This document shows, one piece after another, positions 1-64,000 of a stretch of DNA of 64,000 nt. The notes beneath the pieces were generated by a model. That model was given only the letters and a program-made list of their open reading frames with translations. It was not told the DNA's origin and ran no database searches. The translations under genes were made by a program, and so were the position numbers. Numbering within the stretch: the stretch's first letter is position 1; each line of letters opens with the position of its first letter. The stretch is from contig NC_011832.1 in the NCBI RefSeq assembly GCF_000021965.1, positions 1,798,001-1,862,000 of the forward strand. Reading direction: 5' to 3'. The DNA is from Methanosphaerula palustris E1-9c. GTDB taxonomy: Archaea > Halobacteriota > Methanomicrobia > Methanomicrobiales > Methanospirillaceae.

Positions 1-71
1 ATCAGGTCTTTCTTATTCAGGTGATGTTCAGTCAGTAGTGGAAGCAGATGCCTGCCCCGCAGCCGTCTCAT
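1..71 (-). CDS. hemB: Delta-aminolevulinic acid dehydratase (porphobilinogen synthase), N-terminal fragment
   Basis: Only the first 23 codons are in the window; the gene runs off the left edge. The ATG at 71 overlaps the hemA stop codon by four bases (ATGA), the usual sign of translational coupling. The visible peptide begins MRRLRGRHLLPLL and ends in NKKDL. This fits the arginine-rich N-terminus of archaeal HemB, which normally ends in a short motif like DLI before the barrel starts. HemB condenses two 5-aminolevulinate molecules to porphobilinogen, directly downstream of HemA. The identification rests on this short match plus its position after hemA, so it is good but not certain. Confidence 0.75.
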   Translation of the reverse strand, partial: MRRLRGRHLLPLLTEHHLNKKDL

Positions 72-1345
72 TCTTTTTTCTGGATACACAATTTCTCCCC
101 CTGGGTGATCGCATGGACGAGCGAAGCCGCAGCCTCCATCTCTCCACACTCCGCGCTGGCACGAATTGAGAACGTGGCATCAGTCAGCAGTTTCTTGACC
201 AGCACCCTGGTCAGATCGTCGACGACAGCGACCGCCCTCTGATCCTCTGACCCGAGCCGGGCCAGCGCACGGTCGCGCTCCCTGACCCTGATCTGTTCGG
301 CCCACGAATGAAGCATCGAAAGATGGTCGTCGGCCGCCTTCCGGTTGATCAACTGGACGAACTGGTTCAGTTCCTCCTCAATATAGGTCTGCGCCCGTGA
401 AGCTTCGCTCTTTCGGTAATCGAGATTATTCTGACTGATGGTGCGCAGGTTGTCGATGGTACAGAGGTGAACCCCGTCGATCTGATCGGCCCCCACCTCG
501 ACATCGCGCGGTTGGGCGATATCGATCAGGATCAACGGCCGCGGGTGTCCCTCGAGCGGCCAGCATCGTCCCTTCATCACCTCTTTGAGTTCCTCGCATC
601 GGATGATCGGATGCGGGGCGGAGGTGCAGGAGATCACCACATCCGAGAGAACCAGGTACCGGTGCATTTCAGCCATCGTTACCGCCTTTCCACCGATCTT
701 CGATGCTAGTTGCACGGCACGGGCGTATGTCCTGTTGGCCACATAGATCGCAGTCAGATCCTTAGCCGCCAGGGCCTGGGTCACCAGCATCCCAATCTCC
801 CCGCCCCCGACCACCAGGATATGCCGGCCGGTCAGGGTTCCGAGCAGTTCCTCTGCGAGTGTCACCGCGGCGGATCCGATCGAGACAGCACCCCGGTTGA
901 TCTCGGTCCGCCGCCTGACCTCAACCCCGACATGTACCGCCTTGTTTACACACTGCTCGATGAGCGGGCTGCAGGCTCCGGCCGTCTGTGCAGCGGCCAG
1001 CGCCTTCTTCAACTGACCGAGGATCTGGTCTTCCCCGACGATCATCGAATCGATCCCGCATGCCACTTCGAGCAGGTGCCGGATCGCATCCAGATCCTCA
1101 CGGACCTCAAAGGAAGCCCTCCCCAGTTCATGGAGGTATTCGGTGAGCCCGGCTCCGGTCCCCTGTACCAGTATCTCAACCCGGTTACAGGTCTGAAGGA
1201 GGATCGCACCCTTGAAATGAACCTGAATATCAGCAAGGAACTGTTCCTCATCGCCAAACCGGAACTGCTCCAGCATATCCATATCTGCCGTATGGTGGTT
1301 CATCCCTCCGATCGCAATATGAGCAAAGAGCGGATCAACAGCCAT
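68..1345 (-). CDS. hemA: Glutamyl-tRNA reductase
   Basis: This enzyme reduces glutamyl-tRNA to glutamate-1-semialdehyde, the first committed step of C5 tetrapyrrole synthesis. In a methanogen that pathway leads to F430, cobamides and siroheme. The 425-residue product has the catalytic-cysteine motif TCNRVEI, the VGEDQILGQLKKA segment, and a Rossmann motif VVGGGEIGML; length is normal for the family. The ATG at 1345 is chosen over one 19 codons upstream because GGAGG lies 7 bases before it. It overlaps the preceding precorrin-2 dehydrogenase gene by 11 bases, and its stop overlaps hemB by 4, so the three genes form a tightly coupled operon. Confidence 0.95.
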   Translation of the reverse strand: MAVDPLFAHIAIGGMNHHTADMDMLEQFRFGDEEQFLADIQVHFKGAILLQTCNRVEILVQGTGAGLTEYLHELGRASFEVREDLDAIRHLLEVACGIDSMIVGEDQILGQLKKALAAAQTAGACSPLIEQCVNKAVHVGVEVRRRTEINRGAVSIGSAAVTLAEELLGTLTGRHILVVGGGEIGMLVTQALAAKDLTAIYVANRTYARAVQLASKIGGKAVTMAEMHRYLVLSDVVISCTSAPHPIIRCEELKEVMKGRCWPLEGHPRPLILIDIAQPRDVEVGADQIDGVHLCTIDNLRTISQNNLDYRKSEASRAQTYIEEELNQFVQLINRKAADDHLSMLHSWAEQIRVRERDRALARLGSEDQRAVAVVDDLTRVLVKKLLTDATFSIRASAECGEMEAAASLVHAITQGEKLCIQKKE

Positions 1346-1979
1346 CCGGAGACCTCCCCTGCAGGTATCGTGTCCACACCACTGCAACGGCCTGGTCGAC
1401 ACCGGTGTTCAGGGCACTGTTCACTGCAGAATCACGGAGGATCGCTGAAAGGATACGTCGCCGCTCGTCTGAAGAGAGGGGCAACTGTTTGAGTGCTCCA
1501 CGGACTTCACGCTGAAGCAGAATCATCCGATCAAGACAGGGCACCTCGCGTTCAATCGTCTCCCTGATATAACGGGCCACCGCCGGGCTGCTCCCACCGG
1601 TAGAAACCGCAATCAGGTACTGCTCACCTCTGGCCACCGCCGGTAACTGAAGATCGCCCTGTTCACCATCTGCATTGTTGAAGAGCACACCCAGGTCCCT
1701 GCAGATCCTGCCGATCCGATTGTTCTGATCGGGGGAAGATGTCGCTGCGACTACCAGAAATGCCCCCTTGATCAGGTCACCAAGGGTCTGATCATCGAGC
1801 AGTTCAACATCGAGAACCTGTGATGTCACCGGCAGGGAAGAGAAACGGGAAGAGAATGAACGACTGAAGATCTGCACTGCCGCCTCGTCTGCAAAGAAGG
1901 CCGCCTTCCGTGCTCCAACCTCCCCCCCCCCAAAGATCCGTACACTCCGGCCGGAGAGGTCAAGCATCAGAGGTATCAT
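1335..1979 (-). CDS. Precorrin-2 dehydrogenase / siroheme synthase N-terminal-like (Met8/CysG-N type)
   Basis: The 214-residue protein starts with a hydrophobic strand followed by the dinucleotide-binding motif FGGGEVGARKA. It continues with VVAATSSPDQN and LFNNADGEQGDLQLPA, all typical of NAD-dependent precorrin-2 dehydrogenases. The family oxidises precorrin-2 to sirohydrochlorin, the branch point to siroheme, F430 and cobalamin. It is the first gene of the operon with hemA and hemB. Only the N-terminal dehydrogenase/chelatase part is present; there is no uroporphyrinogen methyltransferase domain as in CysG. A TATA-like TTAATC about 27 bases before the ATG suggests a leaderless mRNA. Whether it also has ferrochelatase activity cannot be told from sequence. 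Confidence 0.88.
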   Translation of the reverse strand: MIPLMLDLSGRSVRIFGGGEVGARKAAFFADEAAVQIFSRSFSSRFSSLPVTSQVLDVELLDDQTLGDLIKGAFLVVAATSSPDQNNRIGRICRDLGVLFNNADGEQGDLQLPAVARGEQYLIAVSTGGSSPAVARYIRETIEREVPCLDRMILLQREVRGALKQLPLSSDERRRILSAILRDSAVNSALNTGVDQAVAVVWTRYLQGRSPDGC

Positions 1980-2000
1980 TGATCAAGGTCTTGTTCTTCA

Positions 2001-2010
2001 GTGAGATTAA
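2001..2010 (-). promoter_or_regulatory. TATA-like element of the hem operon
   Basis: On the minus strand the sequence TCTTAATCTC is centred about 27 bases upstream of the ATG at 1979. This is the archaeal TATA-to-start spacing, and it would give a leaderless or nearly leaderless transcript. Confidence 0.4.
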
Positions 2011-2097
2011 GATATTGACATGGTTCAGGCGGTTCCTGTTTTTTCCAGACAATTCTGAGCGGTTTTTTGAAAGAATCGCGTGGCCTTATGTGGAAGA

Positions 2098-2107
2098 TGT
2101 AAATAAC
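2098..2107 (+). promoter_or_regulatory. Candidate TATA box of the RNase P RNA gene
   Basis: TGTAAATAAC is centred about 26 bases before the inferred 5' end of the RNase P RNA (2128). Support is only the spacing and base composition. Confidence 0.35.
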
Positions 2108-2127
2108 CAGGCGACATTTCTGTACAT

Positions 2128-2466
2128 GGAGAGGGAGAGTGTGGCTGACGGTGGCGTAAGCTGCTGAGGAAAGTCCTCCCACCGACCGGATGCGCAGCCG
2201 TATGCAAGTATGGGTGGCGAGAGTCACGGCAATGGCACAGAAACGATACGGCCTTCCCTGAGCGATGATACGGCCGAGCCTCTTGGCGAGACGGATGCCC
2301 TGCATCCTATTAACCCGCTGAGCAGATGACGGGAAGGATACGATGAAACGGTGAATCCCTGCGGGTGCAAGTCAGAACAGGGCGCGTGGAGAGTCCGGTC
2401 TCTGCCCGGGTATGACGCATAGCTGAATGCCACAATGAACAGAAGGAGGCTTACTCCTCCCACTCC
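2128..2466 (+). ncRNA. rnpB: Archaeal RNase P RNA
   Basis: This is the catalytic RNA that matures tRNA 5' ends. The conserved core is visible in order: GAGGAAAGTCC at 2166-2176 (CR-I), ACAGAAACGATACGG from 2237 (CR-II/III), GGATACGATGAAACGGTGAAT near 2336-2355 (CR-IV region), and ACAGAAGGAGGCTTAC from 2439 (CR-V). The ends are set by helix P1: GGAGAGGGAG at 2128-2137 pairs with CTCCCACTCC at 2457-2466 apart from one A-A mismatch. The length of about 340 nt fits archaeal type A RNAs. The gene sits alone between the hem operon and the XRE-CBS regulator. Exact ends are inferred from P1 pairing. Confidence 0.93.
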
Positions 2467-2535
2467 AGTTCTGATATCTTCAAATATGTTCTTTTCTGCA
2501 TAACGAATTAAAAAAATTAATAACCTGTCATCACC

Positions 2536-3102
2536 ATGAGTAATATAATGCATATCCCGACGCCGTCTGAGATCAGGGCTAAGCGTGAGATGCTCGACCT
2601 GACCCAGTCTGAACTCGCACGAAAGGCCGGAGTCAGCCAGTCGATGATTGCCAGGATAGAGGCTGGGAGCGTTGATCCGCGGGTAGGGACGCTGGATAAG
2701 ATCATCAGAGTACTAAACATCGCCGAGCGCTCGATCGTGACGGCTGCTCAGGTGATGCATACACCAGTACAGAGTATCCATCCCGAGAACCAGATAGCAA
2801 GTGCCGTCGATATCATGGAAAAGAACGGCATCTCCCAGTTGCCGGTGATCCTTGATGGGGTGCCGGTAGGTTGTATCTCAGAATCAGCGATCCTCTTTGC
2901 CATCGAAGAGCAGCACGCTCATAAATCCCAGAATTATCTGGTAAGAGATTTTATGGAGTCCAGTTTCCCGACGGTTCCCCCGGATATCGATGTGGAGACC
3001 GTCGTCCATATTCTGCAGCAGCACCATGCGGTGCTGGTCCTTGAGAAGGGGAAGGTGCAGGGTGTAATAACCAAGCACGACCTGATCTCGCTAATCACCT
3101 AG
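2536..3102 (+). CDS. XRE-family transcriptional regulator with two CBS domains
   Basis: Residues about 10-65 form a Cro/C1-type helix-turn-helix ([21 protein letters not shown]). Residues about 70-185 form a CBS domain pair ([17 protein letters not shown], then [19 protein letters not shown]). CBS pairs usually bind adenylyl ligands such as ATP, AMP or SAM, so the protein probably couples adenylate or SAM state to DNA binding. This combination is common in methanogens but its targets are mostly unknown. An AT-rich stretch about 24 bases upstream could be a TATA box. The gene converges with tpiA and the two stops overlap by 4 bases. Confidence 0.85.
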
Positions 3103-3767
3103 AGAAGGGAGACCAGATCTCTGAGCACGATGGCAGGGTCTTCAACTTTGACCACGCTTGAGGCGAGCAGTACACCATCTGTTCCGAGGTCACGGGCGAT
3201 CTTCACACATTCCCCCGACTGGATGCCGGCACCGGTCAACACCTTCACCTTTGGATTCACCGCGTGCACGGCTGCCACTGATCGTTGTATGATCCCGGGG
3301 TCCGCCTTGGCCACCGACACCCCGCTACCGATCAGTTCTGGCGGTTCAATCGCAACATAGGTCGGTGAAAGGGCCGCTGCCGCTGCACTGGTCATATCGT
3401 TGTTTGAACAGATCACCGTGACCAGCCCTGCTTCCGTCGCAGCCCGCACACTGGCTTCGATCTCAGCAAGAGTCAGCCTCCGTTCAGAGTGGTTGATCAG
3501 AGTCCCCACCGCACCGGTCTGTCTGACCGCGGCGGCGGTCACATGACCGGTAAACGCACCAGGGACAACGCCGTCCAGATGCTGTGCAAAGACCGGGATC
3601 TCAAAGTGTTTGCTCAGAGGATGGAGGTCGAAGAACGAGGGTGCGACCCCGATCTGAATGCCGCTCTCCTCACTGACCTCTTCTGCAGCTCGCGCAATCA
3701 TATGGGCTCGGGGGCCCATCCCTTCCTTGTAGGCCTTGAGGTTTACCAGAATGAACTGTGATGACAT
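3099..3767 (-). CDS. tpiA: Triosephosphate isomerase (archaeal type)
   Basis: The enzyme interconverts dihydroxyacetone phosphate and glyceraldehyde-3-phosphate, mainly for gluconeogenesis in a methanogen. The 222-residue product has the short archaeal form: an N-terminal substrate lysine in VNLKAYKEG, the catalytic histidine segment LINHSERR, and the glutamate in [10 protein letters not shown]. The C-terminal phosphate-binding loops GAGI and GVLLASSVV are also present. The ATG at 3767 is preferred over an earlier one at 3803 because GGGAGAT precedes it at good spacing and the family begins with this strand. It lies downstream of the U32 gene on the same strand, separated by about 70 bases. 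Confidence 0.95.
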
Positions 3768-3840
3768 AGGATCTCCCTGAAAGGAACCCGGTTCCTTCTT
3801 CACCCGGACAGTTCTGTCTGCAGATATTTAAATAATGAGT

Positions 3841-6462
3841 TCAGGTCTCTTTGAGTCCATGCAGGAACGGACCGGTGGTGATGCCACCAAGGGAGATCAC
3901 CTTCACCTTTTCCTTAAGGTGCGCAAGTTCCTCTACACTCCGACGACCACCCGTCGCCACCAGATCGAGCCCCTGCAGGTACAGCCGGGTCATCTCCTCT
4001 GCATAGAGGGGGGTTCTGCCCCTCGCGTCGATCACCACCTCGGTGACACCGATGCCAGCGATCGCCAGGAGATGATCGATCAGACAGGTCTCGACGGCGT
4101 TCTGGATGCGGGTCCTGCAACTGCCATCGAAGAGGAGAGGGAATACCTCGCCTTTCTGATCGCGGACGGCCCATGAACCGGTACGCGGCGGGATACATCC
4201 ACAGGACGTGCCGACCGGACAGTCCTCGGTCACCAGTGCCCCGGCACTCCCCTGAACGATCAGGGCGAGATGTGGACAATGATCGCTGGATGGTAGACGC
4301 GAGACGATATCGGTGAGTTCTGCAATCTCCTCACGTGAGAGTTCCCCAGAGAGGGTCAGCAGGTGGAACCCAGTCAGCGCATTGACCGTACATCGGTTCC
4401 AGATGTTCAACCCCTGCCCGCCATAGAGTGGAAGGGTGGGGGCCATCTCCTGCAGGGCAGTTGCCGCTCCGATCCCGTTGACCATCACACCTGCGAGGTC
4501 TTCGATAAGAGGAGTAGCCAGGATATCGCCGGCCATCTTAAAAAACTCATGACGGGTGATCTGCGGCCACTTCCAGACCAGTTTCGCCCCGGTTGTACGG
4601 AGGAGATTAACTGCCTTGGTGAGTTGATCGATCATCGAGGGGACCGTACCAGTACATCCACAGGGGGCGGGTGATTTTGGTTCAAAACAGATCAGACGAC
4701 ACCCGGCCGCAGCCGCAGCTGCCACCGCTTCCAGGGTATCTGTAAAGAGGACCAGATTCGGGATCGTCGACACTGGTATAACATTCCCCGGCTGGCTCTC
4801 CATCTCAACAAACCGGGTGCATCGGGCTTCGGCGGCAGCCTGTGCCTCCTCTGATGGATGATATGAACTGACGATTACACCGGCCGCAGCGGAGAGGAGG
4901 TCGCGCCGGAGCCTGTTGAGCGCACTGCTCCGACCAAAGAGTGTACCGGGGTTGTCGATCACAAGATCGGTGATCACAAACGGAGTTCCCCCAGTCCGGG
5001 TCAGCTGTTCCCGGATCCGGTCGCTGGTGAGCGGGTGTTCCCGTGCCTCCAGAAACGGTTCGTCGCCGATGACTGAAACCGGAACTGCAATCTGGTCCCT
5101 GCGGAGGACCGTGCCGGAGAGGTGCGGCAGTCGCTCTTCATCAAACCAGAACGAGAGGGAGAGGGAGACTCGAGCAGGGGGGTGTGCCGCATCATCGCTG
5201 ATCTGCCGCCGTGTGGCCCGGGTATACACTGCACTTCTTGTCAGGTAGACCTTCGAACCCACGACAACCCGATCCTGCACAGGCAGGGAGACCTTCTGTT
5301 CCCCTGGATGGTACCACGGTGTACCCCGCAGCACCAGACCGCACTCCTCACCGTCAGGAGCGATGAACACCAGCCCGTCACCTGTATCAGGGGCGGTCGT
5401 CCCCTCCAGGGTAACGATGACCTCCCCCCGTTCGCTATCAGATTCCAATACCGTCCCGACGAAGAGCCCGCGATTATCCGGTCGATCTCGCCCCATCAAT
5501 GATCGGTGACGGGCGCCCAGCAGGTACCCACCCGTGAAACCCCGGTTGAAGGCCATCAGCAGGCGTTCGATCACCGCATCTTCAGGCTTCCACCCCCCAG
5601 TTTTGATCGCATCGAGCGCGGTACGGTAGATCCCAACAACGGTGGCAACATATTCGGGGGACTTCATCCTTCCTTCGATCTTTAACGAGGTGATCGGCGA
5701 ATGGACAACCTGATCGAGGTGCGGGTAGCAGGCAAGATCCTTTGGCGATAGGAGGTACTGCTCATCATCCCGGACCTCCTGCATCCGAACAGGCCTCCCG
5801 TACTGGTCTGTCTCTCCATGGAGGAGGGTGTATGGTTTTCTGCACGGCTGTGCGCAGCTCCCCCGGTTTCCGGACCGTCCCCCGATCACCGACGAGAGGA
5901 GGCACTGTCCTGAGTAACTGTAACAGAGCGCTCCATGTAAAAATATCTCCAGACCGATATCGAGATGTTCCTCCTCTGCTGCAGCGGCGATCGCCGTCAC
6001 CTCTGCAAGGGAGAGTTCGCGGGCCAGCACCACCCGTGAGAATCCATGCGCTACGGCCCACCGCACCCCTCCAATGGTGTAGATCGTCATCTGAGTCGAC
6101 GCGTGGAGCGGCAGGTCAGGAACCAGCCATCTGGCCAGGGCTGCCACTCCGACATCCTGCACCAGCACCGCATCCACCCCCATACGGTACAGCACCAGCA
6201 GATACCGGGCCACGTCAACGAGTTCCCGGTCATGGATCAGGGTGTTGACGGTGACATAGACCGCGACGTTCTGTGCATGCGCTCTGGCTACCGAACGGAC
6301 CAGGGCCGCTTCATCAAAGTTCGTTGCAAACTGTCGAGCCCCAAAACGCGACCCGCCCAGGTACACGGCATCCGCCCCTGCATTAATGGCAGCGATCAGC
6401 GCCTCTTCCGACCCTGCTGGCGCGAGCAATTCAGGCAGCCCATCCCTCTGTTTCTGATTCAT
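3841..6462 (-). CDS. U32-family peptidase-like protein (RlhA/YdcP-related)
   Basis: The 873-residue protein opens with PELLAPAGSEEALIAAINAGAD and AVYLGG, hallmarks of peptidase family U32. It carries the U32 cysteine cluster in LCYSYSGQC and GSCAQPCR (about residues 175-205). The middle and C-terminal parts resemble the DUF3656-type extension seen in long U32 members. Members of the family act in tRNA or rRNA hydroxylation (TrhP, RlhA) or prephenate-dependent RNA modification rather than as proven peptidases, so an RNA-modification role is inferred. At 873 residues it is longer than bacterial RlhA (about 650). There is a further cysteine motif TSCGCIPPR near residue 760. Confidence 0.85.
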   Translation of the reverse strand: MNQKQRDGLPELLAPAGSEEALIAAINAGADAVYLGGSRFGARQFATNFDEAALVRSVARAHAQNVAVYVTVNTLIHDRELVDVARYLLVLYRMGVDAVLVQDVGVAALARWLVPDLPLHASTQMTIYTIGGVRWAVAHGFSRVVLARELSLAEVTAIAAAAEEEHLDIGLEIFLHGALCYSYSGQCLLSSVIGGRSGNRGSCAQPCRKPYTLLHGETDQYGRPVRMQEVRDDEQYLLSPKDLACYPHLDQVVHSPITSLKIEGRMKSPEYVATVVGIYRTALDAIKTGGWKPEDAVIERLLMAFNRGFTGGYLLGARHRSLMGRDRPDNRGLFVGTVLESDSERGEVIVTLEGTTAPDTGDGLVFIAPDGEECGLVLRGTPWYHPGEQKVSLPVQDRVVVGSKVYLTRSAVYTRATRRQISDDAAHPPARVSLSLSFWFDEERLPHLSGTVLRRDQIAVPVSVIGDEPFLEAREHPLTSDRIREQLTRTGGTPFVITDLVIDNPGTLFGRSSALNRLRRDLLSAAAGVIVSSYHPSEEAQAAAEARCTRFVEMESQPGNVIPVSTIPNLVLFTDTLEAVAAAAAAGCRLICFEPKSPAPCGCTGTVPSMIDQLTKAVNLLRTTGAKLVWKWPQITRHEFFKMAGDILATPLIEDLAGVMVNGIGAATALQEMAPTLPLYGGQGLNIWNRCTVNALTGFHLLTLSGELSREEIAELTDIVSRLPSSDHCPHLALIVQGSAGALVTEDCPVGTSCGCIPPRTGSWAVRDQKGEVFPLLFDGSCRTRIQNAVETCLIDHLLAIAGIGVTEVVIDARGRTPLYAEEMTRLYLQGLDLVATGGRRSVEELAHLKEKVKVISLGGITTGPFLHGLKET

Positions 6463-6506
6463 CTGGACTCCGCTACTGAATGGTCTGCAGAGAGGGATGA
6501 GGGTTG

Positions 6507-6827
6507 TTATCGTGGACAGCGTTCCCTGAGAAATCCAGCTAGCTGCTCGAAGGTCATCCCCTGGATCAGCACCCGCTTCTGCGAGGAGGTGGCACCGCTC
6601 AGGATACTGATCCCGGACTGGGGGATGGTCAGCGTTCTACTGAGCAGCGCGACGATAGCCCGGTTAGCCTTCCCTTCGACGGGCGGTGTGGTGATGGAAC
6701 AGCCGATCGCATGCCGCCACTCATTGTACCCTGCAGGAAAACGGTCGGCTTTCGCTTTAGAATTGACATCGAGGAGCAGGACGGTCCCCTCTCTGGTAGA
6801 GGTCAATGCATCAGCAGGATCTGCCAT
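6507..6827 (-). CDS. DUF167 (YggU-family) protein
   Basis: This small basic protein of about 106 residues carries the family signature SITTPPVEGKANRAIVALLS followed by ISILSGATSSQKRVLIQG. The fold is known from archaeal and bacterial structures, but the function is unknown. The open frame extends upstream to 6959, but that extension looks non-coding. The ATG at 6827 (MADPADALTS) gives a family-typical N-terminus. It lies upstream of the U32 gene on the same strand with a 44-base gap, so co-transcription is likely. Confidence 0.8.
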   Translation of the reverse strand: MADPADALTSTREGTVLLLDVNSKAKADRFPAGYNEWRHAIGCSITTPPVEGKANRAIVALLSRTLTIPQSGISILSGATSSQKRVLIQGMTFEQLAGFLRERCPR

Positions 6828-7026
6828 AAAAGAGCCCTGCAAAGGAGGTTTGTCGCCCGACATTAACAAACATGGGTCATCGGTGGCATTGCGCCGTTCC
6901 TCCCCCGTTTTAAATCCCTCATGCCGGGCGGTGCCTGTCGCGCAACCGGGTTGTCCCATGGATCACTTCTAGGCGCTTGCCACTCGATCACCCGGGGACC
7001 TATGGAAGCGCTGTATCGGCACAGAA

Positions 7027-8295
7027 TCATATCTGTGGTCTCTCCATATAACCCCTCCCCCTGTACCAGCAGGGGTCGATCCTTGTGAAGTCCCCATGGT
7101 CATAGACGACCGTTCCCCGCATGATTACCCGTTCAGGAAAGACCGCCAACATCCCTTGATACGGTGTCCAGGTACACCTGCTGTGCAGGTCGGCGGCCTC
7201 AACAGGGACCGCCTCACGGGGATAGAGCGCAAAGTCGGCACGATCGCCGGGTGAGAACCCGGCCGGTGGGATTCCCAGAACTTTCGCCGGTGCAACAGCG
7301 GTCTTCTGCACGACAGAAGCGAGAGAGAGTTCGCTGGTGAGGACATGCGCCATCAACAGCGGAACCATCGTCTCGACGCCCGGCAGCCCGGAAGGGGCAT
7401 TCGTAAAGGCCTGCGCCTTCTCGTTCAATGTGTGCGGCGCATGGTCCGAAGCGATCAGGTCGATCCGATCCCAGGCCAGAAAGAGTTCTCTCTGGAGACG
7501 TTCCGACCTGAGCGGTGGGTTCACACGCCCGTGAGTGTCGGTATCGGCGAACCGTTCGATGGAGAGAAGGAGGTGATGGGGAGTCACCTCGGCCGTCATC
7601 CCTGCCCGATGAGCTGCATCCAACGATCCTGCCGTGCTCATGTGGCAGCAGTGGACCCGCTGACCGGGTGCGCACGATGCCCGCAGGGCCTGTACAGCTC
7701 GCTCTTCCCCTGCCGGCGATCGCTGCAGACTGTGCTGGCGGAGCCCGACCGGCGCGGTACCGGAGACCTCCTCAGCATGAACGGTGACGAGCCCCCCCAG
7801 CCGATGGATCTCAGCAAAGGTGCGCTGCTGCACCTCCAGTGTCAGGGCCTCCCCGTAACTGGACGGAGCGATGAAGACTTCGCCGAACGCCAGCGCCCCG
7901 CCCTGCCAGAGGTCCGCAATTCTCGCATCCCGGGTCACGGCCCCGTTCACCCCGAACCCGCAGTACGAATGGGCGGTGGCATCGGCGACCCTGACTTTGA
8001 AATGTTCCCGGTTGGTGATCGGCGGGACAGTGTTCGGCTGGTCGACCACCACCGTCACCCCGCCGGCCAGTGCGCTCTGCGAACCGGTGGTCCAGTCCTC
8101 CTTGACGGACTGAGTGCCGCCCCGCATATGAACATGCATATCGATCGCGGCCGGGAGGACGAGCAGTCCCCTGCAATCGAGCGTCTGATGAGCCGGAGCT
8201 CCGGCACCTGCATGCACGACGATCCCGTCCCGGACCTGCAGGTCGACAACCCTTCCGTCCGGAAGGGTCAGGTTTAATAGGAGGAGATCTAGCAT
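7027..8295 (-). CDS. pyrC: Dihydroorotase
   Basis: The enzyme cyclises carbamoyl-aspartate to dihydroorotate in pyrimidine synthesis. The 422-residue amidohydrolase has the zinc-binding motif DMHVHMRGG (about residues 53-60). It also has later metal or substrate ligands in VHAEE, HCCHMST and the catalytic-aspartate motif ASDHAPH. The C-terminus LFPERV-type strand and ALYPRE belong to the composite beta domain. The start overlaps the hypE stop by 7 bases, so translation is probably coupled. pyrD and pyrK are found 8 kb away, on the other strand. Confidence 0.93.
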   Translation of the reverse strand: MLDLLLLNLTLPDGRVVDLQVRDGIVVHAGAGAPAHQTLDCRGLLVLPAAIDMHVHMRGGTQSVKEDWTTGSQSALAGGVTVVVDQPNTVPPITNREHFKVRVADATAHSYCGFGVNGAVTRDARIADLWQGGALAFGEVFIAPSSYGEALTLEVQQRTFAEIHRLGGLVTVHAEEVSGTAPVGLRQHSLQRSPAGEERAVQALRASCAPGQRVHCCHMSTAGSLDAAHRAGMTAEVTPHHLLLSIERFADTDTHGRVNPPLRSERLQRELFLAWDRIDLIASDHAPHTLNEKAQAFTNAPSGLPGVETMVPLLMAHVLTSELSLASVVQKTAVAPAKVLGIPPAGFSPGDRADFALYPREAVPVEAADLHSRCTWTPYQGMLAVFPERVIMRGTVVYDHGDFTRIDPCWYRGRGYMERPQI

Positions 8296-9284
8296 ACCCG
8301 CGGAACCGGGTCACCCATCGGCGGTTCGATAAACCGTTCGCCGCCGATCGAGGTCTCCATGATCACAGACGATCCTTCGACGACCTTCCCGATGATCGCG
8401 GCGTCCTTACCGAGGGGATGGCGCCGGATCGCGGCGAGTATGCTCTCTGCGTCCTCTTCTGGAACTCCCATCACGACCTTTCCTTCGTTGGCGACCTCGA
8501 GCGGGTCAATGCCGAGCAGCGAGCCGGCACTCCTCACACTGGCCCGGATCGGGACCGCAACCTCCTCAAGTCTGACGCCGACGCCAGCTTTTCTGGCCAT
8601 CTCGTTGATGGCCGCCGCAAACCCTCCGCGGGTCGGGTCCTTCATCGCATGGATCGTGCCGGCCGCCATCGCCCCCTTCACCAGTGACCAGATAGGAGCC
8701 ACATCAGAACGAATCTGGTCCCCAAGGTCGAATCCTTCCCGATGGGTCAGGATCGCAAGCCCATGATCCCCGAGCGTACCACTGACGATGATTCGGTCCC
8801 CTGGCATCAACCCGTTGTCGCGGACCACCGTTTCGGCAACACCGATCCCGGCCGTGTTGATGGCAATCCCATCGAGCGCCCCCTTCTCGACGACCTTGGT
8901 ATCTCCGGTAACCAGCGAGGCACCGGCCTCGCCGAGTGCGGTATTCATCGACTGCATGATCTGCTCGAGATCCCCGACATCGAACCCCTCCTCAAGGATC
9001 AGCCCGCAGGAGAGGGCGATCGGACGACCGCCCATCATGGCCAGATCGTTGATCGTCCCAGATACCGCGATCCTTCCAATGTCCCCGCCCGGGAAGAAGA
9101 TCGGATGGACCACATGCGAATCTGTGGTGAAGACGATATTGGTCCCCCCGATCGGGATGACCGCACCGTCATCGAGTGACTCAAGACCGATACCTCCGGC
9201 ATTATTGTGGGTGACGCAGGAGAGCACCTTCAACAGTTCTCCCATCACCTCCCCGCCAGCGCCATGCATCATCTGTACTTTCAT
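8289..9284 (-). CDS. hypE: Hydrogenase maturation protein HypE (carbamoyl dehydratase)
   Basis: HypE receives a carbamoyl group from HypF on its C-terminal cysteine. It dehydrates it with ATP to a thiocyanate that becomes the CN ligands of [NiFe] hydrogenases. The 331-residue protein has the AIR-synthase fold: N-terminal HGAGGEVMGELL, the DDGAVIPIG nucleotide segment, and FTTDSHVVHP. It ends exactly in PVPRVC, matching the PRIC-type tail that carries the modified cysteine. It overlaps the hypA stop by 4 bases and the pyrC start by 7. Seeing HypE in a methanogen with several NiFe hydrogenases is expected. Confidence 0.97.
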   Translation of the reverse strand: MKVQMMHGAGGEVMGELLKVLSCVTHNNAGGIGLESLDDGAVIPIGGTNIVFTTDSHVVHPIFFPGGDIGRIAVSGTINDLAMMGGRPIALSCGLILEEGFDVGDLEQIMQSMNTALGEAGASLVTGDTKVVEKGALDGIAINTAGIGVAETVVRDNGLMPGDRIIVSGTLGDHGLAILTHREGFDLGDQIRSDVAPIWSLVKGAMAAGTIHAMKDPTRGGFAAAINEMARKAGVGVRLEEVAVPIRASVRSAGSLLGIDPLEVANEGKVVMGVPEEDAESILAAIRRHPLGKDAAIIGKVVEGSSVIMETSIGGERFIEPPMGDPVPRVC

Positions 9285-9625
9285 GATTCGTTCACTTCGA
9301 TCTCAATATTGCTGACCACGATCTCTTTTCCTTTGACGATCTGCGGAAGTCCGCCACACGACGGACAGACAAATTTATTCTCGCCAGAGTAGTTACCGCA
9401 CGAACAGGTCATCACCGGTTTCACCGTTGTGCAGACCAGGTCTGTTCCGGAGAAGAGCGGATCGTCTTCGATGATCAGTTTGAACAGATAGACCACCTGC
9501 TCCGGGTTCACCATGGCAATCTCTCCGACATCGACGTGGATCGTGGTCACCGAGGTTGCGCTGTTCTCCTGCGCTGCTCGTCGTGCAGTCGCATAGATAT
9601 CATAAGCAATGCTGTATTCGTGCAT
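9281..9625 (-). CDS. hypA: Hydrogenase/urease nickel chaperone HypA
   Basis: HypA delivers nickel to the hydrogenase large subunit. The start is fixed at 9625 because the mature N-terminus must be Met-His: the histidine at position 2 and the N-terminal amine bind nickel. The sequence MHEYSIAYDI from this ATG gives exactly that, and AGAGG precedes it. The longer open frame to 9679 would destroy the motif. The zinc site is visible as TCSCG and CPSCGG (two CxC/CxxC pairs) near residues 75-95. The gene is first in hypA-hypE-pyrC; the ACCATATAGTC stretch near 9690-9700 may be its TATA box. Confidence 0.95.
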   Translation of the reverse strand: MHEYSIAYDIYATARRAAQENSATSVTTIHVDVGEIAMVNPEQVVYLFKLIIEDDPLFSGTDLVCTTVKPVMTCSCGNYSGENKFVCPSCGGLPQIVKGKEIVVSNIEIEVNES

Positions 9626-9794
9626 CTTCTCTGACCTCTCTGCCCAAAACCAGGGGTACATCACTGCTGACAGGTGCACCCTGACGACCGACTATATGGT
9701 CCTTCAGAGCGTATTCCCATCCACACAGTAGTATTTGACCGGTGCTCCACTAAAGCGTTCCCAAACGTTGGCAGAAGTTTTTCACTCAGAACGA

Positions 9795-10025
9795 TCAGTC
9801 GCTCTCTTCCATCGCCGCGTAGACCTGCCTGAAGACCTCCAGGGTCTCAAGCCCCTCCTCACGGCTCAACCGCTGGATCGCAAAACCGACGTGGACCAGC
9901 ACATACTCTCCGACCTTGACATCGACGAGGTCCAGCCTGACCTCCTGCTGAAGTTCACCATAATCAACGACACCAATGTTCCCATCCTTGATCTCAATAA
10001 CCTCAGCAGGCACTGCAACACACAT
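9795..10025 (-). CDS. hypC: Hydrogenase assembly chaperone HypC/HybG
   Basis: The 76-residue protein begins MCVAVPAEVIEI, the HypC signature with the essential N-terminal cysteine. That cysteine binds iron with HypD and the hydrogenase precursor. VGEYVLVHVGFAIQ is the second family-typical segment. HypC carries the Fe(CN)2CO unit during NiFe-site assembly. It is separated from hypA by about 170 bases and has a TATA-like CGTTTATTG about 40 bases upstream, so it is likely its own unit. hypB, hypD and hypF are not in the window. Confidence 0.95.
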   Translation of the reverse strand: MCVAVPAEVIEIKDGNIGVVDYGELQQEVRLDLVDVKVGEYVLVHVGFAIQRLSREEGLETLEVFRQVYAAMEESD

Positions 10026-10122
10026 GTTCCAACCTTCATCGATACATTAGTCGATCATAGACAATAAACGCAGTGATACATCTCTCCGAAAGAGAGAATG
10101 CGAAAAAAGAATTCTATTGATA

Positions 10123-10506
10123 TCAAAAGACCGGTTCGGTCAGTGTATCTACGCATGTCTCAGCAAGGGACTCGGAAGGGCCCATGGCCGGCAGGTCTCC
10201 ATTCCCTTCACTCACTACTTCTGACGTCCGATCATTCTGTTCGAGCATCATGGTGGCCGGGTCGATCAGGTCACAATCAGAACAGTCCAGGATGGTCGTG
10301 ACGCACCGTTCCGCCTCTTGCTGTGACTTAAACGTTCCAACAGTCAGATAATCCGGCTGTTCGATATTGCCACACAGCAGATAGTAGCGCCCATCCTGAT
10401 GTCGGATCAGATAGGTGTAGATATCGCAGGTGTTGACATAGATCGGCTCTTCAATGATCTCGTCTCTGCTGTCCTTCTTCGGCCTGATACACTTTAACCA
10501 TACCAT
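10123..10506 (-). CDS. Uncharacterised 127-residue protein
   Basis: I do not recognise this gene. The ribosome site GAGGTGG sits 6 bases before the ATG, so the frame looks real. The N-terminal 80 residues look like a compact domain (VWLKCIRP, then YYLLCGNIEQPDYLTVGTF, then EAERCVTTIL). They include four cysteines, two of them in LDCSDCDL. The last 45 residues are polar and low in hydrophobics, probably disordered. No signal peptide or membrane segment is seen. It sits upstream of hypC on the same strand, about 97 bases away. A link to hydrogenase maturation is possible but is only positional. Confidence 0.55.
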   Translation of the reverse strand: MVWLKCIRPKKDSRDEIIEEPIYVNTCDIYTYLIRHQDGRYYLLCGNIEQPDYLTVGTFKSQQEAERCVTTILDCSDCDLIDPATMMLEQNDRTSEVVSEGNGDLPAMGPSESLAETCVDTLTEPVF

Positions 10507-10718
10507 GCGTTACCACCTCAACGATGTAGTATGTAGCTCCCGGTCACATGCAGAGGATATGACAGCGATTATCGGCATCAAATCCAGTCGATGACTTTGG
10601 AATGCAACAGTACTGATATTGTTCTCCATGGGTAAAAAACCTTCCATACGTCCTTTATATGAGAATTAGACTGAAAATACGTAAGATTTCGTTCGCTTTG
10701 CAAAAAGGAGATATATAT

Positions 10719-10735
10719 TGCAATGCATAATTGCA
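10719..10735. promoter_or_regulatory. Inverted repeat, possible operator
   Basis: TGCAAT and ATTGCA are perfect inverted arms around a 5-base centre, directly after a TATA-like GATATATAT. This is a plausible regulator site overlapping a start of transcription. No cognate regulator is known from the sequence. Confidence 0.3.
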
Positions 10736-10904
10736 TGGCCTTTCCCTCCTGCATAGAAAAAGTACCCATCGCGCAAGATCATCCCACCCCATCAAGAATA
10801 TCACCATCAGTGACAGACTGCTTGAACCAGTCGTGAGAACATGAAAGCAAGGGAATATTCGATCACCCGGCAATCCGGAAAGTCATGTATCTAAATGATG
10901 GATA

Positions 10905-10913
10905 TTTATAAAT
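10905..10913 (+). promoter_or_regulatory. TATA box of the condensation-fold gene
   Basis: TTTATAAAT is centred 26 bases before the ATG at 10935, which predicts a leaderless mRNA and supports that ATG over the TTG at 10929. Confidence 0.6.
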
Positions 10914-10934
10914 CCAGATCATCTTGATTTGGAT

Positions 10935-12170
10935 ATGTACACCCGGGAGGCCTCGAACCTCGATCTATTCACCGATTCTGTCAGACTCATGGGCGATGCC
11001 ACTCTTTGTGCGGTTATCGAGTTCGACAGGAGACTTGACCCCTGCACTCTGGAAGAGGCTGCGCAGGCATGTCTCCGGGCTCACCCAATTCTTCACAGCC
11101 AGCTTGTCCGGGGAAAAGGCACGGTAATCTGGAATATGATTGAACCTGCCCGCATCCCCACCCTGAAAGTGGAAGAATGCGCCGGCAACTATCATCACCT
11201 GGTCATCGGGCCAGTTGATCCATACGGGTCGCTGCAGTTCCGTGTACGTCTGTTGAGAAGAACAGAGGGCGACATCATCGTCATCAACCTTGCTCATGCC
11301 GCAGCTGATGCATACGGCCTTCAAATTCTCACATCACAACTGTTGCAGGAATATCAGAGACCAGGCAGCATCAGTCCCGCTGAAGGAGGGATCCCCGAAC
11401 GCGACACGCTCTGGACCCGTGAATTGGATCCAGAAGAAAAACCTGCACCATCCGAGATGAAGGTGATCAACCCCATGTGGCCCGATCCCTTTGGCACCTC
11501 CCGTAAACCCTCATCGTATCACAGGGATTGGGTCAGCCCCTCAGAATTAGAGAGAGTTCACACACACGTCAGAACACTCGGGGGGACCATCAATGACGCG
11601 GTGATGGCAGCCTATTACCTCTCAATAAGCGACCTCACAGGTCACTGCGAACCGATGGCCATCTTCTTCCCCGTCAACCTTCGCCAGCATCAAAACGATG
11701 GATCCCGGGTGATGAGCAATCAGGCCAATAACGTCTGCTTCATGATGGAGCGCAGGGCAGGAGAGGAGATAGAGGAGATCCTTCCTCGTGTCATTGAGGA
11801 GACAAAAATTCTCAAGGCAGGACGTATCGGCATCGCCGAACAGATTGAGATGGACACGATCTGCGATCCCGAAGGCAGGCGAATAGATCAGATGGTGGAG
11901 GAGATGATCGCCCTGCAGAATATGGGTCTGGCCGATATCTTCATCTCAAATCCCGGACTGTTTAACCTCCCGGATGTTGAAGGGCTCTCTGATGCTTACC
12001 TCTGTTATCCAGGGGGATACATGCCCACAACCTGTTTCATGACCAGTACGTTCCGTGGGAGGATGACGATCACCATGGGGTACCAGAACAGCGATCAGGC
12101 GAGGGAGGGGACACGCAGGGCGATGGATCTCTTTCGACGACATCTCCTATCACTGGTGGATGGAAGTTGA
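10935..12170 (+). CDS. Stand-alone condensation-domain-fold protein (acyltransferase-like)
   Basis: The 411-residue protein looks like a single CoA-dependent acyltransferase-fold unit related to NRPS condensation, PapA and WS/DGAT enzymes. The N-terminal half has LEEAAQACLRAHPILHSQL, typical of these families. NLAHAAADAYG is then a variant of the HHxxxDG active-site motif: the second histidine and the aspartate are kept, while the first histidine and the glycine are replaced. The C-terminal half has TINDAVMAAYYLSI and FFPVNLRQ, as in WS/DGAT and PapA proteins. No carrier-protein or adenylation domain is nearby. It may acylate an alcohol, sugar or lipid; substrate unknown. ATG at 10935 is chosen from the TATA spacing. 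Confidence 0.7.
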   Translation: MYTREASNLDLFTDSVRLMGDATLCAVIEFDRRLDPCTLEEAAQACLRAHPILHSQLVRGKGTVIWNMIEPARIPTLKVEECAGNYHHLVIGPVDPYGSLQFRVRLLRRTEGDIIVINLAHAAADAYGLQILTSQLLQEYQRPGSISPAEGGIPERDTLWTRELDPEEKPAPSEMKVINPMWPDPFGTSRKPSSYHRDWVSPSELERVHTHVRTLGGTINDAVMAAYYLSISDLTGHCEPMAIFFPVNLRQHQNDGSRVMSNQANNVCFMMERRAGEEIEEILPRVIEETKILKAGRIGIAEQIEMDTICDPEGRRIDQMVEEMIALQNMGLADIFISNPGLFNLPDVEGLSDAYLCYPGGYMPTTCFMTSTFRGRMTITMGYQNSDQAREGTRRAMDLFRRHLLSLVDGS

Positions 12171-12316
12171 CCCAACGCCGGAGTATCCATGGATAACTGT
12201 TCGAATCCCCATTTCAAGATAAGACAGCCGGATGAATCCGCCATGAGATCAGGTAGGAACAGTCTAACAACTGGATGAGCATTATTGAGACCCATAAGAA
12301 ATCTAACCAAAACAGA

Positions 12317-12401
12317 CGCCGAGGGAGAGATTTGAACTCTCGAGGTGCCAAGCACCAGTGGCTTTCAAGGCCACCGCCTTCCCGGACTAGACTACCTCGG
12401 C
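12317..12401 (-). tRNA. tRNA-Ser (anticodon TGA)
   Basis: The minus strand folds as a class II tRNA. The acceptor stem GCCGAGG pairs with CCTCGGC, with discriminator G. The anticodon stem-loop is GTGGC-CTTGAAA-GCCAC, with anticodon TGA. There is a long variable arm, and the T arm contains GTTCAAATC. Length is 85 nt, no intron, and no encoded CCA. A TATA-like CTTTTAATTG lies about 35 bases upstream (12433-12442), between the tRNA and the end of polB. Confidence 0.95.
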
Positions 12402-12432
12402 CTTACCTCATGCTATTGGATCTTCTTCAATT

Positions 12433-12442
12433 AAAAGCCTTT
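12433..12442 (-). promoter_or_regulatory. TATA box of tRNA-Ser
   Basis: On the minus strand GGCTTTTAATTG lies about 35 bases before the tRNA 5' end and just after the polB stop codon, a normal position for an archaeal tRNA promoter. Confidence 0.45.
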
Positions 12443-12456
12443 GAAAGATTGATGGC

Positions 12457-14895
12457 TCAGAAACCGAACTGTGCAAGCGTCGTCCTCGACGGGTCTACAT
12501 CCTCCCAGTTCCAGCCAAGTGCTTCGATGATGCGAGTTATCGGCTGTTTAATTGTCTTTTCGAGCATGGTTTCGTAGTCGATGACAAACTCGGATGGCAC
12601 CTGGTCGGCATACTCAAAACAGAGCACATCGGTCTTCGGGTACTTGCCCTTCACCTGTTTGATGTAGACCCGCTTCGGTTTTGACCCCTTACCATACTCC
12701 GTGCCCAGATAACGGTTCGAGTACTTAGCCCCCCTCACTTGCGCATCATCGGTCTCGTACTGGCCGAGCTGCTTTCCGATTCCCCCGGGGATCCCGATCT
12801 CTTCAAGGGGGAACTTCCCGCCCCGGTATCTCCTGATCACATCGCCAAGATAGGATTTGACCGCAGAGTATTCTTCACCAGAGAGGATCATCTCCATCAC
12901 GCGTCGTTGCACGATCTTCGTGATCTGGGGGGAATCACTCCGCTTGATCTCGAAACCGACGATATCGATCTCGTCGACATCCTTCCCCTCCTTCCAGACG
13001 AGATGGCCGGCATACCGCTTCTTCTTCCCGGCCTGGAAGAACCGCAGATAGATCTTTTCAAATTTGATCGAGAAGTAGTGCTTCTCAGCATTGAGGACGG
13101 TCCGCGAGAAGAGACCGTAACTCTCGTTCAGTTTCTGCTCGATGGCGCGTGCATTTCTGATCGTCGTCTCCTTATCACCAGGAGGGAGCTGGATCATACA
13201 TGAATCGGTATCGCCGTACAGGACACGGTACCCCATCCCCTCGATCACCTGCCTGGTGTGCTCGATGATCGCCCGCCCGACTGCGGTGACTGCAGCTCCG
13301 ATCTCACGATCATAGAGCCTGAACCGGACATACCCGCTGACACCGTAGTAACTATTCATGATCACCTTCAGCGCGTTCTGCTGTAGATCGTAGAGCAGGT
13401 ACTCGTCGGACCCGAATGGAAAGGTGTTCCGAAGACGTTTCTTCTCGTCTCGTTCAACAAGCAACTCGCTGATGATCGACCGGGTCAATCCGTCGGGAGC
13501 AGATCTGAAATGAATACCATTGGGAGCCCGCAGTTCCCCGTCGGGATCCTTGGTCTCAGGGGAGGCGTTGATCGTCATCATCGCCATTGGATAGAGGGAC
13601 TTCAGGTCGAGGACCACCACATTCTCGCGCACCCCCCGGGAAGGATCAAAGACGGTGGCACCCTCGAACTCTTCGGCCACCACCGCCCCCTTCGAAGGGA
13701 GGATGAACCTGCCAAAAGCCTTACGAAGGATATAAATGTCGATCACATTCGAGGAATTGACCGTCTTATCGAGCGGGCAACCGACGTACCGTGCGATCTC
13801 CCGGTAGAAACTGATGATATGATCCTTCTGATCGATCCCGGTGCAGAGGACGACATCCTTGCGATTGTAAGCGACCAGCGTGGCTGGGTCGGTCTTCCAG
13901 AGCGAACTGATCGTGCCGGTGTACCGGAGTTTGGTCTCTCCAAGCTCACTCTCAGCCACGGCATCGAGCCGGTAGGATTCACGCCGGGACGGATGCATCT
14001 TCTTATAGGCTGCGAGAAGGTCGAAGAGCACCCTGCCACGCAGCGCATTGCGCTCGGTGTACCCCGGCAACCGGGAGAGTCGGGTCGGGGTGATCGTGAG
14101 GTGCTCCATCCTGTTCATGAGATAGGGAATATCAAAGTCGACGATGTTCCAGCCGCTCATAATATCCGGATCCTTCTCGGTGATATAGGCGATCAACCCT
14201 TCGAAGAGGGCCTGTTCTGTTTGATAACAGATCAGTGTCTGCTGTGGATCAACAGGGTCTGCCGGCGCCGTCGTTCCTTCTGCCAGGAGAAGAAGGGTCG
14301 TATAGTGATCATCGTATGAGTCGTGGCAGGTGATACAGATCACAGCATCTCGTTGTGGATCAGGGAATCCCCGCTCATCTTCACACTCGATATCCAGAAA
14401 ACATACCCTGGCCGGCACATCGATCGAGACCGGACTGATCTCAGAGAAGTCGACATCACAGGAGGGAACCCTGACCCCGTCTCTCAGGTCCGCATCGATC
14501 AAAAACCTGGTCGCAAAGGGGATATCAGCTTCGAAGTGGCGGTAATCCCCCCTCACCTCCCGCACATCCCCGGGCCGTCGGGTATAGAGTCGGATCAGCG
14601 GCTCACCCCGAATCGAAGGGTAGGTAGTCCCCTGCTCCGCCTCTACTCCAACCGGGAGCGGAATCTGGTTGACCTGAGCAACAGGAGCATAGAAATACGG
14701 CCGAAATCCGTGCACCACTATCTGGACCGCTCCCCTCTGTTGATCCCTTCCAAAGATATGGATCAGAGGACCGGCAGCAGTATTGCTATATTCCACCTGG
14801 ATGATCGCAATATCGCGACCATCGCAGGTAACACCTCCATCCACATCAGAGGTCAAGATTTTGACAGAGCCCCTGGACAAACGCCCCTGCTGCAT
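12457..14895 (-). CDS. polB: Family-B DNA polymerase
   Basis: This is a replicative/repair polymerase with 3'-5' exonuclease. The exonuclease motifs are present: CFLDIECEDE (ExoI), WNIVDFDIPYL (ExoII) and YNRKDVVLC (ExoIII). So are the polymerase motifs: DLKSLYPMAM (A), KVIMNSYYGVSGY (B) and YGDTDSCM (C). All catalytic acidic residues are present. No intein is seen although motifs A and C are common insertion sites. The C-terminal TTLAQFGF could be a PCNA-binding motif. The start is uncertain: the frame is open to 15048. ATG 14895 (812 residues) overlaps mdh by 50 bases; ATG 14919 or a TTG start further in are alternatives. Confidence 0.95.
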   Translation of the reverse strand: MQQGRLSRGSVKILTSDVDGGVTCDGRDIAIIQVEYSNTAAGPLIHIFGRDQQRGAVQIVVHGFRPYFYAPVAQVNQIPLPVGVEAEQGTTYPSIRGEPLIRLYTRRPGDVREVRGDYRHFEADIPFATRFLIDADLRDGVRVPSCDVDFSEISPVSIDVPARVCFLDIECEDERGFPDPQRDAVICITCHDSYDDHYTTLLLLAEGTTAPADPVDPQQTLICYQTEQALFEGLIAYITEKDPDIMSGWNIVDFDIPYLMNRMEHLTITPTRLSRLPGYTERNALRGRVLFDLLAAYKKMHPSRRESYRLDAVAESELGETKLRYTGTISSLWKTDPATLVAYNRKDVVLCTGIDQKDHIISFYREIARYVGCPLDKTVNSSNVIDIYILRKAFGRFILPSKGAVVAEEFEGATVFDPSRGVRENVVVLDLKSLYPMAMMTINASPETKDPDGELRAPNGIHFRSAPDGLTRSIISELLVERDEKKRLRNTFPFGSDEYLLYDLQQNALKVIMNSYYGVSGYVRFRLYDREIGAAVTAVGRAIIEHTRQVIEGMGYRVLYGDTDSCMIQLPPGDKETTIRNARAIEQKLNESYGLFSRTVLNAEKHYFSIKFEKIYLRFFQAGKKKRYAGHLVWKEGKDVDEIDIVGFEIKRSDSPQITKIVQRRVMEMILSGEEYSAVKSYLGDVIRRYRGGKFPLEEIGIPGGIGKQLGQYETDDAQVRGAKYSNRYLGTEYGKGSKPKRVYIKQVKGKYPKTDVLCFEYADQVPSEFVIDYETMLEKTIKQPITRIIEALGWNWEDVDPSRTTLAQFGF

Positions 14896-15712
14896 CGAAT
14901 TTCTGCTGCTCCCAACCATCCAGGGGCCACTCCTCGATCGTCCTGATCCCCTCCTTTCCAATCTGAACGGGCACACCAAGCGAGCAACGATCGAGGCCGT
15001 ACTCTCCGTCAAGGACTGCCGAGCAGGGGATGGTCTGACGGCTATCACACAGGATCTGGCGAATTAGATCTATGATATGATAGGCTGGCCCAAAGACCGT
15101 ACCTCCTTTCCCATTGATCACCTCCATGCTCGATCCACGCAACTCTGTCAGGATCTCCTCCCGCATCTCCGGCAGGACACCTTCACTGATCCTGCCAAAG
15201 ACAGGTACCTGGTGTTCGCCATGCTCCCCAAACACCCAACCCTCTCCAGATAGGCACCGCTCGGAGAGCGCGAGATTGAACCGTGCACTGTCCAGTTGTC
15301 CGCCAAACCCGATGCACCGGTGCCGATCGATTCCGGACTTATTACAGAGATAATAGTTGTTGACATCCATCGGGTTGGTGACCGTGATCAGAATGCCATC
15401 AAACCTGCTCAACGTCCGGATGGCCGCATCTGCCACCGGAAGGTTAGCAGAGAGAAGGTCAGCCCGGGTTTTTATCAAAGGATTCCGAGGTGAACCTGCA
15501 GCAAAAAGACAGATGTCTGCGCTCTCAGCGGCCCTCGAATCAGTACTGACCTCGATATCAAGGCCTGTGTGGAGGAGGTCCAACCGTTGCGCCTCAAGGA
15601 GTGGAACAGAGGTGTCATGCAGGATCAATTCGTCGACGAGTCCGAGAACTGATGCTAAAAAGGCCACTTCGCCGCCGATCTTACCGACTCCCATCACACA
15701 GAGCCTTGTCAT
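14846..15712 (-). CDS. mdh: Malate dehydrogenase (LDH/MDH superfamily)
   Basis: The 288-residue enzyme interconverts malate and oxaloacetate, here probably in the partial reductive TCA route used by methanogens for biosynthesis. It has the Rossmann motif MGVGKIGGEVAFLA at the N-terminus, the substrate-arginine segment SPRNPLIKTRADLL, TNPMDVNNY, and the catalytic histidine in GEHGEHQVPVFG. Lactate dehydrogenase cannot be excluded from motifs alone, but methanogen homologues are MDH. A TATA-like ATATTTATTG about 29 bases upstream suggests a leaderless mRNA. The gene is followed by polB, whose start lies within the mdh end. Confidence 0.88.
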   Translation of the reverse strand: MTRLCVMGVGKIGGEVAFLASVLGLVDELILHDTSVPLLEAQRLDLLHTGLDIEVSTDSRAAESADICLFAAGSPRNPLIKTRADLLSANLPVADAAIRTLSRFDGILITVTNPMDVNNYYLCNKSGIDRHRCIGFGGQLDSARFNLALSERCLSGEGWVFGEHGEHQVPVFGRISEGVLPEMREEILTELRGSSMEVINGKGGTVFGPAYHIIDLIRQILCDSRQTIPCSAVLDGEYGLDRCSLGVPVQIGKEGIRTIEEWPLDGWEQQKFDAAGAFVQGLCQNLDL

Positions 15713-15736
15713 GTATCAGTATTTGCGTGTACAAAC

Positions 15737-15746
15737 AATAAATATT
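15737..15746 (-). promoter_or_regulatory. TATA box of mdh
   Basis: On the minus strand ATATTTATTG is centred about 29 bases before the mdh ATG at 15712, the spacing expected for a leaderless archaeal transcript. Confidence 0.5.
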
Positions 15747-15834
15747 GGTAACCGGGATGGAGCGAAGATCTGAATGAACCTGGAGAAAGCAGGAGACACA
15801 GATTAATTACCCCTGAACGGTGATCTTCTTCCTA

Positions 15835-16722
15835 ATGTGTGTTCTACGATCTGGCCCGGTCAGGGCAGGAGGGGTCGCCCTCACCAACCATCTGATCCTC
15901 GCTGCCGGAGTCCTCGGCACCACAGGTGCGTCACTTCGGCGGATACTTCGGTCAGGTGCCGGCGGAGTAGTGACCAAGTCGATCGGTCCATCTCCGATGT
16001 CCGGGCATCCGGGACCGTGCCTGGCAGTACTTGAAGATGGAATATTGAACGCGATGGGCCTTCCCAACCCCTCTTCTGAATTCACCGAGGAACTGGGTGC
16101 CGTTGCCGGCGAACCGGTCATCGCCTCGATCTTCGGGGGTTCACCCGAAGAGTTCAAGACAGTTGCAGGATGGTTTGCCGGAAAGGTCAGTGGATTCGAA
16201 CTCAATCTGAGTTGTCCGCATGCAGAGGGGTATGGAGCTGCCCTCGGCAGCGATCCGTCACTGGTCGAAGAGTGCACCCGGGCAGTCGCATCCTACAACC
16301 TCCCGACCTGGGTGAAATTGACCCCGAATGTAACCGACATCACCATCTACGGCAGAGCAGCAGAGAGAGGCGGAGCAACGGCCCTGGTTGCGATCAATAC
16401 GGTGAAGGCGATGCGGATCTCCCCTGAACTCCGCAGGCCTGTGCTGGGGCACGGATATGGTGGCCTCTCCGGAAATGCAATCCTTCCTATCGCGGTCAGA
16501 TGCGTCTACGAACTCTACGAGGCCTGCTCCATCCCGATCATCGGGTGCGGGGGGATCTCCTCGGCCAGGGATGTCCTTGAGATGATGATGGCCGGTGCTA
16601 CGGCCGTCGAGATCGGCAGTGCCGTCCTCTCGGACCAGCAGATCTTCAGATCGATAGAACGGGAGCTCTATGCCCCCGATGGAGAAGACCCGACAACCAT
16701 TGTGGGGTGTGCCCATGTCTGA
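15835..16722 (+). CDS. pyrD: Dihydroorotate dehydrogenase, catalytic subunit (class 1B)
   Basis: The FMN enzyme oxidises dihydroorotate to orotate. The 295-residue TIM-barrel protein has ELNLSCPHAEGYG (substrate and active-site region), WVKLTPNVTDI, NTVKAMR, GGLSGNAILPIA, and the phosphate-binding CGGISSARD followed by GATAVEIGSA. Pairing with pyrK directly downstream marks it as class 1B, which passes electrons to NAD through PyrK. The ATG at 15835 is favoured because GGTGAT lies 10 bases upstream; an in-frame GTG at 15820 overlaps that ribosome site. Confidence 0.93.
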   Translation: MCVLRSGPVRAGGVALTNHLILAAGVLGTTGASLRRILRSGAGGVVTKSIGPSPMSGHPGPCLAVLEDGILNAMGLPNPSSEFTEELGAVAGEPVIASIFGGSPEEFKTVAGWFAGKVSGFELNLSCPHAEGYGAALGSDPSLVEECTRAVASYNLPTWVKLTPNVTDITIYGRAAERGGATALVAINTVKAMRISPELRRPVLGHGYGGLSGNAILPIAVRCVYELYEACSIPIIGCGGISSARDVLEMMMAGATAVEIGSAVLSDQQIFRSIERELYAPDGEDPTTIVGCAHV

Positions 16723-17512
16723 ACCGAATCCGCATAGAAAAATTTGCACTCCCAGTATAGCGGTGACCATCACCGAAACGATACAGGAGACTCCCTCCGT
16801 GAAGACCTTCCGCTTTGACCGGAAATTCCCATCAGAGGCGGGCCAGTTCGTGATGGTCTGGGTACCCGGGGTGGATGAGGTGCCAATGGCCCTCTCATCG
16901 AACGACTCGATCACCGTCCAGAAGGTCGGAGATGCAACGGAGGCTCTCTTTGCCCTGAGTCGGGGAGAACAGATCGGGATCCGCGGCCCATACGGAAATG
17001 GATTCCCAACAGCAGAAAGAACTCTGGCTGTGGCTGGGGGGATCGGGGCGGCGCCCCTGTTTCCGATAGCCATGGCCAACAGGGTGACAACGTTTCTGCT
17101 GGGCGCTCGAACCACTGAAGAACTCCCATTTAGGACGGCCCTTCAACAGTGTACAGACCTCCGTATAGCCACTGACGATGGTTCTGCCGGCTATCACGGA
17201 TTTGTGCCGGCCCTCTTCGATGGACTGGATCTTGACTCGTATGACCAGATCTGTGTCTGCGGACCGGAATTGATGATGAAAGCGGTTCTCGACCGGCTCA
17301 CGGCCCTACAGGTGCTCGATCGGGCGTATTTCAGTCTGCACCGGTACATGAAGTGCGGGGTAGGAGTCTGTGGGTCCTGCTGCATCGATCCTGAGGGAAT
17401 CTGCGTCTGTCGGGAAGGACCGGTCTTCTCCGGAGAACGGCTGATTCAAAGCGAGTTTGGGAACTACAGCAGGAATGCCAGCGGACAGCGTATTCACCTC
17501 GGTCGGAGGTAA
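16715..17512 (+). CDS. pyrK: Dihydroorotate dehydrogenase electron-transfer subunit
   Basis: This iron-sulfur flavoprotein of about 265 residues couples PyrD to NAD. It has a ferredoxin-reductase FAD domain (AGQFVMVWVPG, then MALSSND) and an NAD domain (GGIGAAPLFPIA, later CGPELMMKAV). The C-terminal [2Fe-2S] cluster motif has cysteines in MKCGVGVCGSCC and a fourth in the following GICVCREGP. ATG 16715 overlaps the pyrD stop by 8 bases and follows GGGGTG, so it is preferred over the earlier 16670 start. The following gene has its own promoter. Confidence 0.93.
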   Translation: MSEPNPHRKICTPSIAVTITETIQETPSVKTFRFDRKFPSEAGQFVMVWVPGVDEVPMALSSNDSITVQKVGDATEALFALSRGEQIGIRGPYGNGFPTAERTLAVAGGIGAAPLFPIAMANRVTTFLLGARTTEELPFRTALQQCTDLRIATDDGSAGYHGFVPALFDGLDLDSYDQICVCGPELMMKAVLDRLTALQVLDRAYFSLHRYMKCGVGVCGSCCIDPEGICVCREGPVFSGERLIQSEFGNYSRNASGQRIHLGRR

Positions 17513-17562
17513 AAAACACCCCCTTCGTATAGTTTAAATCAGATTCGATCGAAATTAGATTA

Positions 17563-17572
17563 GTTATAAAAT
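17563..17572 (+). promoter_or_regulatory. TATA box of the SAM synthetase-his operon
   Basis: GTTATAAAAT is centred about 46 bases before the ATG at 17614, predicting a short leader that contains the GAGGG ribosome site. Confidence 0.55.
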
Positions 17573-17613
17573 TATCAGTCATTTTTAGGATTACTTAAAA
17601 GATGAGGGATTCA

Positions 17614-18819
17614 ATGAGCAGCAGAAACATACGCGTTGAGGCACTGGATCAGATTCCCCTTGAACAGCAGCAGATAGAGCTGGTCGAGCGGAAGGGGATC
17701 GGGCACCCGGACAGTCTTGCAGATGGAATCGCAGAGTCGGTCAGTCAGGCCCTCTGCAAAGCATATATGGAGGAATGCGGCGCCTATCTCCACCACAATT
17801 CTGATCAGGGTGAGATCGTGGCCGGGGAGTCGCAGCCAAAATATGGTGGAGGCAGCATCATCAAGCCGATCTACGTGCTGCTCGATGGCAGGGCGACCAA
17901 GGAGTTCGAAGGGATCACATTTCCAACCGATGCGATCGCAATCGAGGCCGCACGAAAATACCTGGGTTCGACCCTAGGTGAATTGAACCTCGAACGGGAT
18001 CTCATTGTGGACTGCAGACTCGGCGTCGGGTCAACTGACCTCCGCGATGTCTTCCGCCCCTGTGACAGTAAATTACCGCGGGCCAATGACACCTCGTTCG
18101 GAGTCGGACATGCCGCCTTCTCAGAGACAGAAAATATCGTGAAGGGGGTCAGCGACTATATCGACGGTGATCTCCGCAAAAAATATCCGATGATCGGTCG
18201 AGATGTGAAAGTGATGGGTCTTCGGCAGAAGGATGAGATCACCCTCACGATCGGTTGCGCAATGGTGGACCGTTACTGCGCAGGACTCTCTGAATACATC
18301 GAGATGAAAGAAATTTTGAATGAAGCAGTGCTGAAGGTTGCGAAGACCTACACCTCCCGTTCAATTAAGATACAGATCAACACCGCCGATGATATCGAAC
18401 GGGGCTCGGTCTACCTGACCGTGACCGGGACCTCTGCAGAGATGGGGGATGACGGCTCTGTCGGACGTGGGAACCGGTGCAATGGCCTGATCACTCCTAA
18501 TCGTCCTATGTCGATGGAAGCAACCAGCGGTAAGAATCCGATCAACCATATCGGAAAGATCTACAACCTGCTCTCCACCCAGATCGCCCGCGAGTGCGTG
18601 AAGAAGGTTGACGGGATCCAGGAGATCTATATCAGGCTGCTCTCTCAGATCGGAATGCCGATCGATCACCCCCTGGTGGCCAGCGCCCAGGTGCTGCCCG
18701 CATGCGGGGCTGACTTCACATCGATCAGCCGCGACATCGAAGGGATCATCGATGAACAGCTTGCTGATGTCACCTGTGTCACTGAGAAGGTCATACGTGG
18801 CGAACTCAACACCTTCTGA
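17614..18819 (+). CDS. mat: Archaeal S-adenosylmethionine synthetase
   Basis: The enzyme makes SAM from methionine and ATP. The 401-residue protein belongs to the divergent archaeal family. It has [20 protein letters not shown] near the N-terminus, [45 protein letters not shown], and [13 protein letters not shown]. The ATG at 17614 follows GAGGG with 5-base spacing and is preferred over the ATG four codons earlier. It is the first gene of a run with hisG, hisA and hisB; its last 23 bases contain the hisG start. Confidence 0.96.
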
Positions 18820-19678
18820 TCTAGTCAGACTGGCTGTCCCGAATAAGGGACGAATCTCGGTCCCCATCATGGACCTGCTTGAGAAGAGCGGACTCCACTT
18901 GGGAGAATCCGGCGAGCGGAAGCTGATCGTCAAGACCCTCGATCCGGGGGTCGAGATTCTCTTCGCCCGGCCGATCGACATTCCGGCTTATGTTGAAAAC
19001 GGGGCTGCGGACATCGGCATCACCGGACATGATATGGTCAGGGAGCGGAATGCAGCTGTCGACGAGATGCTGGACCTTCAGTTTGGAAAAGCCAGGCTTG
19101 TGCTGGCGGTGATGGAGGATTCCCCGTTTCATCAGGTCGGAGATCTGAAAGGAGCACGGATCGCCACCGAATTCCCAATCATAACAGAGACTTTTTTTGC
19201 AGAACAGGGGATAGCAGTCACCATCGTCCCCGTCGCTGGAGCCTGCGAACTGACGCCGCATCTTGGGGTCGCCGATGCAATCGTGGACCTGACCAGTTCC
19301 GGAACCACGATGAGGACCAATAACCTCCGGATCCTCGAAGAGATCCTCGTCACCAGTACGCAGGTGATCGCAAACCGGACAGCCCGGCTGCAGAAAGCGG
19401 ACAAGATAAACGAGGTTCTCCTGGCCCTCGAGAGTGTCATCCGGGCCAGTGGACAGTGCTACCTGATGATGAATGTACAGCGTTCAGCACTGGCAGACGT
19501 TAAAAAGACGCTGCCCGGGCTCTCCGGACCTACAGTGATGGAGGTCGCCTCATCAGAAGACCTGGTCGCCGTCCATGCAGTCGTCGACGAACACTGTGTC
19601 TACCAGCTGATCAACCAGTTGAAACAGGCCGGCGCACGGGATATCCTAGTGATGGCCATCGAGAGGATGATCCGCTGA
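18797..19678 (+). CDS. hisG: ATP phosphoribosyltransferase (long form)
   Basis: HisG starts histidine synthesis by joining ATP and PRPP. The inferred GTG start at 18797 (preceded by GAGAAGG) gives about 293 residues beginning [19 protein letters not shown]. This fits the long HisG form with a C-terminal ACT-like regulatory domain (feedback inhibition by histidine). PRPP-binding region: LTSSGTTMRTNNLR. Also seen are NGAADIGITGHDMV and VVDEHCVYQLINQLK near the C-terminus. No ATG exists at the N-terminus, and the start lies inside the end of the SAM synthetase gene (23-base overlap). Confidence 0.9.
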   Translation: MANSTPSDLVRLAVPNKGRISVPIMDLLEKSGLHLGESGERKLIVKTLDPGVEILFARPIDIPAYVENGAADIGITGHDMVRERNAAVDEMLDLQFGKARLVLAVMEDSPFHQVGDLKGARIATEFPIITETFFAEQGIAVTIVPVAGACELTPHLGVADAIVDLTSSGTTMRTNNLRILEEILVTSTQVIANRTARLQKADKINEVLLALESVIRASGQCYLMMNVQRSALADVKKTLPGLSGPTVMEVASSEDLVAVHAVVDEHCVYQLINQLKQAGARDILVMAIERMIR

Positions 19679-19685
19679 GGTGACC

Positions 19686-20396
19686 ATGAAGGTTTTTCCT
19701 GCAGTGGATATTCTCGGGGGCAGATGTGTTCAACTGGTGCAGGGAAGGCGGGAGAGTGCCACTGATTTTGGTGATCCGCTCTCCTGTGCCACTCAATGGC
19801 TTGAAGAGGGAGCGACAGCGCTTCATGTGATCAACCTCGATGGTGCCTTTGGGAAAGCACAGGCAAATGCCGCTCTGATCAGAGATCTGGTTGACGTAAC
19901 CGGAGTCGAGGTCCAGCTCGGAGGCGGGATCAGGTCGATTGCTGATGCAACGGCCTGGCTCGAGACCGGGGTCGACCGGATCATCATCGGGACCCTGGCC
20001 ACAGAACACCCAGAGGTGCTCGGTACGCTGGCGAGCGAGTATGGGGGTGCACGGATTATGGCTGGCGTCGACGCCAGAGACGGGCAGATTGCTGTTGAAG
20101 GCTGGCAACAGACCAGGGGAAATTTCTGTACCTGGGCGACCAGATTCGAGGAGCAGGGTGCAGGGTCACTTCTGTATACCAATGTTGATATCGAAGGACT
20201 CCAGCAGGGGGTCCGGCTGGACCCGGTCAAAGAACTGATCAGGATGGTCTCGATTCCAGTGGTCGTTGCCGGTGGCGTCTCGTCGCCCGCTGACCTGCAG
20301 GGACTGCACCAGGCAGGGGTTGCCGGGGCGGTGCTCGGATCCGCACTGTACAGCGGAAAGATTACGCTTGAAGAGGCACTGAAGGCGATTCAATGA
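19686..20396 (+). CDS. hisA: Phosphoribosylformimino-5-aminoimidazole carboxamide ribotide isomerase
   Basis: This TIM-barrel isomerase of the histidine pathway has about 236 residues. It has the N-terminal [16 protein letters not shown] with the catalytic aspartate, INLDGAFG, the phosphate loops LGGGIRS and VVAGGVSS, and the second aspartate region in [11 protein letters not shown] 19686 has GAGG five bases upstream; a GTG at 19680 is less likely. The gene follows hisG by 7 bases and its stop overlaps the hisB start (ATGA). Confidence 0.95.
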
Positions 20397-20980
20397 GAGA
20401 GAGCATCGTAGAACGAAGAACATCAGAGACAGATATCGTACTGAAGATAGGTCTTGATCGGACCGAACCTCACCAGATCACCATCTCCACAGGCATCCCG
20501 TTCTTTGATCATATGGTACAGGCGATGAGCAGGCATGGAGGATTCGACCTCAACATCACTGCAAAGGGTGACCTAGAGGTTGATAGCCATCATACCATCG
20601 AGGACATTGGAATTGTGCTGGGGACAGCACTACAACAGGCACTTGGTGATGGCAGGGGGATCAAGAGGTTCGGCTATGCGATCATTCCAATGGACGAAGC
20701 ACTCGCCGAGGCGGTGCTCGACTGTGGAGGACGCGGATACCTGGTCTTCAAGGGAACCTTTGGAAATAGCACGGTAGGCGGGATCGATACATCGCTCTTC
20801 GAGCATTTCTTCTACTCACTCTGCATACATGCCGGCATCACTGCTCACATCAGATTCTCTGGGCAGAACGACCATCATACTGCTGAAGCGATCTTCAAAG
20901 CATTTGGTATCGCACTCGGCCAGGCCGTCACAATAATTCCCGAGTCGAATCAGATCCCGAGCACCAAAGGAACCCTCTAA
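20393..20980 (+). CDS. hisB: Imidazoleglycerol-phosphate dehydratase
   Basis: The 195-residue enzyme carries the manganese-binding histidine motifs [34 protein letters not shown] and [14 protein letters not shown]. The length is typical of the monofunctional dehydratase, without the phosphatase domain seen in some bacteria. Its ATG overlaps the hisA stop by four bases. It ends the SAM synthetase-hisGAB run, and the next gene (histone) converges on it. Confidence 0.96.
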
Positions 20981-20996
20981 GTACCAAATAACAACG

Positions 20997-21016
20997 CTCA
21001 CTATCCATCGTGTGAG
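20997..21016. terminator. Possible hairpin between convergent hisB and histone genes
   Basis: CTCAC and GTGAG form a 5-bp stem around a 10-base loop in the 58-base gap between the two stop codons. It has no strong T-run, so a role in ending transcription is tentative. Confidence 0.3.
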
Positions 21017-21038
21017 TGATATAAAAGAGGAATTGGAT

Positions 21039-21245
21039 TTACGCGGACTTTGCCGCGAGTTCAACATCCTCTTCCTTGATCGTCTTCCTGCCTGCGTGCT
21101 GAGCGAGCCTGTTTGCTTCCTTGGTCAGGTTTGCAATGTATGCCTCTGCCTTGGCAACAATCGCGCCTGCTGCGTCGCTACCGACACGTTCTGCACCGCT
21201 CTTCTTAGCAATACGTACAACTGCTGCAATTGGTAAATCTGCCAT
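21039..21245 (-). CDS. Archaeal histone (HMf family)
   Basis: The 68-residue protein is a single histone fold: MADLPIAAVVRIAKKSGAER, then DAAGAIVAKAEAYIANLTKE, then HAGRKTIKEEDVELAA. It has the conserved N-terminal PIA and the RKTIKEEDV end of helix 3. Archaeal histones polymerise into hypernucleosomes that wrap DNA. The ATG at 21245 is chosen because GAGGT precedes it and the family starts at MA[DE]LPIA. A strong promoter (BRE GAAAAG plus TTTAAATATT) lies upstream, as expected for an abundant protein. Confidence 0.97.
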   Translation of the reverse strand: MADLPIAAVVRIAKKSGAERVGSDAAGAIVAKAEAYIANLTKEANRLAQHAGRKTIKEEDVELAAKSA

Positions 21246-21280
21246 GATACTTCTCAACCTCAAAGAGAAATCAATCAATT

Positions 21281-21290
21281 AATATTTAAA
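21281..21290 (-). promoter_or_regulatory. TATA box of the histone gene
   Basis: On the minus strand CGAAAAGTTTAAATATT combines a BRE-like purine stretch and a TATA box about 40 bases before the ATG. The short leader contains the GAGGT ribosome site. Confidence 0.65.
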
Positions 21291-21442
21291 CTTTTCGAGT
21301 TGAATCCAGTAATTCATCCTCCGATCCCCTTTTGGGAGTAACTCCTCCGTTCTCACCGGGTATAATGACAGAAAAGAGTGCATATGCAAAAATATGGGCA
21401 TATTACATCTAGATCTGCAATAGACCATCAAATTTCGCAGAT

Positions 21443-22189
21443 TTACCAATCAAACATCGATACGGCAAGCAATAGCGCATTGGTATAATCTGGAGAGGCG
21501 CGCGAAGTATCAATGAAAATTTTATCGATATTTACCACCGGCGCACCATGCCCTTTTCCTCCTCCAAGGAAGGTAAGCGTCCGAAAGATCAGATTTCCAG
21601 CGATGCCATCAGGAGCGATCACCACACCACAGGACTCAACGGCATCCTCAATCCTGATCTCATAATGGATAGCACCTGCCACTTTTGCCACCAGTTCCCC
21701 TGCTGCGAGGCTCTGGTCGACGATCGAATGCCGCCCCACATCGCCGTACCGACCACCAGAGAGAACCGCCACTTCAGAGGAGAGGCCAAATCGTCCTGCA
21801 ATTTTCCTGGCCTTTTCCACGAGAGACACCCGTTGTGCAATCGTCCATCCCTCGTCAACCCCAACCGGGGCGAGCAGAAACTTCTGACCGGAGACAGTCT
21901 CAAGAAGTGCAATCCGCTCCAGATGTTCGACCTGCATCATGTTTCGGAGAAGACCGAGCGTGGCATTGGCTGGAAGAGAGCCCCTGACTGCAGCATCGAT
22001 AACACCGTCCCTGAGATCGCTGATCAGGGCACACTCAGGTGAGTCTGATCGTACCACACGATAGAGCGGGGATGGCGGAAGATCTGTTGATGTGTAACAG
22101 ATCACCTCCGCGACACCATTCAATGCCGCAATGCTGGCAATCACCTTCTGTTGATCCAGGGCTACCCCAATCCCAATGATCAATGGCAC
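21443..22189 (-). CDS. mtxX: Methanogenesis marker protein 4 (MtxX family)
   Basis: The 248-residue protein is related to phosphate acetyl/butyryltransferases. It matches the methanogen-specific marker 4/MtxX family: RGSLPANATLGLLRN, LSGGRYGDVGRH, VIAPDGIAGNLIFRTL and TLTFLGGGKGHGAPVV. The exact function is unknown; the name reflects a proposed role with methyltransferases. It starts with GTG 2 bases after the stop of the marker 2 gene, so the two are translated from one message. This pairing is known in other methanogens. The gene family is almost limited to methanogens. Confidence 0.88.
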   Translation of the reverse strand: MPLIIGIGVALDQQKVIASIAALNGVAEVICYTSTDLPPSPLYRVVRSDSPECALISDLRDGVIDAAVRGSLPANATLGLLRNMMQVEHLERIALLETVSGQKFLLAPVGVDEGWTIAQRVSLVEKARKIAGRFGLSSEVAVLSGGRYGDVGRHSIVDQSLAAGELVAKVAGAIHYEIRIEDAVESCGVVIAPDGIAGNLIFRTLTFLGGGKGHGAPVVNIDKIFIDTSRASPDYTNALLLAVSMFDW

Positions 22190-22191
22190 AC

Positions 22192-23235
22192 CTACTGAGA
22201 AGTCAGCCGCATGATCCCATCGGCTGCAAAATCAAAGACTGTGACCGTCTCATCAGCTCCTGTCAGAGTGAGAGAACTGCTCGCATTGACCTCACCGATC
22301 ACACAGGCAGTCATTCCAACTGCCGAGAAACGCCTGCATACCTCCTCAATATGTTCAGGCCGTGCAGTCAGCACAAATCCCATCCCAGGGTACATCCGCA
22401 CCCAGTGCTCAAATGAGAGGTTGAACTTCTCAAGGTCGGGGCGGGGAATCGCATCTACACGGATCTCAGCACCCATCCCACTCACCTCAAGCATCATCCC
22501 GAGCGAGCCGATAACTCCAGGGTTCGAGATGTCCTTACCAGCGGTCACCAGATGAGCCTCAGCCAGTTCCTGGAGCAGGCTGATCTGCGCCCTGACATAG
22601 GCCCCCGTCTTCATCGTCACAGAATCCCAGTTCAGCGCGCAGGAGGGATGAACACGCCCGTCGAGGTCGATCGCCACGATCACATGATCGCCAGGCGCTG
22701 CCGTGTGACTGTATATCACCGAGTCGAGTCGCGCGATCCCGAGGATCGAGAGATCGATCACACTATACGGTGTATCCGGATGAAGATGACCGCCAACGAT
22801 CGGGACACCAAACTGAAGGGACGCGTCCCGCATCCCCCGGATCACCTGATCGCAGATCGTACGGTCAGCGATCGAGAAGACATCCACCATCGCGAGGGGT
22901 CTCCCCCCCATCGCTGCGATATCATGGATGTTCACCAGCACAGCACAGTACCCCGACCAGTACGGGTCGACCTCCATCAACCTGCTCCAGATTCCATCAG
23001 CTGCCAGAAGCAGGGCGTTCTGATCCTGTTTGATCACGGCTGCATCCTCACCAAACGATGCTACGACCTGCGGTGCATCGATTTGGAAAGCCCTGACCAT
23101 CCCTCCGATATCATGCTTCCGCTTCACACCCTCGTATTCTCTGACGGCTTCTGCGATCTTCGCTGTGGAATGGGAAATTACCACGATAGTACCAACATCC
23201 TTGATTCTCTTATGGTATGTTGTCTCATCAGACAT
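22192..23235 (-). CDS. Methanogenesis marker protein 2 (AIR synthase-related)
   Basis: The 347-residue protein has the PurM/AIR-synthase fold: [20 protein letters not shown] (ATP and metal site), [31 protein letters not shown], and the C-terminal [12 protein letters not shown]. This is the methanogen-specific marker 2 group. The fold implies ATP-dependent chemistry, as in PurM, SelD, ThiL and HypE, but the substrate is unknown. It is co-transcribed with marker 4. The ATG lies only 25 bases from the start of the divergent rfcL, so the promoter must extend into rfcL. Confidence 0.88.
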
Positions 23236-23260
23236 AATTAATTTGATTATCGAACGAAGT

Positions 23261-24616
23261 ATGGATATGGACTGGACAGAGAAGTACCGCCCCGAACATA
23301 TCCGGGATCTGACCGGAAATGCCCCAGCAATACGGCAGATGGTTGATTGGGCTGCTTCCTGGTCGAAAAAAAGTAAACCGCTGCTGTTGTATGGAAAGCC
23401 AGGTACCGGAAAGACCTCGAGTGCTTACGCGCTGGCCAATGACATGGACTGGGAGATGATCGAGTTGAATGCCAGTGATCAGCGGACAAAAGGGGCAATC
23501 GACCGGATTGCAGGGCAGGGCAGCACCTCGGGGAGTTTGACTGGAGCTGCGCACAAACTGATCCTCCTCGATGAAGCGGATAACCTACAGGGGACCGCCG
23601 ACCGCGGGGGGGCGCGGGCGATCGTCGATCTGATCCGACAGTCCTATCAGCCATTGATCCTGATAGCAAACGACATCTACGCCCTTCCCGGGGAGATCAA
23701 AACCAGGTGTGAACTGGTTCAGTTCAAAGCCTTGCAGGCGCGCTCGATTGTGCCAAGGCTCAGGTTCATCTGTGCATCTGAGGGGATCATCTGTGCTGAT
23801 GAGGCACTCCACGAGATCGCAGGCAGCACCCGTGGTGATCTTCGGGCTGCGGTAAACGCCCTATACGCTACCGCCATTGGGAGGGATCATCTCGACAGCG
23901 CGTCGATACATACCTCCCAGAAGGACGAACGGTCAACGATCTTCGATCTGATCACGGCTGTCTTCTCAGGGCAGCCGGACCGTCGGTTATTGCAACAGTC
24001 TTATGCCGTCGATGACAAGCCTGATGCGATCCTCCAATGGTTGGAGGCGAACCTAGAGCACCTCCCGGATCAGCGTTCGATCGCCGCTGCTTACCGGTCC
24101 CTTGCAGATGCAGACCTCTTCATCGGGGACACCTACCGTCGACAACACTACACCCTCTGGCGGTATGCATCCGCATTGATGCTCATTGGAACCGCAGCTG
24201 CCGCGGATGGGAGAGGGATCCACGCGCGGATCCAGTCCCCCCAGCGATGGAAACGGATGAGCACCGCCAAGAGGCAGAAAGGGATCCGTCAGAACCTGAT
24301 GAAAAAATTCTCGATACTGCTCCATGTATCAGAGCAGACCCTGCGGGAGTGGTACCTGGACCAGATGGGGCCGTTGGTGGAACAGCAACCAGAGCGCTAT
24401 GTCAGAGAACTGGCTCTGGATGCCGACCAGTTGAATTTCTTTCTCCATGACAAGACCCTATCGACAGGAATCGTCACCACCGTTCTGAAAGAGCAGCAGA
24501 AAGAACAGAAAGGGCGTGAGAAGAAGGAGAAAAAGACCAAAAAACGGATGGATACACTGGAGGAGAAGGGACCTGAAGAGCGGAAGGTCTCAGTCCATCA
24601 GGCCACTCTGTTCTGA
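23261..24616 (+). CDS. rfcL: Replication factor C large subunit (clamp loader)
   Basis: RfcL loads PCNA onto DNA with the small subunit. The 451-residue AAA+ protein begins MDMDWTEKYRPEHIRDLTG, has Walker A YGKPGTGKTSSAYAL, Walker B LILLDEADNLQG and sensor-1-region LILIANDIYALP. It has a long lysine-rich tail (KEQKGREKKEKKTKKR) ending in QATLF, a PCNA-interacting motif at the extreme C-terminus. The start at 23261 removes an upstream extension that is the antisense of the marker 2 gene. The 3' end overlaps the convergent UPF0146 gene by 27 bases. Confidence 0.95.
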   Translation: MDMDWTEKYRPEHIRDLTGNAPAIRQMVDWAASWSKKSKPLLLYGKPGTGKTSSAYALANDMDWEMIELNASDQRTKGAIDRIAGQGSTSGSLTGAAHKLILLDEADNLQGTADRGGARAIVDLIRQSYQPLILIANDIYALPGEIKTRCELVQFKALQARSIVPRLRFICASEGIICADEALHEIAGSTRGDLRAAVNALYATAIGRDHLDSASIHTSQKDERSTIFDLITAVFSGQPDRRLLQQSYAVDDKPDAILQWLEANLEHLPDQRSIAAAYRSLADADLFIGDTYRRQHYTLWRYASALMLIGTAAAADGRGIHARIQSPQRWKRMSTAKRQKGIRQNLMKKFSILLHVSEQTLREWYLDQMGPLVEQQPERYVRELALDADQLNFFLHDKTLSTGIVTTVLKEQQKEQKGREKKEKKTKKRMDTLEEKGPEERKVSVHQATLF

Positions 24617-25012
24617 AGATACCCGATATTGATGAAGGCGCACACCACAATCGATCGTAACCCCTCCATCCAGGTACACTTCATCTCCAAGGTGATAAAC
24701 GACAAGATCTGCGTCCAGTTCTGTGGCCAGCGCAATCAGGGACGGGATCATCTCAACCCCGGGTCTGATTGCATAGATCAGATCAGCACCCCAGTAGAAG
24801 GAGAGATCCGGTCCGAAGATATCATCCAGCGTAAAATCTATCCCTGCCGGCGGATCGAGTGGGTGTACATCGGTGCAACGGACCCGGACGTCGGCGTCGC
24901 GGATTACCTCTGCCGCGACCGTGTTCTGTCCGATCCCGACCTCGACCACATCCTTATACCGGGCGCCAAGGTAGGTGCCTATCAGATGCTCAATATGTTT
25001 ATACCCCTCCAT
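24590..25012 (-). CDS. UPF0146 family protein (methyltransferase-like fold)
   Basis: The archaeal UPF0146 family has a reduced Rossmann domain like SAM-dependent methyltransferases. Here the SAM-loop-like VVEVGIGQNTVAAE, CTDVHP (acidic residue after strand 2) and LDDIFGP are visible in about 140 residues. The function is unknown. The ATG at 25012 (MEGYKHIEHLIG) is preferred over one at 25039 because the latter would run into the divergent archaemetzincin start at 25029. The 3' end overlaps rfcL by 27 bases. Confidence 0.75.
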   Translation of the reverse strand: MEGYKHIEHLIGTYLGARYKDVVEVGIGQNTVAAEVIRDADVRVRCTDVHPLDPPAGIDFTLDDIFGPDLSFYWGADLIYAIRPGVEMIPSLIALATELDADLVVYHLGDEVYLDGGVTIDCGVRLHQYRVSSEQSGLMD

Positions 25013-25028
25013 CTTTAGAGATATACTG

Positions 25029-25556
25029 ATGGGTGTCAAAATATTTTGGGATGAGCGAGCCCCTGCAGGAATTCAGGCGCCAGTGCAGCGGTGTATCTCG
25101 ATGATCCTTCAGATGCCCGCGGAGATCGTGATCGAAGGAGGACTACTGTTGAAGGGATATGATCCCAGTCGGCGCCAGTACAATGCCCAGCAACTGTTGA
25201 CCTGTATCGACACCATACGGACCTGCGCAGCAATATCAGATCTGATGCTGCTGGTGATCGCCGGCGATCTCTACATTCCAGGATATGACTTTGTCTTTGG
25301 TCTAGCACGCCCGAACAACGGGGTGGCTGTCGTCTCAACAGCGCGCCTTGGGAACGGGTATTATGGACGCTCTGAGAACGATGACGACCTGATCGATCGG
25401 ATCGCCAAGGAGGGGGCGCACGAGGTGGGGCACCTGCTCGGTCTTGAACACTGTTCCAACCCAGAGTGCTGCATGTTCAAACCCGATACCCTCGACGAAC
25501 TGGATCGAAAGAAGAAGATGCTCTGCTCCAGTTGTCAGCAGCAACTCTCACTCTGA
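25029..25556 (+). CDS. amzA: Archaemetzincin zinc metalloprotease
   Basis: The 175-residue protein carries the archaemetzincin signature: zinc-binding HEVGHLLGLEHC, followed by CSNPECCMF and the final cysteine pair CSSCQQQLSL. The cysteines form a second zinc site. Archaemetzincins are small, presumably cytosolic proteases with unknown substrates. No signal peptide is present. The ATG at 25029 (MGVKIFWDE) gives a family-typical length; the frame is open further upstream but that overlaps the UPF0146 start. Confidence 0.92.
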   Translation: MGVKIFWDERAPAGIQAPVQRCISMILQMPAEIVIEGGLLLKGYDPSRRQYNAQQLLTCIDTIRTCAAISDLMLLVIAGDLYIPGYDFVFGLARPNNGVAVVSTARLGNGYYGRSENDDDLIDRIAKEGAHEVGHLLGLEHCSNPECCMFKPDTLDELDRKKKMLCSSCQQQLSL

Positions 25557-25729
25557 CCAGGAAACTCGTTTTTATTTCAGAGCCCGGTCCTTTTTTGAAT
25601 AGGGTCACCTGCTGTAACATACAATAACGAAAGGACACATGAGGTATCTATTGGAAAAATTGAGTGGATAGGAACAGAACCATCGCTGGTAGTTATAGAA
25701 TATTCTCAAAGAGAATTATGAAAAACGAA

Positions 25730-25801
25730 TGCGCCGACCGGGACTCGAACCCGGGTTTAGGCGTTGGCAACGCCTAGTGATAACCACTACACTATCGGCG
25801 C
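25730..25801 (-). tRNA. tRNA-Gly (anticodon GCC)
   Basis: The minus strand folds as a cloverleaf. The acceptor GCGCCGA pairs with TCGGCGC, with discriminator A. The D arm contains AGTGGTTATC, the anticodon stem-loop is AGGCG-TTGCCAA-CGCCT, and the T arm CCGGGTTCGAGTCCCGG is perfect. Length 72 nt, no intron and no encoded CCA. A TATA-like TTTTTAATC lies about 42 bases upstream at 25841-25849. Confidence 0.96.
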
Positions 25802-25840
25802 ATTACCGCACTAAGTGCTTTACAAGATATGGTGTAGTTG

Positions 25841-25849
25841 ATTAAAAAC
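25841..25849. promoter_or_regulatory. AT-rich element, possibly shared TATA box for tRNA-Gly (-) and the F390 synthetase gene (+)
   Basis: ATTAAAAAC reads as TTTTTAAT on the minus strand. Its position suits both the tRNA-Gly transcript and a plus-strand transcript starting near 25870, just before the hairpin described next. Confidence 0.4.
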
Positions 25850-25873
25850 GTATCGGAATTATCCCGAAAACCG

Positions 25874-25900
25874 GGTGCAAAGGGCAGTGCACCTTTTTTT
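25874..25900 (+). terminator. Hairpin plus T7 run in front of the F390 synthetase gene
   Basis: GGTGCA and TGCACC form a perfect 6-bp stem with an 8-base loop, followed directly by seven Ts. It looks like an intrinsic terminator, yet it lies 26 bases before a start codon and more than 300 bases past the nearest plus-strand stop codon (25556). It could end archaemetzincin readthrough or act as an attenuator in the leader of the ligase gene. Confidence 0.5.
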
Positions 25901-25926
25901 ATCATATCAGAACCGTATCAGGGATC

Positions 25927-27282
25927 ATGGCAGGGCTTGAGTTCTTCAATAAACCGGTTGAAACGATGGATCGAACTGAATTAGACGCATTAATAGACGA
26001 ACGGGTCAGATATACGATAGCCTATGCCGACGAGCACTCACCGTTTTATCATCACTGGTTTAAGGAGCACCGGATAAACCCAGAGGAGATCACCACGCAT
26101 GAAGACCTGCTCGACCTGCCGATCATATCAGGGGTAACGATCAGGGAACATCAGCCACCAGTGACCCAGAAATTTGAATTCAAAAGCGTACCTCTCGAAC
26201 AGGTCTTCACGATCCATGAGACCAGCGGAACCACCGGCATTCCGAAATCGCTCTTCCTGACCTGGCAGGACTGGCAGCGATATGCAGAGAAGTATGCCAG
26301 GACCTTTGTCTCTCAGGGTATTGGTCCCGGGGATCGAGTCGTGGTCTGTGCATCATATGGCATGAACGTCGGTGCAAATACCATGACCTTGGCCGCACAT
26401 CGCTTGAAGTTCACGGTGATCCCGGAAGGAAGTTGCACGTTCCCGACCAGGGTGATAAAAAGTTATCAACCCACCGTGATCATCGGTTCGGTCTTCAAAC
26501 TCCTCCACCTTGCAGAACGGATGAAAAATGAAGGACTCAAACCCGAAGAAACTGGGATAAAGAAATTGATCGTCGGTGGAGAAGGGTTCGCTGACGAGGC
26601 GCGACAGTATGTTTCTACGCTCTGGGGATGTCCGATCTATAACACCTATGGCAGCACCGAAGGGACGATGTGCGGGGAGTGCAAGGAGCAGACCGGGCTG
26701 CATGTCCCTGAAGATCTGGTCCATCTGGACCTGTACGACCCTGCGATGCAGAAATTTGTCGATGATGGAGACCGTGGGAGAATTGTTCTGACCAATCTGC
26801 TCCCGGTCGATGGAAAGACCGGTACCCTCCTGATCAACTATGACACTGAAGATACCACGATCATCCGGTCACAGGGCCAGTGTGTCTGCGGACGGACCCA
26901 TATCAGAATAGAACCTCCAATGCGCGAGGCAGAGACGAAATGGATCGGCGGGACCTGGCTGAACAGAGTGGATATCGAACAGGCGGTCTTTCACCCAGAA
27001 AATATGCAGGACCTGACCGGGGAGTATGAAGCATTTCTCTACGGGGGCGGCGACCAGGAAGAGACTATGTTGCGCGTGAGCATGGAATGCAGAGACCCGG
27101 TCACCGCAGATAAGAGAGGGGTTGAGGAGCGGTTTCTTGCAACCCTCCTCTCCAGAAGAACCACCCTCAGAGAAGCCGTGGATGACCTGCAGGTCTCGAT
27201 TCTCTTCAATTTCACTTCTCCCGGAGGTCTAGAACTCGCCGCTCTGAAAGGAAGACCGCGAAGATTCGTCGACCGACGATGA
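25927..27282 (+). CDS. Coenzyme F390 synthetase-like AMP-forming ligase (PaaK family)
   Basis: The 451-residue adenylate-forming enzyme has the P-loop TIHETSGTTGIPKSLFLT, VCASYGMNVGANTM, VGGEGFADEAR and YNTYGSTEGTMCGECKEQ. A CVCGRT motif follows in the C-terminal part. The start MAGLEFFNKPVETMDR and overall layout fit the methanogen F390 synthetase group of PaaK-like ligases. These adenylylate or guanylylate coenzyme F420 in response to oxygen. Phenylacetate-CoA ligase is the alternative family name, but aromatic degradation is not expected here. It is a single-gene unit followed by a T-rich terminator. Confidence 0.8.
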   Translation: MAGLEFFNKPVETMDRTELDALIDERVRYTIAYADEHSPFYHHWFKEHRINPEEITTHEDLLDLPIISGVTIREHQPPVTQKFEFKSVPLEQVFTIHETSGTTGIPKSLFLTWQDWQRYAEKYARTFVSQGIGPGDRVVVCASYGMNVGANTMTLAAHRLKFTVIPEGSCTFPTRVIKSYQPTVIIGSVFKLLHLAERMKNEGLKPEETGIKKLIVGGEGFADEARQYVSTLWGCPIYNTYGSTEGTMCGECKEQTGLHVPEDLVHLDLYDPAMQKFVDDGDRGRIVLTNLLPVDGKTGTLLINYDTEDTTIIRSQGQCVCGRTHIRIEPPMREAETKWIGGTWLNRVDIEQAVFHPENMQDLTGEYEAFLYGGGDQEETMLRVSMECRDPVTADKRGVEERFLATLLSRRTTLREAVDDLQVSILFNFTSPGGLELAALKGRPRRFVDRR

Positions 27283-27317
27283 AGACCACAGAACAGATAT
27301 CATTCAATTGATAAGGA

Positions 27318-27338
27318 GATTTTCTTTTTCTTTTTTTT
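27318..27338 (+). terminator. T-rich transcription terminator
   Basis: GATTTTCTTTTTC followed by eight more Ts begins about 35 bases after the F390 synthetase-like stop codon. Runs of T are sufficient to end transcription in archaea. Confidence 0.65.
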
Positions 27339-27499
27339 ATGATCTTTGACACACAGCAATCGGTATCTCCCCCGATTCATCCTTGATAAAATAGACATAT
27401 TCAAGTAAAAAGAATCTGAAATAATAGTAGATAGATAAAAAGGCGCTTCACCGTGAGTACCATAGATGAATATACCATACTCTTTTTGACAGATCTTAC

Positions 27500-29845
27500 A
27501 TGATCACACTCCTCTATGTCGATGACGAGCCAGCCCTATTGTCACTGGGGAAGGTTTTCCTTGAGCGGCTGGGTGAATTAAATGTGGAGACCATTCAGGA
27601 ACCAGAACTGGCACTTGAAATGCTTGCAGCCCGTCATTACGATGCAGTCATCTCCGACTACCAGATGCCTGAAATGAATGGGATCGAACTTCTGATTGAA
27701 ATCAGGAAGAGATACAACAAACTCCCCTTTATTCTCTTTACCGGAAAAGGACGCGAAGATGTGGTGATAGAAGCGCTGAATAATGGTGCAAATTTTTATC
27801 TTCAGAAAGGAGGTTCACCCCATGCACAATTCGCCGACCTTTCAAACATGCTAAACCGGGCTGTGGAACAGAACCGGGCCGATGAGAGACTTGCACGACT
27901 GAACCGTGCCCTTCAGATGATCAGCGCATGCAACGCAGAACTTGTCAGAGCAACCGAAGAGAAGCAGCTCCTTGAGACGATCTGCAGGGTGATCATTGAA
28001 GAGGGGAGTTACCAGTTCACCTGGGTCGGTTACCAGAAGGAGGAAGGACTCCCCCTCCAGATGGTCAGTTGGGCCGGAGATGACGGCGGGTACCTTGACA
28101 TCTATAGATCTGAAGGGAAGGAATCCATTCCCCTAACCCAGGATACCGTGACCTCACTCAATACAGTCAAACCGGCAGTATCACGAAAACTACCTGGAAA
28201 TAATGAGACAGTTCTGAATAAAAATGCGTTATTGAAGGGATTTGCAGCCTCAATTTCAGTTCCGCTCCATTCGGGAGAGGTGAAACTGGGCGTCCTGAAG
28301 ATCTACTCGGATCAACCGGATGCATTCGATCAGGAAGAGGTTGCCCTGCTGACACAACTGGCGGCAGATCTCAGCTTCGGGATCTGTGCACTCAGGAGGG
28401 AGGAAGAGCAGAGGAGGACAGAGATACATGCTTGGGAGATGGAGGACCAGTACCGGATCATCTTTGAATACAGTGGCACCGCGATGCTCTTCATCGAAGA
28501 AGACAAGACCATTGCACTGGTGAATACTGGATTCTCATCCCTCAGTGGCCAGACAAAAAAAGAGATTGAAGGGAAAAAAAAGTGGACAGAATTTTTTGAT
28601 AGTGACGATCGGATGAAGATGGAGCAATATCACGACCTGAGAAGAAAAAACGGGCACAACACCCCATGGGCCTATGAAGCTCGGTTCATCTCATCCAATG
28701 GCGAGGTCAGGACGGTGATCCTCACTGTTGGGATGATACCCCGAACCAGCAGGAGTGTCGCCTCATTGATCGATATCACAGAGCAGAAGATGGCACAGGA
28801 AGCACTCCTTGAACGTGAAAACTGGTATCGGGCGATGATCAATGATCAGACCGAGTTCATCTGCAGGTTTCTCCCAGACTGTACCTTCACATTCGTCAAC
28901 GAAGCATACTGTACTTACTTCAACAGGACCTATGATCAGATTATCGGCCAAACATTCACTCCTGTTCTGTATAAAGATGATATCCATCGGGTTCAGGACT
29001 TTTTTAAATCACTCACCCCGGAGCATCCAGTCGGAACTATCGCAAACCGATGTGTGATGTCATCAGGGGAGGTACGCTGGCAGCAATGGAGCGATCGCGC
29101 CATCTTTGACAAAGCTGGAAACGTGCTTGAGTATCAATCTGTTGGACGTGACATCACCGAACAGAAACTGGCCGAATCGGCCCTGGAACTTGCAAACCGG
29201 AAGATGACCCTGCTGGCCCGGATCTCCCGCCATGATATGCTGAACCAGCTGACCGCCATTCAGGGATATATTATGCTCGCCCAGGACAATTCCCCCCCTC
29301 CCGCAGTTCTCATACCGCTGACTCAGGCTGATCTCGGATGTCAGAACATCAGAGAACAACTTGAGTTCACCAGGGATTACCAGGAGATGGGGACGAAACG
29401 ACCAGGTTTCATGAACGTACGGGAGAGTCTGATGAGAGGTATCGCCCAGATCGATATCAATGATCTCTCATTCACACTCGCCCTTGGAGACCTTGAGGTT
29501 TATTCAGACCCCCTCCTCGACCGAGTTTTCTACAACCTCGTTGAAAATTCTATCAGGCATGGTCATCATGTGACCGAGATCAACATCAGCGCCTTACCAT
29601 GTGAGCAGGGAATGATGATAGTCTACGAAGATAACGGCTGTGGAGTCCAGGAGAAGCAGAAAGAGTTGATATTTTCCCATGGTTTTGGAAAGAATACAGG
29701 CCTTGGACTCTTTTTGATCAGAGAGATCCTCGGGATGACCGGTATTAAAATCCGCGAGACCGGCAAGGAAAACGAGGGGGTCAGATTTGAAATAACACTC
29801 CCCAACGGCAGTTTTCGAAAAAGAAAACCTGATTCTTCACAGTGA
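27500..29845 (+). CDS. Hybrid sensor histidine kinase: receiver-GAF-PAS-PAS-kinase
   Basis: The 781-residue soluble protein starts with a receiver domain (LLYVDDEP, phospho-acceptor Asp53 in ISDYQMPEMNG, KGRED). A GAF-like region (FTWVGYQKEEG) follows near residues 165-290, then two PAS domains near 320-430 and 445-560. The kinase has ISRHDMLNQLTAIQG with His578, typical of methanogen kinases. The HATPase domain has FYNLVENSIRHG, YEDNGCGV and GLGLFLIREIL. No membrane segment is seen, so it senses cytoplasmic cues and probably receives phosphate from another kinase. It stands alone, with no partner regulator next to it. Confidence 0.88.
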   Translation: MITLLYVDDEPALLSLGKVFLERLGELNVETIQEPELALEMLAARHYDAVISDYQMPEMNGIELLIEIRKRYNKLPFILFTGKGREDVVIEALNNGANFYLQKGGSPHAQFADLSNMLNRAVEQNRADERLARLNRALQMISACNAELVRATEEKQLLETICRVIIEEGSYQFTWVGYQKEEGLPLQMVSWAGDDGGYLDIYRSEGKESIPLTQDTVTSLNTVKPAVSRKLPGNNETVLNKNALLKGFAASISVPLHSGEVKLGVLKIYSDQPDAFDQEEVALLTQLAADLSFGICALRREEEQRRTEIHAWEMEDQYRIIFEYSGTAMLFIEEDKTIALVNTGFSSLSGQTKKEIEGKKKWTEFFDSDDRMKMEQYHDLRRKNGHNTPWAYEARFISSNGEVRTVILTVGMIPRTSRSVASLIDITEQKMAQEALLERENWYRAMINDQTEFICRFLPDCTFTFVNEAYCTYFNRTYDQIIGQTFTPVLYKDDIHRVQDFFKSLTPEHPVGTIANRCVMSSGEVRWQQWSDRAIFDKAGNVLEYQSVGRDITEQKLAESALELANRKMTLLARISRHDMLNQLTAIQGYIMLAQDNSPPPAVLIPLTQADLGCQNIREQLEFTRDYQEMGTKRPGFMNVRESLMRGIAQIDINDLSFTLALGDLEVYSDPLLDRVFYNLVENSIRHGHHVTEINISALPCEQGMMIVYEDNGCGVQEKQKELIFSHGFGKNTGLGLFLIREILGMTGIKIRETGKENEGVRFEITLPNGSFRKRKPDSSQ

Positions 29846-29899
29846 GCAGATACTGAATTTACCCAGGCAAACAGGATCTGTCTAAATTTCAGACCATCT

Positions 29900-32692
29900 T
29901 CACGGAGTAAATTTCATTGTATCGATCGAGAGCGGACCACTGAATTTTAACCTGAGCATATGTTGACCTGCCGGAAGCCAGATCTGCCTGGTTATCCAGG
30001 TGAATGAAGAGAGAGATCCGGTATCCGGCACCTGAACCGCACTCAGATTGGAATCATCGATCAGAATATCAACGGTTGAACCCGACACATTTGCCGCGAC
30101 TCTGAAGCTGGCATTATAGACCCCACTCTCCGTGATATTAACCGGATATCTGATCCATTCCCCGGGTTCTATGTCAGTAACACTATTACTCCCATCCACT
30201 GGGTTAAAAATGATATCCACTCCCTCGTCACGGTACGATTCCCCCAGGTTTTCTGAGGTCGTGTCATGGTATGCCACCATCTCGCCACCGGTGTCGAAAT
30301 CCTCTGCCTGGATCTGACCGGGAAGTGACTGGAACTGGCCGAAGGTTACCGATGGAGTCGGTCTGACGATGAATGTCTCTGATGGAGAGACCGTAGGCGT
30401 CTCCAAAATCGGGGCGGGTGTAGCCACGGTTGTTGAAGAGACCTGGGGCTGTAGACCTGCAGCCACAAACTGAAGATTGTCAACGTCCTGTCGTCCAATA
30501 AATGAGAGTTTCAGCAGGTGAACACCTGCAGGCAGACTCACCATCCGCTGAACTGTTCCAAAGCGATCAGAGGATCCGGTATCTGGTAATGAGACCGTCG
30601 TCAATGTGGTATCATCGATTGAGAGGGTGCATGATGATTCCGGGGTTATCGAACAGCCAGTAAATATGACAGTGTAATTTCCTGCCTGAGGGATCGTGAC
30701 CGTATACGTGAGCCACTCACCATCCCTGATCCAGCAGACTTTATAGCCGCCAGTTGGATGAATCTGTTCGATATCGACACCGTCATTTCTATAAACCGAT
30801 CCTTCATTCCATGCCGTCGTGTCATGATAGGCGATCCCCTCACCACCAAGATTATAGTCCTCCGCCTCGATCAGAGCCGGTAAGGTATGGTTCACATACG
30901 GGGCTGGATAACTCCTTAACAGGGTAACATTCATCTGCTGAGTCTCCCCGGACTTTATCACAGTTGTCAGTTGTTGTGTCTGGTATCCACTCTTGGCAAT
31001 GTCCAGATGGTGACTGCCTGGGCGCAGGGAAGGTATGGTCAGCGGGGTCATACCGGCCAGCACGTTATCCAGGAAGACCGTTGCACCCGATGGAGTGGAC
31101 CCAAGAGATATTTTCCCATCGATCACTCCCTGCTCAGCAGGAATGGCTGGATTGATCTCGAAGTAATCGATGTTCTGACGATCACCTGCGAAGGTAAGCC
31201 TGACCAGATGCCTCCCGGCTGAAAACTTAACCGGGAGGGATACGTTGGTGTAATTATCAAAGGAATCGGTCTGTGGAATGATCAGGGTTCCAGCATCAAT
31301 GCCATCGACGCTGACAACAATCTGGTCACCTGCACCCGGTGAGGAGGATCGAATCCTCATCTCATAATCGCCGGCCTCGGGAACGTCGAGTGTGTACTGC
31401 AGCCACTCGCCATTCCGGACCCAGCCGACATCGAAGCCTCCAGCCTGCGTGGTCTGTTCGATATCGACATCATCATTCCGGTATACTTTTCCCGAATTTC
31501 CACTGGTCGTATCATAATACGAGATGTTCTCCCCTCCATAATCATAATCCTCTGCTTCAACCCTGCAGGGGACTGTATGGGTGGTATAGGGTTTCTCGAT
31601 CGATGTTGACTGTGGGGAGGGTGAATAATTCATATCGATCGTCTCCCACTCAGTTGCAGGGATCGACATCGAGGAGGTGAACATGGCATCATAATCGATA
31701 TCCATCTTCACCCGGAAGAGGCCGCTCGGCCGATTCCCAAACGCATTCCCCCAGGAGTTGAGCATGATCCAGTACCTGTTTGCAGGATCAGTATCCTGGT
31801 ACCCAACACAGAGGACTGCATGGCTCCCTCCGCTCCAGGATTCCCAGGGATTACCATCATAGAGATCGGGGTTCCAGACCGCTGACTGGTTCCCTTCAAG
31901 CCAGAATTTGTTGAAGTCATTCCATGCCTGTTCGTTCGGAAGCCGAAATGCGAAATAGACTCCTTTGTTACTGTCCAGAACAGTCTTGATATTTGCAATG
32001 GCAGCCTCTGTTCCGATACTCCGGGTAGGGATCTTCTGCTCCTGGATCGAAGCGATCGAGTAGTGAGGATCTGTTGCGATATCCGATGCCTTTACCCAGG
32101 CCTGGTTGTTATCATTACACCAGTAGGTATTGTCCTTGAACGAAGCGTTGGTATTGGATGCAGGAACTGCTATCTTCTGTTGCTGATAAAAATTGACAAA
32201 GTCAGCCAGGGTTCCCCCATTCCCGGCCCAGGTCAATCCTGCCCCACCATGATAGGTGGAATCAAAGTACTGAATGGACAGGGGATCCCTGATTGCATCC
32301 TCTACCTGATGAGTGATCTCCATCAAGCCGGTACCAACCCAGACCCAGCAGTTCCCCGTCGGGTTCTGATCCCTCTGGATAGCATTATAATCAAGATAGG
32401 GGAGGAGATTCTGAGATCTGCTAAGGCCTAAGCGAGCTTTCAGCACCCCTGCAGTGTCAAGAGAGACAGTTGGCGCAGTCTCATACTGATCGATCTGATG
32501 CTTCAGCGTGGAATCATTCTGATGCATGACCGGTAATTGCACCGCAGAAGAAGAGTTATTCGAAACCCCAGATATCCCTACCCCTGCATATACCTCCTGA
32601 GCAGAGGCACCCCCCATCACCATAACCAGCAGCAGGAGTATGATCATACACCCGAGAATCCAGTTATACCATCTGCCGAAACCCCTGTTCAT
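29900..32692 (-). CDS. Exported papain-like (C1) cysteine protease with CBM6-type and PEGA domains
   Basis: The roughly 930-residue protein begins with a signal peptide (WILGCMIILLLLVMVMGGASA). A peptidase C1 domain spans about residues 90-360: active cysteine in NPTGNCWVWVGTG, histidine in GGSHAVLCVGYQ and asparagine in IMLNSWGNAFG. Three CBM6-like modules follow, each with EAEDYDYGGE/EAEDYNLGGE/AEDFDTGGE and VAYHDTT plus YRNDGVDIE. A PEGA domain (STPSGATVFLDNVLAG, TPLTIPSL) lies between modules 1 and 2. It probably acts at the cell surface on glycosylated material. Start is ATG 32692 or 32701; both follow GAGGGTG. A TATA-like TTATAAAA lies near 32865-32873. Confidence 0.85.
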   Translation of the reverse strand: MNRGFGRWYNWILGCMIILLLLVMVMGGASAQEVYAGVGISGVSNNSSSAVQLPVMHQNDSTLKHQIDQYETAPTVSLDTAGVLKARLGLSRSQNLLPYLDYNAIQRDQNPTGNCWVWVGTGLMEITHQVEDAIRDPLSIQYFDSTYHGGAGLTWAGNGGTLADFVNFYQQQKIAVPASNTNASFKDNTYWCNDNNQAWVKASDIATDPHYSIASIQEQKIPTRSIGTEAAIANIKTVLDSNKGVYFAFRLPNEQAWNDFNKFWLEGNQSAVWNPDLYDGNPWESWSGGSHAVLCVGYQDTDPANRYWIMLNSWGNAFGNRPSGLFRVKMDIDYDAMFTSSMSIPATEWETIDMNYSPSPQSTSIEKPYTTHTVPCRVEAEDYDYGGENISYYDTTSGNSGKVYRNDDVDIEQTTQAGGFDVGWVRNGEWLQYTLDVPEAGDYEMRIRSSSPGAGDQIVVSVDGIDAGTLIIPQTDSFDNYTNVSLPVKFSAGRHLVRLTFAGDRQNIDYFEINPAIPAEQGVIDGKISLGSTPSGATVFLDNVLAGMTPLTIPSLRPGSHHLDIAKSGYQTQQLTTVIKSGETQQMNVTLLRSYPAPYVNHTLPALIEAEDYNLGGEGIAYHDTTAWNEGSVYRNDGVDIEQIHPTGGYKVCWIRDGEWLTYTVTIPQAGNYTVIFTGCSITPESSCTLSIDDTTLTTVSLPDTGSSDRFGTVQRMVSLPAGVHLLKLSFIGRQDVDNLQFVAAGLQPQVSSTTVATPAPILETPTVSPSETFIVRPTPSVTFGQFQSLPGQIQAEDFDTGGEMVAYHDTTSENLGESYRDEGVDIIFNPVDGSNSVTDIEPGEWIRYPVNITESGVYNASFRVAANVSGSTVDILIDDSNLSAVQVPDTGSLSSFTWITRQIWLPAGQHMLRLKFSGPLSIDTMKFTP

Positions 32693-32710
32693 CCCCTTCA
32701 TCACCCTCAA

Positions 32711-33027
32711 TAGGTCCGTTTACCCCACCACTCATCACCTGATCTGATCACGATTCCTGGACCACCCTGCAGGTGGGAAACATGTTTCTCTGACAAGGCA
32801 CAGAGCGTGAAGAATCCAACTGTCCCGAAACAGCAATCAAAGCAGATACTGTAATAGATACTGCATTTTATAACAATTATTCAAACAATGCAGATCCAGA
32901 TGTTTAATTGTTACCTAATGCAACTATCCAGCGCTTAAAGTTTTTGCTCCTGACAATCAAAGGAACCTCTTTTTGATGAGGGAGATTTTTTACAGGAGAC
33001 TACAAACAGGTACCAGATACTCCCCTG
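32711..33027. other. 317-base intergenic region between divergent genes
   Basis: No gene is seen. It contains a minus-strand TATA-like GTTATAAAATGC at 32862-32873, about 180 bases before the protease start. The part before the cupin gene is AT-rich without a clear TATA box. Confidence 0.4.
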
Positions 33028-33405
33028 TTGATCTATGATACCGCTACCTCCCCATATATTCGGGTAATGGACAACTCACTCCTTTGTGAACTGATCCACC
33101 CCGGAAAGACTCAGGATGACATAAAGATCAGATACAGGCTTGCCCATGTATTTGTATTAAAGGGTGAGTCGACACTACCTCGTCTCCTGAAGAACAGTGC
33201 TGAGGTCTATTATATGATCAGAGGGCAGGGACTGATGCATATCGACGAACAGGCTGATTCCATAGATGCTGGACAGGCAGTGGTCATCCCGGCAGGATCG
33301 GTCCAGTTCATCAGCAACACGGGAGAAAAAGACCTGGAGTTTCTGGCGATTGTCGACCCGATGTGGGATAAAGCAGATGAGATCTGTATCCCCTGCAATC
33401 GATAA
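33028..33405 (+). CDS. Cupin-domain protein
   Basis: The 125-residue single-domain protein has the two cupin motifs: AEVYYMIRGQGLMHID (motif 1) and AGQAVVIPAGSVQFISN (motif 2). The N-terminus YIRVMDNSLLCELIHP resembles other small methanogen cupins, which supports the TTG start at 33028 over the ATG at 33067. The metal-ligand pattern is incomplete: only some of the usual histidines and the glutamate are present, so metal binding is uncertain. Its substrate is unknown. No clear operon partner. Confidence 0.75.
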   Translation: MIYDTATSPYIRVMDNSLLCELIHPGKTQDDIKIRYRLAHVFVLKGESTLPRLLKNSAEVYYMIRGQGLMHIDEQADSIDAGQAVVIPAGSVQFISNTGEKDLEFLAIVDPMWDKADEICIPCNR

Positions 33406-33462
33406 ACTGATAATAACAGACGAACAACCCCACCTTCCTTAAGAGGATGGTAGTTTGATTTC

Positions 33463-33475
33463 CTCTCAATGAGAG
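33463..33475. repeat. 13-bp palindrome
   Basis: CTCTCA-A-TGAGAG is a perfect short palindrome in the intergenic region after the cupin gene. It may be a regulator site for the genes downstream; nothing more can be said. Confidence 0.25.
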
Positions 33476-33590
33476 AACTTTCGGTATTGATCCTGTCACT
33501 TCAATATATTAATGAGGTGGTGAACTCCAGTACTGAAGAAATAAAAAAGGTGAAGATCCCTCGCAATATCAGGAGGTACACAAGATCGGG

Positions 33591-33749
33591 ATGGAAGAAC
33601 AATATATGCAGAACGTGTTATACTCTGAAATCAGAATCTACAATATTGCCACCCCATTTCAGGGAATCAGCAGACCTGACGATCTGCTGGTTGGAACCTT
33701 TGCAGGCGGATCTCTCCCTTTTGGGATCAGACCGATCCCGTTGAGATGA
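33591..33749 (+). CDS. Small 52-residue open frame upstream of cbiO
   Basis: The frame starts MEEQYMQNVLYSEIRIYN and ends FGIRPIPLR. AGGAGGT lies 13 bases before the ATG, rather far, and the stop is 6 bases before the cbiO start. Codon choice resembles that of the neighbouring genes (many ATC, CTG, GGA). I do not recognise it. It could be a real small protein co-expressed with the ATPase or the remnant of a longer gene. A different overlapping frame (33469-33744) is less likely because its composition is poor. Confidence 0.35.
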   Translation: MEEQYMQNVLYSEIRIYNIATPFQGISRPDDLLVGTFAGGSLPFGIRPIPLR

Positions 33750-33755
33750 TCATAC

Positions 33756-34631
33756 ATGGAAAAACAGCAACAGCAGCACTGCTGCATTCAAAACAAATCG
33801 GAACATGGGTCTGAACTTGTCCATATCGATTGTGTCAGCCATATCTATCCAGACGGGTCTGTGGGTATTCACCAGATGTGTTTTCGCGTTTACCAGCATG
33901 AGATCGTCGCACTCTGTGGAGCTAACGGTGCTGGAAAGTCGACCCTTATCGAACACCTGAATGGGCTGCTCGAACCTGCCGAAGGGAGGGTTCAGATCCG
34001 GGGAGAAGAGGTCACGCAGGAGATGAAGAAGTCCCTCTGGAAGACAGTCGGACTCGTCTTCCAGCGTGCAGAGGACCAACTCTTTGCTCCGACGGTTCTC
34101 GATGATGTGATGTTTGGGCCGTTGAACCTTGGACTATCTCCCGAAGATGCGCGCATCGAGGCTACACAAGCGCTGTCCGCAGTTGGGGCCCTGGACCTTG
34201 CAGAGAAGATACCGGCTTATCTGAGTGGTGGACAGAAGCGGCTGGCCGCCATCGCAGGGGTGCTGGCCATGAAACCGGCAGTGATCGCTATGGACGAACC
34301 GATGTCAGATCTTGACCCGTCCCATGCCGCGATCGTAGAGAAGATCATCTGTGAGTTACGCGACCAGTTCAACATCAGTATTGTGATCTCAACCCATGAT
34401 CTCGATCTGGCAGCCAGAATCGCAGACAGGATCTGCATTGTCAAGGCAGGGTCGGTGGTCGCAGAGGGGTCTGCGGAGGAGATTTTCTACAATCAGCCCC
34501 TGTTGGCCGAAGCTTCACTGATAGAACCCCAGGTGGTGGCGTTATACCGAGCCTATTGCCAGAAAAAAGGCGTTCAGCCAGACCAGCACCCGATCACGCA
34601 AAAAGACCTGCTCGAAGCGATCACCTCATGA
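33756..34631 (+). CDS. cbiO: Energy-coupling factor / cobalt-type ABC transporter ATPase (CbiO family)
   Basis: The 291-residue ABC ATPase has Walker A CGANGAGKST, Q-loop VFQRAEDQLFAPTV, signature YLSGGQKRLAAIAG, Walker B VIAMDEPMSDLDP and H-loop STHDLDLAARI. The Q-loop sequence AEDQLFAPTVLDDV is characteristic of the EcfA/CbiO group. This group powers uptake of cobalt, nickel or vitamins with CbiM/N/Q or EcfT/S partners. No membrane partner lies next to it: the downstream gene is on the other strand and the upstream frame is only 52 codons. The substrate therefore cannot be told. Confidence 0.88.
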   Translation: MEKQQQQHCCIQNKSEHGSELVHIDCVSHIYPDGSVGIHQMCFRVYQHEIVALCGANGAGKSTLIEHLNGLLEPAEGRVQIRGEEVTQEMKKSLWKTVGLVFQRAEDQLFAPTVLDDVMFGPLNLGLSPEDARIEATQALSAVGALDLAEKIPAYLSGGQKRLAAIAGVLAMKPAVIAMDEPMSDLDPSHAAIVEKIICELRDQFNISIVISTHDLDLAARIADRICIVKAGSVVAEGSAEEIFYNQPLLAEASLIEPQVVALYRAYCQKKGVQPDQHPITQKDLLEAITS

Positions 34632-34697
34632 TGGCATCAGAGGAAGCAGGTCTTCCAAGTCAGCGAAAAGAGGAGACGATAAAAAAGAATGGAGATC

Positions 34698-35048
34698 CTA
34701 TCTCCGCAGCCCATTGATGACCAGCCAGAACCCGAGGAATATTACGAGAATGGCACTCAGATACGGATAGATCATCGCCGGGAACCAGAGAAGCCCCATA
34801 CCATAGATCAGGAACAGGACGCCGATCAGCATCATCAGATATGACGATGTAGCCGAAGAGACTGGATAATTCTCCTCATTCTTCCTTCCCCATTCACGGA
34901 ATACACCACTGAATATAAAGCCGGCACCAAGGCCGATCAGCACGCCTATGTCAGCTCGTCCAAAGATCATTCCTGTTCCAAGTCCAATCAGGATCCCACC
35001 AGGGATGAAGAACCCATACCTGTTATGTCGATGTTCAGCCAGAACCAT
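34698..35048 (-). CDS. Small four-helix membrane protein
   Basis: The 116-residue protein has four hydrophobic segments: FFIPGGILIGLGTGMIFG, ADIGVLIGLGAGFIFSG, YLMMLIGVLFLIYGMGLLWF and YPYLSAILVIFLGFWLVING. The glycine-rich first pair resembles a duplicated helix hairpin. I do not recognise a named family. It converges with cbiO; ATG 35048 or the GTG one codon earlier are possible starts. Confidence 0.65.
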   Translation of the reverse strand: MVLAEHRHNRYGFFIPGGILIGLGTGMIFGRADIGVLIGLGAGFIFSGVFREWGRKNEENYPVSSATSSYLMMLIGVLFLIYGMGLLWFPAMIYPYLSAILVIFLGFWLVINGLRR

Positions 35049-35211
35049 CACCCTGCATTTCTATGGCCATTTATGGTAATAGAACCTTATCCTTTTGTTT
35101 TGATTGAGATTTATTCCAGGTAGTATCGATCAGGATGATAAAATTGGGAGATGGACATCCGGAATGAAATGAAACAGGAATGTCTATTTCGTTCCAGAAC
35201 GAAGGATGGGC

Positions 35212-36045
35212 ATGCAATTCCTGAAACGTCCTGGAATGAAGTTGATTATTGTCCTGATCATTGTAGGCGTGGTCCTGCTGATTGGTTTAAACCTCCACAA
35301 GGGGACCTCAGGACCTTCCTCTCCGACAGACACCCTGTACCAATACTCAACGATCGATGCACTGATGTTGGGGCTCTATGGAGGAGGAGTGACAATGCAG
35401 AACCTGACCACTCATGGAGATTTTGGTATCGGAACCTTCGATCACCTAGATGGAGAGATGATTGTGCTGGATGGAACGGTCTACCAGGCCAGAGCTGACG
35501 GAACGGTATCTCAGGCTGCTCCAGCAAATACATCACCATTCGCAGAGGTCACTTTCTTTAAACCAGACCGATCATATCCCCTCACCAGATCCGACAATAT
35601 CTCATCCCTGACCTCGGCCCTTGATGCATTCCTACCCGGGAAGAACCACTTCTCCATGATCCGAATCGACGGCACCTTCCCGACCGTGAAGGTCAGGGCC
35701 ATACCCGCTCAACAGATACCCTACCCAAAACTGGAAGATGCTTCAAAAGAGCAGAAGGTGTATACCCTCTCCAATGTGAGCGGCACGGTCGTGGGGGTCT
35801 GGTCCCCGTCATTTGTACAGGGAATAACAGTCCCGGGATATCACCTCCACTTCATCAGTGCTGATCGGAAGAGTGGCGGTCATATCCTCGACATTTCAAT
35901 TGACCAGGCCACCTTCTCACTTGAAGAAATATCTGGATTCACCATGGATCTCCCGACCACAGGAGATTTCCTCACCACAGACCTCTCAGGCAACCAGTCG
36001 ACAGCGCTCAATACCGTGGAGAAGGGGGCGGCATCAACCAGGTGA
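35212..36045 (+). CDS. budA: Membrane-anchored or exported alpha-acetolactate decarboxylase
   Basis: The family converts acetolactate to acetoin. The 277-residue protein has DALMLGLYGGG, HGDFGIGTFDHLDGEMIVLDG (conserved glutamate) and the zinc-site motif GYHLHFISADRKSGGHILD with three histidines. Unusually, the N-terminus (residues about 8-28, MKLIIVLIIVGVVLLIGL) is a strong hydrophobic signal or anchor, so the enzyme domain would face outside. Such signal sequences are known in some bacterial homologues. ATG 35212 is preferred because GAAGG lies 6 bases upstream. The T-rich CCTTTTTTA near 36092 may end the transcript. Confidence 0.88.
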   Translation: MQFLKRPGMKLIIVLIIVGVVLLIGLNLHKGTSGPSSPTDTLYQYSTIDALMLGLYGGGVTMQNLTTHGDFGIGTFDHLDGEMIVLDGTVYQARADGTVSQAAPANTSPFAEVTFFKPDRSYPLTRSDNISSLTSALDAFLPGKNHFSMIRIDGTFPTVKVRAIPAQQIPYPKLEDASKEQKVYTLSNVSGTVVGVWSPSFVQGITVPGYHLHFISADRKSGGHILDISIDQATFSLEEISGFTMDLPTTGDFLTTDLSGNQSTALNTVEKGAASTR

Positions 36046-36096
36046 TAAATGATCCTGGAATAGATCGAGGGGCACTGAAAGAAGAAAAGATCCTTT

Positions 36097-36106
36097 TTTA
36101 ATATAG
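36097..36106 (+). promoter_or_regulatory. TATA-like element before the zinc-ribbon membrane protein
   Basis: TTTAATATAG is centred about 34 bases before the ATG at 36135 and just before the inverted repeat at 36109-36131. Confidence 0.4.
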
Positions 36107-36108
36107 AC

Positions 36109-36131
36109 CCAGACTTTAAATTGCAGTCTGG
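36109..36131 (+). promoter_or_regulatory. Inverted repeat over the ribosome site
   Basis: CCAGACT and AGTCTGG are perfect 7-base arms with a 9-base centre, ending 4 bases before the ATG at 36135. The second arm covers part of the GGAG ribosome site, so it could act as an operator at DNA level or mask the site in RNA. Confidence 0.4.
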
Positions 36132-36134
36132 AGT

Positions 36135-36515
36135 ATGCTGTATCCTATGGAGGTAAATCTGAAACGGTACGGACTGTACCTGATCCGGTGGCAGTTGAGC
36201 ACTCCCATTCTAGCAGGTGTCCTGATGGTCCTCTCATCGATGAGCGCCCTTGTCGCGACCATCATCGCGAACCTGATCGGCGGACTGATCTTCTTCTGGG
36301 TCGACCGGTTCATCTTCACCTCCCGCACCCTCGAGGCACAGTGGGAAGTGAGGGACAATATCAGATGTGTGGACTGCGGAACGATAGCCCGTGGATACAG
36401 ACTGGTGAAGACCGGCTCCTATGACCGTTCAGAGGACCGTGAGCCCGAGTTCAGATGTGAAACCTGTTCAGAGCGAAAATCTGAGGAACTTCGGGAACGG
36501 GGTGTAAAACACTAA
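36135..36515 (+). CDS. Membrane protein with C-terminal zinc-ribbon-like domain
   Basis: The 126-residue protein has two hydrophobic segments, LSTPILAGVLMVLSSMSALV and ATIIANLIGGLIFFWVDRFI. A soluble tail follows with CVDCG and CETCS, two CxxC pairs 36 residues apart that probably bind zinc. The membrane part has a GtrA-like flavour (FWVDRFIFTS) but is shorter. The function is unknown; similar proteins are common in methanogens. ATG 36147 is an alternative start. Confidence 0.65.
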   Translation: MLYPMEVNLKRYGLYLIRWQLSTPILAGVLMVLSSMSALVATIIANLIGGLIFFWVDRFIFTSRTLEAQWEVRDNIRCVDCGTIARGYRLVKTGSYDRSEDREPEFRCETCSERKSEELRERGVKH

Positions 36516-36527
36516 GAATAAAGGTTG

Positions 36528-37367
36528 TTACCCCAGTTCAAACGTCGAAACACCAAAGATCTCATCGAGTGGCAGGTCAGGAATGAACCGTGTGTACATG
36601 CGCGCCGTGCCAAAAACCTGAATCATCTGGTGGGATGAGGCAAGGTCGACAGCCTTGCTGTTCGGTTCAGGGATATCGAGGAAGATCTCTTCACCCGGCA
36701 CCGAGGCCGCAAGTCCGCAGAAGAGGGCTTCGGCCACTTCAGCGGAATCCGCAAAGAGCGGACCGATCTTATGCCCGACTCTGCACTGCCTGATAACCCC
36801 ATATCCCCGTATTCCATCCTCATCGACTGATGCCAGTGCAGCCGCATCCTGCTGCGAGAGAAACGGTTTCAGGAACCGGGGGCGGGGGGCCGGGAAGTGG
36901 GCGGTATCATATGCCGCAATCTCGTCAAAGGAGATCTGGTCGATGGGAACCAGGCCAGGAGGTGTCGATCCACCCCCTGTCCCGGCATACCTGAAATTTC
37001 TATATGCATAGATAAATCCAACCTGCCGGTACCGCTCCTGCATCGCAAAGACTCCGTCGATCCCAAGGTTCAGGGATCCGGCAAGGTCCAGGGCATGCTG
37101 TTGCATCTGCAGTCCAAAACCCTGACCACGCTCTTTCGGGTTGAGGATATAGAGGCCACCAAATGCAAAGTCGTCGGAGTAGTGTACGATAGAGAAGGTA
37201 CCGACGAGTTCGCCATCGATCTCTGCACCATAAAACCCGGTGGGATCGGTCTGATAAAAGATCTCTGCATCATGCAGCCCCGGGTTCCACCCCTCAACAG
37301 CAGCCCAGTCCAGTGCAGTCGCGACCTCTGAACGGGTCAAGGATCGAAAGGTAATATCCCGGGTCAT
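36528..37367 (-). CDS. GNAT-family N-acetyltransferase
   Basis: The 279-residue protein has an N-terminal GNAT domain with the acetyl-CoA loop NPKERGQGFGLQMQQHAL (RGQGFG) and GFIYAYRNFRY at the end of the fold. A second domain of about 140 residues is of the kind found in two-domain GNATs of the YitH type (LVPIDQISFDEIAAYD, RFLKPFLSQQDAAAL). The substrate is unknown. It is a single gene, convergent with the zinc-ribbon membrane protein. Confidence 0.82.
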   Translation of the reverse strand: MTRDITFRSLTRSEVATALDWAAVEGWNPGLHDAEIFYQTDPTGFYGAEIDGELVGTFSIVHYSDDFAFGGLYILNPKERGQGFGLQMQQHALDLAGSLNLGIDGVFAMQERYRQVGFIYAYRNFRYAGTGGGSTPPGLVPIDQISFDEIAAYDTAHFPAPRPRFLKPFLSQQDAAALASVDEDGIRGYGVIRQCRVGHKIGPLFADSAEVAEALFCGLAASVPGEEIFLDIPEPNSKAVDLASSHQMIQVFGTARMYTRFIPDLPLDEIFGVSTFELG

Positions 37368-37443
37368 AGGTCCATCACACTCCGATCATCGACGTGGATG
37401 CTTATCAACGATCTGATCGGGAGAGGCCCAAAAAAGGGAGGGT

Positions 37444-40320
37444 TCAAAGCATGTTGAAGAGCTGGACGATATCGTTGAAGTCAATCTGTCCGTTATGGTT
37501 GAAATCAAACGCTGCAAGCGGTTCATTTTCCGCGATCCAGTCCATCTGGTTGAAGAAGAGGACCACGTCGTTGAAGTCGATCACCCCGTTCCCGTTCAGA
37601 TCCTCATACAGCCCGTCGTGATTGGGGTCTGTCGGCATCGCAGTCTGTCCATAGACACGGACCACACCACTGACCACCGGTGATGTAACCGTAATATAAT
37701 TCGTTTTGGTGACGGTCATCACACCTCCGCTGTTTCTGACCATCAGGCTCACCGTATAGGTGCCGGCGGTTGTGTAATTATGCACAGGATTCTGTGCTGT
37801 CGAGGTCGCACCGTCACCGAACTGCCAGAACCAGTTGGACGGCTGGTTCAACGAGCGGTCCGAGAACTGGACCTGGAATGGAGCGGTTCCCTCCGTTGAT
37901 CCCGCAGAGAAGTCCGCGATCGGGGACGGAAGGTTTGCAACCACACAGGCAATCTTCGAAGTGTTCGATACCCCATACTGGTTGAAGACGATCATCTGGA
38001 CGGTGTAGACCCCTTCATGGGTATATGTATGGACCGGGTTCTGCAGCGTCGAGAAGTTTCCATCACCAAACTGCCAGTAATACCCGACCGCTGTTCCACC
38101 GGTCGACATGTCGGTGAAGGAGACGTCAAACGGCACGGTACCGACCTGCGGTGTGGACGTGAAGGCTGCAACCGGTTTTCCTGCGAGATGGATGTACGCG
38201 TCCTTCGTGACGGACGTGGTGCCATACGGGCTTGTGGCGGTCAGGGTGACCGTATAGTTGCCCCCATTCTGGTAGAGATGCACTGGATTCTCCTCCTTTG
38301 AGGTCGTTCCATCACCAAAGTCCCACTGCCAGGCCGTTTGACCATTCGGCGTGGTATCGGTGAACCTGATGGTCGTCGGCGCAATACCGGTGGTGGCGTC
38401 TACACTGAAATCAGGGTCGGCAACGATATAATCGGTCTTGGTCTCATGATCGCTGCTCCCAGGGAAGGAAGCGGTCAGCTGGACCGAATAGACACCAGTG
38501 ACCCCGTACAGATGCTGTGGATTCTGGGAGGCGGAGACACTACCGTCACCAAAGTTCCAGATCCACCCCGAGGGGGCACCAGACGAGTGATCGGTGAACT
38601 GGATGGTCTGACCGGCGGTGATCGTTCGTGGGGTGGCCGTGAACCCGGCATAGACCCCTTCACCAACCGTGATAATCTTTGTGGTATTACTTGAGCCGAA
38701 TGAATTTGAAACGGTCAGCGTGACCGTCTCTATCCCGTCTTCCAGATACTGGTGCTGGGGGTTCTGGAGGGTTGAGGTACTGCCGTCCCCAAAGTTCCAG
38801 GACCAGTTCGCAGGCGACCCGGTGGAGAGATCCGTGAATGAGACAGAGAGCGGTGCCGACCCGGTGAGAGGGGTCGCCTGGAACTGAGCCACCGGGGAAT
38901 GAGTCGCTGGCTGGGTCGGCGTGACGTTCACCGTCGGGGTGACATTCCGTGAATCATTCGAACCCCAACTGAGCGAATAGGTGTTACCCTGCCCCTCCTG
39001 ATTGATGATCGGCAGGGAGGTGTTGTTCCCATAGGCCGTGATATTGAAGGACGAATCGGTGACCGGGTACTGGTAGGCTTCCTCATCATAATACCATCCG
39101 AGCATCGACTGGTAATTCAGGTTACCGCCGATATTATTCTGTGAGAAATGATTCAACACGATATGATCTGCAAAGGCCGACCAGAGTCCCCAGAACAGAT
39201 TGTCACTGGTCGTGCAGTTGTTCAGAGTGATATCGGAAGCGGCTTTCACAATCTTCCAGCCATAGGTCGAACCGGTATCTGTACAGCCGTTGAAGACCAC
39301 ATTATTCCCACCCTGGACAAAGTAGCCGGCATTCTTATTGTTCTCGGAGATACAGTTGGTCAGCACTGCATTGAAATGGACAAAGTAGCCTGAGAGGAAG
39401 GTGTCATGGTAGGGGAACTGCTGCGGGTTCCGCTGGCCATTGTCTCTGCTGACACAATCGGTCATGATGATTCCTTTCTTGACCGTGGGCGGGGTCTTGT
39501 CCTCACCCGGTTCAAAGTGGAACCCGGACTCCCAGTTATCCTCTGCAAGGCAGTCGATCAGCTGGACGTCATAGAGATCATTGTCCTCCTGCAGATCATA
39601 CCCGGTGATCCACTCGGACGGGGAACCGCCAGACACCCCGAATCCACAGCGGATGGCCTGACAACTGATGAAGCGTATATTTCGGGTCTCCTTTGGCAGG
39701 TTGATCGCATTCAGATGGAATCCATGAGTCACCGAGTCGACAGCCTTGCAGTTGATGAAGATCACATCCTCGATGGTACTCCCGTCCCCCCAGAGATAGA
39801 ACATTCCGTCATTCTTGGTCGAATACCGCTTGCCATCAAGGCCGATACTGGTCGCCGTCACATCCTGCACGATCACCTGACTGGCACGGATCGTCACCGC
39901 CCCCTGCCCCCGAAGGGTGAAGCCCCGGAGGGTGATCCCGGAATATTTGACACTGATCGAGATATAGGAGTTGAGCGGGTTGAGCATCTCGATCACCGTA
40001 CTATCCTGCCCACTCCCCAACAACTCAGATCCAGCAGTCGGAAAGATCACATCAGAACAGTGAAAGGTGCCCTCTGTCAGTTGCACCGTCCCGACTTCAC
40101 CAGGTAGGGCATTGAAAGCCGCGTTGATCTCAACCTGGTCATTATATCCATCACAGATATAATTAGCAGCTGCTTTGGATGCAGCGCTGCTGTCACTGGC
40201 GGCCACCGTCACCGTCTGCGCCGTCACCGGACCGATCAGCAGAAGCAGCAGCACGATACATCCAAGAGCAACGAAAAAGCCGGCTCTGCCCCCACAACGG
40301 GTCTCCTTTCCATCCATCAT
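37444..40320 (-). CDS. Exported beta-helix / five-PKD / dockerin surface protein
   Basis: The 958-residue protein starts with a signal peptide (FFVALGCIVLLLLLIGPVTA). Residues about 50-440 form a right-handed parallel beta-helix of the pectate-lyase/NosD kind (ITLRGFTLRGQGAVTI, CVSRDNGQRN, NAGYFVQGGNNVVFNGC). Five PKD domains follow (about 475-875), each with a W-x-F/QFGDG motif. The last 75 residues form a dockerin: two calcium loops, DPNHDGLYEDLNGNGVIDFND and FDFNHNGQIDFND (asparagine/aspartate rich). Dockerins normally bind cohesins, but no cohesin is in the window. The start has GGAG nine bases upstream. Confidence 0.88.
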   Translation of the reverse strand: MMDGKETRCGGRAGFFVALGCIVLLLLLIGPVTAQTVTVAASDSSAASKAAANYICDGYNDQVEINAAFNALPGEVGTVQLTEGTFHCSDVIFPTAGSELLGSGQDSTVIEMLNPLNSYISISVKYSGITLRGFTLRGQGAVTIRASQVIVQDVTATSIGLDGKRYSTKNDGMFYLWGDGSTIEDVIFINCKAVDSVTHGFHLNAINLPKETRNIRFISCQAIRCGFGVSGGSPSEWITGYDLQEDNDLYDVQLIDCLAEDNWESGFHFEPGEDKTPPTVKKGIIMTDCVSRDNGQRNPQQFPYHDTFLSGYFVHFNAVLTNCISENNKNAGYFVQGGNNVVFNGCTDTGSTYGWKIVKAASDITLNNCTTSDNLFWGLWSAFADHIVLNHFSQNNIGGNLNYQSMLGWYYDEEAYQYPVTDSSFNITAYGNNTSLPIINQEGQGNTYSLSWGSNDSRNVTPTVNVTPTQPATHSPVAQFQATPLTGSAPLSVSFTDLSTGSPANWSWNFGDGSTSTLQNPQHQYLEDGIETVTLTVSNSFGSSNTTKIITVGEGVYAGFTATPRTITAGQTIQFTDHSSGAPSGWIWNFGDGSVSASQNPQHLYGVTGVYSVQLTASFPGSSDHETKTDYIVADPDFSVDATTGIAPTTIRFTDTTPNGQTAWQWDFGDGTTSKEENPVHLYQNGGNYTVTLTATSPYGTTSVTKDAYIHLAGKPVAAFTSTPQVGTVPFDVSFTDMSTGGTAVGYYWQFGDGNFSTLQNPVHTYTHEGVYTVQMIVFNQYGVSNTSKIACVVANLPSPIADFSAGSTEGTAPFQVQFSDRSLNQPSNWFWQFGDGATSTAQNPVHNYTTAGTYTVSLMVRNSGGVMTVTKTNYITVTSPVVSGVVRVYGQTAMPTDPNHDGLYEDLNGNGVIDFNDVVLFFNQMDWIAENEPLAAFDFNHNGQIDFNDIVQLFNML

Positions 40321-40648
40321 TCAGATCCACTCCAAAAAATTATTTTGTTCTATTCACCAGAACCCACCAGCCTCTACTCCCATGATCCAGACCCCCAGGG
40401 GGAGTGATCACACGGAACGACCCAGATCGAACCTTGAGAGAGATGCTGAAGATCCTCAAACAGGTATGCCACAAACAGAATGCTACCCCAATGAATGGGA
40501 GGATCCGCTGGTAGTCGTGATATCAATAAGTGAGTATTTTTTCTCACCATATTATTTATAGGTAGATATTCTAACCACCCCAAATATTCTGAGTAACCGG
40601 GAAACAACGTAATATTCTCGAATATCCATAAGGAAGATCATTTTTTTT
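40321..40648. other. 328-base non-coding stretch between two minus-strand genes
   Basis: No convincing gene. A possible promoter element for neither gene is clear; an AT-rich patch (CATATTATTTATAGG near 40548-40562) is the only TATA-like sequence, and a T9 run lies at 40641-40649 reading toward the plus strand. Confidence 0.3.
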
Positions 40649-41275
40649 TCAGGAGAGGTACCCTGGAGAAGTCTCCAGGGTCAGGGAATAATGGTCCACG
40701 TCCTGACAGGCGATGATCAGATAGAACTGATGGCGTGAGGTCTGCAGAATCCGACTCATGGTACCGGGATAGGAGAACTGCATACCAGTGACAATCGTGC
40801 CGGTATCGGCATCGACCAGTACCATCTGAAACTGTGCTTGTTCTGGATGGGTGACCGCCGTGACCGTACAGTTGATCTTCCAGATCGGATATTGGACAGT
40901 GAAATTGTTGGTCAAGCCACCCCGCTTATCTGAAAGATAGGCGAAGGCGATCGTATCATTGAACCGCCAGGCCGGGTCTGATGCACCAAAAACATTCAAA
41001 TTGTCGGGCATTTGGTATCGCGGGAACAACCAGGGTGTCTTGGTGAACGTGAGTTGTTGGAGATCGGACTGCTGTCCAGTCGGAGCTGCTATCACAATCG
41101 GAAGAGGGATGGTGGGGATAGTGGTCTGATTGGAGGTGACAACGGTCATATTTACGGTTGGAACAGGAGTCTCCTTCACCTGTTGAACCCCGATTTGAGG
41201 TGGATGGAGCACCAGCGAGATGACCAGTACAATCACCACTCCCACTACAATCGTAAGGATGTCCCGTCTGTCCAC
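40649..41275 (-). CDS. Membrane-anchored protein of unknown function
   Basis: The 208-residue protein has one N-terminal hydrophobic segment (ILTIVVGVVIVLVISLVL), probably an uncleaved anchor. A threonine/proline-rich linker follows, then a domain outside the membrane of about 130 residues with YQMPDNLNVFGASDPAWRFN and VTAVTHPEQAQFQMVLVD. It starts with GTG. I recognise no family. It is divergent from the small membrane protein at 41431. Confidence 0.55.
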   Translation of the reverse strand: MDRRDILTIVVGVVIVLVISLVLHPPQIGVQQVKETPVPTVNMTVVTSNQTTIPTIPLPIVIAAPTGQQSDLQQLTFTKTPWLFPRYQMPDNLNVFGASDPAWRFNDTIAFAYLSDKRGGLTNNFTVQYPIWKINCTVTAVTHPEQAQFQMVLVDADTGTIVTGMQFSYPGTMSRILQTSRHQFYLIIACQDVDHYSLTLETSPGYLS

Positions 41276-41398
41276 GATTATAATATTGCAGAGTCTCGCT
41301 GAAATGGATTTCCATTCGTCCGGATGAACTCAATCGGGTCTTTGAACGGAAAAAAACCTGATGTATATGCGATAACGAGATGATCTGATATACCAGAG

Positions 41399-41406
41399 TT
41401 TATATC
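41399..41406 (+). promoter_or_regulatory. TATA box of the small membrane protein gene
   Basis: TTTATATC is centred 29 bases before the ATG at 41431, predicting a leaderless mRNA. Confidence 0.5.
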
Positions 41407-41430
41407 ATCTGATCCATACAACAGTATGAT

Positions 41431-41685
41431 ATGGAGATCCCTGGCATCAGGACTTGGATCATCTACTATCTGATCTCATTTGTTGTGCTGCTGTGGGCAG
41501 TCTTTCTCTCGATACAGGGAGTGATGCTCTGGATAAGCCTGATGCTGGTGATCATCGTCGTAGGGATGAACTTCTATACACTATCAGGCGAACTGAAGAA
41601 GCATGCCGCACGGAGGGCGATGATGAGAGAGATCTCACAGTTCAATGAAATATCAGTTGAGACAATGCCAAAAAAATTACCCTGA
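41431..41685 (+). CDS. Small two-helix membrane protein
   Basis: The 84-residue protein has two hydrophobic helices (WIIYYLISFVVLLWAVFLSI and VMLWISLMLVIIVVGMNFY) and a basic cytoplasmic tail (KKHAARRAMMREISQ). I recognise no family. Its stop is directly next to the cheR stop, so it converges on the chemosensory operon. The TATA box supports it as a real gene. Confidence 0.6.
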   Translation: MEIPGIRTWIIYYLISFVVLLWAVFLSIQGVMLWISLMLVIIVVGMNFYTLSGELKKHAARRAMMREISQFNEISVETMPKKLP

Positions 41686-42480
41686 TCAGGGGGCCTTTAT
41701 AAATATCTTCTGAATAGCGTTGACAGGTACAAAGAGTGACTCGATCTCACGCCCGAGGTACTCGGTCTTCCCCATCACATAATAGCCCCCTGACACTAGG
41801 GCTGTATGAAAGGTTCTGGCTAGGTCGTTCTTCTGCCCTTCAGTGAAGTAGATCGTGACATTTCTGCAGGTGACAAGATCCAGGTACCGCGCAATGGGGA
41901 TCCCGGACATCAGATCATGTTTGCTGAACCGGATCATCGCCTTGAGATGGGGTTTTACGGCAAAGGTTCCATCTCCAAGATCAGTGAAGTGTCGACGGAT
42001 CTGGTTATCGGTCAGTTTCTTCAGGGATTTCTGGTCATAAACCCCCTCTTTGGCCCTGGCGAGGATCTGATCGTCGATATCGGTGGCATAGATCACACCG
42101 GACAGATCAGTTCCGGAATTTGTGAGGTCATAGAGGATCATAGCCAGTGAGTATGGCTCCTCACCCGACGAACATCCGGCACACCAGATCCGGATCTTCT
42201 TTCGGTCCGAAAGCACCGAGGGGATCAGATCCCGTTTGATCAGTTCAAACACCTCAGTGTCCCGAAAAAACTCGGTCACATTGATCGTCAGAGCATTTCT
42301 GAGTTTTTCCGATTCCTCAGGATGTGACCGCAGGTATCGGAGGTACTCCTCATGGGTAGCCGTGTTGGTCGACCGCATGCGGGAGAGGAGGCGCCGCTTG
42401 ATATAGGCCTCCTTGTAGTTCTCGCAATGAATATGAAGGGTCTGTTCAATCGCCTTCTTTAACGCCTCGAAATCGTCCAT
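41686..42480 (-). CDS. cheR: Chemoreceptor methyltransferase CheR
   Basis: CheR uses SAM to methylate glutamates on chemoreceptors. The 264-residue protein has the N-terminal helical domain (IKRRLLSRMRSTN), NVTEFFRD, the SAM motif IWCAGCSSGEEPYSLAMIL, YATDIDDQILARA, and the late motif DLVTCRNVTIYFTEG. It is the last gene of the run parA - receptor - PAS/CheW - cheR, starting 10 bases after the PAS/CheW stop with GAGG upstream. No CheB methylesterase is in the window. Confidence 0.95.
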   Translation of the reverse strand: MDDFEALKKAIEQTLHIHCENYKEAYIKRRLLSRMRSTNTATHEEYLRYLRSHPEESEKLRNALTINVTEFFRDTEVFELIKRDLIPSVLSDRKKIRIWCAGCSSGEEPYSLAMILYDLTNSGTDLSGVIYATDIDDQILARAKEGVYDQKSLKKLTDNQIRRHFTDLGDGTFAVKPHLKAMIRFSKHDLMSGIPIARYLDLVTCRNVTIYFTEGQKNDLARTFHTALVSGGYYVMGKTEYLGREIESLFVPVNAIQKIFIKAP

Positions 42481-42490
42481 ATCAGATCCT

Positions 42491-45214
42491 CTACTGGTTT
42501 ACCAGCCGGCTCAGCACCTTCAGCATATCGATCCAGATGATCAGGTCGGTTGTCTTCCCCTCTGCATCGTCACCCTTTGCCTTGATGATCCCTTTTACAA
42601 ACCCGGAGAGGTCGGATGAGGCATCATCCTTGATCTGCTCGATATCAGTCACCGGCACCTGGGTAACGCTCTGGACATTGTCGACGATGATACCGACATT
42701 GATCCCTTCTGCAGCATCAGGGACGAGAACGATGATCTTCTGGTTCTGATTGACCTCCTGCTCAGGGAGTCCCAGCAGTGTATACAGGTTCAAAATATTG
42801 GTGATCTCGCCCCGGAGGTTGATGATGCCTGAGATATATGGAGGAGAACGGGGGATCGGGGTGATCGGAATCATCTCAACGATCTCGCGTGCCAGCTGTA
42901 TATCAAGTGCATACCGCTGACCAGCCATTTCAAATGCCACCACATCCACCATCGTGGTTGAGGCCTGTTTTTCCTCTCGATTCTGTTCTGTAGCCATAGA
43001 TCTCTGTTCCTCTATCTTTGTGGGCATCCTCTGCTCCTGCAAAGGACTGACGATCTTCAGATCTGGTAGAACAGCTGCCGGCACTGATGATACTGGTTCA
43101 GGTACCAGATCCTCATCCTTAACGGGGGGAACCAGCGTTTCAGGAAGTTCCGTCTCAACAGGTGCTGCCTCAACCGGTACCGGCTCATGCTGTACTGCCA
43201 AAACCCCATAATCAATTGTGGGAAGAGCAGGTGCTGGAACTGGTGACTGGACCGGTGCGAGCCGGATACCTGCACTGTTCACGGCTCTCCGCACCTCAGA
43301 GAGCGGGTCCTGATCCTGAACCTGGAGGGAAGTGAACCCATCTGTCCCGAGCAGTGAAAGACCCAGCACAACCCCGGCGCTGCTCTCCTGCAGCCGGTCA
43401 GCGCTCTTCACCTGATCTTGCTTTATCGTTTCGATCGTATCGATCAGGGTCTGCTCCGCATCTGAGGGTCCCGCAGTCTCCGGTACCTGGTTCTGAACCT
43501 GTTGCCGGTCGGCCGTCTGTTCGTAGTCTTCGATCACTGCACGAACCCGGTCGACAGCAGTGTTGAACACCCCTTTGATCGAACCGAAGGGATCGCCTTC
43601 ATCGATCTTCAAATGAGAGGTAAAGTCCCCATCTGCCAGACGGGAGATTCCCAGTCCCAGATCCTCAACACTCTGATCGATGAGAAGATCGCGACTCGAT
43701 GCCTCCTCTTCGAGTGTCAGGATCGTCTTTTCCTGGGTTTTTTCATGCGTCTGATCATCGAAGAAGACCAGCAGGTTGGTCAATGTTCCCTGGTCGTCGC
43801 GGAGGGGGAAGCAGTAACGCTCAAGGTCGTGGATTCCGCTGACGAACTCCATCTTCACTTCCCCAAAGGCCCCTTCGCTCTGCTGCATGATCTCCTCAAC
43901 CGGGAGTCCAGTCTCTGCAAGGAGGGAAAAGGCAGAGATCGGCATACCGAGAAGATTTTCCAGCGTGTATCCACTCATCGTGACAAAGGCATCATTGGCA
44001 GAGACGATGACCGCCTCGGGGTCGAGGAGCAGAATCGGGACGGGCGTCTCGCGCATCAGGGTATCGATCAGCCGTTTCTGCTGCAGAACGGTGCTGGAGA
44101 GTTCACTCACCTGGTGCTCGTCCGCTCTCTCTGAAGAGATGTCCTCGAGGGCACAGAGGATGATCATCCCCCTGGGAAGGCCTTCGCCAGGCTGTTCGGT
44201 GAGCAGGACCAGATCCTCTCTGAGAAGATGGAGGCCGGTTGGAAACTCCACCGAGATCTCACGAGAGATTCGACGCTGATCTGAGGAGAGAAACGCTCCT
44301 GCCGTGAGTGCAGTGAGGTTTGCATACTCGTTCAGCCGGACCGTCAGTAGATGCTCCCGGCTGTACCCGCTCATCTCACAGAACGCAGGATTGACATCGA
44401 GTATTGCATCTGCTCCGTCGATGATCATCACCGGCGTCGGAAGACCGTCCACCAGATTCTTGTTCTGCAGTTGTTGCCGTTCAATCTCCTCTGACAGAGA
44501 TATCCGGGCTTTCTCCTCCTGTTTCAGAGCGGTCTGATCCGTAAAGATCACCTGCAGAGCCTCCACAGCCCCGAACCGATCGAGGATCGGAACCGCGTAC
44601 TGTTTCAACATTTTGGTCCCAGCTGGCAGGTCGACGGTGATCTCCGCCTCCACAGGCAAACGCTGGCGGATGGCCGTGGCCAGGCCGTCACCCTGCCGCT
44701 CACGCTCAGCAATGACCGAGATCTGATGCCGGATCAACTGCGATCGCAGCAGTCCGCTCATCTGACAGAACGCACTATTCGCCTCGATGATCGACAGGTC
44801 AGGGGAGACAAAGAGCACCGGCAAGGGGTGCTGCTGGATGATCGCTGCGATCCGCTGCTGCAGATCCTCGATCTCTGCCTCTTTCTCTTTGAGCAGTGCA
44901 GGGTCAGGACCCGGTTCCGACACATGAGAGGGAGGGGGCGTCTCGGTGAGCCGGAAGACCGCTGCATTGACCGCTTCGACAAGCGGAGTATATTTGATAT
45001 CCAGATCGGCAGGGTGCACCTCCGTCGACCTGGCACCGGATAACGCTTCAGTCAATGCGCTGGTGACCGTGCTGATCAATCGCTCTACACTGGGATCAGG
45101 GCCCCGTACTTCGGCTCTTTCTGCCACTGCCTCCCCCACAGGGGCCGGTATCGCCGTCCTCTTCTGTGCCGAGGTTCCAGCGAACAATGCTCTTCTGCCT
45201 GGTCGTTCTGCCAT
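42491..45214 (-). CDS. Triple-PAS, HAMP-like protein with C-terminal CheW domain
   Basis: The 907-residue soluble protein has three PAS domains (about 130-245, 260-375 and 395-510), each with IDGADAILDVNPAFCEMSGY-like cores. A HAMP-like unit with DEGDPFGSIKGVFN (about 530-575) and a second weaker one (DQDPLSEVRRAVN) follow. Then comes a proline/valine-rich linker (about 670-760) and a CheW domain at 760-907 (FEMAGQRYALDIQ, ISGIINLRGEITNILNLY, VGIIVDNVQSV). The layout copies the neighbouring receptors, but CheW stands where the receptor signalling hairpin would be. It may bring PAS sensing directly to the array core. It sits between the receptor gene and cheR. Confidence 0.88.
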   Translation of the reverse strand: MAERPGRRALFAGTSAQKRTAIPAPVGEAVAERAEVRGPDPSVERLISTVTSALTEALSGARSTEVHPADLDIKYTPLVEAVNAAVFRLTETPPPSHVSEPGPDPALLKEKEAEIEDLQQRIAAIIQQHPLPVLFVSPDLSIIEANSAFCQMSGLLRSQLIRHQISVIAERERQGDGLATAIRQRLPVEAEITVDLPAGTKMLKQYAVPILDRFGAVEALQVIFTDQTALKQEEKARISLSEEIERQQLQNKNLVDGLPTPVMIIDGADAILDVNPAFCEMSGYSREHLLTVRLNEYANLTALTAGAFLSSDQRRISREISVEFPTGLHLLREDLVLLTEQPGEGLPRGMIILCALEDISSERADEHQVSELSSTVLQQKRLIDTLMRETPVPILLLDPEAVIVSANDAFVTMSGYTLENLLGMPISAFSLLAETGLPVEEIMQQSEGAFGEVKMEFVSGIHDLERYCFPLRDDQGTLTNLLVFFDDQTHEKTQEKTILTLEEEASSRDLLIDQSVEDLGLGISRLADGDFTSHLKIDEGDPFGSIKGVFNTAVDRVRAVIEDYEQTADRQQVQNQVPETAGPSDAEQTLIDTIETIKQDQVKSADRLQESSAGVVLGLSLLGTDGFTSLQVQDQDPLSEVRRAVNSAGIRLAPVQSPVPAPALPTIDYGVLAVQHEPVPVEAAPVETELPETLVPPVKDEDLVPEPVSSVPAAVLPDLKIVSPLQEQRMPTKIEEQRSMATEQNREEKQASTTMVDVVAFEMAGQRYALDIQLAREIVEMIPITPIPRSPPYISGIINLRGEITNILNLYTLLGLPEQEVNQNQKIIVLVPDAAEGINVGIIVDNVQSVTQVPVTDIEQIKDDASSDLSGFVKGIIKAKGDDAEGKTTDLIIWIDMLKVLSRLVNQ

Positions 45215-45272
45215 CTCAATCCCCTCCTCTCACGCTCGTGTTCTCTCCGGATCTATGATCTTTCATTCCGAT

Positions 45273-48200
45273 TCACTCCAGCTGGAACTGAACGATCAGC
45301 CCCTTCACATGGTCAGACATCGTGGTGAGCTCCCCTGCAGCACTTGAGATCTCCTCAGAGGATGCACTCGTCTCTTCAGCGAGGGCAGCCAGATCCTCCA
45401 TCATTCCCAGGTTTTCCTTGACATTGCCGGCAGATTCCTCGATCCCTTCCATCACCCGGTTGGTCGCCTCTGCCTGGTCTCCTGTCGCCCGTGAGATCTC
45501 ACTGATCCCCTCAACCAGTTTGTCAGCTTCGACGGTGATCCGGTTCAAGGAATCGATCGTCTTTCCGACACTCTCGATGCCCACCTTGATCTCATTGTAT
45601 GAGGTCTGCATTGAGGAGGCAGTCTTGTCAGAGTTCTTCTGGATCGACACGATCAGATCCTCGATCTGCTGACTCGCCTTCCTCGATTCACTGGCAAGGT
45701 TCTTGACCTCGCCGGCAACGACCGCAAATCCGCGACCGTGTTCACCAGCACGGGCCGCTTCAATGGCTGCATTCAGGGCCAGCAGGTTGGTTTGGTTGGC
45801 AATCTCAGTGATCAGGTTCACGATCTTGGTGATCTGGTGCATCTGTTCATTGAGCTGATTGATCTCATGCACACTCTGCTCAGAGATCTCCTCCACCACC
45901 TTCATCTTCTGCGTGGCATCCTTTCCAAGCCCGGCCGCCTGGTTCCCTTCCTGGGCAACTCTGGCTGCCAGGTCCCGGACCGTCTGGGAGGTACTGGCGA
46001 TCTCCTCGATCGACGCCGAGAGATCCCCAATCTCTCTGCTTACCCCTTCGATTCGATCGAGCTGCACCTTTGCAGCCTCAGAACTTTTCTGGGTTGCGAT
46101 CGCGACTTGTTCGACAGCCCTGGCCACCTCTTCAGTGGACCTGCTGGAATCCTCGATGGTGAGGTTCAACTGGACCATCGATCCTCTGATACTAGCAATA
46201 ACATCCCGGATAGCCGCTATGGCGTCATTATAATCTCGCTTGACCCCGGTCAACGGGTCACCGTCCTCGATGGACACGACATGTGTCAGATTTTTCGCCG
46301 CGATCAGGGACATGCACTCGTCGAGATCGACACAACTCCTCGAGAGTTGATCAGCCTTCTGCTGCGACTCCTTCATCATCACCTGGATCTCCTGCTCCTG
46401 CGCACGCTGCGTGGTCACATCATTGTACACGATCAGGATGTTGACCAGGGAACCATCATCGGCAAGGATGGGGATTCCGTACTGTTCAAGAGTACGAGCG
46501 CCTATTGGAAACTCAACGGTCACCTCACCGGTAGCCGGCAGATGTTCCCTGACCACCCGACGGAGCCCCTCCCCCTTCTGCTCAAGGATCTTGAAATCAC
46601 GTGCATTCATCCGCTGCAGACGATCCCGATCGATACTGGTCAGTTCCACATAGGCGTGGTTGGTGACCACGATATTGAATTCGGCATCAGTCAGCAGGAT
46701 CGGCATCGGGTTCTCCTGCACTATCGTCTCAGACCGATGCTTCAACTGGCTGATCTGATGCATCTTCTGCCGTTCCTCGGTCACATCATTGTACACGATC
46801 AGGAGCCTCGAAAGTTCACCGGCTGTGGTGAAGACCGGAATGCCATGCTGTTCAAGGGTCTTTCTCCCTGCAGGGAAGTTGACGATCAGCTCGCCGTAGG
46901 TCCGCTGTTTCTTTTGGAGCAACTCACGCAACCCTTCGCCGCTATGCTCAATGACGTCGAGATCAGTGGCAGACATGGTGAGCAACCGCTCCTTCTCAAT
47001 GCCGGTCAGTTTCACATAGGCATCGTTGGTGACCATGATATGGAACTTCTGATCCAGAAGAATGATCGGCATCGGATTCTCCTGCACTATCGTATCGGTC
47101 TGGTGCTGGAGCTCCCGGATCTCTGTCATATGCCGTACAAGTTCCTCTTCACCGCTCTTCCGGTCGAGGTAGGTCTTGAGCATGTCCGAGAGCGAGTTGA
47201 TCAGGTTCCGCTCCTCTGCGAGGAACGGTCCCTCAGCCTCGGCCGGCTTCTCTTCGAGGTATACGACCTCGATGACACCCTCTTTTCCACCCTTCACACT
47301 GAACTGAGCAGTCTGTGACCAGGAAGTCTTCCGATAGTTCCTGGTCCTGACATCGACGTCACCCACCGTGATCCTCGCTGCTGTCACCTCGGGGTACTGC
47401 CAGCCGGGCGGGATCAACTCAACAATCTCGGAGAGAACCTCTGCCGTGGTGTGGAGATCATCCTGGATCAGCGTGGCTGTCGAGTAGAAGAGGGTCTGTT
47501 CCTTGACCCGCTCGCCATAATTATGGAGCAGTGCTTCCTGCTCTTTGATCCGCTCTGCCAGGTGCTCATCACCGCTCTTCCGGTCGAGATAGGTCTTGAG
47601 CATGTCCGAGAGCGAGTTGATCAGGTTCCGCTCCTCTGCGAGGAACGGTCCTTCGACCTCGGCCGGCTTCTCTTCGAGGTATACAACCTCGATGACACCC
47701 TCTTTTCCACCCTTCACACTGAACTGAGCAGTCTGTGACCAGGAGGTCTTCCGATAGTTCCTGGTCCTGACATCGACGTCACCCACCGTGATCCTCGCTG
47801 CTGTCACCTCGGGATACTGCCAGCCGGGCGGGATCAACTCAACAATCTCGGAGAGAACCTCTGCCGTGGTGTGGAGATCATCCTGGATCAGCGTGGCTGT
47901 CGAGTAGAAGAGGGTCTGTTCCTTGACCCGCTCGCCGTAATCATGGAGCAGTGCTTCCTGCTCTTTGATCCGCTCTGCCAGGTGCTCTTCACCGCTCTTC
48001 CGGTCGAGGTAGGTCTTGAGCATGTCCGAGAGCGAGTTGATCAGATTCCGCTCCTCTGCGAGGAACGGTCCTTCGACCTCGGCCGGCTTCTCTTCGAGGT
48101 ATACAACCTCGATGACACCCTCTTTTCCACCCTTCACACTGAACTGAGCAGTCTGTGACCAGGAGGTCTTCCGATAGTTCCTGGTCCTGACATCGACGTC

Positions 48201-49304
48201 ACCCACCGTGATCCTCGCTGCTGTCACCTCGGGATACTGCCAGCCGGGCGGGATCAACTCAACAATCTCGGAGAGAACCTCTGCCGTGGTGTGGAGATCA
48301 TCCTGGATCAGCGTGGCTGTCGAGTAGAAGAGGGTCTGTTCCTTGACCCGCTCGCCGTAATCATGGAGCAGTGCTTCCTGCTCTTTGATCCGCTCTGCCA
48401 GGTGCTCTTCACCGCTCTTCCGGTCGAGGTAGGTCTTGAGCATGTCCGAGAGCGAGTTGATCAGATTCCGCTCCTCTGCGAGGAACGGTCCCTCGGCTTC
48501 GAACGGTTTATCCTCAAGATAGACCACCTCAAGAGTTCCACGGTTTCCATCTTTGATAGCAAAGGAGGCCTCCTGCTTCCAGGCAGTCTTTTGAAAGTGG
48601 GGGGTCCTGACATCGATATCACCCACCGTGATCCTGGCCGCCGTCACTTCAGGATACTGCCAGCCGGGTGGAATCAGGTTCACCACCTCTGAGAGCACCT
48701 CCTCAGGAGTCAGTGAATCATCCTGGATCAGCGCAGCCGTGGCATAGAATAACTTCTGCTCCTTGACCCGTTCACCATAGTCATGGAGCAGTTTCTGCTT
48801 GATCTTCTCGGTCTCTTCCTCCGCCCGGACTCTGCGGGTGATATTTTTGAAGATGAAGACCACTGTACTGATCTGTTTACCCTCTTCACATACAGGAATA
48901 CAGTACTGTTCCAGGGTCTGCACCCCTGCAGGGAAAGTGATCGTGACGGTCCCGGTCGTTCTTCTTCGCTGGGTGAGGGCTTCACGAGCACCTTCCCCCT
49001 CCTGTGAAGAGATCATGAAGTCCTGGATCTTCTTGCCGACAAGTTTTTCCTGAGATATTCCACTCAGATCAACAAACGCTTCATTTCCCTTCAGAATCGA
49101 AAACTCACCATCGGTGATCAGAATCGGTTGGGGACTGAGTGAAAAAACGGTCGACCACTGGGAGGCGGCTTGATTGAGATCTAAGGAGTTCTTACTCTCC
49201 ATATTCATATGTGATGCCACCGACCGCTGGTCAGCGCTGACCTTCTGTCCATCCATGCGACCAGAGTTGTTCTCTGTCACGACCTCTTTACGAGTCATCT
49301 CCAT
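45273..49304 (-). CDS. Large soluble chemoreceptor: PAS, four GAF-like repeats, two PAS, HAMP-like, MCP signalling domain
   Basis: The 1343-residue protein has no membrane segment. A PAS domain lies at about 50-160. Four 140-residue repeats follow at 172-311, 312-451, 452-591 and 592-719, each with [28 protein letters not shown] and [21 protein letters not shown]. This is the GAF-like module often found before kinases. Then come two PAS domains (about 730-850 and 855-970), a HAMP-like unit ([13 protein letters not shown]), and the MCP hairpin with tip [29 protein letters not shown]-type sequence. The ATG follows GAGGTGAT and overlaps the parA stop by 10 bases. Confidence 0.93.
47148..48791 (-). 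repeat. Four tandem 420-bp coding repeats inside the large receptor gene
   Basis: The period is exactly 420 bp (140 codons): CGGTCGAG[GA]TAGGTCTTGAG recurs at 47161, 47581, 48001 and 48421. Units 2 and 3 (48371-47952 and 47951-47532) differ at only a few bases, unit 4 (47531 to about 47148) is about 98% identical to them, and unit 1 (48791-48372) is clearly diverged except at its end. Recent unequal crossing-over or gene conversion is the likely origin. Confidence 0.97.
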
Positions 49305-50188
49305 CTCATCACCTCATCTGCAATCTTCTTGTACGCTCGAGTTGCATCGGTATCCGGAGCGAACTGGGAGAGGGGGAGACCGCGCTGCTGCGCCTCGTAG
49401 ACCTCGGGCTGGAACGGAACGGTGTATACCAGTTTGAACTTCTTTCTGACCACCATCTCCATCCGAAGCATCCGCTCACGTTCCTGCTCCTTTTCCCTCT
49501 TCACCCTGGTCTGATCTGCTGTGAGCACAGGTTCCTGTGCCTTAAAGAGTCGCCTGGCAAGAGCGGTGAAAAAACCGACGTTCTGCTCCAAGACCTCAGG
49601 TTCAGAGGTTTCAGACCGCCACCGGGTCAGTATGGCCATCTCTGGACTGACCTTCTTTCCAACCATCGACTCGATATCTGAGAAGATTGCTTCAAGGGCA
49701 TCGATGCCACGGAGTGCAAAGATCCCCGCGTCAAGCGTGATGATGATATGATCCGAGGCGACCAGACCATTGATGACAAACTGGCCCATACTCGGCGGTG
49801 TATCGATCAGAATATAATCATACCCACCAACCACCGGGGCGAGCAACTCCTTGAGGACAGTCGCACGTTCATCGAGCGTGTACAGGGGCGGTTCGACCCC
49901 GACGAGATCAAGGTTTGAAGGGGCGAGGTCGATCCCGGATTCAGTCGGAATGATGATCTCATGCAGCGGCACTTCAGGGAACCCCTCGAATATGCCCATA
50001 AAAACATCATACATATTCTGCTTCTGTGAATCAGGGAAGATGCCCAACCCCATCGTTGCATTTGCCTGGGGATCACAGTCAACGATTAGCACCTTCTTTC
50101 CGGCGTCGACCAGCGCACCAGCTATATTCAGACACGACGTCGTCTTACCAGTGCCACCTTTATGGTGAGTGAACGCGATGACCGGCAT
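49295..50188 (-). CDS. ParA/Soj-type P-loop ATPase, chemosensory-cluster partner
   Basis: The 297-residue protein has the deviant Walker [20 protein letters not shown] (second lysine before GTGKT), [13 protein letters not shown], the Walker B region [13 protein letters not shown] and a DNA-binding-type basic C-terminal half. ParA ATPases position plasmids, chromosomes or protein clusters. No ParB gene or centromere-like repeat is next to it. It overlaps the receptor gene start by 10 bases and heads the receptor - PAS/CheW - cheR run, so cluster positioning as in bacterial PpfA/ParC is the likely job. ATG 50188 is chosen; a GTG lies 3 codons earlier. Confidence 0.9.
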
Positions 50189-50220
50189 AGATACCACTTA
50201 GTATGGTGTAAGTGTCAAAA

Positions 50221-50232
50221 GGATATATAAGG
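50221..50232 (-). promoter_or_regulatory. TATA box of the parA-receptor-cheR run
   Basis: On the minus strand CCTTATATATCC lies about 38 bases before the ATG at 50188, placing the transcript start about 10-12 bases before the gene. This marks the left operon as separate from the one at 50351-54315. Confidence 0.6.
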
Positions 50233-50350
50233 TGTATATCCGCGCCATCCGGGATTTCTGTCATTTGGGTGAGAACTGAACGATTCTATCGATTCATACG
50301 GGATGGTGGATCTGTCAGGAAAGGGATTGTGACCGGATCGGATTCACCAG

Positions 50351-50740
50351 TCACTGACCTGCAGTGATGACCTGATTCAGCGCAATCACCAGATCATTGA
50401 TACTGTAGGGCTTGGGAACGACACCACTGAATCCATATGTCCTGAAATCAGCCATGATCGGATCATTGGAGTACCCACTTGATACGATCGCAGCCACGGT
50501 CGGATCGATCTCCTGCAGGGTAGTGATCGCCTCTTTTCCCCCCATACCTCCGGGGATTGTCAGGTCCATGATCACTGCATCAAACCTTTGATCCGCCAGG
50601 AATGCCTCACGATAAGCAGTGATCGCCTCAGACCCGTCCCGAGCGCAGACCACCTCAAATCCACGACGTTTGAGCATCTGACTCATCACATCGAGAATAC
50701 TCTCCTCGTCATCCATCAGCAGTACCCGGCCAGAACCCAT
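50351..50740 (-). CDS. Single-domain response regulator (receiver)
   Basis: The 129-residue protein is one receiver domain: RVLLMDDEESILD (acidic pair), phospho-acceptor Asp59 in DAVIMDLTIPGGMGG, SSGY (T/S site) and PKPY (conserved lysine). ATG 50740 follows GGAAAGGTC; an upstream extension to 50842 is not receiver-like. It resembles the receivers of hybrid kinases more than archaeal CheY. It could be the output or phosphate relay of the array. It is the last gene after the receiver-kinase and receiver-receptor genes. Confidence 0.9.
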   Translation of the reverse strand: MGSGRVLLMDDEESILDVMSQMLKRRGFEVVCARDGSEAITAYREAFLADQRFDAVIMDLTIPGGMGGKEAITTLQEIDPTVAAIVSSGYSNDPIMADFRTYGFSGVVPKPYSINDLVIALNQVITAGQ

Positions 50741-50891
50741 GACCTTTCCTTCCTGCCTCTTCTCCACCGTACCAGCTCCACCACTTCTGCAAATACATCT
50801 GTGGCTGAAAGATATATGGTGATCGCTCATTCCCCCTTCCATCGAGGAGATCCCAATCCATCTCCTTCACTGATCTTTCAAGAGAGTCTGA

Positions 50892-53147
50892 TCACTTCAG
50901 GGTGAACTGCTGGACAAGACCCTTCAGTTCCACCGCCATCACCTTCATCCGACTTGCTGCGTTGGCGACCTCTTCTGTGGAACTGCTCGACTCCTCCGAG
51001 AGTACTGTCAGTCTGACCATCTGCTCTTCGTCGGCGTGCATCAGTTCATTGACCCGGTCCACGCTTCTGGTCATGTTGTTGGTAGCATTGGCCTGTTCCT
51101 CTGTCGCTTTGGATATATCTGCAATGCCATTGACTGTGTTGCCGACGTCAGCAGTCAGATTGTTCAGCGCACTGATCGCTTTATTCACAATCTCTATACC
51201 ACCGATGACCTCACGGTAGGCATTGTTCATCGCCTCGGCAGTCTTCTCGCTGCTCGTCGTGATCTCGCCGATCACATCCTCGATGCTGGTGGTGGCCTGC
51301 TTGGACTCCCCGGCCAGCGAACGGACCTCGCCGGCAACAACGGCAAACCCACGGCCGTGTTCACCGGCACGGGCCGCCTCAATGGCCGCGTTCAGGGCCA
51401 GCAGGTTGGTCTGGTTCGCAATCTCCGTGATCAGCCTGACGATCTTACTGATCTCACCCAGTTTCTGGTTCAGGTGAGTGATCTGCCGGACCGCCTCGCT
51501 GGAGATGGCCTCCACCTTCTTCATCCGGTCGGTCGCCTCACTTCCCAGGGCAGCTGCTTCATTACCTTCCTTCATCACCTGCAATGAGAGGCCCCGCACC
51601 TCGCTGGAGGTGCTGGCGATCTCCTCGATTGAAGAACTGAGGTCCGAAACCTCCCCGGTCACACGATCGAGCTGGTCACGCTGGGTCTTTACACCATCAG
51701 CAGTACGCTGTGCCGTGCTGGCCACCTGCCGGGTCGATTGGGCCAGTTCTTCAGCACCTCTCCCCACATCGATCACCACCTCTTCGAGGCTCACAGCCTG
51801 TTTGGAGATCTGCTCCATCGTCTGTCGTAACTGTGAGATCGTCTCGTTCTGATCAGCCTTCACCTGCCCCAGCGGATCACCGGGATAGGTCTTTGCAGGG
51901 AGGGTGAGGTTTCCACGAGCCACAGCCGCAAGACTCTCAGCCAGTTCACCGACGCTCTGATTTAACTGCTTGTCACGTTCCAGCTTTTCGGTAATATCGC
52001 TGTACACCGACATGATATTGACGATCCTCTCCTCCTTGTCCAGCAGCGGGATGGTGTGTTGCTCAAGGTTATGAACCCCCGAAGGGAATTTGACGGTCAC
52101 ATGACCGGTCACACCCATCTTTGTCTGCAGCGCTTCACGGAGGCCGTGTCCGCTCTTTTCGAGGATCTTGAACGATTTGGCGCTCATGGATTTGAGTTGA
52201 TCAGCAGAGAGACCACTCATCTTCAAGTATGCCCGATTGGCTGATGTGATGTTTAAGTCAAGGTCCATCAACAGGATCGGGAGCGGATTCTGTTCGATCA
52301 TGGTGAAGGTATGCTGCTGAAGCTCGGCTATCTCCTCCATCTGCTTATACATCGCGCGTTCGTTCTTCTTCCGCTCGGTTGAATCACGAATGATCGCAAG
52401 GACAGCCCGATCCTTACTGAATACCACCTGGGAAAGCCTGACATCGGTATCAAAGAGAGAGCCGTCAGACCGTTTGAAGATCCACTCGGTCGCCTGAGCA
52501 TCGCCGGCTTTTGCGTTCAGGAGCATCCGGCTGAACTCTGCCGGAGTGTTCCCCCCCTCCGGTGTGGAGGGACCAAAGAGTGTACTGATAGCAACCCCAA
52601 GCAACTGCTCCTTCGTCGGATACAGGAACAGGTCGGGCGTTCCACTGTTCATTTCAACGATCCGTTCATCCCGAATCAGCATGATCGCGTCATAAGCAGC
52701 GTCGATCATTGCCTGAAATTTCTTCTCTTCCTCCAGATGCTGTTCATCGTCACGGCGGTGCTGGAGACGGACAGCCGCCTCAGACAGTTCACGTTCAATA
52801 GCAGGGACCAGTCGGGCATACCGCCCCTTGGTGATGAAGTCCTGTGCTCCAGCCTTCATCACCCCAACAGCAGTGTCCTCGTCGATCACCCCAGAGACCA
52901 TGATGAACGGGAGATCAGGATCAATCTTCCGGGTCAGGTTGAGGGCTGACAGACCATTGAATCCTGGCATGGCATAGTCGGATATTACCAGGTCCCATTG
53001 TTTATTCCGGAGCGCATCCTCCATCGCGACAGCGGTGTCGACCCGCACCCACTCAACATCATAACCACCCTTCTTCAGTTCATAGACGAGGAGTCCTGCA
53101 TCGTCCTCAGAGTCTTCACCGATCAGTGCACGTACATTCTGCGTCAT
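50892..53147 (-). CDS. Receiver-PAS-PAS-HAMP-MCP soluble chemoreceptor
   Basis: The 751-residue protein joins a receiver domain (1-125; LIGEDSEDD, Asp57 in [17 protein letters not shown]) to two PAS domains (about 145-270 and 285-400). A HAMP-like unit ([14 protein letters not shown]) and a complete MCP signalling hairpin (about 480-751) follow; its tip has [19 protein letters not shown]. No membrane segment is present. The receiver would let a histidine kinase control the receptor. The gene starts 7 bases after the stop of a receiver-kinase gene, with GGTGAGG as ribosome site. Confidence 0.93.
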
Positions 53148-53154
53148 AACAACC

Positions 53155-54315
53155 TCACCTTAAAATTTTGTTCATATCCGGGGAATTCACGGATGATTTC
53201 TGTTCATCCTCAACAGGGGGGACTGACTGTTTCACCGGAAGGGTGAACCTGAAGACTGCGCCTCCAAGAGGCTGGCCCTCCGCCCAGATCACCCCGCCAT
53301 GACGATGAACGATCCGTTGTACCGTGGCGAGGCCGATCCCGGTTCCGGGGAACTCAGAGATCGGATGGAGCCGATGGAATGGAGCGAACAGGTGTTCGGC
53401 TTGCTCCATATCAAAGCCGGCCCCATTATCCCTGACACCAATGACCTGCTCGCCACCCTGCTCCTCACTGAAGATCTCGATCTCCGCATCGACAGTCTTT
53501 CCAGTATATTTCCATGCGTTCTCGATCAGATTCCAGCAGACACTCTGGAGCAGTGAACGATCCGCCGTGGCCATGATCCCCGGTTCGACCCGCACCCGGA
53601 CCTTCCGTCCCGGATGGGTATGCGTCAGCTCTTCAAGGATCTCGGATGCCATCCTGCTCACATCGATGGATTCATAATGGAGGGTAGTCCTGCTCAGCCG
53701 GGAAAGGAAGAGAAGTTCGATGATCAGGTCATCCATCTTCTTTGCAGCTGCCTGGATCCGGGACAGATACCCCTTTTCATCCTCCCCGAGTTTTTCATCA
53801 CAGAGGTCGAGGAGGATCGAAGTGTAGCCGTCGATGGTCCTGAGCGGCGCCCTGAGATCATGAGAGACCGAGTAACTGAACGCCTCCAGTTCCCTGTTTG
53901 TTGCCGCGAGTTGTGCCTGTTGGGACTTCAACCGCTGCTCCACCCTGTGCCTGGAGAGAACCAGCTGGATCGAGGAATGAAGATCCCGTTCGCCGAACGG
54001 CTTGATCAGGTAACCATACGCTCCGGTCTCCACAGCCCGTGCAATCGTATCATCATCTGCATAGGCAGTCAGATAGATCACCGGAAGGTCATACCGCTCA
54101 TGGATGATCTGTGCTGCCTGGATACCATCCATCCTACCCTGCAGGTGAACATCCATCAAGATGAGATCTGGTACCCGTTTCTCAACCGCAGCGATTGCAT
54201 CATCTCCAGTAGCCACTATCCCGGTGACATTAAAATGAAGGCTCTTCAACCTTTTTTCAATAGACAGGGCGACAATCGCCTCATCTTCCACAATCAGTAC
54301 CGACTCAAATGTCAT
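53155..54315 (-). CDS. Receiver-histidine kinase
   Basis: The 386-residue soluble protein has an N-terminal receiver (VLIVEDEA, Asp55 in [23 protein letters not shown]). A HisKA domain has phospho-acceptor His152 in [16 protein letters not shown], and a HATPase domain has [21 protein letters not shown] and [18 protein letters not shown]. It is the phytochrome-type kinase core common in methanogens. As first gene of an operon with a receiver-receptor and a lone receiver, it is the likely phosphate donor to both. Confidence 0.92.
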
Positions 54316-54923
54316 GTGATTTTAACTCCAGACACCCATGCTCAGAGGAGCGAACTCCACGGTATGCTGATCCAGAAGGTGGACATTGCACCGTTCCCCA
54401 TGGTATCAAGCGTCACCTTCTTTTGGTTGGCAGGATGATGACCTGTTCGATCGTTTAAAATCAGGGGGATGAAGTCCGGAGAGCCGGTTCAGGATCCGAC
54501 AGTGCATAAACCACCTGAGATGAGATAATCAGGCAAAGTTGATTCCAACCTGCCTCAAGGCATCGCCTCTATTATCCACTCATTCATCTGTTCATTTAGG
54601 AGCGTATTAAATCTGTGATCTGTATCTCAATCTGAATTCGACCGGAACAACTGAAAATAGAACCATTCCCTAACCAGATATGACAGCCGACCTGGTGAAG
54701 CAGATCGAACAGAAGATTGGGACCGATCCGAATCCCCTTTGATATGCGCGGCATGGAGACCTGAAACAGTACTTTCCCATGCCCACCCCATCCAGGCAAG
54801 ACCGTTGAGACCGGACGACATCTCATCTCACCTGAGAGATGAATGCAGTCCGGGTCAAGCCAGATGGGAATCGGTATCGCAGTCGTTCCTTCTCACCGAT
54901 CGGTGCTCCTCTCGCCGGGAGTA
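54316..54923. other. 608-base stretch without a recognisable gene
   Basis: Only short frames with no family likeness are present. It contains TGAGATGAGAT at 54516-54526 and its exact reverse complement ATCTCATCTCA at 54820-54830. The hairpin at 54823-54842 lies about 80 bases beyond the cheW stop on the minus strand. The right half may hold the promoter of the receiver-kinase operon, but I see no clear TATA box. Confidence 0.4.
54823..54842. terminator. Stem-loop downstream of cheW
   Basis: TCATCTC and GAGATGA are perfect 7-base arms around a 6-base loop. It has no T-run; it may end or stabilise the receptor-cheW transcript. Confidence 0.3.
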
Positions 54924-55463
54924 CTAAAGGGTATGATGGATCGAACTGAGAAGGTACCTGATATCGATCCAGATGATCAGTTCTGTGATCTCCTTCTCCT
55001 TTATTTTAGTCTTCTTTTTGATGATCCCAATGATGGTGGTGTCCTCAGTCGTGGTCACCCGGGTCTTGTCGACCTGGGTAAGCGAGAACGTCGAGACCGA
55101 CGAGACATCATCGACCATGATACCTACCTTTGACTTGGTGATCCGGTCATCAAGCACGATGATCCTGCACTCTTCGTCCCGGACTTCGATGTCGGCCGGA
55201 ATGTTCATCTGCTGTTTCAGATCGATGATCGTGGTGATCTCACCACGAAGGTCGATGATCCCTTTGATATAGGAAGGAGTGTTGGGGAGTTTTGTGATAT
55301 TGGTATACTCCACCACCTCCCGCACATCGAAGAGATCGATGGCGAAGTGCTCTTTTCCGAGGAGAAACTCGACCACCTGAACGTCACCTGATAGTGCGCC
55401 CGATTTATCTCTTGCCGTTTGCGGCGAGAGGATGTTCCCGGGTTCTGCTGAAGGTTCTGTCAT
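54924..55463 (-). CDS. cheW: Chemotaxis coupling protein CheW
   Basis: The 179-residue protein is a CheW domain after a 28-residue polar N-terminus: VVEFLLGKEHFAIDLFDVREVVE, SYIKGIIDLRGEITTIIDLK and VGIMVDDVSSV. CheW links receptors to a CheA kinase in the array. Its ATG lies 13 bases after the stop of the poly-HAMP receptor, with GAGG 8 bases upstream, so the two are co-expressed. No CheA is encoded in the window, so the partner kinase must be elsewhere or of another type. Confidence 0.94.
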   Translation of the reverse strand: MTEPSAEPGNILSPQTARDKSGALSGDVQVVEFLLGKEHFAIDLFDVREVVEYTNITKLPNTPSYIKGIIDLRGEITTIIDLKQQMNIPADIEVRDEECRIIVLDDRITKSKVGIMVDDVSSVSTFSLTQVDKTRVTTTEDTTIIGIIKKKTKIKEKEITELIIWIDIRYLLSSIHHTL

Positions 55464-55476
55464 CTGTACACCCTCG

Positions 55477-58290
55477 TCATACCGTGAACTTGCTCATCTC
55501 TCTGGCGACGGTATCAGCGATCATATTCACATTCTCGACGATCTTCCGGACCTCGTCGATCGCAGCCGAGGTCTCTTCACTCGCTGCGGCTGCATCGCCG
55601 GCTTCACTGGCAGTGCCTTCAACCAGACTGCCGACTTCGTGAACACTGGCCGTAATCTCCTCGACGGTGGCTGCCTGCTCTTCAGAGGCGCTCGCGACCT
55701 CTTCGACCGAGCGGGTGATCTTCTCGACGTCTGCCACGATTCTATTGAAGACGTTCAGGGTCTCAGAGAGCACTGCAGATCCCTCGCGGACCTCCTTTGA
55801 TGCGGATGCCGTGGCCAAAGCCGCCTTTTCAGACTTGGTCTTGAGCCCCCCGATCATCTCTGCGATCGACTCTGCAGAGGTCCTCGACTCCTGAGCCAGG
55901 GACTTCACCTCGGCTGCAACCACGGCAAACCCACGGCCGGCATCGCCGGCCCGGGCCGCCTCGATGGCCGCGTTCAGAGCGAGCAGGTTGGTCTGGCTGG
56001 CCAAGTCCGAGATCAGACCGACGATCTTTCCAATCTTGTCCATCTCAGCCTTGATTTCGACGATGATCTGGTCCACTTCTGTGGTGGACCGGGTGATCCC
56101 GACCATCCCCTGCTCGGCCTTCCGTGCGAGTTCTGCTCCGTCCTTGGAGAGCGTGTTCGCACCGTTGGCGAGGGTGGCCACGGACTCGGTACTGGCGGTC
56201 ACCTCCTCGACGGCTGCAGAGAGATCCTCCATCGCCTTGAGCACCTGCTCGAGGCCCTGGTTCCCCTTCTCAGCGTTGGAACTGACCTGGCCGGCGTTGT
56301 CGGCGACCTGCTGTGCCCCAGAGACCACCTCCTCAACGCTGGCCGCTGCCTCCTCAGCCGAAGCGGCAAGGTCGGTCACCTGGATATTGATCGCACCGAC
56401 GGCGTTCGTCACCGCGATACCGATACTATCCAGAGAATCCTCAAACCTGACAAAGTCTCCTGCAACCCCCAGACTCCGATCAAACCGGGCTGTGAAGTTA
56501 TACTGGGAGAACTCGTGCGCGACCCGCAGCGCTTCGTTGACCGGCGCAATCACGGCATCGAGTGTCTTGTTGACCCCCTCGATGATCTTCCGGAAGTCGC
56601 CCTGGTGTCTGGTTGCGTCCGCCCGGGTCGCGAGCTTCCCTTCAACTGCTGCCACCGAGAGCATCCCCGCATCCGCGACGAGTGCATTGAGGTTGTCGAT
56701 ACAGTTGTTGATGCTCCTCTGCATCGCGACGATGTCGCCGTTCACCTTGTTGGTTCTCTTCGCAGGAATGTCACCATTACCGATTTTATTATAATAATCT
56801 ATGGCTACATTCAATGGAGCGATGATGGCATCAAGCATCGCATTGACACCCTCCATCATCTTTTTGTTACCGCCCTGGAACTTGGAAGGATCGGCGCGTG
56901 TTGTGAGTTTACCCCCAATTGCAGCCTCTGTCAGCATATCGAGTTCAGTATTCCGCATCACAATCACATCGATCTGCTGATTCAGGTTATGCATCAGAAC
57001 ATTGAAGTCACCCTGATAATCCGCTGTGATCTTTTCAGGTGCGATCCCTGCGCTGATCTTGGCAACAAAATCGGCAGCGATATTCAATGGTCCGATGACC
57101 GCATCGAGGGTCTGATTGAATCCCTCGATGATCTTCCCGTAGTCGCCCTTATGTTTTGTTGCGTCCGCCCTTATCGAGAGTTTGCCTTCAACGGCCGCTT
57201 CAGCAAGCATCCCCGCATCGTTGATGAGGCCATTGATCGCCAGCTGCGCCTCCCGCAGGTTCTCATTCATCTTCACAAAATCATCATGCTCTGCCTGGGT
57301 GAATTTATCAGCCGGCTTGACGGCCAGATTGAAGTTGAGGTTTCCTTCTGCAAGCAGAGTGAGATTGGTGGCCATCCGGTCCACCTCGGCCTTGATGAAG
57401 TCACGGACCGCAATGACCGAAGTGAGATCCTCCACGACTTCAACATATCCAATCTGGTTACCATCCTGGTCGCGAAGGGACGAGGTGGTCTGTTTGCCAT
57501 TCATATCGCCCCAGACGAAGTAACTCTCGGTGACCCCCTTGTGCAGCTGCCGGATCCCACACCCATCGGTGTTGCATATCGTCGCATTGGCAGTGGAGCA
57601 GGGCAGCCCCATAGAGGAGTCGCGGTTTTTAATTGTCCCCTGCTGGATCAACGTCTTCTCAAAGGCCGCATTCATCAGCGTCCACTTCATATCCATATCA
57701 GTGACATGGATCGGGAACGGCACCGCGTCGATGATCGCCTTGTACCAGTTGTTCTTCGCCACAAAGATGTCGAGGAGGTTGTTGATCCCATCGGCCATCT
57801 TCTTGAAGTCACCGGTATGAAAGGCCGGGTCCGTTCGTGCTGAAAAGTCCCCTTTTTCCACCTTCTTCGTGACGTTGACAATATCGGCGACTGCCTTCTT
57901 CTGTCCGGTCACTTCAGGGAAGTACTCGATTGCACCGATCACCTTTCCAGAACTGTCAGTCAGGGGTGCACCGGTCACATTGATGACCACATCCCCCATG
58001 GTGATCTCAACACTATAATTGATCCCCTTCTCCATCGCAATCCTGCACGGACACTCAGGGGTGTTGCAGTTTGGAGAGCGATAGAGGTCAGAGCACTTCT
58101 TGCCGATGATATCGTCCCGCTTTTTTCCTAGAAGCGTAGCTGCAGCCTCGTTCGTATAAAGAATCCGGTAATCTGTACCGATCACATGCATCGGAACGGG
58201 TATTCGGTCAAGCCCCTGAGTGAGGAGCGCCATCGTAGTTGGATCAGGTCCCAACGATCCAGATGAATTGTCCACGCTTTGCGGAGACAT
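55477..58290 (-). CDS. Soluble poly-HAMP chemoreceptor with two cysteine-rich PAS domains
   Basis: The 937-residue protein has PAS 1 (about 20-125) with [20 protein letters not shown], a HAMP-like unit, and PAS 2 (about 180-285) with [19 protein letters not shown]. At least four HAMP-like units follow (about 290-620), three of which share EGKLxxRADAT and (I/M)(I/M)EGxNxxLDAVI. The MCP hairpin (about 640-937) has tip sequence [19 protein letters not shown]. No membrane segment is seen. The paired cysteine clusters suggest a metal, haem or redox sensor. ATG 58290 is chosen because GGAG lies 8 bases upstream; a GTG three codons earlier overlaps that site. Confidence 0.92.
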
Positions 58291-58473
58291 GTCAGGCACT
58301 CCTGCTGAAAAAATCTAACAGCATTCCAGATCTTCCTGCATACCACATATTCAAACCCGGAACGACCTCGCCGATCCAGGACTCCCTCACTCCTCTGAAG
58401 ATTCTCATGATATTCCCTACTGAGTGCACATCTGCTATGCAGATCCGCATCATCTATCCAGTAGGAGGGTCTT

Positions 58474-58484
58474 GTATATAAATT
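58474..58484. promoter_or_regulatory. Shared TATA-like element between the divergent receptor and winged-helix genes
   Basis: TTGTATATAAATT reads as a TATA box on both strands. It lies about 115 bases before the ATG at 58595 and about 190 before the receptor ATG at 58290. TTGCA and TGCAA arms (58495-58520) follow on the plus side. Confidence 0.45.
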
Positions 58485-58594
58485 AATTCTGTCGCATTGC
58501 AAATATGCTAATCACTATGCAAGGCATAAATACCCGGAGCAGACTATGTTTAAGATATATTATAACCCGGAGGTTAACAGGACGTGAAGAAGGT

Positions 58595-60202
58595 ATGATC
58601 TCGGTAAAACAGAACCTGGCATCCATCAAGGAAGTCCTGAAGAAGAACCCGCGGGGACTTTCCATAACTGATATCTCACGGGAACTGAGCCTGAACAGGA
58701 ATTCCGTGGCAAAATATGTCAATATGTTGATGGTCTCAGGCGACATTGAAATGAGATCCTTCGCTGCGGCGAAGGTATATTTTCTATCAGATCGGGTACC
58801 GATCTCAACGATGCTCGATTACGCATCAGATATGATCGTCGTGCTCAACAGTGAACTGAAGATCCTGCAGGCAAACGACAACTTTCTGACCTTCACTGGA
58901 AAGAAGCCGCAACAACTGCAAGGTCGCTCCCTCAGTTCCCTCAATCTGACCATTCTCAAGGAGACACCATTGCTCAACTGGATCGTCAATGCTCTGCATG
59001 GAATGTCATACAGCGATGAGATCGAATGGAAGATTGACGAACGATCCATCTCATTTCAGATTAAACTGATCCCAACGGTCTTTGAGAATGGCGGCGCAGG
59101 GGTGACTCTGGTCTTCGAGGACATCACCGAGAAGAAAGAGGCGGTGGCGGCTCTAAAGCAGAGTGAAGCACGCTATCGGGCCATCGTCGAGGAGCAGACA
59201 GATCTGATCTGCAGGTTTCTTCCAGACGGCACGCTGACATTTGCAAATAATGCCTACTGCACCTTCTTCAATATGGCAAAAGAGGAATTGATCGGGCATT
59301 CCTTCAAACCGATAATTCAGAACAGCGAGCAGAGGAGATTGAACCAGTTCGTCGATGACATCACACAGGAATGTCCGGTGTTGACACTTGATGAACAGGT
59401 GATCCGTCCAGATGGTGAGGAGGTTTGGCTTCAGTGGACCAATCGGGCGTTATTCGATGATTCAGGGAACATGGTCGAGTACCAGGCCGTCGGAAGGGAG
59501 ATCACAGAACTGAAACATACCGAAGAACAGCTCAAGCAGGCCCTGAAAGAGAAGGAAGATCTGATAGAATCGGTGGGAAACCGGACACGAGGAATGTTTC
59601 AACTTATCCAGAGCCTCTTCGATCTTCAGAAACAGTACTGTACCATTGCTACCGATCTCGGAATCATCAGAGAATCCCAGAACAGAATCGCCGCCCTAGC
59701 CCTGATCCATGAAGTGCTTGAGGAGTCTGCCGATCCCGAGCATATCCCGATCAGAGACTATACACAACGACTGGTCGAACTGATCTTCTCCACATATATT
59801 CACGATACAGAACAGGTGACAGTCGATCAGAAGATCGAAGATGGACTGATCCAGACCGATATTGCCGTTCCCTACGGTCTGATCCTCACCGAACTGCTGA
59901 CCAATTCATTTCTCTGGGGATTCCCGGAGGGAAGGCGAGGAACCATGACGATCGAGGTGGCCTGTCAGGACAGGTCGACCATCCTGACCATCAGCGACGA
60001 TGGCGTGGGCATCCCAGACGATCTCGATCCTGCCAGGTCGGATACGTTCGGACTCGACCTGGTATATGCCCTGACTAGACAACTGGGTGGAACCCTTGAT
60101 CTACAGAGGAAGAACGGTACCTCATTCAGGATCACCATCCCAGACCCGGTCAGGAATCACGACCAGAATATCCCTCCCCAGATCTCAATCAGATCATTTT
60201 AA
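58595..60202 (+). CDS. Winged-helix-PAS-PAS-kinase-like protein with missing acceptor histidine
   Basis: The 535-residue protein begins with a winged helix-turn-helix (LASIKEVLKKNPRGLSITDISRELSLNRNSVAKYV, in part). Two PAS domains follow (about 80-185 and 200-310), then a HisKA_2/HWE-type dimerisation region and a HATPase domain (LTELLTNSFLWGF, ISDDGVGIPDD, GLDLVYALTRQLGG). In the dimerisation region, EIHHRVKNN-type sequence is replaced by ESVGNRTRGM, so the usual phospho-acceptor histidine is absent. It may be a ligand- and ATP-controlled DNA-binding protein. It is divergent from the receptor-cheW operon. The frame is open to an ATG at 58505. Confidence 0.85.
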   Translation: MISVKQNLASIKEVLKKNPRGLSITDISRELSLNRNSVAKYVNMLMVSGDIEMRSFAAAKVYFLSDRVPISTMLDYASDMIVVLNSELKILQANDNFLTFTGKKPQQLQGRSLSSLNLTILKETPLLNWIVNALHGMSYSDEIEWKIDERSISFQIKLIPTVFENGGAGVTLVFEDITEKKEAVAALKQSEARYRAIVEEQTDLICRFLPDGTLTFANNAYCTFFNMAKEELIGHSFKPIIQNSEQRRLNQFVDDITQECPVLTLDEQVIRPDGEEVWLQWTNRALFDDSGNMVEYQAVGREITELKHTEEQLKQALKEKEDLIESVGNRTRGMFQLIQSLFDLQKQYCTIATDLGIIRESQNRIAALALIHEVLEESADPEHIPIRDYTQRLVELIFSTYIHDTEQVTVDQKIEDGLIQTDIAVPYGLILTELLTNSFLWGFPEGRRGTMTIEVACQDRSTILTISDDGVGIPDDLDPARSDTFGLDLVYALTRQLGGTLDLQRKNGTSFRITIPDPVRNHDQNIPPQISIRSF

Positions 60203-60232
60203 TCCCACCAGGATGAACATACAGAGTATATA

Positions 60233-60589
60233 ATGTCCAGAAGTCGCGCATCCCTCCTGATCTTGCTCATCCCGGTGATACTGTTGACTGTTCTCTCCGG
60301 ATGCATGACCACAGAATTCGGTACCATCTCCTATACCCCGGGCGCGCTGCATCTGAATGTCAGTGGTGCAGAGAACAGAACCGACGCTGTGTTGCAGGTG
60401 ACCGTCTATGCTCTCCAGGATCTCCAGCAGCAAGAGATCTACAAACAGGCAGATTACATCTCCGTGAAGAAAGGAGAGAACAGTTACACCGAGTCCATGA
60501 CCTTAGACCCCGGTTCCTACCGGGTCTACCTGTACCTGACCTATGGGAATGAACGAAAGGCCGCGGTGATCCGGGATCTGAAGGTCTGA
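60233..60589 (+). CDS. Small lipoprotein
   Basis: The 118-residue protein has a signal sequence ending in a lipobox (LLIPVILLTVLSGC), so Cys23 or so would carry the lipid. The rest is a beta-rich domain of about 95 residues (TISYTPGALHLNVSG, LDPGSYRVYLYLTYGN). I recognise no family. It ends 2 bases before the adenine deaminase start, suggesting co-expression, though the two functions have no obvious link. Confidence 0.7.
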   Translation: MSRSRASLLILLIPVILLTVLSGCMTTEFGTISYTPGALHLNVSGAENRTDAVLQVTVYALQDLQQQEIYKQADYISVKKGENSYTESMTLDPGSYRVYLYLTYGNERKAAVIRDLKV

Positions 60590-60591
60590 TC

Positions 60592-62295
60592 ATGGATCGG
60601 TTGATCGCCGCTGCCAGAGGGGAGGTCCCGGCAGATCTCCTCTTCACGGACGCCGAACTCTTCAACCCGTTCACCTGTTCCTGGGAGTCGACCTCGTTTG
60701 GGGTGAAGGACGGGATTGTCCTTGGAACTGGTCTGTTTCATGCCCGTCAGACCTGCAGCCTGAAGCATGCCCGGGTGGTGCCCGGGCTGATCGATGCCCA
60801 TGTGCATGTCGAAAGTTCGCTGCTGACCCCCTATGAGTACGCTCGCCTGGTCTCCAGCCACGGAACGACGACAGTGATCGCAGATCCCCACGAGATCGCC
60901 AATGTCCTGGGCAGTGCCGGGATCCGGTACATGCTCGCTGCACGGCCGGCCCTTTCGATCGATCTGCTGATCATGCTCCCCTCCTGCGTCCCGGCCACGC
61001 CCGACGACCTTGGAGGAGCCGTATTGAATGCCGGCGATCTCAAACCGTTCCTGGACCTGGACGGGGTCGTCGGTATCGGGGAGATGATGAACGTGCCCGG
61101 CGTCATCGGCAACGACCCGGAGGTCACGCGGAAATGTGCACTCTCCCCGATCGTCGACGGCCATGCCCCCCTCCTCTCCGGCCATTCGCTGGATGCCTAT
61201 GTCCTCGCCGGGATACAGAGCGACCATGAATGTACCTCAGCAGGGGAGGCGAGGGAACGGCTCGACAGGGGGATGTATCTGTACCTCCGGGAGGGATCCA
61301 CCGAGCAGAATCTGAAGGCCCTGGCCAGCGTGGTCTCCCGATGCACGGTTTCTCGCTGCTCGTTCGCCACCGACGACCGGCATGCCGACCTGCTGGCGAA
61401 GGCCGGGCATATCGACGATTGCATCAGAAAGGCGGTCGAGTACGGTGTCGATCCGGACGATGCGATCAGGATGGCCACCCTCTCGCCAGCCGAACGGTTC
61501 AGGCTCATCGACCGGGGGGCACTGGCGCCGGGCCGGCGGGCCGATTTCTGTGTACTGGAGAAGGGATCGGTCTTTACAGTTCGGCAGACCTTCCGGGGGG
61601 GACGGACGGCCGATGCAGAGGGCCGGGAGATGCCGCCGATGCCGCACCCGGTCAGGACGTACGCCTGCACAGCACCCGACCGGCACGACCTGGCGATCAG
61701 GGCCGATGGTCCCTGCCGGGTTATCGGCCTCGTCCCCGGGCAGATCCTGACCGATTCATTGATCCTCTCCCCCACAGCAGGCATCGTCCCCGATCTCGAC
61801 GAGGACCTGCTGAAGGTCGTAGTCTGCGATGCCTATCGGGGATCGCGGTATGGTGTCGGCCTGGTACACGGGTTCGGATTTACGAGCGGAGCCATCGCGA
61901 CGAGTGTCGCCCACGATGCCCACAACATCATCGCCGTGGGGACCTCGGACCAGGAGATCACCAGGGCGATCGATCAGGTGATCGGTGCCCATGGAGCTCT
62001 CGCCGCCGTCCTCAAGGAGAGAACGGCGGTTCTCCCGCTGGAGTGTGCCGGGCTGATGTCGGTTCTCCCCTACCAGCAGGTGGTGGCCGACCTCGATCTG
62101 GTCAACGACCTGGCAACCGATATGGGGGGGATCTGCGACCCGTTCATGTACCTCTCGTTTCTGGGTCTGCCGGTGATCCCGCATCTCCGGATCACCCCCG
62201 GAGGGCTCTTCGATGTCGATGCGCAGCATCCGGTTCCCCTTCGATATATCGAAGGGGATGAATGGACTGATCAGATATCTGAAAAAAGAGAATAA
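60592..62295 (+). CDS. ade: Adenine deaminase
   Basis: The enzyme converts adenine to hypoxanthine in purine salvage. The 567-residue amidohydrolase has the metal motif LIDAHVHVESS, ADPHEIANVLG, DGHAPLLSGHSLDAY, CSFATDDRH and the C-terminal GFGFTSGAIATSVAHDAHN and PLECAGLMSVLP, all typical of bacterial/archaeal Ade. The length is normal. It follows the lipoprotein by 2 bases and faces a convergent methyltransferase gene. A slightly higher GC content than the sensor region is visible. Confidence 0.94.
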   Translation: MDRLIAAARGEVPADLLFTDAELFNPFTCSWESTSFGVKDGIVLGTGLFHARQTCSLKHARVVPGLIDAHVHVESSLLTPYEYARLVSSHGTTTVIADPHEIANVLGSAGIRYMLAARPALSIDLLIMLPSCVPATPDDLGGAVLNAGDLKPFLDLDGVVGIGEMMNVPGVIGNDPEVTRKCALSPIVDGHAPLLSGHSLDAYVLAGIQSDHECTSAGEARERLDRGMYLYLREGSTEQNLKALASVVSRCTVSRCSFATDDRHADLLAKAGHIDDCIRKAVEYGVDPDDAIRMATLSPAERFRLIDRGALAPGRRADFCVLEKGSVFTVRQTFRGGRTADAEGREMPPMPHPVRTYACTAPDRHDLAIRADGPCRVIGLVPGQILTDSLILSPTAGIVPDLDEDLLKVVVCDAYRGSRYGVGLVHGFGFTSGAIATSVAHDAHNIIAVGTSDQEITRAIDQVIGAHGALAAVLKERTAVLPLECAGLMSVLPYQQVVADLDLVNDLATDMGGICDPFMYLSFLGLPVIPHLRITPGGLFDVDAQHPVPLRYIEGDEWTDQISEKRE

Positions 62296-62300
62296 TCAGA

Positions 62301-62939
62301 TCAGGGCTTCTGAAATGTGGCCAGCACCTCGGCCCTGACCAGGGGTTCTCCCCGGACTGGCATCGTCCAGCGGTGGGTGGTGACGAACCGGGGGATCATA
62401 CCGCTAAAGAGCGAGGCCACCTCCTCTTCCATGAAATAATGGGTGAGGATCCCGTTTCCCCGAAGATAGGTATCCTCCTCAACCCGGGCCCCTTTCCCTG
62501 CTCTGAGGTCCTCGCAGCTGAATCCCCGGAAGAAGAGGTCTCCGCCGGACCGGATCACATCTCGACACGCAGCCGCAAGCACCGCCCGATCGCCGGACCG
62601 GAGGTGCCCGGCCACATGATAGAGGATCACGGCGTCGAACGAGCCGGCCCGAAACGGAAGAGAACGGCCGTCGGCCACCAGCAGATCTGCCCGGAGACCC
62701 TGCCTGACCTGGACCTGTGCGAGAGAGATTGCCGATGGGGAAAGGTCGAATGCGGTGATCTCCACTCCCCGGGTCGCCAGGGCAGCCAGGTTCTTTCCGT
62801 CACCGCACCCGACCTCCAGTACCTTCATCCCCCCCAGGAAGGGAGGGATCCCCTGGGGGGTTCCCCCCCAGAGTCGACCCTTGCACTGGTATTCCCGGTC
62901 CCACGCCACCCCCGATCGGGTCAACATCTCCTTCACCAT
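62301..62939 (-). CDS. SAM-dependent methyltransferase (class I)
   Basis: The 212-residue protein has the SAM motif VLEVGCGDGKNLAALA, ITAFDLSPSAI (acidic residue after strand 2), VADGRSLPFRAGSFDAVILY and a carboxy part LVRAEVLATFQ. The N-terminus WDREYQCKGRLWGG resembles the small tellurite-resistance/biotin-type methyltransferases. The substrate is unknown. Its ATG shares one base with the stop codon of the preceding small gene (TGATG), so the two are translated together. Confidence 0.85.
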   Translation of the reverse strand: MVKEMLTRSGVAWDREYQCKGRLWGGTPQGIPPFLGGMKVLEVGCGDGKNLAALATRGVEITAFDLSPSAISLAQVQVRQGLRADLLVADGRSLPFRAGSFDAVILYHVAGHLRSGDRAVLAAACRDVIRSGGDLFFRGFSCEDLRAGKGARVEEDTYLRGNGILTHYFMEEEVASLFSGMIPRFVTTHRWTMPVRGEPLVRAEVLATFQKP

Positions 62940-63283
62940 CAGGTTCTTCGATCAAACCGGTCGAGGGAGACCTCGTAGGTGTTCCTCTTCTCGATCACCC
63001 GCTTTTCAACCAGGGCTTTCATCTGCGAGTAGGTGAGCCTGGCGATCGCTCGTCGGAGCCGGTCCTCGAGGGTAGCTGCCTCGGAGGAAGGAACCTCGAT
63101 CACATCCGGCGCTGCCGTCGATTCTGCGTCAAAATCCCGTTCATAGACCCAGTCGTCGGAGAGATCATCGTAGCGTTCATAATACAGGCCGCATTCATCG
63201 GAGAGGGCCCTGATCAGCATGGCCGGATTTTCTCGGGTGTACCTGCCCTTCGGCGGTACGATCACCCAGAAACGTGCATCCAT
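62939..63283 (-). CDS. Uncharacterised 114-residue protein
   Basis: I do not recognise this protein. It begins MDARFWVIVPPKGRY, is rich in acidic residues in the middle (YERYDDLSDDWVYERDFD), and ends with a helical basic part (RLRRAIARLTYSQMKALVEKR). ATG 63283 follows a TGATC ribosome-site-like sequence and is preferred over 63313. Tight coupling with the methyltransferase suggests a shared task, perhaps as partner or substrate. Confidence 0.6.
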   Translation of the reverse strand: MDARFWVIVPPKGRYTRENPAMLIRALSDECGLYYERYDDLSDDWVYERDFDAESTAAPDVIEVPSSEAATLEDRLRRAIARLTYSQMKALVEKRVIEKRNTYEVSLDRFDRRT

Positions 63284-63383
63284 GGTACGATCAGTGCACG
63301 GGATCGATATCAATCCATCCCAGAGACGGGTTCCCCATAAGATCTCACAGCAGAGAGAGGCCGATCGGGGACGATGCGTTCTC

Positions 63384-63395
63384 TATTATATAGGA
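63384..63395 (+). promoter_or_regulatory. Candidate TATA box of the MFS gene
   Basis: CTATTATATAGG lies about 105 bases before the ATG at 63497, giving a leader of roughly 80 bases. Confidence 0.4.
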
Positions 63396-63496
63396 ACCAG
63401 AGTAAGTACTGATCAATAGGAGACCTCCGGACCAGTCACGATACCAGCAGACCCTGCCGGCATCCCGGTCCGAGAGACCAGGAACCAGAGACCCTG

Positions 63497-64000
63497 ATGA
63501 CGACACAGCCCCCTTCCTCCAGCGGAACGCCAGCATATACGAACCGGTACATCATCCTCATCATCGTCCTGACCGGGATCCTGATGGCAGTCATCGACGG
63601 GATCGTGGTGAGTATCGCCCTGCCGACGATGACCAGTTATTTTGGGGTGGATGTGGCCCAGTCCCAGTGGACGATCACCGCCTATCTGATCACCATGACG
63701 AGCCTGCTGCTGGTCTTCGGGAAGGTCTCAGAGTATACCGGAAAGGTTGTCCTCTTCATCGGGGGGATGGCTGTCTTCACCGTCAGTTCCCTGGCCTGCG
63801 GCCTCTCGACCAGTCTGATGATGCTGATCGGGTTCCGGGTCGTACAGGCGATCGGTGCGGCGATGGTCTTCTCGATCAGCGGGGCCATCCTCTTCACGGC
63901 CTTCCCGGTGACCGAACGGGGCAGGGCGATGGGGTACCTGGGTGCGACGGTGGCCGTCGGGTCCATCGCGGGCCCGGTCGTCGGGGGGTTTCTGGCCGGG
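63497..64000 (+). CDS. MFS drug/proton antiporter (DHA2 type), N-terminal part
   Basis: The gene runs off the right edge after 168 codons with no stop. It begins MTTQPPSSSGTPAYTNRYI and has the first transmembrane helix IILIIVLTGILMAVIDGIVV with the motif D-x-x-V-V-x-x-A-L-P of DHA2 exporters. WTITAYLITMTSLLL, a G-K-x-S-E-Y-T-G-K loop (motif A-like) and GFRVVQAIGAAMVFSIS follow. At least five membrane helices are in the window. DHA2 members have 14 helices and export drugs or other compounds with protons. The ATG is the first in frame after the in-frame upstream region lacking other starts. Confidence 0.88.
   Translation, partial: MTTQPPSSSGTPAYTNRYIILIIVLTGILMAVIDGIVVSIALPTMTSYFGVDVAQSQWTITAYLITMTSLLLVFGKVSEYTGKVVLFIGGMAVFTVSSLACGLSTSLMMLIGFRVVQAIGAAMVFSISGAILFTAFPVTERGRAMGYLGATVAVGSIAGPVVGGFLAG

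Follow-up and report, generated by a model that had tools for sequence, protein, structure and literature searches.

The sensor array of a cytoplasmic MCP from Methanosphaerula palustris E1-9c has probably grown stepwise by unequal crossover (or slippage), as judged from the sequence of one genome. In the present study, we analysed a window of 64,000 nucleotides (NC_011832.1, positions 1,798,001 to 1,862,000) of this genome, which consists of a single contig of 2,922,917 bp. The window carries a chemoreceptor gene whose product has the domain order PAS, four GAF-like units, PAS, PAS and MCP signalling domain. The signalling domain was recognised by its Pfam profile and by a hairpin tip motif of 15 residues. 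The receptor contains no transmembrane segment (highest 19-residue hydropathy 1.23) and is on that ground predicted to be cytoplasmic (soluble). The features of the gene, numbered from the first base of the window, are as follows.

45273-49304, minus strand: soluble chemoreceptor gene, 1343 aa (ORF; Pfam PAS and MCPsignal)
48825-49157, minus strand: N-terminal PAS domain, aa 50-160 (PF00989, PF08448)
48372-48791, minus strand: unit 1 (U1), diverged over its first 300 nt (unit comparison)
48372-48491, minus strand: U1 tail, 120 nt, equal to the U2 tail, where the homogeneous tract starts (silent divergence 0 here, 0.70 elsewhere in the unit)
47952-48371, minus strand: unit 2 (U2), putatively the newest copy, nt 1-326 equal to U3 and nt 301-420 equal to U1 (unit comparison)
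48046-48071, minus strand: 26-nt interval of U2 (offset 301-326), identical in all units, inside which the presumed crossover must fall (unit comparison)
47532-47951, minus strand: unit 3 (U3), presumed template of U2, with private bases at 47589 and 47568 (unit comparison)
47112-47531, minus strand: unit 4 (U4), putatively an older copy, its last 33 nt unique and joining the next PAS domain (unit comparison)
47146-48491, minus strand: near-identical tract, 3.2 periods of 420 bp (TRF, offset-420 comparison)
46350-47102, minus strand: two further PAS domains, about aa 735-985, boundaries approximate (Pfam PAS_4, TIGR00229)
45432-45923, minus strand: MCP signalling domain, aa 1128-1291 (PF00015, E = 1.8e-46)

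The units were phased at a stretch of 12 residues, each unit being 420 bp (140 aa) long. An earlier note on this DNA had described three nearly identical 420-bp units inside a receptor gene, and this description was confirmed by TRF, which reported one tandem array at 47145-48495 with a period of 420, 3.2 copies, 98% matches and 0 indels. Only 3 of 420 nucleotides (1 aa) separate U2 from U3 (99.3% identity), and these two are closer to one another than either is to U4, from which they differ at 9 of 369 core nucleotides (97.6% identity). Over the full unit, U4 shows 27 differences from U2 and 28 from U3, and 18 of these sit in its last 33 nt, at the end of the array. U1 shares 74-79% identity with the other units overall and about 70% over its first 300 nt. 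The statement of the same note that U1 is diverged holds for this first part but not for the last 120 nt (48372-48491), which match the end of U2 at every position (100% identity). The near-identical tract thus begins abruptly 300 nt into U1 and stops at about offset 386 of U4, out of phase with the unit boundaries. Within 400 kb taken from other parts of the M. palustris genome, the remaining tandem arrays with periods of 60 bp or more reached only 69-88% matches, which argues that the receptor array is not a chance occurrence and is exceptional for this genome. At L109, L110, L113 and L114 of the genome lie further tandem arrays, whose periods are 141-423 bp and whose matches are 69-82%.

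U2 combines the body of U3 with the tail of U1 exactly, and not one of its bases is private to it, in agreement with the very recent duplication that the earlier note had proposed. The haplotypes at offsets 300 and 327 are distinct in all four units (G-T in U1, A-T in U2, A-C in U3 and G-C in U4), and the diagnostic sites flanking the 26-nt interval of U2 are 48072 (T on the plus strand) and 48045 (A on the plus strand). The corresponding pairs, likewise on the plus strand, read C-A at 48492/48465 in U1, T-G at 47652/47625 in U3 and C-G at 47232/47205 in U4. By sequence, U3 in turn corresponds to a U4 body with the tail and linker of U1. Between U1 and U2, silent divergence drops from 0.70 over the other parts of the unit to 0.00 in the tail (P = 4e-8). 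Purifying selection was rejected as an explanation for this identity, because from one genome to another the tail varies freely at silent positions (divergence 0.53-0.82), and tail identity is therefore ascribed to recombination. Ongoing homogenisation, also suggested before, accordingly stands for the unit ends. All three differences between U2 and U3 lie in the tail, with P = 0.02 when taken alone. Since the tails of U1 and U4, with 1 difference in 86 nt (99% identity), were alike before this, an earlier cycle of conversion or expansion is needed as well. Synonymous differences between units were also counted: of the changes that separate U2 and U3 from U4, 7 are silent and 2 are replacements (Fisher P = 8e-4), which indicates that the copies are under purifying selection.

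The simplest reading is that U2 is the product expected from an unequal crossover inside the conserved end of the unit, and we infer that an ancestral U1-U4 pair became U1-U3-U4 and then U1-U2-U3-U4, in at least two steps. Each step would be an unequal crossover (or slippage) within the 3' end of the unit, which is nearly identical between units and could hence supply the homology for the exchange. In the last step, the U1 tail would have recombined with the tail of the old unit that is now U3, within the 26-nt interval, to give a U2 still free of new mutations; an earlier exchange of this type would have joined the U4 body to the tail and linker of U1. With U1 as the outgroup, U3 and U4 have each gained a few changes since that earlier exchange. 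A step of 420 bp would preserve the reading frame and add exactly 20 heptads, so that a new module should enter in register with the linker helix and leave the signalling hairpin unchanged. The extra copies would then be retained under purifying selection, and older arrays would diverge mainly in the central beta-sheet part of the unit. Such an expansion is matched by copies that are in register, in frame and nearly identical, by a chimeric U2 at the exchange point and by a copy number that differs among orthologues, from 2 to 5 units between species.

Orthologous receptors of eight related genomes, one genome being compared per species, also carry this unit in tandem. Arrays of Methanospirillum have 2 (G073), 2 (G075, M. 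hungatei M59), 3 (G084, M. stamsii), 3, 4 and 5 units, the genus label being the basis for assigning the genomes other than G075 and G084, and two species of another genus (G070 and G071) have 3 units each. As counted in these assemblies, the copy number changes within a genus and is the same within the two closest pairs, G070/G071 and G073/G075, in which orthologous units are 90-95% identical. The number may differ between strains as well, as the earlier note had proposed. The gene apparently gains and loses whole sensor modules, because related species carry two to five copies. In addition, U1 and U2 of G077 were duplicated recently and independently, the breakpoint in that case lying at the opposite unit end. 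In the older arrays, replacement divergence peaks in the middle segment, where it is mostly 0.2-0.37. Of the 393 genomes of the phylum, 91 (the sampled array genomes included) carry single or dispersed copies of the unit, as do several bacteria, and within this same set adjacent units were seen only in the present receptor family.

These comparisons also bear on the possibility that the four-unit array is old and has been repeatedly homogenised by gene conversion, so that its number is old and only its sequences look young. We consider this unlikely, though it deserves some weight: the U1 tail is clearly homogenised with the other units, the units group by lineage in the tree (bootstrap 81-94 for the groups), and the tails of G070 and G071 are more alike than their bodies (mean silent divergence 0.25-0.28 versus 0.68-0.69 in the middle). 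These signs of tail homogenisation in G070 and G071 are weaker than here, however, and none appear in most Methanospirillum arrays, which suggests that homogenisation is episodic. Most of the other arrays show silent divergence of about 0.7 throughout (G073, G075, G076, G083), and the units of G070 and G071 retain their orthologous positions. Furthermore, conversion would have to span a whole 420-bp unit without leaving a trace, whereas one crossover yields the mosaic and the new copy together.

The earlier note had also warned that the repeat could be an assembly trap, which was a fair caution. U2 has no private base, as would be expected of a phantom, and the tract (about 1.35 kb) is longer than one Sanger read. 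The genome was nevertheless finished with 6-kb and 40-kb fosmid libraries, Dupfinisher repeat finishing, transposon bombing and PCR (PMC4645200); moreover, the A300-T327 haplotype of U2 would be absent from a three-unit molecule, and multi-unit arrays are present in related genomes too. We therefore regard it as very improbable that the true gene has three (or more than four) units and that U2 is a phantom or collapsed copy. Recent import of the units from another genome, in place of duplication on the spot, is scarcely credible. It has no specific support, the G+C content being 57% in U2-U4 and 55% in the whole gene, and the units of the compared relatives reach at most 71% DNA identity. No donor with more than 95% DNA identity was found in the genomes searched, no further copy of the 140-aa unit was found elsewhere in the M. 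palustris genome, and the tail junctions match the local U1 and U4. A plasmid origin was rejected, as no match was obtained.

Regarding the nature of the unit, the name "GAF-like" used before is acceptable for the fold, and weakly so, but not for the sequence. In Pfam, one of 15 unit members reached GAF at E = 0.095 and none was above threshold; NCBIfam models gave no match. The AlphaFold2 model of a single unit (pLDDT 86) consists of a helix, a second helix, four strands and a long helix. Credible but weak fold matches (E 0.06-0.3) include the GAF domains 3cit (probability 0.97, TM 0.60/0.56, but E = 0.14), 4g3k (probability 0.98, but E = 0.12) and 3ksf, phytochromes and DosP. "GAF-like" may thus serve as a fair working name, which these models weakly favour, and does not denote family membership. 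Several other candidates were rejected: Pfam CHIPS on the array fell below the cut-off for a single unit and was inflated by repetition, Pfam CcdA was likewise inflated by repetition and does not reflect homology, PDB sequence matches shared only a PPGW motif with WW domains (E at least 0.13), and matches to ribosomal protein folds had low TM-scores. The sensor domain is widespread, occurring in archaeal and bacterial MCPs and histidine kinases, and has no Pfam or NCBIfam model; its motifs are a 10-residue stretch and EGPFLxEERNLIN (window 47112-48791; L070-L074).

The unit is 140 aa long in Methanosphaerula and in the genus of G070/G071 and 133 aa in Methanospirillum, and it is constant within each gene; the seven residues of difference equal one heptad and lie in the linker between units. 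In a two-unit AlphaFold2 model, a continuous helix of 62 residues joins the units, with a pTM of 0.48 that makes their relative placement unreliable. From these lengths and the model we infer that the units may be stacked in fixed register on a coiled coil, whole-unit steps preserving the phase of the helix. The extra units lie N-terminal to the signalling hairpin, and the distance from the hairpin tip to the C-terminus is 160-164 residues in the receptor, in the two neighbouring MCPs of the window and in all relatives, at any number of units. Since the hairpin length is constant, the receptor lattice at the baseplate should be unaffected by the number of units, and the idea that receptor length alters the fit to the array is weakly supported. 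Where cytoplasmic arrays are sandwiched, their sensor ends presumably meet midway (PMC3964821), and it is only there, in the middle of such an array, that the number of units could matter, by changing baseplate spacing.

Several identical modules would putatively form serial binding sites for one cytoplasmic ligand, with more sensitivity or cooperativity, and duplicated modules might later allow new ligands. It is unlikely that the unit number is a fast and reversible tuning knob, with recombination between identical modules switching the cells of one population among 2, 3, 4 or more units; if true, receptor sensitivity would change with no alteration of the signalling hairpin or the lattice. 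The orthologues form a natural series in which the count of one sensor module (2, 3, 4 and 5) is the main difference and the signalling hairpin is constant, and one array appears to be caught just after duplication. It can therefore be tested how multi-sensor receptors grow and whether an identical serial sensor alters gain, sensitivity or nothing. The findings also draw attention to a widespread sensor domain that lacks a family model.

No described variable sensor array was found in the literature for these receptors. Tandem protein repeats in general, in a study that also covers archaea, evolve mostly by birth and death with some concerted evolution, and share with the present case in-frame duplication and purifying selection on the copies (PMC5120217, Nat Commun 2016). 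Here, in distinction from that study, the unit is a whole chemoreceptor sensor domain, the last step may be resolved to a crossover interval of 26 nt, and a set of orthologues ranging from 2 to 5 units is available. The archaeal multi-PAS/GAF cytoplasmic sensors of PMC5847659 (J Bacteriol 2018) are likewise soluble with several modules in series; in the accessible part of that paper they appear as domain combinations, whereas near-identical, recently copied units are a feature of the present receptor. As in the signalling helix and coiled-coil linkers (PMC1592074, Biol Direct 2006), a predicted helical linker of whole heptads connects sensor modules and output, but the ERT signature of the S-helix was not seen by eye in the linker of the receptor.

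Two genes flank the receptor closely.

49295-50197, minus strand: ParA/MinD-like ATPase gene, overlapping the receptor start by 10 nt (AAA_31, E = 1.6e-47)
42491-45214, minus strand: PAS-PAS-PAS protein with a C-terminal CheW domain, after the receptor (ORF, Pfam)

A soluble MCP with a gene for a ParA-like ATPase and a protein with C-terminal CheW is also found in Rhodobacter sphaeroides (TlpT/PpfA, PMC3964821) and Vibrio (ParC/ParP, PMC5706961). The genes here resemble those of a ParA-positioned array, which the receptor may putatively form; in contrast to those systems, no ParA gene was seen next to the orthologous receptor in the relatives. The chemotaxis cluster (window 41686-58299) comprises genes for CheR, PAS-CheW, the receptor, ParA and a response regulator, followed by REC-PAS-PAS-MCP, REC-histidine kinase, CheW and a poly-HAMP MCP; CheA was not among the genes examined in it. 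Outside the cluster, G000:C1:997038-998855 (L004) resembles an MCP but contains two TAG codons in frame and is probably either a pseudogene or a pair of neighbouring genes, and window 37444-40320 (minus strand) encodes a protein of 958 aa, largely PKD domains, which is probably a surface protein.

Follow-up and report, generated by a model that had tools for sequence, protein, structure and literature searches.

NifL of Azotobacter is built of tandem PAS domains and a kinase-like core. It controls transcription and acts on a separate DNA-binding protein, NifA. In the protein described here, psHK, the DNA-binding domain belongs to the same chain as the PAS domains and the core.

DivL of Caulobacter has been demonstrated to recognize whether a single-domain receiver is phosphorylated (PMC4211667). 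As described there, it combines PAS input with a histidine kinase core in which the acceptor histidine is replaced, by tyrosine in DivL itself; psHK shares this organization, and tyrosine takes the acceptor position in 8 of the 40 members of its family. DivL, however, acts on the kinase CckA, and the available sections of that paper mention no DNA-binding domain, whereas psHK carries a fused winged helix-turn-helix (wHTH). The likeness is one of mechanism only: receiver reading by psHK is proposed here from gene linkage, and orthology is not claimed. The nearest solved core to that of psHK is found in EL346, among the HWE/HisKA_2 kinases, and EL346 has its acceptor histidine. A subgroup of EL346-like LOV kinases reportedly misses it, and the accessible part of their description mentions no DNA-binding domain (PMC10359499).

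Methanogens are also known to have kinase-like proteins without an H box. These are RdmS and MsmS (MA_type 2) of Methanosarcina acetivorans, which differ from psHK in that the H-box region is wholly missing and, in the sections available, no wHTH is mentioned (PMC11784639). RdmS is described as binding and hydrolysing ATP without autokinase activity, and REC-only proteins have been proposed to act as a hub (PMC11784639). The same paper calls the path from REC-only signals to the transcription machinery of archaea incompletely understood. REC-only proteins are given as about 40% of archaeal response regulators, and response regulators with an HTH as rare (PMC5847659). LtrR and FilR1, described in the same source, resemble the psHK family in being an archaeal two-component output to DNA. 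They have REC and HTH in one chain, whereas in the psHK family the receiver and the DNA-binding protein are separate and would be linked by a dead kinase. The 'nonenzymatic HK-like proteins' of that source keep the histidine and lack the HATPase, which is the opposite of psHK.

The locus analysed here contains a predicted DNA-binding pseudo histidine kinase. From its sequence and gene neighbourhood we consider the chances about even that psHK is the transcriptional output of a two-component system, reading the phosphorylated receiver (REC~P) and controlling a divergent operon. Pseudo histidine kinases are already known as a kind; the output arrangement is new. No wHTH-fused dead HisKA_2 kinase was found in the open-licence PMC literature, which is weak evidence of absence.

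Domain structure of psHK

The window, by which we mean the whole 64,000-nucleotide stretch of Methanosphaerula palustris E1-9c DNA, belongs to a genome of 2,922,917 bases in one contig. The psHK gene (58595-60202, forward strand) opens with MISVKQNL at 58595, ends with the stop codon at 60200-60202 and encodes 535 residues, for which the ORF list, Pfam and an AlphaFold model give the order wHTH-PAS-PAS-pseudoHisKA_2-HATPase. The wHTH comprises residues about 8-66 (58616-58792) and is followed by PAS domain 1, residues about 67-178 (58793-59128), and PAS domain 2, residues about 188-305 (59156-59509), the latter without a counterpart in the aligned one-PAS members. The pseudo HisKA_2 or DHp region takes residues 319-401 (59549-59797) and the HATPase_c domain residues about 426-518 (59870-60148).

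In Pfam the HisKA_2 region scores 48.3 bits (cut-off 22.3), HATPase_c 40.9 bits (cut-off 26.4), and two PAS stretches exceed their cut-off. The window wHTH stays slightly under the cut-off, with 19.8 against 21.9 for HTH_24 and 18.9 against 22 for HTH_IclR; that of three relatives exceeds the HTH_IclR cut-off of 22 (L163, 23.5; L167, 34.4; L281, 30.5 bits), and the model of psHK has three N-terminal helices. A search of the chain for Response_reg (REC) gave no match at E 1.

The model was built from a 21-row alignment and has a pLDDT of 79.8 and a pTM of 0.45, at which the arrangement of the domains is unreliable; a single-sequence model (pLDDT 36.8) was useless. The DHp helices, 304-348 and 352-377, and the CA fold are present. 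The top structural match is the histidine kinase domain of EL346 (Z 21.6, 180 residues, 3.7 A), and DivL (4q20) is third (Z 17.1, 155 residues, 4.4 A). Foldseek matches include the NifL-NifA complex (9qq6).

The H box of psHK reads SVGNRTRGM and pairs with EVQHRVKNH of EL346 (4r3a). Against EL346 and the ordinary relatives, Asn329 (codon AAC, 59579-59581) fills the column of the phosphoacceptor histidine, and Gly328 stands one position earlier. The ATP-site boxes are all present: ELLTNSF (N), DDGVGI (G1) and TFGLDLV (G2). psHK has the HisKA_2 and HATPase_c homology of a HisKA_2 sensor kinase and is without the acceptor histidine in its H box. As in a one-component regulator, a sensor and a DNA-binding domain are in a single chain; as in DivL, a histidine kinase fold with a replaced acceptor is combined with PAS input. 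The initial annotation had described a DNA-binding PAS protein with a kinase-like core, a lost acceptor histidine and intact HATPase motifs, and Pfam, the relatives, the model and the alignment with EL346 agree with it in each respect.

Distribution of the family and the acceptor position

A first scan of genome contigs with the window protein alone gave no match. An initial screen of 150 genomes of the order Methanomicrobiales returned four further full-length two-PAS homologues with 39-43% identity, two of them (G081 and G137) from genus g4 in the same family as the window and two (G080 and G120) from another family; the acceptor residues are Y, Y, L and Q. Most of the other strong matches are wHTH-PAS-PAS proteins that lack a kinase core of this kind. 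Next, 232 genomes of the order were searched at a threshold of E 1e-90 with a nine-protein profile, in which seven entries have the shorter one-PAS form, and the fusion of a wHTH to a dead kinase was found in 42 genomes. All 42 loci were examined. The gene is in one frame in 40 genomes, which spread over five families, and in two frames in G007 and G135. Phylum-wide profile searches covered 392 genomes, drawn evenly and considered for the best 3-4 candidates per genome; of the matches listed, none from outside the order was a near-full-length fusion.

The acceptor column of the 40 one-frame fusions holds Q in 16, L in nine, Y in eight, M in three and N, I, F and H in one each, so that 39 have no histidine there. 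The control set, consisting of cores from the same regions that have no wHTH in the same frame and score above 100 bits (n=39), has histidine in 36; the remaining three are two split halves of dead kinases and a fragment without the box. Without the score cut, the control acceptor is histidine in 36 of 43. The H box of the dead cores is changed yet regular. The position before the acceptor (His-1) is histidine in 36 of 40, the exceptions being the window copy, G081, G137 and G161, and at the third position after it (His+3) 33 of 40 dead cores have R, where 36 of the 43 other cores have K.

The lone acceptor histidine is found in G148 (L271, 5946-7202), a fragmented assembly, where the codon is CAC as compared with TAC in three relatives checked. 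This copy, whose HATPase match is 42 bits, sits among Tyr and Phe copies in the tree of cores. Its histidine may be a reversion, a retained kinase or a sequence error.

Chance or a frameshift as the cause of the missing histidine is ruled out by the four full-length homologues and then by the 39 of 40 members. A pseudogene reading of psHK is rejected on the homologue alignments and the domain-wise conservation.

Near dead-kinase loci in f2 genomes there are also short degenerate HisKA_2-like open reading frames of 214-220 residues, scoring below 100 bits, whose acceptor column holds R or K (L248 12054-12713, L250 12454-13101, L251 11064-11705 and L254 12044-12694).

Receiver and kinase partners

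At 37 of 40 loci the dead-kinase gene is followed, at a distance of no more than 400 bp, by a REC-only gene; the latter is convergent in eight of these, all of genus g16. At the window, G081 and G137 no REC-only gene was found within 400 bp downstream of psHK or its homologue. Under a stricter count, requiring a REC score above 50 and enough flank, 36 of 39 dead-kinase genes have such a neighbour and none of 40 other wHTH-PAS genes does; the Fisher P of 2e-19 is too small owing to the relatedness of the loci. In the partner receivers the phosphoacceptor Asp is conserved, as are the Thr and the Lys; their acidic pair reads EDA in six f4 copies and EDD or EDN elsewhere. REC-only genes are reported to be common in methanogens, so the neighbourhood is no proof of contact (PMC11784639).

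A HisKA_2 kinase that has its histidine is found nearby in 35 of 40 loci. In most of these its gene is divergent from that of the dead kinase, next to it or with MCP-cheW in between. Divergence of the dead-kinase gene from MCP-cheW or from the kinase itself recurs across the family. Within a locus, the dead and live cores are on average 55% identical in DHp helix 1. In two of the 35 loci (L260, 7855-9255; L261, 8071-9471) the kinase is convergent to the pair of dead-kinase and REC genes and keeps HHRVKNN, and its ATP-site motifs are degenerate (N box ELLIYS, G1 SDSGS). By these motifs it is perhaps a histidine-bearing partner without an ATP site.

In the window, the receiver closest to the REC-only proteins of the family is part of a REC-HisKA-HATPase hybrid kinase (53155-54315, reverse strand), which matches 38 of the 38 family receivers compared with a median of 94.7 bits. 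The stand-alone REC at 50354-50866 is far weaker, with 20 of 38 and a median of 31.2 bits. The hybrid kinase stands behind the MCP and cheW genes, and its core is HisKA, not HisKA_2. As judged from these matches, the receiver and the kinase of the window appear to be fused as one chain. Downstream of the hybrid kinase lies a REC-PAS-PAS-MCP protein (50892-53147, reverse strand); a REC-PAS-PAS-HAMP-MCP architecture has been recorded for Methanosphaerula and Methanospirillum (PMC5847659).

Origin and conservation of the dead core

A tree was built from the 40 dead cores and 35 live ones (one per locus). A single branch, with a support of 97/92 and present in 95% of 200 bootstrap trees, separates the dead cores from the live ones. 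A single origin of the dead cores is supported by this tree; inner placements are unsure because some branches, including that of the window copy, are long. In a smaller tree of 21 rows, five dead cores could sit apart from the neighbouring kinases, with weak support (59/74). In a tree of the wHTH and PAS1 the family clusters without being a single strict clade (4 changes). Of the 'other' rows that fall within it, three (L282, L168 and L171) are split or short open frames, and the second genes of L062 and L063 are real exceptions. These are long wHTH-PAS genes that follow the dead-kinase and REC genes in G080 (L062, 10506-14519) and G120 (L063, 11085-16457).

Conservation is uneven along the protein. 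Across the five two-PAS proteins, identity to psHK is 63-73% in the wHTH, 37-47% in PAS, 33-39% in HisKA_2 and 32-41% in HATPase. Mean identity over the 35 paired loci is 0.62 (dead) and 0.73 (live) in DHp helix 1, and 0.38 and 0.45 in CA; the excess of helix 1 over CA is similar in dead and live cores, so this measure alone shows no relaxed ATP binding.

A complete set of ATP-site motifs (N-box Asn, DxGxG and G2 Gly) is retained by 33 of 40 members, which suggests that ATP still matters in most of them. The motifs are lost in seven members of three lineages (G081/G137, G161 and four f6 copies). Between the closely related G081 and G137, 9 of 93 residues differ in the HATPase, as compared with 2 of 409 over the other domains counted and 0 of 83 in HisKA_2. 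In the f6 copy L281 the HATPase gives no match at E 0.01, though HisKA_2 scores 77 bits; in this copy, as judged from the domain scores, the DHp helix outlasts the ATP site. The initial annotation suggested that the protein could use ATP binding. The motifs of the window copy and of the 33 members fit this, but seven members have lost them and one f6 copy has no HATPase match, and ATP binding is therefore not the common function of the family.

The divergent promoter region

On the strand opposite to psHK lie a methyl-accepting chemotaxis protein of PAS-HAMP-MCP type (55477-58299), its divergent neighbour, and cheW (54924-55463), and the region between (58300-58594) is a divergent promoter region common to psHK and the MCP operon. 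Divergence from a receptor-cheW operon had been recognized in the initial annotation; the arrangement recurs in several genera, and at all four loci of the full-length homologues an MCP gene with cheW beside it is divergent from the dead-kinase gene. In the window's own genome, which has 12 MCP matches, four of ten wHTH-PAS paralogues (psHK, L005, L009 and the decayed L020) are divergent from MCP-cheW genes. That psHK would control the shared promoter is suggested by this synteny and by candidate sites.

Two candidate operators of the TGC-N3-GCA type, chosen post hoc, are ATCTGC-TAT-GCAGAT (58430-58444) and TATGC-AAG-GCATA (58516-58528). Similar repeats are present upstream of the G081/G137, G080, G120 and G161 genes. 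The motif is over-represented in the four promoters where it was first spotted, the expectation there being the larger of region background and base composition. Over the whole window it occurs 32 times against 12.6 in shuffles, so coding sequence inflates it. As an operator of the family it fails, since 37 other upstream regions of the family give 2 matches (one in G161) where 2.8 are expected. It is a candidate site for loci of the window type only.

A half-site, TGCMTATCA, is found upstream in 13 of 18 f2, 6 of 6 f4, 2 of 4 f1 and 1 of 2 G080/G120 copies. It is absent from the upstream regions of the eight g16 and four f6 copies, and from the window copy too. About 0.14 matches in all are expected from the rest of the regions, but the count is no independent test because the motif was spotted by eye in the same f4 and f2 regions. 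A whole-genome search for the palindrome is nearer to one. Among 232 genomes, three have the 22-bp palindrome of TGCMTATCA (TGCCTATCAATATTGATAGGCA type), once each; two of these copies, in G015 and G045, precede the start of the dead-kinase match by about 155-178 bp.

Proposed mechanism and alternatives

The loci retain a dead HisKA_2 core, fused to a wHTH, alongside a receiver and a kinase that are both live, and the simplest reading of this is that the core became a reader of the receiver. The intact HisKA_2 kinase would phosphorylate the receiver, and REC~P would dock on the dead core via the surface used by a live HisKA_2 core, as DivK~P does on DivL. Docking together with PAS input, and with ATP in most members, would alter the dimer and change the DNA binding of the wHTH, which would act at the shared divergent promoter and control its own gene as well as the MCP-cheW-kinase operon. 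For the window copy, the REC of the hybrid kinase at 53155-54315 would serve as the receiver, and this is the weakest link of the proposal. Generalized to Methanomicrobiales from the gene neighbourhoods, the proposal postulates a module of three parts, a live HisKA_2 kinase, a lone receiver and a wHTH-PAS dead kinase that reads receiver phosphorylation, for which we use the term 'split response regulator' and whose chances we place a little short of even. A dead kinase that binds DNA and has a conserved place next to a lone receiver would offer one concrete, testable route from a REC-only protein to DNA. In DivL a dead kinase reads a receiver and controls another protein; the principle would here be extended so that DNA is controlled directly. 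If true, the 'split response regulator' would account for the way in which some REC-only proteins of archaea act on DNA.

The initial annotation proposed a switch made of one protein. In such a regulator the PAS domains would sense, the dead core would only dimerize and sense ATP, and the wHTH would bind DNA. The wHTH and PAS are present and kept, the ATP motifs are intact in the window copy and in 33 of 40 members, many wHTH-PAS relatives have no such kinase core, and no REC-only gene adjoins the window psHK. A pure one-component regulator is nevertheless unlikely, given a REC-only partner at 37 of 40 loci as opposed to 0 of 40 other wHTH-PAS genes, and given three lineages that lost the ATP motifs while the DHp stayed. 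What stands of that proposal is a DNA-binding PAS protein whose core, by its sequence, is not phosphorylatable; its self-sufficiency is at odds with the REC-only partner and with the histidine-bearing HisKA_2 kinase at 35 of 40 loci. These same nearby kinases, and the 55% identity of dead and live cores in DHp helix 1, would suit a dead core that buffers the flow of phosphate, either by binding the receiver or by forming heterodimers with the intact kinase, with DNA binding secondary. Yet the wHTH is the best-kept part of the full-length homologues (63-73% against 32-41% for HATPase) and there are candidate operators in the shared promoter, which suggests that DNA binding is central; buffering as the main function appears distinctly improbable.

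The core could also be a useless relic on a wHTH-PAS regulator, and both the concentration of changes in the HATPase of G081/G137 and the loss of ATP motifs in f6 copies could be taken for decay. The unchanged HisKA_2 region of the same pair, the intact ATP motifs of the window copy and the 40 one-frame copies over five families, 37 of them with a partner REC, make this very improbable. Or the protein could still be a kinase, another residue (His-1 or a Tyr) being phosphorylated and the phosphate passed to REC. His-1 is kept in 36 of 40 members, as are the ATP motifs in 33, and the acceptor histidine is present in G148, but the box of the window copy, with G and N, is entirely free of histidine, eight different residues occur in the acceptor column, the ATP site is lost in three lineages, and Methanosarcina RdmS, which lacks an H box, is described as binding and hydrolysing ATP with, reportedly, no autokinase (PMC11784639). 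We give a surviving kinase hardly any credence and hold the reading of psHK as a receiver reader that acts on DNA at no more than the even chances given above.

Other genes at related loci

A small open reading frame in the window (58292-58453, reverse strand), of 53 residues or 38 from an inner ATG, ends over the MCP start. By eye, a similar one precedes the MCP gene at L064 (about 9300-9600), and a different one is present in G080/G120. L064 also contains, at 9081-9251 (own genome 1776080-1776250, reverse strand), a decayed wHTH gene with internal stops that is 64% identical to the psHK wHTH. It is divergent from an MCP-cheW pair, and the adjacent cheW is in two overlapping frames. At L116 (1990-2576; own genome 2422992-2423434, reverse strand) cheW is likewise in two frames, beside an MCP gene divergent from a wHTH-PAS gene. 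A different fusion of a DNA-binding domain to a kinase is encoded in G201 (L101, 560-4249), where a wHTH-PASn protein of 1230 residues ends in HisKA-HATPase_c.
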